Positions 1-32,351 of a DNA stretch of 32,351 nt are shown here, piece by piece. Position 1 is the stretch's first letter. Every line of letters starts with the position of its first letter. Below the pieces are notes generated by a model that saw only the letters and a list, made by a program, of their open reading frames with translations, made no database searches and was not told the DNA's origin. Location: positions 1-32,351 of the IMG/VR virus record IMGVR_UViG_3300025671_000276; one strand, given 5' to 3'. This DNA comes from a virus. Made by a program: the position numbers and the translations under genes.

Positions 1-1104
1 ATCCCCGTAATATGTCGCAACACTTTCTTTACCATACTTCTCTCCTAACGTTCTTTCTATCTCTTGTATGTCATAACGGTACACGGCCCAGATAATAACC
101 TTACCATCTGTCTCCTCAAGCACCTCAAGTAATTCTTTTATGCGGTTGCTCTTGATTGATTTGACTTCACCATCATCAGTTTTGACATGACCACAAATTA
201 TTTGATGTAATCGTATCATTTGTGTCAAAACAGAGGCTGCCGTCATCACATTTTCCTCAAAGAACGTTATTGCCGCTTTTTTCATCTCTGTGTAAGCTTT
301 TACCTGTTCGCTGGTCAATGACACAGACCGCTTCGTATAAACCTTCTCAGGTAGGTCTAAACAGTCACTTTTTAAGACACGAGTCGAAAAATTTTTTATT
401 TTTTCCTGTAATTCGTCTAATCGTTGGTATTTAACAATGTGTTGAAAAGAATGTGTGCCGACACTGCGTTGAACGACAACAGCATACCTTGCACGGAAGC
501 TGTAGTACGATTGTTGGTCCAACAACCACGGATCAAGGAACTGAACTTGCGAAAACAAATCAAGTGGTGACTTGGTAACAGGTGAACCTGTCATGATACG
601 TCTGTACTTTGCATGCTTTGCTAATTTTAAAATGTTTTTTGTACGTGCTGCCGAATGATTTTTTATTGTAGTTGATTCGTCTACACAAACTAATGTTTGA
701 TTCTTTAATAAAAACTTATACGCAAAGTCATAACCACGCTTGGTAGACAATGCTTCGATGTTCATAATAAAAACGGTTAGGTCATCAGTGATCACGGACA
801 ACTGCTCAAGCTCTGTCTTCTCTTCTTTCTTAGGAGAGGCAGACCATACAGCTACTCGGTAATTAATATGATCGGATAGATGTATACCTAATTCATTACG
901 CCAGTTACGTTTGATACCATTTGGTACAATGATTAAAGCTGAGTTTATTTTGCCTTTGTCAAACAAAATAGCGATGTTATCAATGCATACTTTAGTCTTA
1001 CCAGTACCCATTTCCATAAATAATGCCCACACTTCTTTGTTCCAACTAGCTGACAATGCGTCTAATTGATGTTGAAAAGGCTTCGTTTTAAATCTATAAT
1101 CCAT
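1..1104 (-). CDS. SNF2-like superfamily 2 helicase, C-terminus cut off by window edge
   Basis: I translated this open frame from the minus strand; it reads 368 codons from ATG at 1104-1102 to base 1 without a stop, so the C-terminal end lies outside the window. It has an SF2 Walker A motif (MEMGTGKT, GTGKT at residues 33-37), a DExx box written DEST (142-145), and a motif III-like TGSP near residue 168. The C-terminal part visible (KVIIWAVYR) looks like the start of the second RecA domain. Such SNF2/DEAD-like helicases sit in replication modules of many phages, where they remodel DNA using ATP. It is the only gene on the minus strand and is divergent from the replication operon. A TTAGAAAG box lies 5 nt before the start. 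Confidence 0.88.
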   Translation of the reverse strand, partial: MDYRFKTKPFQHQLDALSASWNKEVWALFMEMGTGKTKVCIDNIAILFDKGKINSALIIVPNGIKRNWRNELGIHLSDHINYRVAVWSASPKKEEKTELEQLSVITDDLTVFIMNIEALSTKRGYDFAYKFLLKNQTLVCVDESTTIKNHSAARTKNILKLAKHAKYRRIMTGSPVTKSPLDLFSQVQFLDPWLLDQQSYYSFRARYAVVVQRSVGTHSFQHIVKYQRLDELQEKIKNFSTRVLKSDCLDLPEKVYTKRSVSLTSEQVKAYTEMKKAAITFFEENVMTAASVLTQMIRLHQIICGHVKTDDGEVKSIKSNRIKELLEVLEETDGKVIIWAVYRYDIQEIERTLGEKYGKESVATYYGD

Positions 1105-1123
1105 AATAACTTTCTAAAAGAGC

Positions 1124-1152
1124 AATATAATACTTGCTTAAATAAATTACAA
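1124..1152 (-). promoter_or_regulatory. Candidate sigma70-type promoter for the minus-strand helicase
   Basis: On the minus strand TTGTAA (1152-1147) and TATATT (1129-1124) are spaced 17 nt, followed by TTAGAAAG and the helicase ATG at 1104. The same 70-nt divergent gap must also serve the plus-strand operon. A plus-strand TATAAT lies at 1126-1131 but has no good -35, and TTGCTT-N17-TAAAGG (1134-1162) is a weak alternative. This is motif matching only. Confidence 0.45.
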
Positions 1153-1175
1153 GAGATAAAGGAGAAATTAGAAAG

Positions 1176-1547
1176 ATGGAATTTAAAAAAGAAAAACAGG
1201 ATAAAAAACCTACTGTATTTTTAGTACAGGAAAATCCATATATAAATGTGTTAAGCGCACAGGAATATGGAGATATTGTTTTATTGTTTGAAAGTGGTCA
1301 ACAAATTATGTTTAGTCCACAGCCTGCGATAAAAAAACTTCGCAGAAAACTCAAAGATTTCGATGATAATGACTATCTTTTAATGATGGGTGATCCAGCA
1401 GCAATGGGTATTGCATGTTGTATTGCTTCTGATATGAATAGAGGTAGATTTAAAATACTTAAATGGGATAAGATTCAAAAAAAATATTATTCTGTTAGTA
1501 TTAACATTAATGAGAAAGGCGAAATAGATGAGCAAGATAAACTTTGA
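1176..1547 (+). CDS. Conserved hypothetical early protein, first gene of replication operon
   Basis: This is a 123-aa soluble protein with no membrane segment. Its central stretch (MGDPAAMGIACCIASDMNRG, about residues 71-90) followed by FKILKWD reads like a conserved block that I associate with small early proteins of marine phages, but I cannot name a function. An AAGGAG Shine-Dalgarno lies about 11 nt upstream, with a TTAGAAAG box directly abutting the ATG. Its end overlaps the next gene by 20 nt, so translation is probably coupled. It opens the plus-strand replication operon. Confidence 0.75.
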   Translation: MEFKKEKQDKKPTVFLVQENPYINVLSAQEYGDIVLLFESGQQIMFSPQPAIKKLRRKLKDFDDNDYLLMMGDPAAMGIACCIASDMNRGRFKILKWDKIQKKYYSVSININEKGEIDEQDKL

Positions 1548-2085
1548 AGGCGACGCAGTAGCTAATATAGAACAAACAGGTTTAGAATCTGTAGCAGAAT
1601 TACTTAGAGAACAGCTACGTTTAGAGAGTGTCATAGCAGACACGGAAGAACAATTAAAAGGTTACAAAGAACATTTACGCAAATTATCTGGTGAAACAAT
1701 ACCAGAGAAAATGGCTGAACTAGGCATGACATCTACAGAGATGTATGACGGATCAAAGGTACAAGTAGTAGAAGACATTTATGTATCTATACCTAAAGAT
1801 CCAAGTAAATCTAAAGCATGTTATGAATGGCTAGAAGACAACGGTTTAGGAGACATTATTAAAAATAGTGTCGGTATAAGTTTCGGTAAGGGTGAGAGCA
1901 ATATGGCAACACATTTGCAAGAAACCATCAAAGAGATGGGTCTCATACCTGAAGTAAAAGTTTCAGTGCATCCTTCGACACTGAAAGCTACTATTAAAAA
2001 GTGGCATGAAGAAGGAAAATCTGTCCCAGACAATACTTTTAGTTTGTTTATCGGACAGAAAACAAAAATAACCAAGAAAAAATAA
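1528..2085 (+). CDS. Conserved hypothetical protein of the replication module (185 aa)
   Basis: Residues about 25-60 are a charged helical, coiled-coil-like stretch (LREQLRLESVIADTEEQL). A mixed alpha/beta region follows, with blocks such as DNGLGDIIKN, ISFGKGES and VHPSTLKATIKKW that look conserved. I recognise the type from podovirus-like marine replication modules as a protein of unknown function, possibly a nucleic-acid-associated factor (Gam-like by its early coiled coil), but the sequence does not prove this. The start overlaps the end of the preceding gene. An AAGGAG ribosome site for the next gene follows its stop. Confidence 0.7.
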   Translation: MSKINFEGDAVANIEQTGLESVAELLREQLRLESVIADTEEQLKGYKEHLRKLSGETIPEKMAELGMTSTEMYDGSKVQVVEDIYVSIPKDPSKSKACYEWLEDNGLGDIIKNSVGISFGKGESNMATHLQETIKEMGLIPEVKVSVHPSTLKATIKKWHEEGKSVPDNTFSLFIGQKTKITKKK

Positions 2086-2094
2086 GGAGTAAAT

Positions 2095-2877
2095 ATGGCA
2101 AACGCTATAAAGAAAAAAGACGAAAATAACGTAGTTGCTTTCGATCCTAGCATGTTTGAACAAGATGCTAATAAAGGATTGGGCAATCTGGGAATGGACG
2201 ATCTTGCAATACCTTTTCTTCGTATACTGAGTGATACGTCACCACAGATCAAGAAAAGAGATCCTCTCTACATAGAGGGAGCGGAAAGTGGAATGATCTA
2301 CAACACGCTAACAAAAGAAATATACGACGGAGAAGAAGGTGTAAGTGTAATACCTTGCGCTTATCAACGTCAGTATATTGAATGGACAGATAGAGGCGAG
2401 GGCAGTGGTGCTCCTGTTAATATTTATCCTGCAGAGAGTGATATATTGTCTAAAACTACAAGAGATGAGCAGAGAAAAGATAGATTATCTAATGGTAACT
2501 ATATTGAAGATACTGCAAATCATTACTGCCTGGTCATTGGCAAGGACGGAACTTCCTCCCAAGTCCTGATTGCAATGAAAAGCACCCAACGTAAGAAATC
2601 CAAAAGATGGAACTCTCTTATGTTGGGGCTTAAATTGAAGGGTGCAAATGGATTATTTACACCTCCTTCATATTCTCATGTCTACAAACTGAAAACATTA
2701 GCAGAGTCTAATAATTTAGGTGAGTGGTTTGGATGGGATGTATCCAGAGTAGGACCTGTAGAAGACGTTGATACTTATCAAGCTGCAAAAGCTTTTGCTG
2801 ATAGCGTAGCTAAAGGCGAAGTTAAAGTTAAGCATGAAGATGAGAGCGTTGACAATGGTGAAAAAACACCTTACTAA
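2095..2877 (+). CDS. Replication-module protein, possibly single-stranded DNA-binding
   Basis: This 260-aa protein has a good ribosome site (AAGGAGT, 7-8 nt before ATG). The N-terminus has DLAIPFLRILSDTSPQIKKR, then a beta-rich core (YNTLTKEIYDGEEGVSVIPC, HYCLVIGKDG, VLIAMKSTQRKKSKRWNSL) and a hydrophilic, acidic C-terminal tail (KHEDESVDNGEK). An acidic C-terminal tail after a beta-rich core, next to primase and polymerase genes, is typical of phage ssDNA-binding proteins such as T7 gp2.5. This is an inference from context and composition, because I see no diagnostic OB-fold signature. It is followed by a hairpin terminator or attenuator. Confidence 0.5.
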   Translation: MANAIKKKDENNVVAFDPSMFEQDANKGLGNLGMDDLAIPFLRILSDTSPQIKKRDPLYIEGAESGMIYNTLTKEIYDGEEGVSVIPCAYQRQYIEWTDRGEGSGAPVNIYPAESDILSKTTRDEQRKDRLSNGNYIEDTANHYCLVIGKDGTSSQVLIAMKSTQRKKSKRWNSLMLGLKLKGANGLFTPPSYSHVYKLKTLAESNNLGEWFGWDVSRVGPVEDVDTYQAAKAFADSVAKGEVKVKHEDESVDNGEKTPY

Positions 2878-2886
2878 AAAACTTAC

Positions 2887-2911
2887 AAGGGGCGACCGCC
2901 GTTGCCCCTTT
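2887..2911 (+). terminator. Hairpin between ssDNA-binding-like gene and primase, weak terminator or attenuator
   Basis: The 7-bp perfect stem AAGGGGC (2887-2893) / GCCCCTT (2904-2910) has a 10-nt loop and is followed by TTTAAAT. The U-tract is short, so it may only attenuate transcription into the primase gene. Confidence 0.5.
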
Positions 2912-2934
2912 AAATATATGAATGAGAAAGATTT

Positions 2935-4461
2935 ATGGACGACCAAAACAAGTTTATTGAAATATTTACAGGCTTAGACCGAGCATACGGTCAGACACAA
3001 AGTCGTGAAAAGAATGAATTGGGCAAACTAGAAGGCCGCTCTTGGTTAGTAAAAGAACCAATTACCAGAGATAAATGGATTAATCACTTAGAGGGTAAAG
3101 AACCATCTCTTGGTATTATACCGATTGATGATAATAACCAGTGCAAGTGGGGCGCTATCGACATAGATACATACGATGGCTTTGATTATAAAAAACTAAT
3201 TACAAAAATTGTCGAAAAGAAATTACCACTGGTTGTGTGTAAATCAAAAAGCGGGGGTGCTCATGTATTCTTATTTGTAAGCGAACCAGTGCTTGCCAAG
3301 CAAATGCAAATAAAATTAAAAGAGATAGCTGTATTTTTAGGTTATGGTGATTGTGAGATATTTCCAAAGCAAATTGAATTGAACTCAAAAGGTACAGGAA
3401 ACTTTTTAAATTTGCCGTATAATCACCCAGAGTTTCCCACAAGGTATGCGTTTGATGACGAAGGTAATGCATTGATTGAATTAAGTATGTTCATAAAGCA
3501 TTATGAAACGAAAGTCTTATCGAATCTCGGCATGGTCGTTATCGACAAACCGATTACCGCAAAAAAGAATGATGATTTTAAAGGCGCTCCTCCGTGTCTT
3601 GTTACACTAGCTTCACAAGGCTTTCCTGAAGGCTCACGGAACATGGCTTTGTTTCAGTTAGGAATTTATTTACGTGAAAGATTTCCTGAAAAATTAGAGG
3701 AGAAATTAGATTACTACAACTCTAAATATTTTACACCACCTTTGCCAAGCAGAGAAGTGTTAACGATATTTAAACAAGTAGAAGATAAAAAATATTTTTA
3801 TCGGTGTGAAGAACCAATGTTTAAAACAGTGTGTGAGAAAATTAAATGTCAGTCACAAAAGTTTGGCATTGGTAATTCCGCAACAAATGAGATTAGTGGA
3901 TTAAAGAAATGGGTATCAGATAATCCTGTGTATGAACTAACACACAATGGTAAGGTTATTATCTTAACAGTGGATCAGTTATCAAGTCATGCTGAATACA
4001 GGAAGCAATGTATAGCGCAAGCGAATGAAAGCCCACGGCCCGTGGCTCCTGCCATTTGGGCAGACATGGTGCAAACATTATTGAGCAATATGCAAGAGGA
4101 TGATTTCATACAATTACCAGGCGAGGTAACAGCAAAGGGTCAATTCTTAAATCAATTACAAATATTTATAGAGAACAACAGAGGTGCAAAGGACAGACAA
4201 GACGTACTGCAAGGTATGGTCTTTGAATTAAAAGATTATTTTTTCTTTAAACCTCAAGCATTTAGAGACTTTTTAAAAACAAAAAGATTTACGAAAGCAT
4301 CTGATTCAGAACAGTATAAAATGTTTGAAGAGTTTAAAGGAACAACTGCTAAGTTAAAAGTAAATAACAACGTAGAGCATTGTTGGAAGATACCAACAAC
4401 GATATTAGAATCAGAGTATAGACTTAGTAAGAAAGACTTTAGTGAAGAGGAGGCATACTAA
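2935..4461 (+). CDS. Archaeo-eukaryotic-type primase with PriL-like four-cysteine domain
   Basis: This 508-aa protein makes primers for phage DNA synthesis. The catalytic AEP core shows motif I WGAIDID (D76, D78), motif II SKSGGAH (H110) and a third acidic region CEIFPKQ (E141), followed by GTGNFLNLPYN, a signature of the TOTE/plasmid-type AEP group. Downstream, GAPPC (C221) with a GSRN..LFQLGIYL helix, then YRC (C291), TVC (C300) and IKC (C305), gives four cysteines in the order seen in the Fe-S C-terminal domain of the archaeal and eukaryotic primase large subunit. The last 180 residues are helical with no recognised motif. The stop overlaps the next start (TAATG), so translation is coupled to the UvrD-like helicase. 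Confidence 0.85.
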   Translation: MDDQNKFIEIFTGLDRAYGQTQSREKNELGKLEGRSWLVKEPITRDKWINHLEGKEPSLGIIPIDDNNQCKWGAIDIDTYDGFDYKKLITKIVEKKLPLVVCKSKSGGAHVFLFVSEPVLAKQMQIKLKEIAVFLGYGDCEIFPKQIELNSKGTGNFLNLPYNHPEFPTRYAFDDEGNALIELSMFIKHYETKVLSNLGMVVIDKPITAKKNDDFKGAPPCLVTLASQGFPEGSRNMALFQLGIYLRERFPEKLEEKLDYYNSKYFTPPLPSREVLTIFKQVEDKKYFYRCEEPMFKTVCEKIKCQSQKFGIGNSATNEISGLKKWVSDNPVYELTHNGKVIILTVDQLSSHAEYRKQCIAQANESPRPVAPAIWADMVQTLLSNMQEDDFIQLPGEVTAKGQFLNQLQIFIENNRGAKDRQDVLQGMVFELKDYFFFKPQAFRDFLKTKRFTKASDSEQYKMFEEFKGTTAKLKVNNNVEHCWKIPTTILESEYRLSKKDFSEEEAY

Positions 4462-6092
4462 TGCATAGACATATTGTTATAGGTCCTCCTGGCACAGGCA
4501 AGACAACATACTTAAAAAATAAAGTAGAAGAGTTATTAAAAACTGGTGCGTGTACATCTCAACAGATTGGTTATTTTAGTTTTACGGTAAAAGCTGCTGA
4601 AGAAATTCGTGACAGAGTTATGTCAAATGAAAAAATGAGTAAAGAACAGGTAAAGATTATGTTTCCATACTTCTCTACGTTACATAGTTTAGCGTACAGA
4701 CGTCTGCAGCTACAGCAAGCACAGATCATGGATGATAATGATTACGCAGAACTTTCACGCATGACAGGACATGAATATGTAAACAAGATGCGTAAAGGTA
4801 ATGGTGTAGATATTGCCATGCCAACAGCAAAGAGTGAGTATCAAGATATTATTAATTTAGCATATGCAAAGTATCCTGATGATGAAGATAGGTTGGCTAA
4901 AATATTTAGAGAAACAACACTCAATAACTACGGCGCACGGAACATGATAGAGCAGATGGATTTAGACTTGCGTAAGTTTAAAGAAGATAGAGATAAGTAT
5001 GAGTACGTTGATTACTTTATAAATTTTATAAAAAATAAAAACGCACCGCAGTTAAAATATTTATTTATTGATGAAGCACAGGATCTATCTGCGCAGCAAT
5101 GGCAAGTGGTTGACATGTTACAAAAAGAATCTGGTGCCATAGAAACATATGTAGCTGGTGATGATGATCAAGCTATCTTTCGTTGGGCAGGTGCAGACAT
5201 TGAACATTTTATAGCTATGGCTAATAATGATAACAACACGATCATACCTCTTACACAATCATATCGTATACCTGTAAGTGTGCACACTATTGCCACAAAA
5301 TTAGCACAGTCTATATCGCAAAGAATACCAAAAGAATACAGACCAAGAGATGAAGAAGGAGTTAGAAAAGTCTTAAATATCAGACCTTTAAACAAGGGAT
5401 TGGTAGAAGGTGAGTGGCTTATTTTATGCCGTACACATGAGATTGTGAAGCAAGTTTCTGAATCTTTAGAAGCATATGGTTGGTTGTATAAACGCTACGG
5501 ATCATCCGTCATTAGTTTTAAATACATCGAAGCTATCAGAGCATGGACAAAGTTACAACGAGGAGAAGAAGTATCAGGTGTTGAGTGTGATGTTTTATAT
5601 CATCATATGGATAGCACACGTATTAAAAGAAACTACGGATTGTTTAAAGGACAACATGAAGGTTCTTATAATTTAGAAACATTAATAAAAGATTATGGTC
5701 TTCGTGAAGAAGTAAAAATATCAAGCACACGAACAGCTAGTGTCAAAGATATAACTTGGTACGACATGTTAAACGGAAAAGGTTTGCGTAAAAGAATACC
5801 TTACCTACGTTCTATCATGCGTTCAGGAAATAAATTAGATGCCGTACCACGTATCGAAGTATCAACCATACACGCAAGTAAAGGTGGGGAAAGAGATAAT
5901 GTTATGTTGATAACAGATCTATCTTATGGTCCTTACAAATCATCAACAGAAACACAACAAGGCAAAGATGATGAAGCCAGAGTTTTTTATGTTGGTGCAA
6001 CAAGAGCAAAGAAAGAATTACATATTGTTCATCGAACGGAAGGACAATACGAATATGAACCTATATTTTTTTACGAAAGGAACTGTGCATGA
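4461..6092 (+). CDS. UvrD/Rep-like superfamily 1 DNA helicase
   Basis: This is a 543-aa ATP-dependent helicase. In order it shows Walker A GPPGTGKTT (8-16), motif Ia-like GYFSFTVKAA, motif II LFIDEAQDL (DEAQD 204-208), motif III VAGDDDQAIFRWAGA, motif IV-like TQSYRIP, motif V STIHASKGGE and motif VI YVGATRAKK (511-517). All SF1 landmarks are present, and it is a little shorter than cellular UvrD because the 1B and 2B inserts are small. It lies between primase and polymerase and overlaps both neighbours (TAATG at the start, ATGA at the end). It is the likely replicative or repair helicase, alongside the SNF2-like helicase at the left edge. Confidence 0.93.
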   Translation: MHRHIVIGPPGTGKTTYLKNKVEELLKTGACTSQQIGYFSFTVKAAEEIRDRVMSNEKMSKEQVKIMFPYFSTLHSLAYRRLQLQQAQIMDDNDYAELSRMTGHEYVNKMRKGNGVDIAMPTAKSEYQDIINLAYAKYPDDEDRLAKIFRETTLNNYGARNMIEQMDLDLRKFKEDRDKYEYVDYFINFIKNKNAPQLKYLFIDEAQDLSAQQWQVVDMLQKESGAIETYVAGDDDQAIFRWAGADIEHFIAMANNDNNTIIPLTQSYRIPVSVHTIATKLAQSISQRIPKEYRPRDEEGVRKVLNIRPLNKGLVEGEWLILCRTHEIVKQVSESLEAYGWLYKRYGSSVISFKYIEAIRAWTKLQRGEEVSGVECDVLYHHMDSTRIKRNYGLFKGQHEGSYNLETLIKDYGLREEVKISSTRTASVKDITWYDMLNGKGLRKRIPYLRSIMRSGNKLDAVPRIEVSTIHASKGGERDNVMLITDLSYGPYKSSTETQQGKDDEARVFYVGATRAKKELHIVHRTEGQYEYEPIFFYERNCA

Positions 6093-6355
6093 TATCGCAG
6101 GACATTTTAAAAGAAGCTGAAAAACTTATTGCTGGTGACAGGCAAGAAGACTACGGCGATAAACTCACGAACCACGAAAACATTGCTGATTTTTGGAGTG
6201 CTTACTTAGATACAAATGTAACACCCCATGATGTAGCCATATGCATGGCGTTAGTTAAAATAGCACGATTAAAACATGCGCATAAAAGAGATAGCTATGT
6301 TGATTTAGCTGCTTACGCTGCCATAGCTGGAGAAATAGATGAAAGAACAACCTAA
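6089..6355 (+). CDS. DUF6378-like small protein
   Basis: This 88-aa protein has the pattern GDRQEDYGD...NHENIADFWSAYL..NVTPHDVAICMALVKIARLK...DSYVDLAAYAAIAGEI. I recognise this as the DUF6378 family, common in phages of many hosts. The all-helical acidic layout resembles MazG-type nucleotide pyrophosphohydrolases, so a role in nucleotide metabolism is possible but unproven. It overlaps the helicase by ATGA and the polymerase gene by 17 nt, so it is translated as part of the replication operon. Confidence 0.75.
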   Translation: MISQDILKEAEKLIAGDRQEDYGDKLTNHENIADFWSAYLDTNVTPHDVAICMALVKIARLKHAHKRDSYVDLAAYAAIAGEIDERTT

Positions 6356-8216
6356 TTGGTTTCCTAAAGTACACCGCATGCCCAGTGAATGGGTTATGCC
6401 TGATACCTTCCCTGATCTATCTGGTTACGACGAGATAGCTATTGATTTAGAGACACGCGATCCTGGCATTAAAGATACAGGTCCTGGTTACATACGTAAG
6501 AATGGTGAAGTAGTCGGTATTGCTGTCGCTGTAGACGGGTGGAAAGGATACTACCCCATTGCCCACGAAACACCGCCCAACATGGATAAAGAATTAGTTA
6601 CACGCTGGCTTCGTAAGCAGTGTTCGTACGAGTCTGTCAACTATATATTTCATAATGCGTTCTATGATGTTGGTTGGTTAACGACGATGGATATTGACAT
6701 CAAAGGAAAAATAATAGACACTCTAATTGCAGCACCACTCGTAGATGAGAATAGGTTCAGATTTGATTTAAACTCATTAGCAAAAGATTATCTACAAGAG
6801 TCAAAATCGCAAGCCCAACTTTACGAGGCTGCAAAAATGTGGGGCCTTGATCCGAAAGGTGAAATGTGGAAGCTTCCCGCCTCACATGTTGGAGAATACG
6901 CTGAACAGGATGCCGCTGTAACGCTACGCTTATGGCATCACTTACGTTTAAAAATACAAGAACAAAACTTAATTAATATATTTGAATTAGAGACGGATTT
7001 ATTTCCTGTTTTATTTAAGATGAAACAGAAAGGTGTTAGAGTAGATTTAGATAAAGCGGAGACAATTAAAAATGATTTACAAAAGCAAGAGAATAAACTT
7101 CTCGGATCCATTAAAAAACTTTCTGGAGTGGACGTCGAAGTCTGGGCTGCCTCCAGTGTGGCAAAGGCGTTTGATAAACTTTCACTGCCATATGATACTA
7201 CTCCAACAGGGCAACCAAAGTTTGACAAGAACTTTCTGTCGACACATGATTCCCCTCTCGCTAAGATGGTTGTGGAAGCGCGTGAGATTAACAAAGCAAG
7301 AACCACGTTTATTGAGAGTATCACCAAGCATTCGTACCGAGGCAGGATACATGCTGAAATACACCAAATGCGATCCGACCAAGGAGGAACAGTAACAGGT
7401 AGGTTCAGTTACAGTAATCCGAATTTACAGCAAATACCAGCACGGCACGGGATTCTCGGACCCCTGATCAGAAGTATCTTTATACCTGAGAAGAATTGTG
7501 AGTGGGGTATCTTTGATTACTCGCAACAAGAACCACGGCTCGTGGTGCACTATGCTAGCCTACGTCATTTTACAGGAGCAGATAAATTTGTTGATTCATA
7601 CAATGAAGATCCAACAACGGACTTTCATAAAATGGTATCAAAGATGGCTGACATACCTCGTAAGCAAGCAAAGACAATTAACTTAGGTTTGTTTTATGGT
7701 ATGGGCAAAGGTAAGCTGATGTCACAGCTTGGTGTTGATCAAGAAACAGCAAGTGAATTATTAGCCGCTTACAATGAGCGTGTTCCTTTTGTTAAGCAAC
7801 TGATGAATGATACCATGAACAAGGCAGGCAAGAAAGGCTACTTGTTTACCCATGAGGGTAGGCGTTGTCGGTTTGACTTGTGGGAACCTACGAATGAATG
7901 GGGTAAGAAAGCACTGCCCTTGGACCAAGCTCAACGAGAATATGGCGAACATATGATCAAACGTGCGTGGACTTACAAAGCTTTAAATAGATTAATACAG
8001 GGCTCTGCGGCTGATCAAACAAAGAAAGCTATGCTAGAACTCTCTAAAGAAGGATATTTGGCACATATACAAGTACATGATGAACTTGACTTTTCTGTTG
8101 CAAGCGACGCAGATAAAGCTAAGATTAAAGACATTATGGAAAACTGTGTTGAATTAGCCGTCCCAAGTAAAGTCGACGTTGAATGCGGTGACAACTGGGG
8201 CGATGCAGGTGATTAA
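6339..8216 (+). CDS. polA: Family A DNA polymerase with 3'-5' exonuclease domain
   Basis: This 625-aa replicative polymerase has an N-terminal DEDD exonuclease: Exo I IDLETRD (D36, E38), Exo II YIFHNAFYDVGWL and Exo III YAEQDAAVTLRLW. The polymerase domain has motif A FDYSQQEPRL (D393), motif B RKQAKTINLGLFYG (R441, K445, Y453-G454) and motif C QVHDELD (H580, D581, E582). There is no 5'-3' exonuclease domain, as is usual in phage PolA. In motif B the residue aligned with E. coli Pol I Phe762 is Leu449, the variant reported as dominant in marine viral PolA. It overlaps the DUF6378-like gene at its start and a small gene at its end. Confidence 0.95.
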   Translation: MKEQPNWFPKVHRMPSEWVMPDTFPDLSGYDEIAIDLETRDPGIKDTGPGYIRKNGEVVGIAVAVDGWKGYYPIAHETPPNMDKELVTRWLRKQCSYESVNYIFHNAFYDVGWLTTMDIDIKGKIIDTLIAAPLVDENRFRFDLNSLAKDYLQESKSQAQLYEAAKMWGLDPKGEMWKLPASHVGEYAEQDAAVTLRLWHHLRLKIQEQNLINIFELETDLFPVLFKMKQKGVRVDLDKAETIKNDLQKQENKLLGSIKKLSGVDVEVWAASSVAKAFDKLSLPYDTTPTGQPKFDKNFLSTHDSPLAKMVVEAREINKARTTFIESITKHSYRGRIHAEIHQMRSDQGGTVTGRFSYSNPNLQQIPARHGILGPLIRSIFIPEKNCEWGIFDYSQQEPRLVVHYASLRHFTGADKFVDSYNEDPTTDFHKMVSKMADIPRKQAKTINLGLFYGMGKGKLMSQLGVDQETASELLAAYNERVPFVKQLMNDTMNKAGKKGYLFTHEGRRCRFDLWEPTNEWGKKALPLDQAQREYGEHMIKRAWTYKALNRLIQGSAADQTKKAMLELSKEGYLAHIQVHDELDFSVASDADKAKIKDIMENCVELAVPSKVDVECGDNWGDAGD

Positions 8217-8427
8217 GATCTGGTTATTAATCTCCATGATCTCTATGCCTGGCATGCCATCCGTTAAACACACGGCTGAACTTTGGTTTGATGAAGCTAA
8301 ATGTGAAGCAAGACGTGTTATCATGGAAAATGGTATTATTGATATGGCTACAGAACAAGGAATAAATCCTATATATGTTGAAACATGGTGCCTTAAATCA
8401 AATATGTTTGTTATTAATAATAGTTGA
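8203..8427 (+). CDS. Small protein with hydrophobic N-terminus
   Basis: I chose ATG 8203 (74 aa), which overlaps the polymerase end by 14 nt; a TTG at 8179 would add 8 residues. The N-terminus MQVIKIWLLISMISMPGM is hydrophobic and may be an uncleaved signal anchor or signal peptide. The rest is short and hydrophilic with two cysteines (AKCEA, ETWCLK). I recall similar small phage proteins beginning with a hydrophobic SMP block, but no function is known. It ends the replication operon, and a new promoter begins inside its stop region. Confidence 0.55.
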   Translation: MQVIKIWLLISMISMPGMPSVKHTAELWFDEAKCEARRVIMENGIIDMATEQGINPIYVETWCLKSNMFVINNS

Positions 8428-8452
8428 CACTCCCATTAAATTAGATTAAAGA
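8424..8452 (+). promoter_or_regulatory. Candidate promoter of the 8.6-11.3 kb small-gene operon
   Basis: TTGACA (8424-8429) is followed after 17 nt by TAAAGA (8447-8452), a poor -10. It is placed like the better promoters at 12084, 13074 and 13790: a TTGAC box, a leader, then TTAGAAAGGA before the first gene. It lacks their ATGGGA spacer motif, so it is the weakest member. Confidence 0.4.
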
Positions 8453-8649
8453 AACAATTAAATGAGAATGGTGCAACATTCTCCGAGTATGGCCGAACAA
8501 CTGTAACAAGGTAGTAAAGCACACTTAAAGGGAAGTACGGACAAGGGTCTGAGGTAACTGAGGGTGGTACTGAAGTACTAGTTAACATGTACAGATGTTG
8601 ACTTGTCGGGAAAAGGTTGGGGGTAGTCAAAGAATCCCCCTACTCACTT
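8453..8649 (+). ncRNA. Candidate structured leader RNA, no coding sequence
   Basis: About 200 nt between the promoter and the first ribosome site hold no ORF but several helices: GAGAATG/CATTCTC (8464-8470 with 8477-8483, 6-nt loop); GACAAG (8540-8545) closing on CTTGTC (8602-8607) around GTAC-TGAA-GTAC (8567-8578) and AACAT/ATGTT (8584-8599); and GGGGG (8619-8623) with CCCCC (8636-8640). A direct repeat CTGAGG lies between them. No known riboswitch class was recognised. Confidence 0.4.
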
Positions 8650-8665
8650 TTAGAAAGGAAAAAGT

Positions 8666-8824
8666 ATGACTATTGCATCGACTAAAGTTAAAATAAATGA
8701 TGTGTTAGTAGATTTACCAAATCAAAAAGGAAAAGTATTTCTACAAAAACTCACACAAGAAGGAGAAGGAAAAAGACACTTAGCTAAAGCACTAAAGAAA
8801 CCATTAAAAAGGAGAAAGAAATGA
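8666..8824 (+). CDS. Small basic protein, 52 aa
   Basis: The ATG at 8666 has the TTAGAAAGGA ribosome box (8650-8659) and ends in an ATGA overlap with the next gene. The product starts MTIASTKVKINDVLVDL and ends with a strongly basic tail (KKPLKRRKK), compatible with nucleic-acid binding. I recognise no family. It is the first gene of an operon of overlapping small genes, which supports it as a real gene despite its size. Confidence 0.65.
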   Translation: MTIASTKVKINDVLVDLPNQKGKVFLQKLTQEGEGKRHLAKALKKPLKRRKK

Positions 8825-9120
8825 GACTTAAAAAAGAATATGAGATGACGTTCAAAGAAGGACTTCGTCTTGGGATGCGTTTGACGCAAGCAAAAGCATA
8901 TATACAAAATGCGCGTGATGCCAAAAGACTTGGTGATGACGCAATGGCAGAACTGTATATGGGTTTTGCCAAAGATTGGAATGACTTGGCTCGCAATGCG
9001 GGTAGAAGGTTTACACCAACCGCGGCTCACGAATCCGAACAACCTGCTTTTGATTTTGGTGACGTTGAGATGCAGGAACATTTATCAAAGTTACCACATC
9101 AACTAAAGGAGACAGGATGA
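8821..9120 (+). CDS. Hypothetical helical protein, 99 aa
   Basis: An AAGGAG site sits just upstream of ATG 8821. The N-terminal two thirds are a long, charged helical region (EYEMTFKEGLRLGMRLTQAK, then a second helix MAELYMGFAKDW). The C-terminus has a short acidic and aromatic stretch (PAFDFGDVEM). I do not recognise a family. It overlaps both neighbours by ATGA, so the operon is translated in a chain. Confidence 0.6.
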   Translation: MRLKKEYEMTFKEGLRLGMRLTQAKAYIQNARDAKRLGDDAMAELYMGFAKDWNDLARNAGRRFTPTAAHESEQPAFDFGDVEMQEHLSKLPHQLKETG

Positions 9121-9272
9121 ATATAAAGAAGTTTAAAAGTGTGGCAGTCGCCATTGATACTTACAAACTATTGAAGAAGTTAGCTGCCATCGACGATCGG
9201 TCGGCTGGTATGCAGATAACCTACTTGGTAAAACAAGAAGCAAAAAAAAGAAAAATTAAGGAGGCTGCATGA
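9117..9272 (+). CDS. Ribbon-helix-helix-like DNA-binding protein, 51 aa
   Basis: The product starts MNIKKFKSVAVAIDTYKLL. A short beta strand (KSVAVAID) leads into helix 1 (TYKLLKKLAAIDDR), a turn and helix 2 (AGMQITYLVKQEAKK). This is the Arc/CopG ribbon-helix-helix layout, with the typical pattern of strand, 'Y/L..L..LA...' and 'I..LV'. Such proteins dimerise and bind short operators as repressors. It overlaps both neighbours by ATGA and directly precedes the ParB-like gene. The AGTTACC repeat array 2.1 kb downstream could be an operator, but nothing in the sequence links the two. Confidence 0.6.
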   Translation: MNIKKFKSVAVAIDTYKLLKKLAAIDDRSAGMQITYLVKQEAKKRKIKEAA

Positions 9273-10108
9273 CCTATAATAAAATTCATGATAAAATATA
9301 CGTAACAAATAATTACAATATGTTTTCTTTTAAAGGTGGAAATAGAGATATTTTACGAAATGAAAGACATATTCAGAACTTACAGCAAGAGTTAAAGAGA
9401 AAACAACTTTCTTCTATTCCTCTTTCTGTTGAGCATCAAGGTGGTAAATATTATATCAACGAAGGACAAAATAGATTTGAAGCTTTACGAAGAGAAAAAC
9501 TTCCTATTTATTATGCTATTGAAAGAAAAAAAATTAACATTGATGACATTCGTCGATTAAATAACACACAAAAGTCATGGAATCAAAAGGACTGGGTGGA
9601 TAGTTATATTCATTCGGAAAAGGAAAACTTTGGGCCCTTCAAGGCTGTTTCACAACCGTACCATATGTACAAACATTTTATGACAAAATATAAAATCACT
9701 TCTAATGTTGCTTTATATTTGTTGGCGGGTGAAAATAATAAATCAACCACAAAACGTTTTAGAGATGGTCAATTAAAAATACCTGATTGGAACAAGTCTT
9801 GTGAAAAAATTAATTTTTTACAATCTATGGAGATTTTTATTAGTAAAAATTGGAAGCGTTCTTCTTTTGTGACAGCTATAATGTCGGCGTATGATGATTA
9901 TCGTTTTCGAAAAAAACGATGGATGCGTAAGTTAGAATTAAATAGCAGAAAAATTGTTCTTGCTACTAATGCACTAGATTACATGGACATGATTAATGAG
10001 ATTTATAATTTCAAAGAAACACAAAAAGTGTATTTTGAATTAAAGAATGCCAAAAATATCAAATCTTCTTTACGAAGAAACGGTCACGACGCTTTTTGGA
10101 ATAATTAA
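9269..10108 (+). CDS. ParB/Srx-fold domain protein
   Basis: The N-terminal 100 residues of this 279-aa protein follow the ParB N-domain pattern: GNRDILRNERHIQNLQQEL, then LSSIPLSVEHQGGKYYINEG, QNRFEALRREKLPIYYAIER. The core is the G-x-x-R box, here EGQNRFEA where ParB usually has (D/E)GxHR. ParB domains bind CTP or act as nucleases or DNA binders. The rest is basic (RFRKKRWMRK) and helical with no recognised domain. An AAGGAGG site precedes the start. The gene follows the RHH gene by ATGA overlap, a regulator/ParB pairing seen in plasmids and phages, but no parA-like ATPase is present. Confidence 0.65.
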   Translation: MTYNKIHDKIYVTNNYNMFSFKGGNRDILRNERHIQNLQQELKRKQLSSIPLSVEHQGGKYYINEGQNRFEALRREKLPIYYAIERKKINIDDIRRLNNTQKSWNQKDWVDSYIHSEKENFGPFKAVSQPYHMYKHFMTKYKITSNVALYLLAGENNKSTTKRFRDGQLKIPDWNKSCEKINFLQSMEIFISKNWKRSSFVTAIMSAYDDYRFRKKRWMRKLELNSRKIVLATNALDYMDMINEIYNFKETQKVYFELKNAKNIKSSLRRNGHDAFWNN

Positions 10109-10296
10109 TGAAAACAGAAACCATTATGCCAAGGTTTAGGTCATACCGACCATTTAAACCAAATTGGAAGTATGAAAAGAAGTGTTGTGACGAGTGTAAC
10201 AAAGAATACCTCACGGATAACATGATGGGTGTTAAAAGAGGTAGTTATATTTTTACTTGGTTGTGTATTCGATGTTACAACTTATCAAAACCATAA
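10108..10296 (+). CDS. Small zinc-ribbon-like protein
   Basis: This 62-aa protein has two paired cysteine knuckles, CCDEC (about residues 26-30) and CIRC (53-56), separated by about 22 residues, a likely single zinc site. The N-terminus is basic (RFRSYRPFKPNWKYEKK). The start overlaps the ParB-like stop (TAATG). Phage genomes often carry such zinc miniproteins of unknown role. The 3' end overlaps a second small gene in another frame. Confidence 0.55.
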   Translation: MKTETIMPRFRSYRPFKPNWKYEKKCCDECNKEYLTDNMMGVKRGSYIFTWLCIRCYNLSKP

Positions 10297-10478
10297 TAGT
10301 TTGTGTCACGATTGTGGCGTGTGTGTGGCTATGGACCTCGCACTCGCCCTTTCGTTTATATGTAAATGATTGTACGAAGAATAGAGTATACAGCACGGAA
10401 TATTGTATTTGGATGTACATGGAAATGAGAAAGGAAGAATCATGGCTAAGAAAGATCCTCTTAGAACTCGGTTACTAA
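10272..10478 (+). CDS. Small single-pass membrane protein
   Basis: I chose ATG 10272 (68 aa); a TTG at 10257 would add five residues. The start MLQLIKTIIVCVTIVACVWLW is a clear transmembrane segment or signal anchor, followed by a hydrophilic domain with two cysteines and a charged C-terminus (MRKEESWLRKILLELGY). It overlaps the zinc-ribbon gene upstream by 25 nt and the next gene downstream by 37 nt. The heavy overlap lowers confidence, although the membrane pattern is convincing. A one-pass protein with a soluble tail could be a spanin- or exclusion-type protein, but it lies away from the lysis genes. Confidence 0.45.
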   Translation: MLQLIKTIIVCVTIVACVWLWTSHSPFRLYVNDCTKNRVYSTEYCIWMYMEMRKEESWLRKILLELGY

Positions 10479-10609
10479 GGGAGTATGTTAAGATATCAAA
10501 GACCGCGCCCCGCGAAGCAAAGACTTGGAAAGAGGTTGCCGCTCGTGTAAGATGGGAGCGTATTAGAAAAATTTTATGGAGGCGTTATGATCATATGCAG
10601 TCATTGTAA
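10442..10609 (+). CDS. Small basic protein, 55 aa
   Basis: ATG 10442 is preferred over 10403 because AAAGGAAG lies at the right distance upstream. The product is very basic (LRTRLLREYVK, RVRWERIRKILWRRYD) and predicted helical, compatible with nucleic-acid or host-protein binding. I see no family. It overlaps the membrane-protein gene before it and the zinc-finger gene after it. Confidence 0.5.
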   Translation: MAKKDPLRTRLLREYVKISKTAPREAKTWKEVAARVRWERIRKILWRRYDHMQSL

Positions 10610-10811
10610 AGGGAATGGGTATATCAAGCTATCATTCGAAGCAGAACAATCCATTGAGCAGTGTACGGTTTGTCACTCACAAGGGGAAATCGATGAAACT
10701 AAGTATTACCACCAGACCTGGACAGAGGGCGCTGAAGATTCCCTCGCGGTGTACTATGGACCGCCCTTGGACCCCGAATCATTCAAAAACTACACGATTT
10801 CGGGAGAGTAA
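10587..10811 (+). CDS. DnaJ-type zinc-finger small protein
   Basis: This 74-aa protein carries two CxxCxGxG-like knuckles: CSHCKGNG (4-11) and CTVCHSQG (26-33). That is half of a DnaJ cysteine-rich domain and a pattern found in many phage miniproteins. The C-terminal half is acidic without motif (YYHQTWTEGAEDSLAVYYGP). GGAGG lies 6-7 nt before the ATG. The role is unknown; such fingers mediate protein or RNA binding. Confidence 0.65.
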   Translation: MIICSHCKGNGYIKLSFEAEQSIEQCTVCHSQGEIDETKYYHQTWTEGAEDSLAVYYGPPLDPESFKNYTISGE

Positions 10812-10854
10812 TCCCGTTGTAGAGGTTAAAAAGGGACAAGAACCACCCTTTTAG

Positions 10855-10944
10855 TTGCGTAAAACGCAATAATATACTATATTTAGTAGAAATTTTTTTC
10901 ATAAAGCCCCTGTTAAGAGCAAGCCTCATACGGGGGTTTGAAAG
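10855..10944 (+). other. Intergenic stretch with two hairpins
   Basis: TTGCGT-AAA-ACGCAA is a tight inverted repeat near 10855-10869, and CCCC (about 10907-10910) can pair with GGGG (about 10933-10936) across a 22-nt loop before a short T-run. They could act as a weak terminator or an operator. An ORF that crosses this area in another frame (10615-10854) looks like a shadow. Confidence 0.35.
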
Positions 10945-11163
10945 ATGCTTATGAGTGATCAAGAGATTTTAAAGCAGCGAGACTTATTAGACACGCTTCT
11001 CGCCACACGGACCAGTCAATACGAACGAGTTAAATCCATGAAAGTTATGGATTCTATCTATTTTAAGAAGAAGTTACCAAAGAATGTAATATTATTCCCA
11101 TTACAAAGGATCAAACGCTATGTACATCACACTTCCAGACAGCCCAGTAAGAAAAATATTTAA
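10945..11163 (+). CDS. Hypothetical small protein, 72 aa
   Basis: The start MLMSDQEILKQRDLLDTLLA is a charged helix, followed by a basic C-terminal region (YFKKKLPKNVILF, RIKRYVHH). The second ATG at 10951 is also possible. GAAAG precedes the ATG. The last 44 nt overlap the next gene in another frame, and an overlap of that length suggests the two 3' and 5' ends are not both strongly constrained. No family recognised. Confidence 0.4.
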   Translation: MLMSDQEILKQRDLLDTLLATRTSQYERVKSMKVMDSIYFKKKLPKNVILFPLQRIKRYVHHTSRQPSKKNI

Positions 11164-11320
11164 GTGCGATAGTTGCGAAAACTACCACATAAAATTCTTC
11201 GATCCAAAGCATGATAGGACATATACTCCATCAGAATGGGAGCAAATTGTTACTGAAGGTAAGGAAGCTTTGTATAAAGCATTGCAAGTTGTGCGTGAAG
11301 ACCCTAAGTTTTTTGCATAA
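11120..11320 (+). CDS. Hypothetical small protein with CxxC, 66 aa
   Basis: AAAGGA lies 9 nt before ATG 11120. The product has a short beta start (MYITLPDSPVRKIFKCDSC), a CxxC pair and a helical C-terminus (PSEWEQIVTEGKEALYKAL). One CxxC is not enough to call a zinc site. It is the last gene before the AGTTACC array, and it ends with a complete reading frame. No family recognised. Confidence 0.5.
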   Translation: MYITLPDSPVRKIFKCDSCENYHIKFFDPKHDRTYTPSEWEQIVTEGKEALYKALQVVREDPKFFA

Positions 11321-11382
11321 ACACCCCTTTCTATAGATGTTTTTACTCAGATAAAGCAACACTCTCTTCTACGCTAGAACAC

Positions 11383-11468
11383 AAGTTACCAAGTTACCAA
11401 GTTACAACCCTTATCAGTTACCAAATAAAGGTAACTTAGAGGTAACTTACACATTTATAGAAGTTACC
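11383..11468 (+). repeat. AGTTACC repeat array (7 copies, both orientations)
   Basis: Forward copies AAGTTACC are at 11383 and 11391, AAGTTACA at 11399, CAGTTACC at 11415 and AAGTTACC at 11461. Inverted copies GGTAACTT are at 11430 and 11441. The first three are exactly 8 bp apart and the fourth is in the same 8-bp register. The array lies in a gap between the early small genes and the small terminase, flanked by an AT-rich tract (TTTTTTATATTTACAA). It may be an operator array, a replication-origin iteron set or an RNA switch. Confidence 0.8.
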
Positions 11469-11474
11469 TTTTTT
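11440..11474 (+). terminator. Rho-independent terminator made from repeat copies 6 and 7
   Basis: AGGTAACTT (11440-11448) pairs perfectly with AAGTTACCT (11461-11469) across a 12-nt loop and runs into six or more T. This should end the early small-gene operon before the small terminase. Upstream repeat copies can pair with the same strands, giving possible alternative folds. Confidence 0.75.
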
Positions 11475-11559
11475 ATATTTACAAACATAACTCGCATTGC
11501 ATGAGATGGTGAAATATTGTATAGTTTCTGGTAAGAAACATCTATTGAACAGGTGCATT

Positions 11560-12087
11560 ATGGAAGAAGAAAATAAAGATATAGTAATACCACAGGCATT
11601 TTCAGATGACCTGTTTCACCCAAAGATAACTGGAAAACAACGTAAATTTATATTGTTGCTTGTCCATTCTGAAGGTTTAAAGACTGCCAGGCAGTGTGCT
11701 ATTGAAGCTGGGTTTGCAGTTGGTTCTGCAGTTGTGCGTGCTTCTGAGCTACAACACCCTGAGAAATATCCTTTGGTTGCAGGTGCTATTGAAGCTGAGA
11801 GAAGAGCTATTGCTGAAAGATACAAATGTACTCAGGAAAGATCGTTATCTACATTAGCTCGCATCAGAGACAAAGCGTCTGAGTCAGGGAACTGGAACGC
11901 TGCCGTAGCTGCGGAGACCAGGCGTGGTCAGATAGCTGGGTTGTATGTTGATAAGAAAGAAATTCTTACAGGTACGATTGATTCAATGTCAAGAGATGAG
12001 GTAGAGCAGAAGATTCAGGACTTGAAGAAGCAGTACAGTATTGAAACTTCGTTTGAAGAAATAAAAGAATTAGAAAATAAGTCTTGA
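11560..12087 (+). CDS. Terminase small subunit
   Basis: This 175-aa protein binds phage DNA and starts packaging with the large subunit. ATG 11560 (AGGTG upstream) is preferred; a TTG at 11497 would add 21 residues without a ribosome site. After a short acidic start comes HPKITGKQRKFILLLVHSEG, then TARQCAIEAGF, the helix-turn-helix layout of small terminases. A long helical region follows (oligomerisation) with a charged C-terminus. It lies 3 kb upstream of the large subunit, with the 12-15 kb island in between, whereas the two subunits are often adjacent. The call rests on fold pattern and position. Confidence 0.75.
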   Translation: MEEENKDIVIPQAFSDDLFHPKITGKQRKFILLLVHSEGLKTARQCAIEAGFAVGSAVVRASELQHPEKYPLVAGAIEAERRAIAERYKCTQERSLSTLARIRDKASESGNWNAAVAAETRRGQIAGLYVDKKEILTGTIDSMSRDEVEQKIQDLKKQYSIETSFEEIKELENKS

Positions 12088-12112
12088 CTATAAAATAGCA
12101 TGGGACTATATA
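12084..12112 (+). promoter_or_regulatory. Promoter P1, sigma70-like with ATGGGA spacer motif
   Basis: TTGACT (12084-12089), a 17-nt spacer ending ATGGGAC, then TATATA (12107-12112), overlaps the last four bases of the small terminase gene. It is almost identical to the promoter at 13074. A TTAGAAAG box (12117) and the gene at 12134 follow directly. Confidence 0.75.
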
Positions 12113-12133
12113 TCCCTTAGAAAGAGAGGAAGT

Positions 12134-12307
12134 ATGTTAGTAATAGTTAGACCAGACTTGTATGAGTATACTGCATTACCTATGACGGACGAATTGTTCT
12201 GGCGTAGAATAGAGAACTTGAGGCGTGCAGCGCTGACTGCTGAAGATTTTGAGTTTAGGTTGTTGTATTATAATCAAATGCTAGAACTGATGAAGAGGTG
12301 TCCATGA
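12134..12307 (+). CDS. Hypothetical small protein, 57 aa
   Basis: The product starts MLVIVRPDLYEYTALPMTDE, has a basic helix (LFWRRIENLRRAALTAEDFE) and ends in KRCP. GAGAGGA lies about 4 nt before the ATG, and its TGA overlaps the following ATG. It is the first gene behind promoter P1. No family recognised. Confidence 0.55.
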   Translation: MLVIVRPDLYEYTALPMTDELFWRRIENLRRAALTAEDFEFRLLYYNQMLELMKRCP

Positions 12308-12402
12308 CAAAAATCCTAATAACATTGTTGATTCTTGTTTCTTTGTATAATTTCAAGATGCTTCTTTTGTTATTTTTTGTTATTTATTTCTTTTTACTGT
12401 AG
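12304..12402 (+). CDS. Hydrophobic membrane peptide, 32 aa
   Basis: This is almost entirely hydrophobic: MTKILITLLILVSLYNF, then a second hydrophobic run to LL. One or two membrane passes are possible. The start overlaps the upstream stop (ATGA) and its TAG overlaps the next GTG, so it is embedded in a coupled cluster. The small size makes the call uncertain; a similar 29-aa peptide follows the gene at 13240. Confidence 0.4.
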   Translation: MTKILITLLILVSLYNFKMLLLLFFVIYFFLL

Positions 12403-12824
12403 TGAAACCAGAGAGCAAATTTTGGAAACAGGTAAAGGAAAATCTAACAGATATCCATTGGACTAGATTAGAAAACAGGATAGGACAAGGTATACCAGAC
12501 TGCTACGGGATCTCTGCTGGTATCTCGGTTTGGTTGGAACTTAAAGTAATTCGCAGTAACAAGATTGTTCTGTCGCCTTTTCAAAAATCGTGGAATTTTA
12601 GCCATAGTTTACAAGGCGGGAGAAACTTTATTATCGCAACGACCTTCCCTCAAAGCTTACTGTATATCTTTCCAGGAATCGTTGCTCCATCCATTGGCTC
12701 CATTGCCCATTGTCCTTCCCCCAATTGGCAGATAAATATGGTGCACGACCCGCATCCCTGGCAGCAGGTACAACGCATCATTCTCCATTCTCCATTGCCC
12801 AGCTCACAAGACCAACCACAATAG
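12402..12824 (+). CDS. VRR-NUC / PD-(D/E)XK nuclease with repeat-derived C-terminus
   Basis: GTG start at 12402, coupled to the preceding TAG; 140 aa. Residues 1-92 read as a VRR-NUC-type domain: PESKFWKQVKE, HWTRLENRIGQGIPDCYG (D33), WLELK (E46, K48) and LSPFQKSW (Q61), the catalytic set of a PD-(D/E)XK nuclease. Phage VRR-NUC proteins cut branched DNA. From about residue 93 the frame runs into CCATTNN repeats and hairpin DNA (12687-12800), so the last 48 residues (IVAPSIGSIAHCPSPNW...) look like non-protein sequence read by chance after repeat insertion or decay. Confidence 0.72.
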   Translation: MKPESKFWKQVKENLTDIHWTRLENRIGQGIPDCYGISAGISVWLELKVIRSNKIVLSPFQKSWNFSHSLQGGRNFIIATTFPQSLLYIFPGIVAPSIGSIAHCPSPNWQINMVHDPHPWQQVQRIILHSPLPSSQDQPQ

Positions 12825-12892
12825 TTACCAGCTGCACGTGCAGCGTCCCAGCTCAGGATGCAGGTGGCAAACGGATCTCCATTCTCCATTAC
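12687..12892 (+). repeat. CCATTNN heptad repeats, three clusters
   Basis: Cluster a: CCATTGG (12691), CCATTGC (12700), CCATTGT (12707). Cluster b: TCATTCT (12778), CCATTCT (12785), CCATTGC (12792). Cluster c: CCATTCT (12879), CCATTAC (12886). The repeated 7-nt unit matches further clusters at 13684 and 14351. Clusters a and b fall inside the 3' end of the nuclease reading frame. Confidence 0.75.
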
Positions 12893-13049
12893 TGAAGCCA
12901 GACTTAGAGGCATAGTATATATACCAGGAGCTGCGTCTGCAGCGGGAAGCTGAGATGGTAGCCGTCTGCATTTCCATCGGCGACCAACGTAGCTTTGGTA
13001 AGTATAGTAGTTACAGGACTGGCGTCACCAGCTCTGGCTGAAGCTGGTG
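12831..13049 (+). repeat. GC-rich hairpins in a non-coding stretch
   Basis: The stretch from 12825 to 13073 shows no credible gene. It contains GCTGCACGTGCAGC (12831-12844, perfect palindrome), GCTGC-gtct-GCAGC (12930-12943) and CACCAGCT-N8-AGCTGGTG (13026-13049, 8-bp stem). The first two are versions of the same GCTGC/GCAGC hairpin, found again at 13663-13677. The last hairpin ends 24 nt before promoter P2 and has no T-run. Confidence 0.65.
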
Positions 13050-13073
13050 TGGTAAATAAAATGCAAATAGCTC

Positions 13074-13102
13074 TTGACTATCGAATAAGATGGGACTATA
13101 TA
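13074..13102 (+). promoter_or_regulatory. Promoter P2, sigma70-like with ATGGGA spacer motif
   Basis: TTGACT (13074-13079), a 17-nt spacer ending GATGGGAC, then TATATA (13097-13102). The -35, the 3' half of the spacer and the -10 match P1. It is followed by a structured leader and the gene at 13240. Confidence 0.75.
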
Positions 13103-13224
13103 CATACCTGTGGCTACCGAATCCGTTTGGAAGTTTCATGAACGGCCACACGAGTCAGGAGCTGAGGAGAACCCACGGGCTTCCATAAGCAGAGCAGTCT
13201 GCCAGAAGCCCTGACTCACCTACA
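13103..13224 (+). ncRNA. Structured leader RNA candidate upstream of the 111-aa gene
   Basis: Two domains. Domain 1: TGTGG/CCACA (13109-13113 with 13146-13150) and CCGTT/AACGG (13123-13127 with 13141-13145). Domain 2: GAGTCA/TGACTC (13152-13157 with 13212-13217), GGGCTTC/GAAGCCC (13177-13183 with 13205-13211) and GCAGA/TCTGC around a 4-nt loop (13189-13202), nested with a 19-nt bulge on the 5' side. There is no U-run, so it is not a terminator, and it ends 7 nt before TTAGAAAGGA. Known classes were not recognised. Confidence 0.6.
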
Positions 13225-13239
13225 TTAGAAAGGAACAAG

Positions 13240-13575
13240 ATGACAGAAACTGTAACAGTAATAAAGAAAGAACCCACCTGCGCTGAGCTGGTGGATGAAC
13301 GGTGGAAAGACAGGCAGGAAGACCTGAAGAACCCTGAGTACGAAGCGCTAGCCTTTGACTACGTAGAACCACATACATTCAACGACCAACCAGAAGGGTA
13401 CTGGCGTTGGCAGTTTAGCTGGGGCGGGCCCAGCGACGAGCTCCGCGGGTACGTTAACGAGCACAAGGAACTACATCGCTTGGAATACTGGTACCTGGAC
13501 TGGGGCGACGGTGCGCATGTGCAGGTGGACCAGGATGCAGCTGCCTGGACTCAGATGCAGGAGATGATTGGCTGA
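13240..13575 (+). CDS. Hypothetical protein with GGPSDE and DWGDGA motifs
   Basis: TTAGAAAGGA (13225-13234) lies 5 nt before ATG 13240. The 111-aa product has an acidic start and then a conserved-looking core: YWRWQFSWGGPSDELRGYVN, YWYLDWGDGAHV. I recognise the 'GGPSD...YW..DW.DGA' pattern from small proteins in phages and mobile elements, without a known function. Base composition is clearly richer in G+C than the flanking late genes. It is the single soluble gene of its transcription unit, behind P2 and the structured leader, and is followed by a membrane peptide. Confidence 0.65.
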   Translation: MTETVTVIKKEPTCAELVDERWKDRQEDLKNPEYEALAFDYVEPHTFNDQPEGYWRWQFSWGGPSDELRGYVNEHKELHRLEYWYLDWGDGAHVQVDQDAAAWTQMQEMIG

Positions 13576-13664
13576 TGCTGCTGATATTAATCGTACTACT
13601 CTCCATACACCACCCCATTCTTGGCGCAGCAGCTCTGGCTGCTTGGATCCTGCTGCGCGGGTAG
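13575..13664 (+). CDS. Hydrophobic membrane peptide, 29 aa
   Basis: The ATG overlaps the last base of the preceding TGA. The product MLLILIVLLSIHHPILGAAA... is one transmembrane segment ending LLRG. It resembles the 32-aa peptide at 12304 in size, composition and position after a soluble small gene. The GC-rich hairpin repeat overlaps its 3' end (GCAGC/GCTGC, 13626-13642), so it may instead be fortuitous. Confidence 0.35.
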   Translation: MLLILIVLLSIHHPILGAAALAAWILLRG

Positions 13665-13769
13665 CTGCCGTGCAGCTCCATCTCCATTCTCCATTGCTAC
13701 TACCCTAGTGCAAGGTAAGATATATAAGTACACAACGCTGCACCATGCGTGGCACGGAAGTTCCTGTGG
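13663..13769 (+). repeat. Repeat cluster: hairpin, CCATTNN heptads, 29-bp repeat copy 1
   Basis: AGCTGC-cgt-GCAGCT (13663-13677) is followed by CCATTCT and CCATTGC (13684-13697) and by a 29-bp element (13741-13769, beginning CACCATGCG and ending TGTGG). The 29-bp element matches 24 of 29 positions with 14403-14431. No convincing gene lies in 13665-13853; an ORF of 70 aa here is composed of the repeats. Confidence 0.65.
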
Positions 13770-13789
13770 AAAAAAAAATAAAAAAAGAT

Positions 13790-13818
13790 TTGACAGGTGT
13801 AATAACATGGGATATAAA
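13790..13818 (+). promoter_or_regulatory. Promoter P3, sigma70-like with ATGGGA spacer motif
   Basis: TTGACA (13790-13795), a 17-nt spacer ending CATGGGA, then TATAAA (13813-13818). An A-run precedes the -35, which could act as an UP-like element. The TAGAAAG box (13831) and AAAGGA come before the gene at 13854. Confidence 0.75.
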
Positions 13819-13853
13819 GGGAGTATTAACTAGAAAGACGAAAGGAAAATAAA

Positions 13854-14267
13854 ATGTCAAAAGCTGTTAATATAATTGAAGTACTAGAGAAGGCACAACA
13901 AAGCCCCGCTAGTGTAAGTAAAAGAAATAAACAAGCTATCGTTGACGCGTATGGTCGAGCGTTGACAATGCAGAAAGTTCTGGCAGACTTTATTAAAGTC
14001 AACAGACAACTGATGATAGATTTGTCTATGAGTGAAAATGCAAACCTATTACATGGAAGGGATTACTCGCTTCATGTCTCACAGAAACTTGGTGCTAAGA
14101 TTGACAACCAACTTGTCAAGGAGAAACTCGGCGAGATTGCGTATCATCAATGCAAAGTACCAACGCAGTATAAACAGATACAGGCTATGCCTTTATCCGA
14201 AACAACAGTATCAAGAAACAAAAAAGCTACGATAGACGAAGTAGCAGACTTCAGAATTTCCGCTTAG
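13854..14267 (+). CDS. Hypothetical protein, 137 aa
   Basis: This soluble protein with a helical N-terminal half (NIIEVLEKAQQ, VSKRNKQAIVDAYGRALTM) has a basic, mixed C-terminal half. AAAGGA lies 9 nt before the ATG. I recognise no family. It is the only gene behind promoter P3. The stop codon lies inside the first of three successive hairpins ending in a strong terminator, so the mRNA 3' end is unusually structured. Confidence 0.65.
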   Translation: MSKAVNIIEVLEKAQQSPASVSKRNKQAIVDAYGRALTMQKVLADFIKVNRQLMIDLSMSENANLLHGRDYSLHVSQKLGAKIDNQLVKEKLGEIAYHQCKVPTQYKQIQAMPLSETTVSRNKKATIDEVADFRISA

Positions 14268-14345
14268 TTCCAATCATGCCTAAGCGGAAAACTAATTGAC
14301 ACTTTAGTTCAGTCGTCAATGTGGGGGCGTACTCGCCCCCTTTTT
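14257..14345 (+). terminator. Triple hairpin ending in a strong intrinsic terminator
   Basis: TTTCCGCTTAG (14257-14267) pairs over 11 bp with CTAAGCGGAAA (14280-14290) and includes the stop codon. ATTGAC/GTCAAT (14295-14300 with 14315-14320) follows. Last is GGGGGCG-tact-CGCCCCC (14323-14340) with TTTTT (14341-14345), a textbook terminator for the single-gene unit from P3. Confidence 0.9.
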
Positions 14346-14350
14346 AACGC

Positions 14351-14431
14351 CCATTGTCCATTGCCCATTACTCATGCCTCAAGACTAACACTAATATAAT
14401 AACACCATGCGAAGCACGGGAATTGCTGTGG
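14351..14431 (+). repeat. CCATTNN heptads and 29-bp repeat copy 2
   Basis: Three perfect heptads CCATTGT, CCATTGC, CCATTAC run without gaps (14351-14371), and 31 nt later the 29-bp element (14403-14431) repeats the one at 13741. The order heptads, 29-bp element, promoter is the same as upstream of P3. No gene is seen in 14268-14530. Confidence 0.7.
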
Positions 14432-14477
14432 GGTTGTTGTCAAGTAAAAAGATATACACAAATAAATAAATAAAAGT

Positions 14478-14506
14478 TTGACTATAAGATTAAATGGGAG
14501 TAAGAA
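14478..14506 (+). promoter_or_regulatory. Promoter P4, ATGGGA family with weak -10
   Basis: TTGACT (14478-14483), a 17-nt spacer ending AATGGGAG, then TAAGAA (14501-14506). The -35 and spacer match P1 and P2 but the -10 is degenerate. TTAGAAAGGA (14512-14521) and the gene at 14531 follow. Confidence 0.6.
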
Positions 14507-14530
14507 GTTAATTAGAAAGGAGAAATCAAA

Positions 14531-14788
14531 ATGCCGAATAATGATGACTACTTATCACGACAATTATCAGCAGTTAATAATGCCTTTGGCGTTCAAGCAG
14601 TTGATAATAATAATCAAGTTCAAGCTAACCACATAGACGGACTAGATTATAAGGCTTTATATAAAGTCTTAGAGAGTGAAGTTGAAACTATTATCCTAGA
14701 CCCTAACGCACCGCAGTACGTTAATGAATGGGGTAATAGAGTTAAACAAAAACTTTTTGAGATAGTTCAACGACAAGCAAACCGATAA
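14531..14788 (+). CDS. Hypothetical protein, 85 aa
   Basis: TTAGAAAGGAG lies 9 nt before the ATG. The hydrophilic product begins MPNNDDYLSRQLSAVNNAFG with an Asn- and Gln-rich stretch (DNNNQVQANH), then a helical C-terminal half (YKALYKVLESEVETIILDP, VKQKLFEIVQRQ). I recognise no family. It is the only gene of the unit from P4 to the terminator at 14811. Confidence 0.65.
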   Translation: MPNNDDYLSRQLSAVNNAFGVQAVDNNNQVQANHIDGLDYKALYKVLESEVETIILDPNAPQYVNEWGNRVKQKLFEIVQRQANR

Positions 14789-14810
14789 CCTAATTCCAAT
14801 TGGATCGGCG

Positions 14811-14833
14811 AGGGGGCATAAGCCCCCTTTTTT
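14811..14833 (+). terminator. Strong intrinsic terminator
   Basis: AGGGGGC-ataa-GCCCCCT (14811-14828) is followed by a run of T (to 14833). It ends the P4 unit and closes the 12-15 kb island before the late operon. A palindrome TCCAATTGGA lies just upstream. Confidence 0.93.
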
Positions 14834-14839
14834 ATTTCT

Positions 14840-14975
14840 AATCACCAGCATCACCAGGAACTCCTGGTGCAGCAGGAGCCTGAAGCAGCCTGGCTTCAGA
14901 TGGCAGGTGATACCTCAATAACAACATCTAGGTACTTACAAACAATCCAGAACTAGATCTAGTGTCAATAGACAC
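14840..14975 (+). repeat. Hairpin-rich non-coding stretch before the large terminase
   Basis: CACCAGGA-ac-TCCTGGTG, TGAAGC-agcctg-GCTTCA, and an outer ATCACC/GGTGAT pair lie between about 14846 and 14914. ACTAGATCTAGT (14952-14963) is a 12-bp palindrome, and GTGTC-aata-GACAC (14962-14975) overlaps it. No ORF is seen between 14789 and 15062. The function is unknown; a regulatory or processing site for the late operon is possible. Confidence 0.6.
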
Positions 14976-15028
14976 CCCCACACACCCATTTTGCCCGTCG
15001 TGTTGTGAACTAACACTAAAGGTAAGGT

Positions 15029-15056
15029 TTTACACAAACAGAGAGTATGATATAAC
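15029..15056 (+). promoter_or_regulatory. Candidate late promoter, giving a possibly leaderless terminase mRNA
   Basis: TTTACA (15029-15034), a 16-nt spacer, then TATAAC (15051-15056). The expected start of transcription falls at about 15063, which is the ATG of the large terminase. It has no ATGGGA spacer motif and differs from P1-P4. Confidence 0.5.
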
Positions 15057-15062
15057 TTTTTT

Positions 15063-16508
15063 ATGAATAATTCTAAAATCCCAACGGATTTACTAAAGTA
15101 CGAATTAAGAAATTTACAGATAAAAGTCGCTCAGGAGTCCCGTTCCTCCTATTTAACTTTTGTAAAAAAAGTTTGGCCAGACTTTATTGCAGGTAATCAT
15201 CACAAAATATTTGCACAAAAACTAGAAGATGTTTCACGTGGAAAGATAAAACGATTAATTGTTAATATGCCACCACGACATACAAAGTCAGAGTTTGCAT
15301 CTAACCTTTTTCCTGCGTGGATGATGGGTAGGAATCCTAAGCTAAAAATTATACAAACAACTCACACAGCAGAACTATCATATAACTTTGGTAGAAAGGT
15401 TCGTAACCTATTTGACCAACAAGAATTTAAAGATGTATTTCCTGACGTAAGTTTATCACAAGATTCTAAAGCAGCAGGTAGATTTACTACTAATAAAGGT
15501 GGCGAGTATTTTGCTGCAGGTGTCGGTGGTGCGATAACAGGGCGTGGTGCTGATTTGTTAATCATTGATGATCCACATTCCGAGCAAGATGCACTCAGTC
15601 AAACAGCTATGGACAATGCTTATGAATGGTACACGTCAGGACCTAGACAGCGTTTGCAACCTGGCGGTTCGATAGTCGTGGTTATGACAAGATGGTCCAC
15701 AAAGGATCTTACGGGAAAATTAATTAATGCACAAACTAATGCAAATGCCGATCAGTGGGACGTGGTCGAGTTTCCTGCCATACTGAATGATAAACCCATG
15801 TGGCCTGAGTTTTGGAAACTTTCAGAACTAGAAGGGGTTAAAGCATCGCTGTCCGAACAAAAGTGGCAAGCACAATGGCAACAATCGCCAACCTCAGAGG
15901 AAGGATCTATAATTAAACGTGAATGGTGGAGAATGTGGCCAAAAGATACATTACCAGATTTAATGCACGTGATACAAAGTTATGACACAGCATTTAGTAA
16001 AAGAGAGACCGCAGATTTTAGTGCAATAACAACATGGGGTGTATTTCAGCCCGAGGAAGACGGCCCACCGCACGTGTTGCTTTTAGCAATGCATAAAGGC
16101 AGATATGACTTTCCTGAATTAAAAAAGATTGCGTTAGAAGAATATCAATACTGGGAACCCGAAACAATATTGATCGAAGCGAAAGCTTCTGGTATGCCCT
16201 TAACACAGGAGCTACGTCAACTAGGAATTCCTGTAGTTACTTATACGCCCAGTAAGGGCAATGATAAGCACGTTCGTGTTAACTCCGTGGCTCCTATTTT
16301 TGAATCGGGTCAGGTATGGGCACCCGACGAACGCTGGGCTGAAGAAGTTATTGAAGAATGCGCTGCTTTCCCTTATGGTGATCATGACGATTTAGTCGAT
16401 TCAACAACACAAGCGTTGTTGCGTTTCAGGCAAGGAAACTTCATCCAATTAGAATCAGACTATCAAGATGATAATTTGGGTATAATTGAACAAAGGCAGT
16501 ATTACTAA
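15063..16508 (+). CDS. Terminase large subunit
   Basis: This 481-aa ATPase-nuclease pumps and cuts DNA into the procapsid. ATPase: Walker A-like MPPRHTKS (P70-S76), Walker B LLIIDDPH (D169, D170) and a coupling region after it (VVVMTRWSTKDLTG). RNase H-like nuclease: SYDTAFSKRETADFSA with its first acidic residue, then ILIEAKASG and GDHDDLVDS with the last acidic pair. The block PPRHTKSEFASNLFPAWMMG is typical of this terminase group. There is no Shine-Dalgarno before the ATG. The TAATG end is coupled to the 1449-aa gene. Confidence 0.95.
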   Translation: MNNSKIPTDLLKYELRNLQIKVAQESRSSYLTFVKKVWPDFIAGNHHKIFAQKLEDVSRGKIKRLIVNMPPRHTKSEFASNLFPAWMMGRNPKLKIIQTTHTAELSYNFGRKVRNLFDQQEFKDVFPDVSLSQDSKAAGRFTTNKGGEYFAAGVGGAITGRGADLLIIDDPHSEQDALSQTAMDNAYEWYTSGPRQRLQPGGSIVVVMTRWSTKDLTGKLINAQTNANADQWDVVEFPAILNDKPMWPEFWKLSELEGVKASLSEQKWQAQWQQSPTSEEGSIIKREWWRMWPKDTLPDLMHVIQSYDTAFSKRETADFSAITTWGVFQPEEDGPPHVLLLAMHKGRYDFPELKKIALEEYQYWEPETILIEAKASGMPLTQELRQLGIPVVTYTPSKGNDKHVRVNSVAPIFESGQVWAPDERWAEEVIEECAAFPYGDHDDLVDSTTQALLRFRQGNFIQLESDYQDDNLGIIEQRQYY

Positions 16509-19500
16509 TGGATCAATACGAAGACATAGATATTTTTGAAATTGACGAGGCGTTACCCCCATCAAAAGATGTAGTGGATATGGATTCAGGTTTTGACAAA
16601 TTAGGCAGATTTATGACAACGCCAGGAAATCTTCCCTATCCTGAATTTCTTAGCCCAATGTATAAAGTTATAGCTCAAGGAACCGATAAAGTGTATGATT
16701 TTAGTGAACGGCTCAAGGAACTCGGCCCAGTGAACAGACAGATGTTGCCAGGTGGCAACATTATGTACATGATTGGCCAGTATGGTATTGGAGAAAATAT
16801 TCCAAAAACTTTTGCAAAAGCGGAATTAGGAGAGCCTATTACACCTCTTGAGGGGTTAGAAGCTTTTCTTGTAGCTTTGGATTTAGGAGGTGTATATGCA
16901 GGTGGAAAAGTATTAGCTAAAGGAGCGTATAATAATGTTATAAAAATGTTATCGAAAAAAGGTGTGTCAGAAGAAGCTGCCGCTAGTCGTGCAACAAAAG
17001 CACTTGTGTCAAATCCTAAATTTATTGATGAGTATGCTGGTGCAAAAAATGTTGAAGAGTTATCTGATGAAGCAAAAGACAAACTTGGCGTAGGAGCTGC
17101 TCTTTCTCCTAATGTAAAAACAGGTCAGGACTTATTTGAAGATTTAGGAGGGGAGGTAGATACTGTTACACAAAATTCTTTATTAAATAAATTTAATAAA
17201 CAAGCACAGCTTGATGAAGTAAAAAAGAAAAGAAAACCTAAAGCGCAAGAGTTTGTTAAGACATTAAACTATGAATATATTTTAAATAATCCTGATCCTT
17301 TAAAAAAACAACAGGCTTTAGATGTTTTAGAAAATCATCGAAAAGGTAATTTAAAAAAATTTGAAGCTGAAAAAGAATTAGAAAATATATTTCCTGAAAA
17401 AACAGGAATGGTTGGAGATGTTAATTATGCTTTTACTAAACTAAAAGACAACTTTGAAGACGCTAGAAGAAGATCTCCAAAATTTGAAGAAGATATTTTT
17501 GATATTTATATTGAACCTAAAGGAGGCAGAAAACCAACAGCAAAAACTGTAAATCTTACAGATAATTTAATTAAAGCAGCTGATGCTGACACATCAGCAG
17601 AACCTTATAGTGTGAAATTTTTGAACGCTTATATAAAACAACTTAATCCAAAAACAAAAAAACCTTCAGATACAAGTTATCCTTTTTATAAAAATGCAGC
17701 TAATGCCATATTAAAATTTAAAGGTAGAGATGAAGTACTTGATATTCCTTCATCTACAAAAGGGGGTAAAGGTAAAGTATTTGTAAATGAAGATAATACA
17801 AGAACAGTAAGAGAGGGAGCAAGAGGAGGAGACAAGACAGCAAAAGAAATGTTTTTAGAAATACCAGATGGAGAACTTGTAACAGGTTATCCTGCTCAGT
17901 ATATGAAACAAAATATTTCAGACATTTCTGGTCAAAATTACACAAAAGCATTTAATAGTTTAACAAAACAAAATTCATACGTAGCTGATAAAATAACAGA
18001 CATGCGTCAGTTTTTTGAAGAAGATCTTGGTCAATATCATTTTTATGGTTTAGATCACATTCAACCTTTACGATTTGGTGGTACAAACTCTAATAACAAT
18101 TTACGTTTTACAATGGAGGGACCTCACAGTGCTGTAGATACTTTAACACCAAATAAAACATTATCTGATATTGATGTAAAAAATAAATCAAAAATGGAAG
18201 CAGAAATTCATAGTGTAGGCACTGATATAGTAGATAAGTTATACGAAGCTTCTCGAGTTAATGATCCTATGGTGAAAAACAAACTACAACAAGAAGCACA
18301 AGAGTTAAGTAAAAAAATTAAAAATATGACAAATGCTTTTTCTGAAACTTATAAAAAAGTAGATTTTCACATAGGGGAGCCTTATGTTGCTATAAAAACG
18401 GGAAACACTGCAAAGTATATTAAATATTCAGATTACATTGGTGCTAACAATGAAACAAAAAGTTTAGTATCGGATTTAATACCTGATCAATTTAACAAAC
18501 CTAATGCGGGAAAAAGTATAGAAGAACAAGTAGATGAGGTATATACTATTTATGCCGACATGTTTAATCTTGGAGGTCCTATATCAAAAGAGGCTATGCA
18601 GCAAATGACAAATTTTAATAAAGGAGGAAGTGTTAAAAATTTTGCTTACGGTGGCGATGTAACCGAGGACCTCGATATTTTTGAAGCGCCAGAAGATTCT
18701 TTGCCAGAAGGCTCATATCAAACAGCCAATCTTATGCTACCTTTCTTTAAACTGTTCGGTAAAGCACCACCTCATACAACAGCTCCTATACCTACACCAA
18801 AAGAAAAATTATTAAATCCTACAAAAAAACAAAAAGAAAGTTTGGAAACAGAAACTATAAAAAGATCTACTGAAGATATATTTGATCCAACACCAAATGA
18901 CAGAATAAATATTGAAGAGTCAGTTACTACTACACCAATAACTAAACAACCAATGACATCAGTATTTTATTCTGATGTAGACAGATTGTTATCACGACCT
19001 GATACGCCTAAGACTTTTAATTCTAAACAAGAATTTTTTGATTTCTTAAATAAAAATAATATTCGTAAATCAGAATCAATGGATTACCGTATTCCTCAAA
19101 TACTAAAACTATTTGGAGATACTGATCCCATAGATACTGCCACAATCTTGACACAAGTTAGAACAGCTCCAATTAGCGGTATGCGAGTACACGCAACAGG
19201 GCAGGGGTCCGAGATTATTAATCCTAATGGCGCGGTAAATGTGCGTTACTCAGGATACGCGGAACCTGGTTTTATTGAAGGCAGTCAACGAGAAAGAATA
19301 TTGTACATGAACCGTGATAAGTTACCAGGTGACTCGGGCGATTATCCGCAATCCATGTTTGGTGGAGAACAAGTACATCGTCATGAATTTCAGATACCGA
19401 ATGAACAAGATACATACATTGTCGGTTGGACGCGGCTCACGGACCGTTTTGGTTTTGTACCACCAAAGGTAGAAGGACCACAAACAAAAATAAATGTAAG

Positions 19501-20857
19501 TAAACTCACAAAAGAAAAAACGAAAAACGAAAGAAGTTTACAAGGTTTATATGCTGAAGCAAGAAGTAAAATAGAACGACTAGCTAATCAACGAGGAATG
19601 AGTCAAGCGGACATTAATGACATAATGATTGATTTTGGTTCTGATCTTCCCAAACTATCTATCATAGCAAAATATGCAGATCAGTTAGATGAGATAAGCC
19701 CAGGTTTAGTTAATCAAATGGATGAGCTCGTTGTAAAAAATAGAGAGTTACAAGAACAGATAACCAAAGGGTCGGGCGTTGATCCGAGTGGCGTGGTTCG
19801 TGTGACGTATGCCGATGAGATACAATCAGATATTCTACAGGCAGCAGCCATGCGTAAACAACAACTGGCCGCGGCTCTTCGTAAAATACAAGAAGAAGGA
19901 AAACAATCAACAAACTTACAGGGTCTTAACCGTGTATCTGAAGCAGCTATTAATTTCTTTGAAGAAAACAAATCAGTCTTTAGACCATTGGAAAAATCGC
20001 CTGAAGAAATGAAATTGCTTAATCAACAAATGTTAAGACTAGATGAAGAGGTAGATAACCTTGTTAATAAATATATTGCAACACGTGAGCTTGATGATGC
20101 AGAGTTAGCTCAACTTGGAACATTGTTAAATGATAATATTGACAAAATGTTAAATGAAGTAATGACAATTGACGGAGCTACCATGTCAGGATTGTTTCCT
20201 GACCTACCATTAAAGAACAGAGAAGAGTGGGCAGATGCTTTAATTAAAAAAGATTTATATGAACTAGCATACAGGAAATATGTGTTAAAAGATCCAGACG
20301 CATCAGATTACTATGCCACAGCAACTTCTAATCCTGTTATTGAAAGATATGGTTTTAATGGTAATGCCGCTACACCAAAGGAATTACGTGACATTGATAA
20401 ACAAGAACGTTTTGACATATTTAAAAGAACAGGGGAGTTTAAAAGTTCTAAATACAAAGGTATCGGAATGGATGAGTTTTACGGAGGACCAAGTGCGGTT
20501 GACGAAAAGGGTAAACACTACACCTCTACCATAGAGAAAATTTTAAAAAAGCAGGCGAAAGAAAATAACTCAGAAGTTATTACCATGCCTGTGCAGGTAA
20601 AAAAAGGATCGAAAGCACAATACCAAGTTACGGATCAAAATGGGAATATGGTAGCTACCTTGACAAATGAAGATCAAGCTCGAGATCTGATAAGAACAAA
20701 TCCAAATTACCAAATTAAACCAATTTCTATTCCTGATAAAAAATCAATGGAGCCAGTTTTCGCTATCAAGATTACCGAAGAAATGTTAGAATCATTTGCA
20801 ACACATAAAGCCAAAGGTGGACTTGTGTCTAATATTGATATATTTGAGGTAGCATAA
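16508..20857 (+). CDS. Giant polyvalent-like virion protein with HNH-like and EIQSD motifs
   Basis: This 1449-aa protein lies between the large terminase and portal genes and overlaps both by TAATG. The N-terminal half is helical and contains an HNH-like motif, LDHIQPLRFGG...NNLRF with H539 (D516, H517, N531, H539 as candidate catalytic residues). The C-terminal half has the ADEIQSD box (1102-1108), a recurring motif of phage polyvalent proteins, plus a block near its end with HYTSTIEKILKKQAKENN and FAIKITEEML. A short motif (I/L)DIFE occurs at residues 7-11, 722-726 and 1443-1447, dividing the chain into halves of about 720 residues. Polyvalent proteins are thought to enter the host with DNA and carry several effector domains; that role here is inferred. 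Confidence 0.7.
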   Translation: MDQYEDIDIFEIDEALPPSKDVVDMDSGFDKLGRFMTTPGNLPYPEFLSPMYKVIAQGTDKVYDFSERLKELGPVNRQMLPGGNIMYMIGQYGIGENIPKTFAKAELGEPITPLEGLEAFLVALDLGGVYAGGKVLAKGAYNNVIKMLSKKGVSEEAAASRATKALVSNPKFIDEYAGAKNVEELSDEAKDKLGVGAALSPNVKTGQDLFEDLGGEVDTVTQNSLLNKFNKQAQLDEVKKKRKPKAQEFVKTLNYEYILNNPDPLKKQQALDVLENHRKGNLKKFEAEKELENIFPEKTGMVGDVNYAFTKLKDNFEDARRRSPKFEEDIFDIYIEPKGGRKPTAKTVNLTDNLIKAADADTSAEPYSVKFLNAYIKQLNPKTKKPSDTSYPFYKNAANAILKFKGRDEVLDIPSSTKGGKGKVFVNEDNTRTVREGARGGDKTAKEMFLEIPDGELVTGYPAQYMKQNISDISGQNYTKAFNSLTKQNSYVADKITDMRQFFEEDLGQYHFYGLDHIQPLRFGGTNSNNNLRFTMEGPHSAVDTLTPNKTLSDIDVKNKSKMEAEIHSVGTDIVDKLYEASRVNDPMVKNKLQQEAQELSKKIKNMTNAFSETYKKVDFHIGEPYVAIKTGNTAKYIKYSDYIGANNETKSLVSDLIPDQFNKPNAGKSIEEQVDEVYTIYADMFNLGGPISKEAMQQMTNFNKGGSVKNFAYGGDVTEDLDIFEAPEDSLPEGSYQTANLMLPFFKLFGKAPPHTTAPIPTPKEKLLNPTKKQKESLETETIKRSTEDIFDPTPNDRINIEESVTTTPITKQPMTSVFYSDVDRLLSRPDTPKTFNSKQEFFDFLNKNNIRKSESMDYRIPQILKLFGDTDPIDTATILTQVRTAPISGMRVHATGQGSEIINPNGAVNVRYSGYAEPGFIEGSQRERILYMNRDKLPGDSGDYPQSMFGGEQVHRHEFQIPNEQDTYIVGWTRLTDRFGFVPPKVEGPQTKINVSKLTKEKTKNERSLQGLYAEARSKIERLANQRGMSQADINDIMIDFGSDLPKLSIIAKYADQLDEISPGLVNQMDELVVKNRELQEQITKGSGVDPSGVVRVTYADEIQSDILQAAAMRKQQLAAALRKIQEEGKQSTNLQGLNRVSEAAINFFEENKSVFRPLEKSPEEMKLLNQQMLRLDEEVDNLVNKYIATRELDDAELAQLGTLLNDNIDKMLNEVMTIDGATMSGLFPDLPLKNREEWADALIKKDLYELAYRKYVLKDPDASDYYATATSNPVIERYGFNGNAATPKELRDIDKQERFDIFKRTGEFKSSKYKGIGMDEFYGGPSAVDEKGKHYTSTIEKILKKQAKENNSEVITMPVQVKKGSKAQYQVTDQNGNMVATLTNEDQARDLIRTNPNYQIKPISIPDKKSMEPVFAIKITEEMLESFATHKAKGGLVSNIDIFEVA

Positions 20858-23253
20858 TGGCAGTTGAAAGACCTATAGGAGAACCAAACACAGAAATTGA
20901 AGTAGAAGGAGTTACAATTGAAACTCCAGATATGGAAATAGAAGCAGTTGAAATGCAAGAAGATGGGTCTGCTATTATAAATCCTGAACCAGAAATGATG
21001 GATGTACAGTTTGATTCAAACTTAGCGGAATATATAGATGACGATGAATTAGGAAAAATTTCAAGTACACTTATTGGTGATTATAAAAATGATAAAACCT
21101 CTAGAGAAGATTGGTATGAAGCTTATCGCAAAGGTTTAGATTTACTAGGATTTAAATATCAGGAAAGATCACAACCTTTTCAAGGAGCAAGTGGTGTTAC
21201 ACATCCTTTGTTATCTGAATCCGTTACACAGTTTCAAGCACAAGCATATAAAGAATTACTACCTTCAGGAGGACCTGTCAGAACACAAATTGTAGGAACA
21301 CCTGACACCGAAAAAGAACAACAAGCTGAGAGAGTTCGTGATTTTATGAACTATCAAATTATGCACGTTATGGAAGAGTTTGATCCTGAACTTGATCAAA
21401 TGCTTTTTTATCTACCTTTAACAGGTTCAACATTTAAGAAAATTTATTTTGACGGCACATTAGGCAGAGCGGTATCAAAATTTATTCCTGCAGATGATTT
21501 AATTGTTCCTTATCTTTCTACAGATTTATTATCAGCAGAAAGAGTTACTCATGTTCTTCGTCGAACAGAAAATGAAATTAAAAAAATGCAAGTCATTGGT
21601 ATGTACCGTGATATTGATATACAACCTTTTTACGAAGACTCTCGTATTCAAGAAACAAAAAATAGAATAGAGGGAACTCAAAGTACTAATTACAATAACG
21701 ATACTTATACGTTATTAGAAATTCACTGTGATTTAGATCTACCTGGTTTTGAAAATCAAGATGGAATAAAACTTCCATATATTATTACAATTGATGAAGG
21801 ATCAGGAAAGGTTTTATCTATTTACAGAAACTACGCGGAAGATGATGCTTTTTATAAAAAGAAACAATATTTTGTTCACTATAAGTTTTTACCTGGTCTT
21901 GGTTTTTATGGCTTTGGTCTTATTCACATGCTCGGGGGTCTCTCCCGAACTGCAACGTCAGCACTTAGACAACTTATCGATGCAGGTACATTGTCCAATC
22001 TCCCTGCAGGTTTTAAAGCAAGAGGGTTGCGAGTTAAAGACGACGATACTCCCCTCCAACCAGGAGAGTTCAGGGATGTAGACGCACCAAGTGGTGATCT
22101 ACGCGCAGGCTTAATGCCTTTACCTTATAAAGAACCAAGTCAAACATTATTTCAATTATTAGGATTTGTTGTTCAAGCAGGTCAACGTTTTGCCACAATT
22201 GCTGATCAAAAAATCGGTGATAGTGTTGCAGCAAATGCACCTGTTGGAACTACCATGGCTCTTATGGAAAGAGGTTCCAGAGTTATGTCGGCTATTCATA
22301 AAAGATGTCACTATGCACAGAAGATTGAATTTCAATTATTAGCTCAAGTATTTAAAGAATTTACAGAACCTTTCTATCCATATGATGTAGGGCAAGATGT
22401 TGTTCCTAGTGTTAAATCAACAGACTTTGATGATCGTGTTGATATCATGCCTGTTTCTGATCCTAATATATTTTCTATGTCGCAACGTGTTACGTTAGCA
22501 CAAACACAATTACAATTAGCACAGACAAATCCTGAAATGCATAACTTATACGAAGCGTATAAGAGAATGTATCAAGCTTTAGGTGTAACAGATATTCAAG
22601 CTATCCTACCTGTTCCTCAAACACCTTCTCCAAAAGATCCTGCAATTGAAAATGCTAATGCATTATCAATGATGACATTAACAGCATTTAGAGGACAAGA
22701 TCATCAGGCACACATTAGTGCTCACAGAACTACAATGTCTTCTCTTTTAGTAAAATCTAACCCACAAGTCATGACAGTTTTTCAAACTCACATACTTGAA
22801 CACGTATCAATGTTAGCGCGAGAAGAAATTGAAGCAGCGAATGCAGAAGCAATTCAACAAGAAGCAGCAAAATATGGTGGTGAATTACCTCCAGAACTAC
22901 AACAACAGTTCCAACAAGTAATAGAAACACAAGTTGCAGCAAAAATTGATGAATATTTAGAAGAAATGTTATTAGATGAGTTACAAGAAACACAAAGTCA
23001 AGGCCAAGATCCGTTAGTCGCGCTTAAAGAACAGGAAATACAGCTTAAAGCAAGAGATATTCAACGAAAAGAGCTAAATGATCAAGGTAGATTAACCATT
23101 GATCAACAAAAATTACAACAAACAGCAGAAATTGCTCAAGATAGAATTGATTCTCAAGAAGATATTGCCCAACTACGTGCTAATGTTAACCTAACTAAAG
23201 CAAAAGAACCTAAAAAAATAGATGAACAAAGGAATATACGTTTTGATAATTAA
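20857..23253 (+). CDS. Portal protein
   Basis: This 798-aa protein forms the DNA-entry ring at the capsid vertex. After an acidic start, the core reads as a portal: DKTSREDWYEAYRKGLDLLG, THPLLSESVTQFQAQAYKEL, VRDFMNYQIMHVMEEFDPEL, LPLTGSTFKKIYFD, FIPADDLIVPY. A helical segment with long coiled coils follows (QELNDQGRLTIDQQKLQQTAE near the end), plus a QDPLVALKEQEIQLKARDIQ stretch. Size and order agree with portals of marine podovirus-like phages. It is coupled to the 1449-aa gene by TAATG and overlaps the next small gene. Confidence 0.88.
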   Translation: MAVERPIGEPNTEIEVEGVTIETPDMEIEAVEMQEDGSAIINPEPEMMDVQFDSNLAEYIDDDELGKISSTLIGDYKNDKTSREDWYEAYRKGLDLLGFKYQERSQPFQGASGVTHPLLSESVTQFQAQAYKELLPSGGPVRTQIVGTPDTEKEQQAERVRDFMNYQIMHVMEEFDPELDQMLFYLPLTGSTFKKIYFDGTLGRAVSKFIPADDLIVPYLSTDLLSAERVTHVLRRTENEIKKMQVIGMYRDIDIQPFYEDSRIQETKNRIEGTQSTNYNNDTYTLLEIHCDLDLPGFENQDGIKLPYIITIDEGSGKVLSIYRNYAEDDAFYKKKQYFVHYKFLPGLGFYGFGLIHMLGGLSRTATSALRQLIDAGTLSNLPAGFKARGLRVKDDDTPLQPGEFRDVDAPSGDLRAGLMPLPYKEPSQTLFQLLGFVVQAGQRFATIADQKIGDSVAANAPVGTTMALMERGSRVMSAIHKRCHYAQKIEFQLLAQVFKEFTEPFYPYDVGQDVVPSVKSTDFDDRVDIMPVSDPNIFSMSQRVTLAQTQLQLAQTNPEMHNLYEAYKRMYQALGVTDIQAILPVPQTPSPKDPAIENANALSMMTLTAFRGQDHQAHISAHRTTMSSLLVKSNPQVMTVFQTHILEHVSMLAREEIEAANAEAIQQEAAKYGGELPPELQQQFQQVIETQVAAKIDEYLEEMLLDELQETQSQGQDPLVALKEQEIQLKARDIQRKELNDQGRLTIDQQKLQQTAEIAQDRIDSQEDIAQLRANVNLTKAKEPKKIDEQRNIRFDN

Positions 23254-23476
23254 AACTCAAACTGCAGAAGATAAATTAACTGGTTTTTTTGACATGCTAA
23301 TGAATTTTGTGGAAAAATCTTCACAATCTTCTGAAGATAGGTTACTAATAGGAGGAGCAATGATGAGTATAGCTACTCTTCTTTACCATGATGAGCTTGG
23401 TAATGCAGATGGCAATACTTTATTTGATAACAACGCTGTAGATTTTATTAAAGTGATAAAACCTACTATACATTAG
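23222..23476 (+). CDS. Hypothetical small protein, 84 aa
   Basis: The start at 23222 overlaps the portal end by 32 nt; a TTG at 23243, preceded by AAAGGA, would give a 77-residue form and may be the true start. The product is acidic and helical (KLTGFFDMLMNFVEKSS, RLLIGGAMMSIATLLYH) with a mildly hydrophobic middle helix. I recognise no family. It is part of the late operon. Confidence 0.55.
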   Translation: MNKGIYVLIIKTQTAEDKLTGFFDMLMNFVEKSSQSSEDRLLIGGAMMSIATLLYHDELGNADGNTLFDNNAVDFIKVIKPTIH

Positions 23477-23484
23477 GAGATAAC

Positions 23485-23724
23485 ATGGCATTAAACAATC
23501 CAAAACCAAAATTTATAAATGGTTCACTATATCCGAATGCAAAAATGACTGTTTCAAAAGACATGAATCCTTATGCAGGTTCTCATGTAAATAAAACAGC
23601 AATTGCAGACGTTTACTCAGCTACTATGGAAGGACCAAAGGTCACTCAAAACTTAGGTGCTGGGCCAAAAGGACAAAGAAGTAAAGTACAAATCAAAAAA
23701 GTACCATTCAAAGGTTTATTTTAG
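23485..23724 (+). CDS. Hypothetical conserved-type late protein, 79 aa
   Basis: AGGAG lies about 7 nt before ATG 23485. The product is basic, rich in Pro, Gly and Lys, and beta- or coil-like (NNPKPKFINGSLYPNAKMTV, GPKGQRSKVQIKKVPFKG). Its place next to the portal and the lysis genes suggests a small virion protein. An AT-only hairpin AAAATAA/TTATTTT (23729-23748) follows but has a poor T-run. Confidence 0.6.
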   Translation: MALNNPKPKFINGSLYPNAKMTVSKDMNPYAGSHVNKTAIADVYSATMEGPKVTQNLGAGPKGQRSKVQIKKVPFKGLF

Positions 23725-23767
23725 TCATAAAATAAGATAAATTATTTTCTTTAATAAAGGAGGTTAT

Positions 23768-23902
23768 ATGAACCTATTAAAAGATCTATGGTCACACGTT
23801 AAAGAGTGGTCAGAGTGGAAAATGAAGGACTGGATCAAGGCGGCTATCGTAGCTATTATTGTTATCTGGGTAATTAGCTGGATGACAGGCGGAGCAGCAT
23901 AA
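23768..23902 (+). CDS. Small membrane protein next to the holin, 44 aa
   Basis: AAGGAGG, the strongest ribosome site in the window, lies 5-6 nt before ATG 23768. The product has an amphipathic start (MNLLKDLWSHVKEWSEWKMK) and one transmembrane helix (IKAAIVAIIVIWVISWM). Its TAA overlaps the next ATG (TAATG), so it is translated with the 3TM holin. A role as a second holin or antiholin is plausible but unproven. Confidence 0.65.
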   Translation: MNLLKDLWSHVKEWSEWKMKDWIKAAIVAIIVIWVISWMTGGAA

Positions 23903-24312
23903 TGTTTCAGGTTCTCGGAGGTTTACTTGGTGGTAAAGGCGGAGCCTTAAAAACTATTGCTAAAGTTGTCGACGAGATTCATACATCAGAAGAAGAGAAA
24001 TTAGATAAAAAGATTTTAATGCAACGCATTCAACAAAAGCTTGCAGAAAAACAATTAGATGTTAATGCAAAGGAAGCCAGCCATCGCAGCATATTTGTTG
24101 CTGGCTGGCGACCATTTATAGGATGGATTGGAGGCCTTGCGTTAGCGTTTGAATTCATTCTATCTCCCTGCATAGAATGGTATAGTAAATTTGCAGGATT
24201 AAACTTAACAGCTCCTGAAATTCAAACTGGGCCCCTTCTAGCAATTGTCACTTCAATGCTCGGAGTCGCGGGAATGAGAAGTTTCGAGAAGGCGAAAGGA
24301 TTAACTAAATGA
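23902..24312 (+). CDS. 3TM holin (GTA holin type)
   Basis: This 136-aa protein has a glycine-rich start (MFQVLGGLLGGKGG), a charged helix (KLDKKILMQRIQQKLAEKQL) and the motif RSIFVAGWRPFIGWIGGLAL, then further hydrophobic segments (FEFILSPCIEW, GPLLAIVTSMLGVAGM). The 'GWRPFIGW' box and three membrane segments are those of the 3TM holin family found in gene transfer agents and phages. It makes membrane lesions that release lysozyme. It is coupled to the 44-aa membrane protein upstream and overlaps the next gene by 4 nt. Confidence 0.85.
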   Translation: MFQVLGGLLGGKGGALKTIAKVVDEIHTSEEEKLDKKILMQRIQQKLAEKQLDVNAKEASHRSIFVAGWRPFIGWIGGLALAFEFILSPCIEWYSKFAGLNLTAPEIQTGPLLAIVTSMLGVAGMRSFEKAKGLTK

Positions 24313-24710
24313 AGAAAAAAATGAAAGATTTAAGTGGAGATGGTAAGGTAACAAAAAAAGACGTCCTTATTGGTAGAGGTGTTATCAAAAGACGTATGGG
24401 TGGAACTATGGGTGGTGGAATGAATCCAATGGGTCGTTCTAAAGATCCAACTGTAGAAAGTGTAACAGGTTATAATCCAATGAAAAGAAAAAGTGGTGGT
24501 ATGGCAAAAGGTTCTAGAGAAGGATCTGTTATTAAAGCTAAAAAAGGAACTCATGTAACCAAAGATGGAAGAACTGTTAAAAAGGGACTTTATTACAACA
24601 TGAACAAACGCAAAAAAGCGGGCACGAGTCGACCTGGCAAAGGAACTGTTTCTGCAAAAGCTTTAAAACAATCAGCTAAGACTGCTTTTAAACCTAAAAA
24701 GAAAAGCTAA
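24309..24710 (+). CDS. Basic Gly/Lys-rich protein with EF-hand-like loop
   Basis: This 133-aa protein has an EF-hand- or dockerin-like loop at the start (DLSGDGKVTKKD, residues 7-18, with D7, S9, D11, T15, D18), then a Gly- and Lys-rich coil (RMGGTMGGGMNPMGRS) and a very basic tail (KALKQSAKTAFKPKKKS). Ca2+ binding is possible. Similar small proteins occur in marine phages near the lysis genes. Its role is unknown; the basic tail may bind DNA in the virion. Overlaps: 4 nt with the holin, TAATG with the next gene. Confidence 0.6.
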   Translation: MKKKMKDLSGDGKVTKKDVLIGRGVIKRRMGGTMGGGMNPMGRSKDPTVESVTGYNPMKRKSGGMAKGSREGSVIKAKKGTHVTKDGRTVKKGLYYNMNKRKKAGTSRPGKGTVSAKALKQSAKTAFKPKKKS

Positions 24711-24898
24711 TGCCTTTTCGCTCTAAAAAACAAAGAGCGTATCTTTATGCTAATGAGCCAGAAGTTGCTAAGAGTTGGGCAAAAAAACATGGAAATAAGA
24801 TTGTCAAAAAGAACATGGGAGGGTATATAGAGGTTCAACCAAGAGGTTTTGGCAGAATGTTAAAAAATAAAAGACCTACAACAAAAATATATACATGA
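24710..24898 (+). CDS. Small conserved phage protein (PFRSKKQRAYLYA motif)
   Basis: This 62-aa protein begins MPFRSKKQRAYLYANEPEVA, followed by KSWAKKHGNKI. I recognise this block from many phages as a conserved protein of unknown function, often near virion or lysis genes. It is strongly basic. TAATG couples it to the upstream gene and ATGA to the lysozyme downstream. Confidence 0.75.
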   Translation: MPFRSKKQRAYLYANEPEVAKSWAKKHGNKIVKKNMGGYIEVQPRGFGRMLKNKRPTTKIYT

Positions 24899-25335
24899 CA
24901 TACGACGAATTAGCAGGTTCCGTAAAACTATCCGAAGGCTTCAGAGATCACGTATATATGGATACGGAAGGATTTCGCACAATAGGGTGGGGTCATAAAG
25001 TAGTACACGAAGATAATTTTGAAGATGGTAAAACATACACAAAAGAAGAATTACAAGAAGTATTTGATAAAGATTTACAAAAAGCAATAGGTCAAGCAAG
25101 AATGCTGATGGAAGAACACGGCGTTGCTGATTTGCCTACAACCGCGCAACATACCATTACCGAAATGGTATTTCAGCTTGGAAAATCAGGTGTTTCCAAG
25201 TTTCGTAATATGTGGAAAAACCTGCAGGACCGAAATTTTGAAGGCGCGAGTTTAGAAATGTTAGACTCGAAATGGAATCGTCAAACTCCAAATCGTTGTA
25301 AAAAATTATCGGATCAAATGAAATCATGCGCTTAG
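24895..25335 (+). CDS. GH24 lysozyme (T4-type endolysin)
   Basis: This 146-aa protein cleaves peptidoglycan during lysis. Catalytic triad spacing matches T4 lysozyme: E14 (KLSEGF), D23 (YMDTEG) and T29 (RTIGWGHK), 9 and 6 residues apart as in T4 (E11, D20, T26). The C-terminal GH24 features MVFQLGKSGVSKFRNMW and DSKWNRQTPNRCKKL are present. It has no signal peptide, so it relies on the 3TM holin just upstream. The start overlaps the previous gene by ATGA, and its end overlaps the next gene by 10 nt. Confidence 0.93.
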   Translation: MTYDELAGSVKLSEGFRDHVYMDTEGFRTIGWGHKVVHEDNFEDGKTYTKEELQEVFDKDLQKAIGQARMLMEEHGVADLPTTAQHTITEMVFQLGKSGVSKFRNMWKNLQDRNFEGASLEMLDSKWNRQTPNRCKKLSDQMKSCA

Positions 25336-25520
25336 AAAACTTTTTCAGTTATTACAAAAAAGAATTAATTGCTAGACAAACAGCGGTAGAACAAGCTATA
25401 TTGCAAGGCGTCCCAAATTGGGATGAATATAAGTATTTAACAGGAAAGTTACATGCTTTAAAACAAGAAATACAGGAACTCACGGACCTGCTAAGAAAAA
25501 CGGAGCTAGAAGATGAATAA
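25326..25520 (+). CDS. Hypothetical coiled-coil small protein, 64 aa
   Basis: The start overlaps the lysozyme end by 10 nt. The product has an aromatic start (MRLENFFSYYKKELIARQTA), then helix and coiled coil (YLTGKLHALKQEIQELTDLL) with a charged C-terminus. Small helical proteins of this type commonly sit next to the co-chaperonin in marine phages. No function is known. It overlaps the next gene by 8 nt. Confidence 0.6.
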   Translation: MRLENFFSYYKKELIARQTAVEQAILQGVPNWDEYKYLTGKLHALKQEIQELTDLLRKTELEDE

Positions 25521-25932
25521 GCCAGCAAGTAAACTAATTATGCCGAAACACATTTGGGACGGTAAGAAGAAAGAGAAACAAAAGAAAGACATAGAAAAAG
25601 TGCCAAAGCCAACAGGATATCGTCTTGTTTTATTTCCTTTAAAATTAGAGGGTAAGACAGCAGGAGGAGTACACCTTACAGATGCTGCTATTGAGCAAGC
25701 TACTGTAGCTACTAATATTTGTAAAGTTATTGCTGTAGGTCCAGATGCTTATCAAGATAAAGATAAATTTCCTAATGGTGCGTGGTGCAAGAAAGACGAT
25801 TGGATTATCATTACAAAATATGCTGGATCTAGACTCAGCATTGATGGTGGTGAACTTCGTATAATCAACGACGATGAAGTACTGGCAGTTGTCGAAGATC
25901 CAAGAGATATTTTGCCAGCTAATTTAATGTAA
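25513..25932 (+). CDS. GroES-like co-chaperonin
   Basis: This 139-aa protein has a lysine-rich start and then a GroES fold: PTGYRLVLFPLKLEG, a mobile-loop-like KTAGGVHLTDAAIEQ, ICKVIAVGPDAYQDKDKFPN, DDWIIITKYAGSRLSIDGGE and EVLAVVED. The strand order and the GG-V loop follow Cpn10 and T4 gp31-type co-chaperonins, which work with host GroEL to fold the capsid protein. It is located two genes before the scaffold/capsid cluster and ends 2 nt before the scaffold gene. The length is longer than GroES (about 95 aa) because of the N-terminal extension and extra inserts. Confidence 0.82.
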   Translation: MNKPASKLIMPKHIWDGKKKEKQKKDIEKVPKPTGYRLVLFPLKLEGKTAGGVHLTDAAIEQATVATNICKVIAVGPDAYQDKDKFPNGAWCKKDDWIIITKYAGSRLSIDGGELRIINDDEVLAVVEDPRDILPANLM

Positions 25933-25933
25933 C

Positions 25934-26881
25934 ATGGAGAATTCTATGCAAGAAGTACAAACAAATAAATCAGAAAAATTAGTTCCAATAGACACATCAG
26001 GAGAAGCTGTCGATGTAGAATTAAAAGAGGATGGAGTAAATTCTGTTCAAAGAGAAAATAATGAAACTCCTGTTATAGAAGTTCAAGAAGAAAATAATGA
26101 AACTCCTGCTACAGAAAACAAAGAAGAAGAATTAGAGGAGTATAGTGTAGGAGTTAAAAAACGTATTGATAAGCTTACTAAAAAAATGCGTGAAGCAGAG
26201 AGAAGAGAACAGGCTGCTATTGATTACGCAAAAAAAATACAACAAGAAAATAAAAATTTAAAATCTTTTTCAACTATAACATCTAAGGAAAGAATTGCTT
26301 CAGATGAAGAACGTTTAACATCAAATGAAAGTTTATTAAAAGCTTCTCTTCAACAAGCAGTAGAAAATAGTGATGTTGAAAAACAGGTACTTGCTCAACA
26401 AGAATTAGCAAAATTAGCTATTGAACAAGAAAGATTAAAAATAAGAAAACAAAAACAAGCTCAAGCTGAGGCTGTGAAAGAGGAACCTGAAAATGAACAA
26501 CCTTGGGAATCTCAAGGAGGACAGCAACAAAGACAACCCGATCCTAAAGCTCAAGAATGGGCAGAAAAAAATAAATGGTTTGGGAATGATAAGCCTATGA
26601 CCTATACTGCAATGTCTTTTCATGATGAAATAGTGTCAGAAGGATTTGACGTAACCTCAGATGAGTACTATAATGAAATAGATAAACGTATACGTAAAGA
26701 GTTTCCCCATAAATTTTCGGATGGAGGGGAGGTCAGCAGACCAAGGCAAAAAGTTGCTTCTGCTGTAAGAACATCGTCCACTGGACGCCGCACTGTGAGA
26801 CTCACACCTTCACAGGTAGCTATCGCAAAAAAACTCGGTGTGCCGCTCGAAGAGTACGCAAAACACGTGAAGGAGGCGTAA
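25934..26881 (+). CDS. Capsid scaffold-like protein
   Basis: This 315-aa protein has a low-complexity, acidic N-terminus with two copies of an ENNETP block (about residues 41 and 53), then a long coiled-coil region (VKKRIDKLTKKMREAERREQ, LAKLAIEQERLKIRKQ) and a C-terminus with a basic segment (RTSSTGRRTVRLTPSQ). This charge pattern, the coiled coil and the location upstream of the capsid genes match phage scaffold proteins that shape the procapsid. It starts 2 nt after the co-chaperonin stop. Confidence 0.75.
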   Translation: MENSMQEVQTNKSEKLVPIDTSGEAVDVELKEDGVNSVQRENNETPVIEVQEENNETPATENKEEELEEYSVGVKKRIDKLTKKMREAERREQAAIDYAKKIQQENKNLKSFSTITSKERIASDEERLTSNESLLKASLQQAVENSDVEKQVLAQQELAKLAIEQERLKIRKQKQAQAEAVKEEPENEQPWESQGGQQQRQPDPKAQEWAEKNKWFGNDKPMTYTAMSFHDEIVSEGFDVTSDEYYNEIDKRIRKEFPHKFSDGGEVSRPRQKVASAVRTSSTGRRTVRLTPSQVAIAKKLGVPLEEYAKHVKEA

Positions 26882-26882
26882 T

Positions 26883-27350
26883 ATGACTACAGATAGTAAA
26901 CAAAAAACCTCACGCAAATTAGAGACCCGTGAACAACAAACTCGTAAAAAAGGTTGGGTTCCACCATCTAATTTAGATGCCCCTGAACCACCAGAAGGTT
27001 TTCACCATCGGTGGGTAAGATTTGAGTTCAGAGGAACAGCAGACGATAAGAACGTTGTTGCTAGACTTAGATCAGGATATGAACCTGTGAGAGCAGACGA
27101 ATATCCAGACAGAGTAGATTTACCTCATTTAACAGAGGGTAAATTTAAGGGTATTATTGCAGTAGGTGGATTAATGTTAATGAGATGTCCGATCGAAACT
27201 AAAGAAGCAAGAGATGAATATTTTGCTAATTTAACTAACGATCAACAAAAATCAGTTGACAACGACCTTATGAGGGAAGAGCACCCCTCCATGCCAATTT
27301 CTCAAGAAAGGCAGTCTCGGGTAGAATTTGGTGGAAACAAAAAATCTTAA
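26883..27350 (+). CDS. Conserved hypothetical virion-module protein, 155 aa
   Basis: The gene begins 2 nt after the scaffold stop, with AAGGAGG upstream of the ATG. The product has a basic start (KQKTSRKLETREQQTRKKGW) and a compact alpha/beta middle (FHHRWVRFEFRGTADDKNV, GIIAVGGLMLMRCPIE). I associate this type with the head cluster of marine phages, without known function. Position between scaffold and capsid suggests a head-assembly or head-completion role. Confidence 0.6.
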   Translation: MTTDSKQKTSRKLETREQQTRKKGWVPPSNLDAPEPPEGFHHRWVRFEFRGTADDKNVVARLRSGYEPVRADEYPDRVDLPHLTEGKFKGIIAVGGLMLMRCPIETKEARDEYFANLTNDQQKSVDNDLMREEHPSMPISQERQSRVEFGGNKKS

Positions 27351-27396
27351 TGGTTAAGATCTATGTTACACCAACATTGTCTAAAGGAGACAAATT

Positions 27397-28017
27397 ATGG
27401 CTAATATAGATGCAGCTTTTGGTCTTCGTCCTTACGAAAGATCAGGCTCAAATTATAATAACCAAGGCGTTAATGCGTATCCTATTAACTTTGAAGGCTC
27501 AAGCAGCGGAACAACAAGTTTAATATGGACTGGTTCTCCAGTCATCCCTCTAGCTAGCGGGTTAATAGATATCGTAGGTGCTGCCGCAGGCGGCACGGTA
27601 CCTTTACTAGGTGTTTTCATGGGTTGTAAATACATTGCAACTGATGGAACTCCAACATGGGCACCATACTGGCCTGGTTACTCGGCAATCATGCCGTCAA
27701 CAGAAGCTATAGCTTATGTAGCAGATAACCCACATGCATTATTTGTTATTAATGCTGATGGTGCGTTACCTGATAGTGCATTATTTGCTAATGCAAACTT
27801 TGCAACAGCTACCACTGGTACTAACACTAGCGGTTATTCACTTGGTGAACTAGCTACAGCTACTATTGCTGCTCCAGGAGCGACATTGAACTGTAAAATT
27901 GTAGGGTTCGATGACGAAGCTTCCGTGGATGCAGGCGCAGTTGATAAAACTGTAGCAGGTCGATTAGCGATCGTAAAACTTAACGTTCATTATATGGACT
28001 CAACATCAGGAATATAG
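27397..28017 (+). CDS. Capsid decoration-like structural protein
   Basis: AAAGGAG lies 7 nt before ATG 27397. The 206-aa product is glycine-, alanine- and threonine-rich and beta-type: MANIDAAFGLRPYERSG, VPLLGVFMGCKYIATDGT, WAPYWPGYSAIMPS, GTNTSGYSLGEL. The MANIDAAFGLRP start recurs in auxiliary head proteins placed directly before major capsid genes of marine phages. No enzymatic motif is seen. It ends 11 nt before the capsid gene, so both are translated from one message. Confidence 0.65.
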   Translation: MANIDAAFGLRPYERSGSNYNNQGVNAYPINFEGSSSGTTSLIWTGSPVIPLASGLIDIVGAAAGGTVPLLGVFMGCKYIATDGTPTWAPYWPGYSAIMPSTEAIAYVADNPHALFVINADGALPDSALFANANFATATTGTNTSGYSLGELATATIAAPGATLNCKIVGFDDEASVDAGAVDKTVAGRLAIVKLNVHYMDSTSGI

Positions 28018-28028
28018 GAGATTAGGAT

Positions 28029-28931
28029 ATGGCTATTAATAGAGCACAGCTTGCCAAAGAACTAGAACCTGGTTTGAATGCCCTGTTCGGTTTGGAGTAC
28101 GCACGCTACGAAAACGAAGCAGCTCAAATTTTTGAGCAAGAAACAAGTGACAGAGCTTTTGAAGAAGAAGTTATGTTGGTTGGATTCGGACAAGCTAATG
28201 TAAAAGCAGAAGGATCAGCAGTTGGTTTTGATACCGCTTCTGAATCTTTTACTGCTAGATACACTCATGACACAATTGCACTAGCATTTGCGTTAACTGA
28301 GGAAGCTGTTGAAGACAACTTATATGACAGCTTATCAGCTCGTTACACTAAAGCCCTAGCAAGATCTATGGCTTACACAAAACAAGTTAGGGGTGCTAAC
28401 GTATTAAATAATGCGTTCACAGTAACTGGAGGCGACGGCGTTACATTAGCTAACACTGCTCACCCAACAGCACTAGGTGGTACTTTCTCAAACAGAAGTG
28501 CAACTGATGCAGACCTTAACGAAACCTCATTAGAACAAGCGATGATTGATATTGCTGGTTTTATCGACGAAAGAGGCTTAAAAATTGCAATGAAAGGACA
28601 GAAATTAATAATTCCTGTTAATTTGCAGTTTGTAGCTGATAGAATCTTAGAGTCTACTCTAAGAGTCGGTACTGCTGACAACGACATTAACGCTCTGAAA
28701 AACATGGGGATGCTACCAGGTGGTTACACAGTTAACCATTATCTAACAGATACGGATGCATACTTCATTAAAACAGATTGTCCTAATGGATTTAAACACT
28801 TTGTAAGAGCTGCCCTTGCTACTGGCATGGAAGGCGATTTTGACACAGGAAACATGAGATACAAAGCTAGAGAGAGATACAGCTTTGGTTACTCAGATCC
28901 TAGAGCTGTCTACGCTTCACAAGGTTCATAA
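28029..28931 (+). CDS. Major capsid protein (HK97-fold type)
   Basis: This 300-aa protein fits a small HK97-fold capsid subunit. AGGAG lies upstream of ATG 28029. The N-arm region ELEPGLNALFGLEYARYENE and FEQETSDRAFEEEVML is followed by the spine-helix region LTEEAVEDNLYDSLSARYTK and by core beta elements (TLANTAHPTAL, GMLPGGYTVNHYL, KHFVRAALATGMEGD). I recognise the ELEPGLNALFG block as a capsid signature in marine phages. It is the last gene before the terminator at 28958, consistent with high expression. Confidence 0.9.
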   Translation: MAINRAQLAKELEPGLNALFGLEYARYENEAAQIFEQETSDRAFEEEVMLVGFGQANVKAEGSAVGFDTASESFTARYTHDTIALAFALTEEAVEDNLYDSLSARYTKALARSMAYTKQVRGANVLNNAFTVTGGDGVTLANTAHPTALGGTFSNRSATDADLNETSLEQAMIDIAGFIDERGLKIAMKGQKLIIPVNLQFVADRILESTLRVGTADNDINALKNMGMLPGGYTVNHYLTDTDAYFIKTDCPNGFKHFVRAALATGMEGDFDTGNMRYKARERYSFGYSDPRAVYASQGS

Positions 28932-28957
28932 AAAATACTGGATCCTCCCAGGAAAAG

Positions 28958-28985
28958 AAGGCGCTTGTAAGAGCGCCTTTTTTGT
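28958..28985 (+). terminator. Intrinsic terminator after the capsid gene
   Basis: AAGGCGCT (28958-28965), a 6-nt loop and AGCGCCTT (28972-28979) form an 8-bp stem followed by T-rich sequence (TTTTGTTTT). It ends the capsid message; the genes beyond need readthrough or a promoter that I could not identify in 28986-29037. Confidence 0.9.
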
Positions 28986-29037
28986 TTTACAATACAATTT
29001 ACTCAAGACTTAACAAGACAACTACAAGGAGGTTGAC

Positions 29038-29463
29038 ATGGGTACAACTACATTTTCAGGACCAGTAAAAGCTGGGACTATAAGAGAAGGCGCAGGCACA
29101 AACACAGGGTTTGTTGTTATGGCACAATCAGCAGAAGTAACTGAAGTAAATGCGTTCGGCACAACTTCAATTATTATTCCTGCTAATTCACAAATAGTAG
29201 ACATAAAGTGTTTAGTAACTACTGCTTTTGATAATGGCACAAACACACTTGATGTTGGTATTGCAAGTGATACAGATCTATACGTTGATGCAATGAACTG
29301 CGCTGCAGTTGGTTTAGTTAACATGACTGCCGCTACAACTGGCACAGAAGCAAACTGGAAAAACGTTGGAACTTCTGACGTTACTATTGTTTTCATTTCT
29401 CCAGGTGCTGGAAACGGAGAAGGTGTTTTAACTGTAGAGTATATTCAAAATAGAAACTTATAG
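29038..29463 (+). CDS. Beta-rich virion structural protein, 141 aa
   Basis: An excellent AAGGAGG site precedes the ATG. The product is a Thr/Ala/Gly-rich beta protein: MGTTTFSGPVKAGTIREGAG, IIIPANSQIVDIKCLVTTAF, GTNTLDVGIASDTDLYVDAM. Its style and place directly after the capsid gene suggest a head decoration, head fibre or similar surface protein. No enzymatic or membrane motif is seen. It is the first gene after the terminator. Confidence 0.6.
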   Translation: MGTTTFSGPVKAGTIREGAGTNTGFVVMAQSAEVTEVNAFGTTSIIIPANSQIVDIKCLVTTAFDNGTNTLDVGIASDTDLYVDAMNCAAVGLVNMTAATTGTEANWKNVGTSDVTIVFISPGAGNGEGVLTVEYIQNRNL

Positions 29464-29471
29464 AGGTTAGT

Positions 29472-29762
29472 ATGGGAATGATCTATACAACTGAAGGAGT
29501 ATCTACTTCAACTATTACTGCTACAGGTAATGTTGCATCAGTTCCAGCTAGAGTATTGTCTATGTATATTATAGGTGCTGCCAGTGCAGGGTCTGTTGTT
29601 TTAAAAGACTCAAGTGGTGGGGCAACTTTAGCAACCATTAATACACCAGCAGGAGCTACATTAACTCAAAATATAGATTTTGGTTCTGAGGGTTTAAACT
29701 TTAAAACTAACCCACATGCTACACTAACAAATATTGCATCAGTATTTTTTGTAATCGGTTAG
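29472..29762 (+). CDS. Small beta-rich virion protein, 96 aa
   Basis: The gene has a weak GAGG-type site upstream. The product is Thr/Ser/Ala-rich and beta-type: MGMIYTTEGVSTSTITATGN, VLSMYIIGAASAGSVVLKDS, ATINTPAGATLTQNIDFG, with a hydrophobic end (ASVFFVIG). It is likely a small virion protein similar in style to its upstream neighbour; no family is recognised. Confidence 0.55.
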   Translation: MGMIYTTEGVSTSTITATGNVASVPARVLSMYIIGAASAGSVVLKDSSGGATLATINTPAGATLTQNIDFGSEGLNFKTNPHATLTNIASVFFVIG

Positions 29763-29763
29763 T

Positions 29764-30039
29764 ATGGCTGATAATCAACCAAAGAAAAATAAAAAAAATT
29801 TCCGCCCTACTGAAAAGGGGGCGGGAATGACTAGAGCGGGAGTTAAAAAGTATAGAGCAATGAATCCTGGCTCTAAATTAAAAACAGCAGTTACAGGTAA
29901 AGTAAAACCAGGTTCTAAATCTGCTAAAAGAAGAAAATCCTATTGTGCAAGAAGTGCAGGACAAATGAAACAATTTCCAAAAGCTGCGGCTAATCCAAAT
30001 TCAAGACTACGACAAGCTAGAAAACGTTGGAAATGTTAA
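29764..30039 (+). CDS. DUF6321-like basic phage protein
   Basis: This 91-aa, very basic protein shows PTEKGAGMTRAGVKKYRAMN, PGSKLKTAVTGKVKPGSKS, AKRRKSYCARSAGQMKQFPK and RLRQARKRWKC. I recognise this strongly conserved pattern as the DUF6321 type, common in marine myo- and podoviruses. It may be a DNA-associated virion protein. The two cysteines lie in CARS and the last residue. The end overlaps the next gene. Confidence 0.78.
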   Translation: MADNQPKKNKKNFRPTEKGAGMTRAGVKKYRAMNPGSKLKTAVTGKVKPGSKSAKRRKSYCARSAGQMKQFPKAAANPNSRLRQARKRWKC

Positions 30040-30584
30040 AACTATTTCTTTTGTTAGCTTTTATAACAGTTGTTGCTGTTTCAACAGATGTTAGAAGCGC
30101 AGAGACAAACACGGTCAGTTCAACGGTGGTAACGGATAAATCGGTACCAACCGCAAGTGCACCAAGTGTTGTTGTAAACAATTCTGATATTTGTAAGGTA
30201 GCTACATCTGGTGCCATACAAACCAACATACTTGGTATCGCTACAGGCGTAGTTGTAGACGATGAGCTGTGTCAACTTTTGAAGCTTTCCCGCCAATTAT
30301 ATGCATCAGGCCTTAAAGTTGCCTCAATTTCATTACTTGCAACTGACCCAAGAGTTTTTGACAGTTTAGTAATGGCAGGAACCCCACCACCATACATGGG
30401 TGCGATTGGTTCTGAAGCTTTGGAAAAATGGAAATCAAATCCAGACATGATACCAGAAGGTAGTACGGTATTTAAAGATGATGTTTTAAAGATTAATGTA
30501 AATGAGGATGTGAGCGATGGCGAATTCAAAAAGTTTTTATTTTTGGCTATGGCTATGTATATCGGTCTCCCTATCCTTTTCTAG
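30033..30584 (+). CDS. Secreted protein with signal peptide, conserved phage type
   Basis: I prefer ATG 30033 (a start at 30027 would add two residues). The start MLKLFLLLAFITVVAVSTDV is a signal peptide, cleaved probably after RSA. The mature part has STVVTDKSVPTASAPSVVVN, a CKVATSGAIQTNILGIATG block and KVASISLLATDPRVFDS. I recall similar proteins in T4-like cyanophages and pelagiphages, where they are virion or exported proteins of unknown role. The end overlaps the next gene by 68 nt. Confidence 0.7.
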   Translation: MLKLFLLLAFITVVAVSTDVRSAETNTVSSTVVTDKSVPTASAPSVVVNNSDICKVATSGAIQTNILGIATGVVVDDELCQLLKLSRQLYASGLKVASISLLATDPRVFDSLVMAGTPPPYMGAIGSEALEKWKSNPDMIPEGSTVFKDDVLKINVNEDVSDGEFKKFLFLAMAMYIGLPILF

Positions 30585-32145
30585 TAAAGCTGTAGATTGT
30601 TCAACAGATACAGTTGGACTATGTACGCCGACTATTGAAGAGATAATAGATGAAACAATTACAGAAACTATTGAGTATGAAGCAGATGGATATACTGTAA
30701 CAACAACGACAGAAACAACGACAACAACCAATACAGTCACTAACGAAGATTCAGGAGATATTCTTGATAGTGATAATGGATATGTAGCAACTTCGAAGGA
30801 CGGTTCGATGGATTTTGACTGGGGTGGCCAAGGGCCCGCTAGCATGCCAACAGGATCTACATGTGGACAATTAGGAGAAGATAAGTGTGCACAAATTACA
30901 GGATCAGGTGATAGCACAAGCGCCATGGGTGTAGAAGGTATGGGAACAACTTTTATACAAACAGTTGATATATCTTCTCTTGATATAGAAAATGGAGGAA
31001 GAACTAATTACACAATCAAAGTAGATAAGCAAGATGCACAAGATCGTATCTATATGCATATTACAGGTAGAAATGGAAGCACCAATGTATTTAGTGGTAC
31101 AGACATTTTATCAGAATCTGGTGTAGCCAGTGGGTATCAAGAATATGAAAATGGTTTTGATTTTGCAGGTACGATAACAACGTTGGTAATCGAAATTGGT
31201 GGGCGTGATATCAATATGGCAATCGGCCCGCTCTTTGATGATATTACCATAAACGTACTTTACAATGTAATATCTACAATCGTGCAAGAATCTATTACAA
31301 GTGTAGAAATGTGGGTTGCATATGGAGGTAGCACAGAAACAGAGGTCATAGATATTGTAGAAAATATTATTGATCATAATGATTTTGTAGAACAGCCAAA
31401 CGGAGAAATAGAAATAGAGCCAATACAAGAACCAGATACAGAAGTTTCCTATGAAATGGTTGAAATTGAAATGGAGATGGAGATGCCTGTTATGGAAATA
31501 GAAATACCAGAAATGGAGATGGAAATGCCAGAAATGGAGATGGCAAGCGTTGAGACAGAGATAGAAATGGAAATGGAGATGGAAATGCCTGAGCCAGAAG
31601 TTGAAGTAGAAACACAACCTGAGCCAGAACCTGAGCCAGAAGTAAATGAACCAGAACCTGAGCCAGAACCAGAAGTTTCTGAGCCAGAACAAGAGGAGGT
31701 ACAAGATGAACCTACTGAAGAAGATACTAAGGAAACTGAACCTACTACGAAAGAGGAGCCTGAGCAGGAAGAAAGCTCACCAGAGGTTGCTAAAGATGAA
31801 GATAGCGAAGAAGATATGGAAGAAACAGAGGATAAGGATCAAGACGAGGTAAAAAAAGAAGAGAGTAAAAAAGAAGTCGCAGCTAAAAAAATATTAAAGA
31901 AGATGGGTGATAAGGGTAGATATGACTCTGCAAATCAGTTAAAAACATTAATTGTGATGCAAGTATTAGGTAACTCTAAATCATTCTTTGAAGGTCAACA
32001 AAGTTTAAATGATATACAAGGATTCTTTACAGATAATGCAATACCTGATGCTGAACTAACAACTAATAATATAGCACAATATTTTCTATTTGGAGGGAGT
32101 GACGTGCTTATGAATGAAATGATAATGCAACAATGGCAGAATTAG
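30517..32145 (+). CDS. Large exported protein with acidic Met-Glu and Pro-Glu repeats
   Basis: This 542-aa protein has a signal peptide (MANSKSFYFWLWLCISVSLS, cleavage probably near SSKA). It then has a Thr-rich region, a beta-sandwich-like domain with GTTFIQTVDISSLDIENGG and DRIYMHITGRNGSTNVFSG, then a long acidic repeat region (EMEMEMP, PEPEPEPE, about residues 317-455) and a short lysine-rich linker with a C-terminal helical domain (KKILKKMGDKGRYDSANQL). The acidic region is probably disordered. Function unknown; its long overlap with the previous signal-peptide gene suggests a paired membrane or periplasm role. Confidence 0.6.
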   Translation: MANSKSFYFWLWLCISVSLSFSSKAVDCSTDTVGLCTPTIEEIIDETITETIEYEADGYTVTTTTETTTTTNTVTNEDSGDILDSDNGYVATSKDGSMDFDWGGQGPASMPTGSTCGQLGEDKCAQITGSGDSTSAMGVEGMGTTFIQTVDISSLDIENGGRTNYTIKVDKQDAQDRIYMHITGRNGSTNVFSGTDILSESGVASGYQEYENGFDFAGTITTLVIEIGGRDINMAIGPLFDDITINVLYNVISTIVQESITSVEMWVAYGGSTETEVIDIVENIIDHNDFVEQPNGEIEIEPIQEPDTEVSYEMVEIEMEMEMPVMEIEIPEMEMEMPEMEMASVETEIEMEMEMEMPEPEVEVETQPEPEPEPEVNEPEPEPEPEVSEPEQEEVQDEPTEEDTKETEPTTKEEPEQEESSPEVAKDEDSEEDMEETEDKDQDEVKKEESKKEVAAKKILKKMGDKGRYDSANQLKTLIVMQVLGNSKSFFEGQQSLNDIQGFFTDNAIPDAELTTNNIAQYFLFGGSDVLMNEMIMQQWQN

Positions 32146-32351
32146 AATTTGCGGGTTTAAAGTTTAAAGGCGGAAAGATAGTCGTTGTCTTAACAGCACT
32201 AGGTACATTGCTTGGTGGAGCATGGGGAGCGTTTGAATTTTATAAGGATTATCTAACGATGAAAGATACCATATCTCAATATGTCAGCCCTGACCTTTCA
32301 GGCTTTGATAAACGTATAGATTTAGTACAACAAGAAGTAGAAATGCTACAG
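32133..32351 (+). CDS. Membrane protein, cut off at the right edge
   Basis: The ATG at 32133 overlaps the upstream gene's end. 73 codons are open to the last base. The product starts MAELEFAGLKFKGGKIVVVL, has one transmembrane segment (IVVVLTALGTLLGGAWGAFE) and a charged downstream region that may become a coiled coil. I recall similar proteins in marine phages, without function. The coding frame continues outside the window. Confidence 0.55.
   Translation, partial: MAELEFAGLKFKGGKIVVVLTALGTLLGGAWGAFEFYKDYLTMKDTISQYVSPDLSGFDKRIDLVQQEVEMLQ

Follow-up and report, generated by a model that had tools for sequence, protein, structure and literature searches.

A conserved repeat array upstream of terS in HTVC023P-type pelagiphages is a candidate small-terminase-binding packaging site

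Packaging sites with repeats and the array of the window

The repeat-containing pac and cosB sites described so far are located at terS or a short way upstream of it (PMC4737164, PMC4669245). In SPP1 and SF6, the direct repeats for packaging initiation span the promoter and start of terS and vary between related phages, with SF6 lacking boxA, while the DNA-binding domain of SF6 TerS shows little specificity for its repeats in vitro (PMC4737164). The cosB sites of the lambda family (R3-R2-R1; lambda, 21 and N15) present several TerS sites, one of them inverted, upstream of terS, and from phage to phage the sites vary in sequence together with the recognition helix of TerS (PMC4669245). HK97 has a short TerS-specific site near the terminase, which is a single 15-bp sequence read by a substructure to which two neighbouring protomers contribute (PMC11331095). 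DNA recognition by the small terminase was described in 2022 as still unanswered (PMC9611059), and the HK97 TerS complex has been solved since (PMC11331095).

We analysed a 32,351-bp uncultivated phage record (the window) from an ocean pelagiphage of the HTVC023P type, whose large terminase (TerL) is 61–66% identical to those of Pelagibacter phages HTVC023P and HTVC027P and of phages 023Pt_psg01 and DSL-LC04. An array of short repeats at 11383-11474 sits between the replication genes (primase, helicase and PolA, all upstream) and terS, with a 66-aa ORF ending at 11320 on its 5' side and the terS start codon (ATG at 11560) 91 bp downstream. Deposited phages gave no DNA-level match to the array region (search with 9-15 kb). 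Elsewhere in the window, dense GAAATGGA-type repeats at 31453-31700 fall within a 542-aa ORF (30517-32145) and give Met/Glu/Pro-rich repeats in its protein.

11383..11390, plus strand: unit F1, AAGTTACC; slot kept at -47/-48 from R1
11391..11398, plus strand: unit F2, AAGTTACC, 8 bp past F1; slot kept at -39/-40 from R1
11399..11406, plus strand: unit F3, AAGTTACA, 8 bp past F2; slot kept at -31/-32 from R1
11416..11422, plus strand: AGTTACC, fourth forward copy, in register, without conservation in relatives
11430..11437, minus strand: unit R1, inverted copy (sequence and slot comparison)
11441..11448, minus strand: unit R2, inverted copy, 11 bp past R1 (sequence and slot comparison)
11461..11468, plus strand: unit F5, 20 bp past R2 (sequence and slot comparison)
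11469..11474, plus strand: T-run TTTTTT after the hairpin; in relatives it accompanies ACC units but not ACA units

The initial annotation described seven copies of AGTTACC/GGTAACT in 86 bp. All seven are present, but only six are exact AGTTACC, the remaining one being AGTTACA. Forward copies start at 11384, 11392, 11400 (AGTTACA, one mismatch), 11416 and 11462, the first four sharing an 8-bp register as had been proposed, and the two inverted ones at 11430 and 11441. The window holds 13 AGTTACC in total, where 3.5 would be expected and none of 100 shuffles gets as far as 13, and six of these 13 fall inside the 86 bp; the largest cluster of an identical 7-mer within 120 bp holds six copies here versus three (four once) in 20 Markov-1 shuffles. 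The array itself is confirmed as real. Its fourth forward copy is probably incidental, relatives showing GCTACC, GATACC or TTTCCTA at the 11416 slot.

The R2 side (11440-11448) and F5 side (11461-11469) form a hairpin with nine of nine positions complementary around a 12-nt loop, and folding of the array region as RNA gives z = -3.65; an Rfam search gave no match. The perfect 9-bp terminator of the initial annotation is present as a stem and T-run, but it is weak as a terminator (-10.3 kcal/mol, AT-rich stem, 12-nt loop). A terminator scan with a loop limit of 8 nt did not report this 12-nt-loop hairpin.

Compared with the packaging repeats of SPP1 and SF6, the array consists of short repeats in about six copies, at fixed spacing and covarying with the recognition helix. 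It differs from the lambda-family cosB in that contigs cross it (73 of 80 loci) with no cohesive-end site identified, and in its more numerous and shorter units. The recognition mode seen by cryoEM for HK97 TerS on DNA also differs from the one proposed here, in which HTH helices would read an array, and to that extent counts against it (PMC11331095).

Fixed layout and changing units in relatives

Our sample comprised 80 viral contigs with a related terS and then about 40 more; because lineages were sampled through terS, arrays away from that gene would be missed. The layout F1-8-F2-8-F3-31/32-R1-10/11-R2-20-F5 recurs in some 80 distinct relatives and, taking R1 as 0, places forward slots at -48/-47, -40/-39 and -32/-31, the inverted slot at +10/+11 and the last forward slot at +30 to +32. 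These positions are constant in the window lineage while the unit sequence varies. The unit differs between relatives and is mostly uniform inside each array, with AAGTTACC (the window), AAGTAACC, AAGTTACA and AAGTAACA switching jointly across copies. The right block of L012-L014 carries AAGTACCC, and ATGTAATTT units occur in a single contig (L015), the only one known in a terS context among the exact matches to this class D unit, which include two further hits.

Some arrays (L029/L056 type) have lost R2 and carry a forward copy in its stead; a forward unit at +22 replaces the lost R2 in some relatives and the 9-12-9 inverted pair therefore persists. This hairpin, formed by R2:F5 or, elsewhere among the relatives, by R1:F', is maintained by compensatory changes in several unit classes, and in L022/L026 the left block and R2 have changed jointly. 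The central base of the unit (T or A, as in GTTAC/GTAAC) flips array-wide at least 11 times on a tree of TerS C-terminal DNA, with 70–83% of copy pairs in agreement and no matching change in TerS. TerS was rejected as the cause of the central-base difference, class A and class B having an identical helix. Since the central base flips without a TerS change, TerS specificity does not cover all of the concerted change, to which hairpin complementarity or template switching may contribute.

Arrays are found upstream of terS in three lineages, each with different units. Relatives of HTVC023P have CTAGGAAA units in a similar layout (8 / ~43 / 11 / 20-21 bp) and the same concerted pattern with direct copies; in isolate HTVC023P itself (host HTCC1062, a laboratory strain) the array is at about 11680 of the record. 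One of the relatives, L147, has CTAAGAA-type copies throughout, the inverted one included, a unit change that comes without an obvious change in the TerS helix; no more CTAAGAA contigs related to it were noticed, the search returning the same two contigs as close relatives. In L154 and L156, TGGGAAA predominates. In the relatives of 023Pt_psg01, the arrays immediately preceding terS are shorter and built of ACGTGA, ACAGGA or ACGTAA units; terS there has a different neighbourhood and runs on the strand opposite to that of TerL. The array-to-terS distance differs among lineages, and terS is the gene common to all three settings. The early/late boundary, at which the initial annotation placed the array, is not the common factor, because the third-lineage array precedes an opposite-strand terS. 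In the HTVC027P lineage, the stretch directly before terS contains no array of this kind.

Other repeats were seen in these lineages. Downstream of terS in HTVC023P, a ~33-bp repeat, CAAATCTTGAGAATACATACCGAAAATTTTTTG, occurs three times in tandem (L084:4240-4345; about 12470-12570 of the record). Five TGGCACA/TGTGCCA copies, spaced by 9, 51, 23 and 9 bp, lie in the gap after the peptide deformylase gene in 023Pt_psg01 (L083:4589-4687), as a possible binding array, and CCGCAAG/GCTTGCGGCTTGAAGCTT repeats lie between gp33 and gp34 in HTVC027P (L082:5870-6030), two genes reported to have their own expression cluster (PMC12753301).

The array of the window is itself enclosed by an inverted repeat and followed by a promoter-like sequence:

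11330..11342, plus strand: left arm of the flanking inverted repeat, TCTATAGATGTTT
11536..11548, plus strand: right arm of the flanking inverted repeat, AAACATCTATTGA
11489..11525, plus strand: conserved AACTCGCA, then promoter-like TTGCAT-17-TATAGT upstream of terS (by eye)

The inverted repeat (ATAGATGTTT / AAACATCTAT), with arms about 200 bp apart, is kept in the window lineage, and the HTVC023P lineage has flanking repeats of other sequence that score above shuffles. Inverted repeat arms about 200 bp apart were also noted at L085:2481-2501 and 2681-2702, as was a long inverted repeat upstream of the terS operon of DSL-LC04. A consensus scan did not flag the TTGCAT-17-TATAGT sequence upstream of terS.

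Association of the unit with TerS

11560..12087, plus strand: small terminase subunit TerS, 175 aa, candidate array binder (phrog_51, E=3e-9; HTH in the AlphaFold2 model)
11728..11754, plus strand: codons of the predicted TerS recognition helix, residues 57-65 (AlphaFold2 model)
11731-11733, plus strand: codon of TerS residue 58, which tracks the last base of the unit (association across loci)
12402..12824, plus strand: nuclease-like protein g12402 with a GxPD...ELK motif, near TerS in five of the five lineages looked at

The TerS of the window matches phrog_51 and has predicted helices at 43-50 and 57-65, as an HTH small terminase would, in an AlphaFold2 model with a mean pLDDT of 77 that exceeds 90 in the HTH part. 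Helix 57-65 is the second HTH helix of this model, which places residue 58 in the recognition helix. A sequence search of TerS against the PDB gave no match, and the best match in a fold search, the NV1 small terminase, was not significant (E=2.7).

Within the window lineage, residue 58 is Val in all 42 loci with C-ending (ACC) units and Arg, Lys or Thr in all 72 loci with A-ending (ACA) units. Three TerS columns (25, 58 and 84) split C- from A-ending units without exception among 72 distinct TerS/label pairs. No perfectly associated column was found in the products of seven small genes between 8821 and the array (g8821, the RHH protein, g10108, g10436, g10587, g10945 and g11120), nor in g12134 downstream of terS; g11120 lies about as near the array as does the TerS helix, and identical RHH, g11120 and g12134 proteins are found with both unit classes. 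The unit end switches at least three times on the tree of TerS C-terminal DNA. L012-L014 are nested among TerS proteins with a Lys helix and ACA units in this tree, yet have a Val helix and C-type units; the exception is L015, with a Val helix but ATGTAATTT units. Five changes of helix residue class were counted, including rows with an uncertain unit label such as L225. Independent switches number three in the window lineage (two on well-supported branches) and two in the 023Pt lineage, and significance is unreachable for a sign test of unit end and helix; with so few switches, linkage is a possible source of the association.

In the 023Pt lineage, ACGTGA and ACAGGA arrays pair with SSRT and ATKA, respectively, at the start of the helix. 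Four of the nine discriminating TerS columns fall in a 12-residue recognition-helix window (hypergeometric P=0.0014, uncorrected for relatedness), and a three-class test was not significant (P=0.13).

The g12402 protein resembles the PD-(D/E)XK/VRR-NUC nucleases by eye, has no Pfam match and carries a helicase label in PHROG. Homologues lie near TerS at L083:5915-6262, L082:4728-4997, L346:2528-2776 and L085:3919-4221. Because eight of its columns are perfectly associated with unit class in the window lineage, downstream linkage or co-adaptation of the nuclease is possible. The protein is also a possible packaging partner.

A candidate packaging-initiation site and its alternatives

We consider it probable that the array is a multi-copy TerS-binding site for packaging initiation, pac-like and possibly cosB-like. 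Small-terminase subunits would bind the GTNAC-type units via their HTH recognition helices. The steps of the right block approximate one and two helical turns, and the fixed spacing would let several subunits of a TerS ring engage together; the engaged oligomer would then recruit TerL for the first cut, and the unit sequence would serve as an address evolving jointly with the recognition helix. The position of the array upstream of terS in all three lineages is that of known pac sites. Most contigs span the array and near-complete ones do not end there, which weakly favours headful (pac) over cohesive-end packaging. Clustering of contig ends, as a cos site might produce, was not obvious by eye across 80 loci. 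The initial annotation also allowed for a DNA-level array bound by a phage protein, and the comparisons made here support that proposal, with TerS as the putative binder; the annotation had not recognised the next gene downstream as the small terminase.

The two binders it had put forward fare less well. Operator arrays of the MetJ/omega/ParG-type RHH proteins consist of tandem boxes of seven to eight bp in both orientations, and the window array resembles them in box size and in combining direct with inverted copies. The phage RHH protein (9117), in contrast, does not follow the unit: its beta-strand is indifferent to unit class, the identical protein occurs with both, and its best column supplies no more than 0.45 of the required information. 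Class-A relatives L007, L008 and L016 lack the ParB-like gene at its place. This gene (9269-10108, phrog_12305) is present or absent at that position among close relatives, a cargo-like slot.

Control of the terS promoter (AACTCGCA...TTGCAT-17-TATAGT) by TerS or another phage factor, with no packaging role, would place an operator at the point where expression passes from replication to packaging genes. The array ends ~30 bp upstream of the promoter-like sequence, and it contains palindromic pairs of units at a distance of about two turns, as an operator might. We nevertheless regard this as unlikely, given that the array persists in L225 despite a short extra segment before terS, that its distance from terS varies by lineage and that the genome's other promoters do not carry the motif: there is one array per genome, and in ten related contigs outside matches to the unit are about as frequent as those to the reversed control pattern, which argues against a general operator. 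Short tandem and inverted units beside replication genes, with an adjoining AT-rich stretch in some classes, would also suit the iterons of a phage origin bound by some initiator, another proposal of the initial annotation. Yet no turn in GC skew coincides with the array in the window, HTVC023P or two near-complete contigs, class A has no AT-rich stretch beside it, no initiator gene was recognised there, and the element keeps its place by terS even where that gene is inverted, its unit tracking TerS. An origin is thus quite unlikely.

Homogenisation by template switching or gene conversion could make the copies alike and leave the TerS association to linkage. It would fit a central base that changes in concert without TerS and the joint change of left block and R2 in L022/L026, but not slots that are constant though sequence varies, the lack of a perfect column in g11120 despite its proximity or the concentration of ACGTGA/ACAGGA TerS differences in the helix; as the main explanation it is very unlikely. 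Least probable of all is an RNA attenuator or intrinsic terminator that ends the early transcript, in which F copies compete for R copies. The compensated 9-12-9 hairpin, the T-run of ACC classes and an alternative fold at -19 kcal/mol speak for it. However, the stem is kept among relatives while loci with A-ending units have no T-run, and termination or attenuation is accordingly not the conserved function; moreover, L029/L056-type arrays swap R2 for a forward copy and the HTVC023P lineage reaches the same concerted pattern with direct copies. The initial annotation had named as its refuting case relatives that keep the terminator and not the other copies, and the opposite was seen: the array is kept and the terminator is not.

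Returning to the packaging site, a more specific version, which we put forward tentatively, is that of a fixed-geometry, multi-unit pac in which the unit would serve as a rapidly evolving address that the TerS recognition helix matches. A term search of a genome survey of the phage group (PMC9599517) gave no mention of such a site, and a literature search combining the relevant terms returned nothing. Specificity at pac-type sites is hard to show in vitro, and the relatives supply more than 100 natural TerS/site pairs together with a prediction of one residue and one base (Val versus Arg/Lys/Thr at 58, C versus A at the unit end). If correct, this would amount to a natural recognition code for a small terminase on a pac-type site, by which each of several co-infecting relatives in this highly abundant group of ocean phages would restrict packaging to its own DNA.
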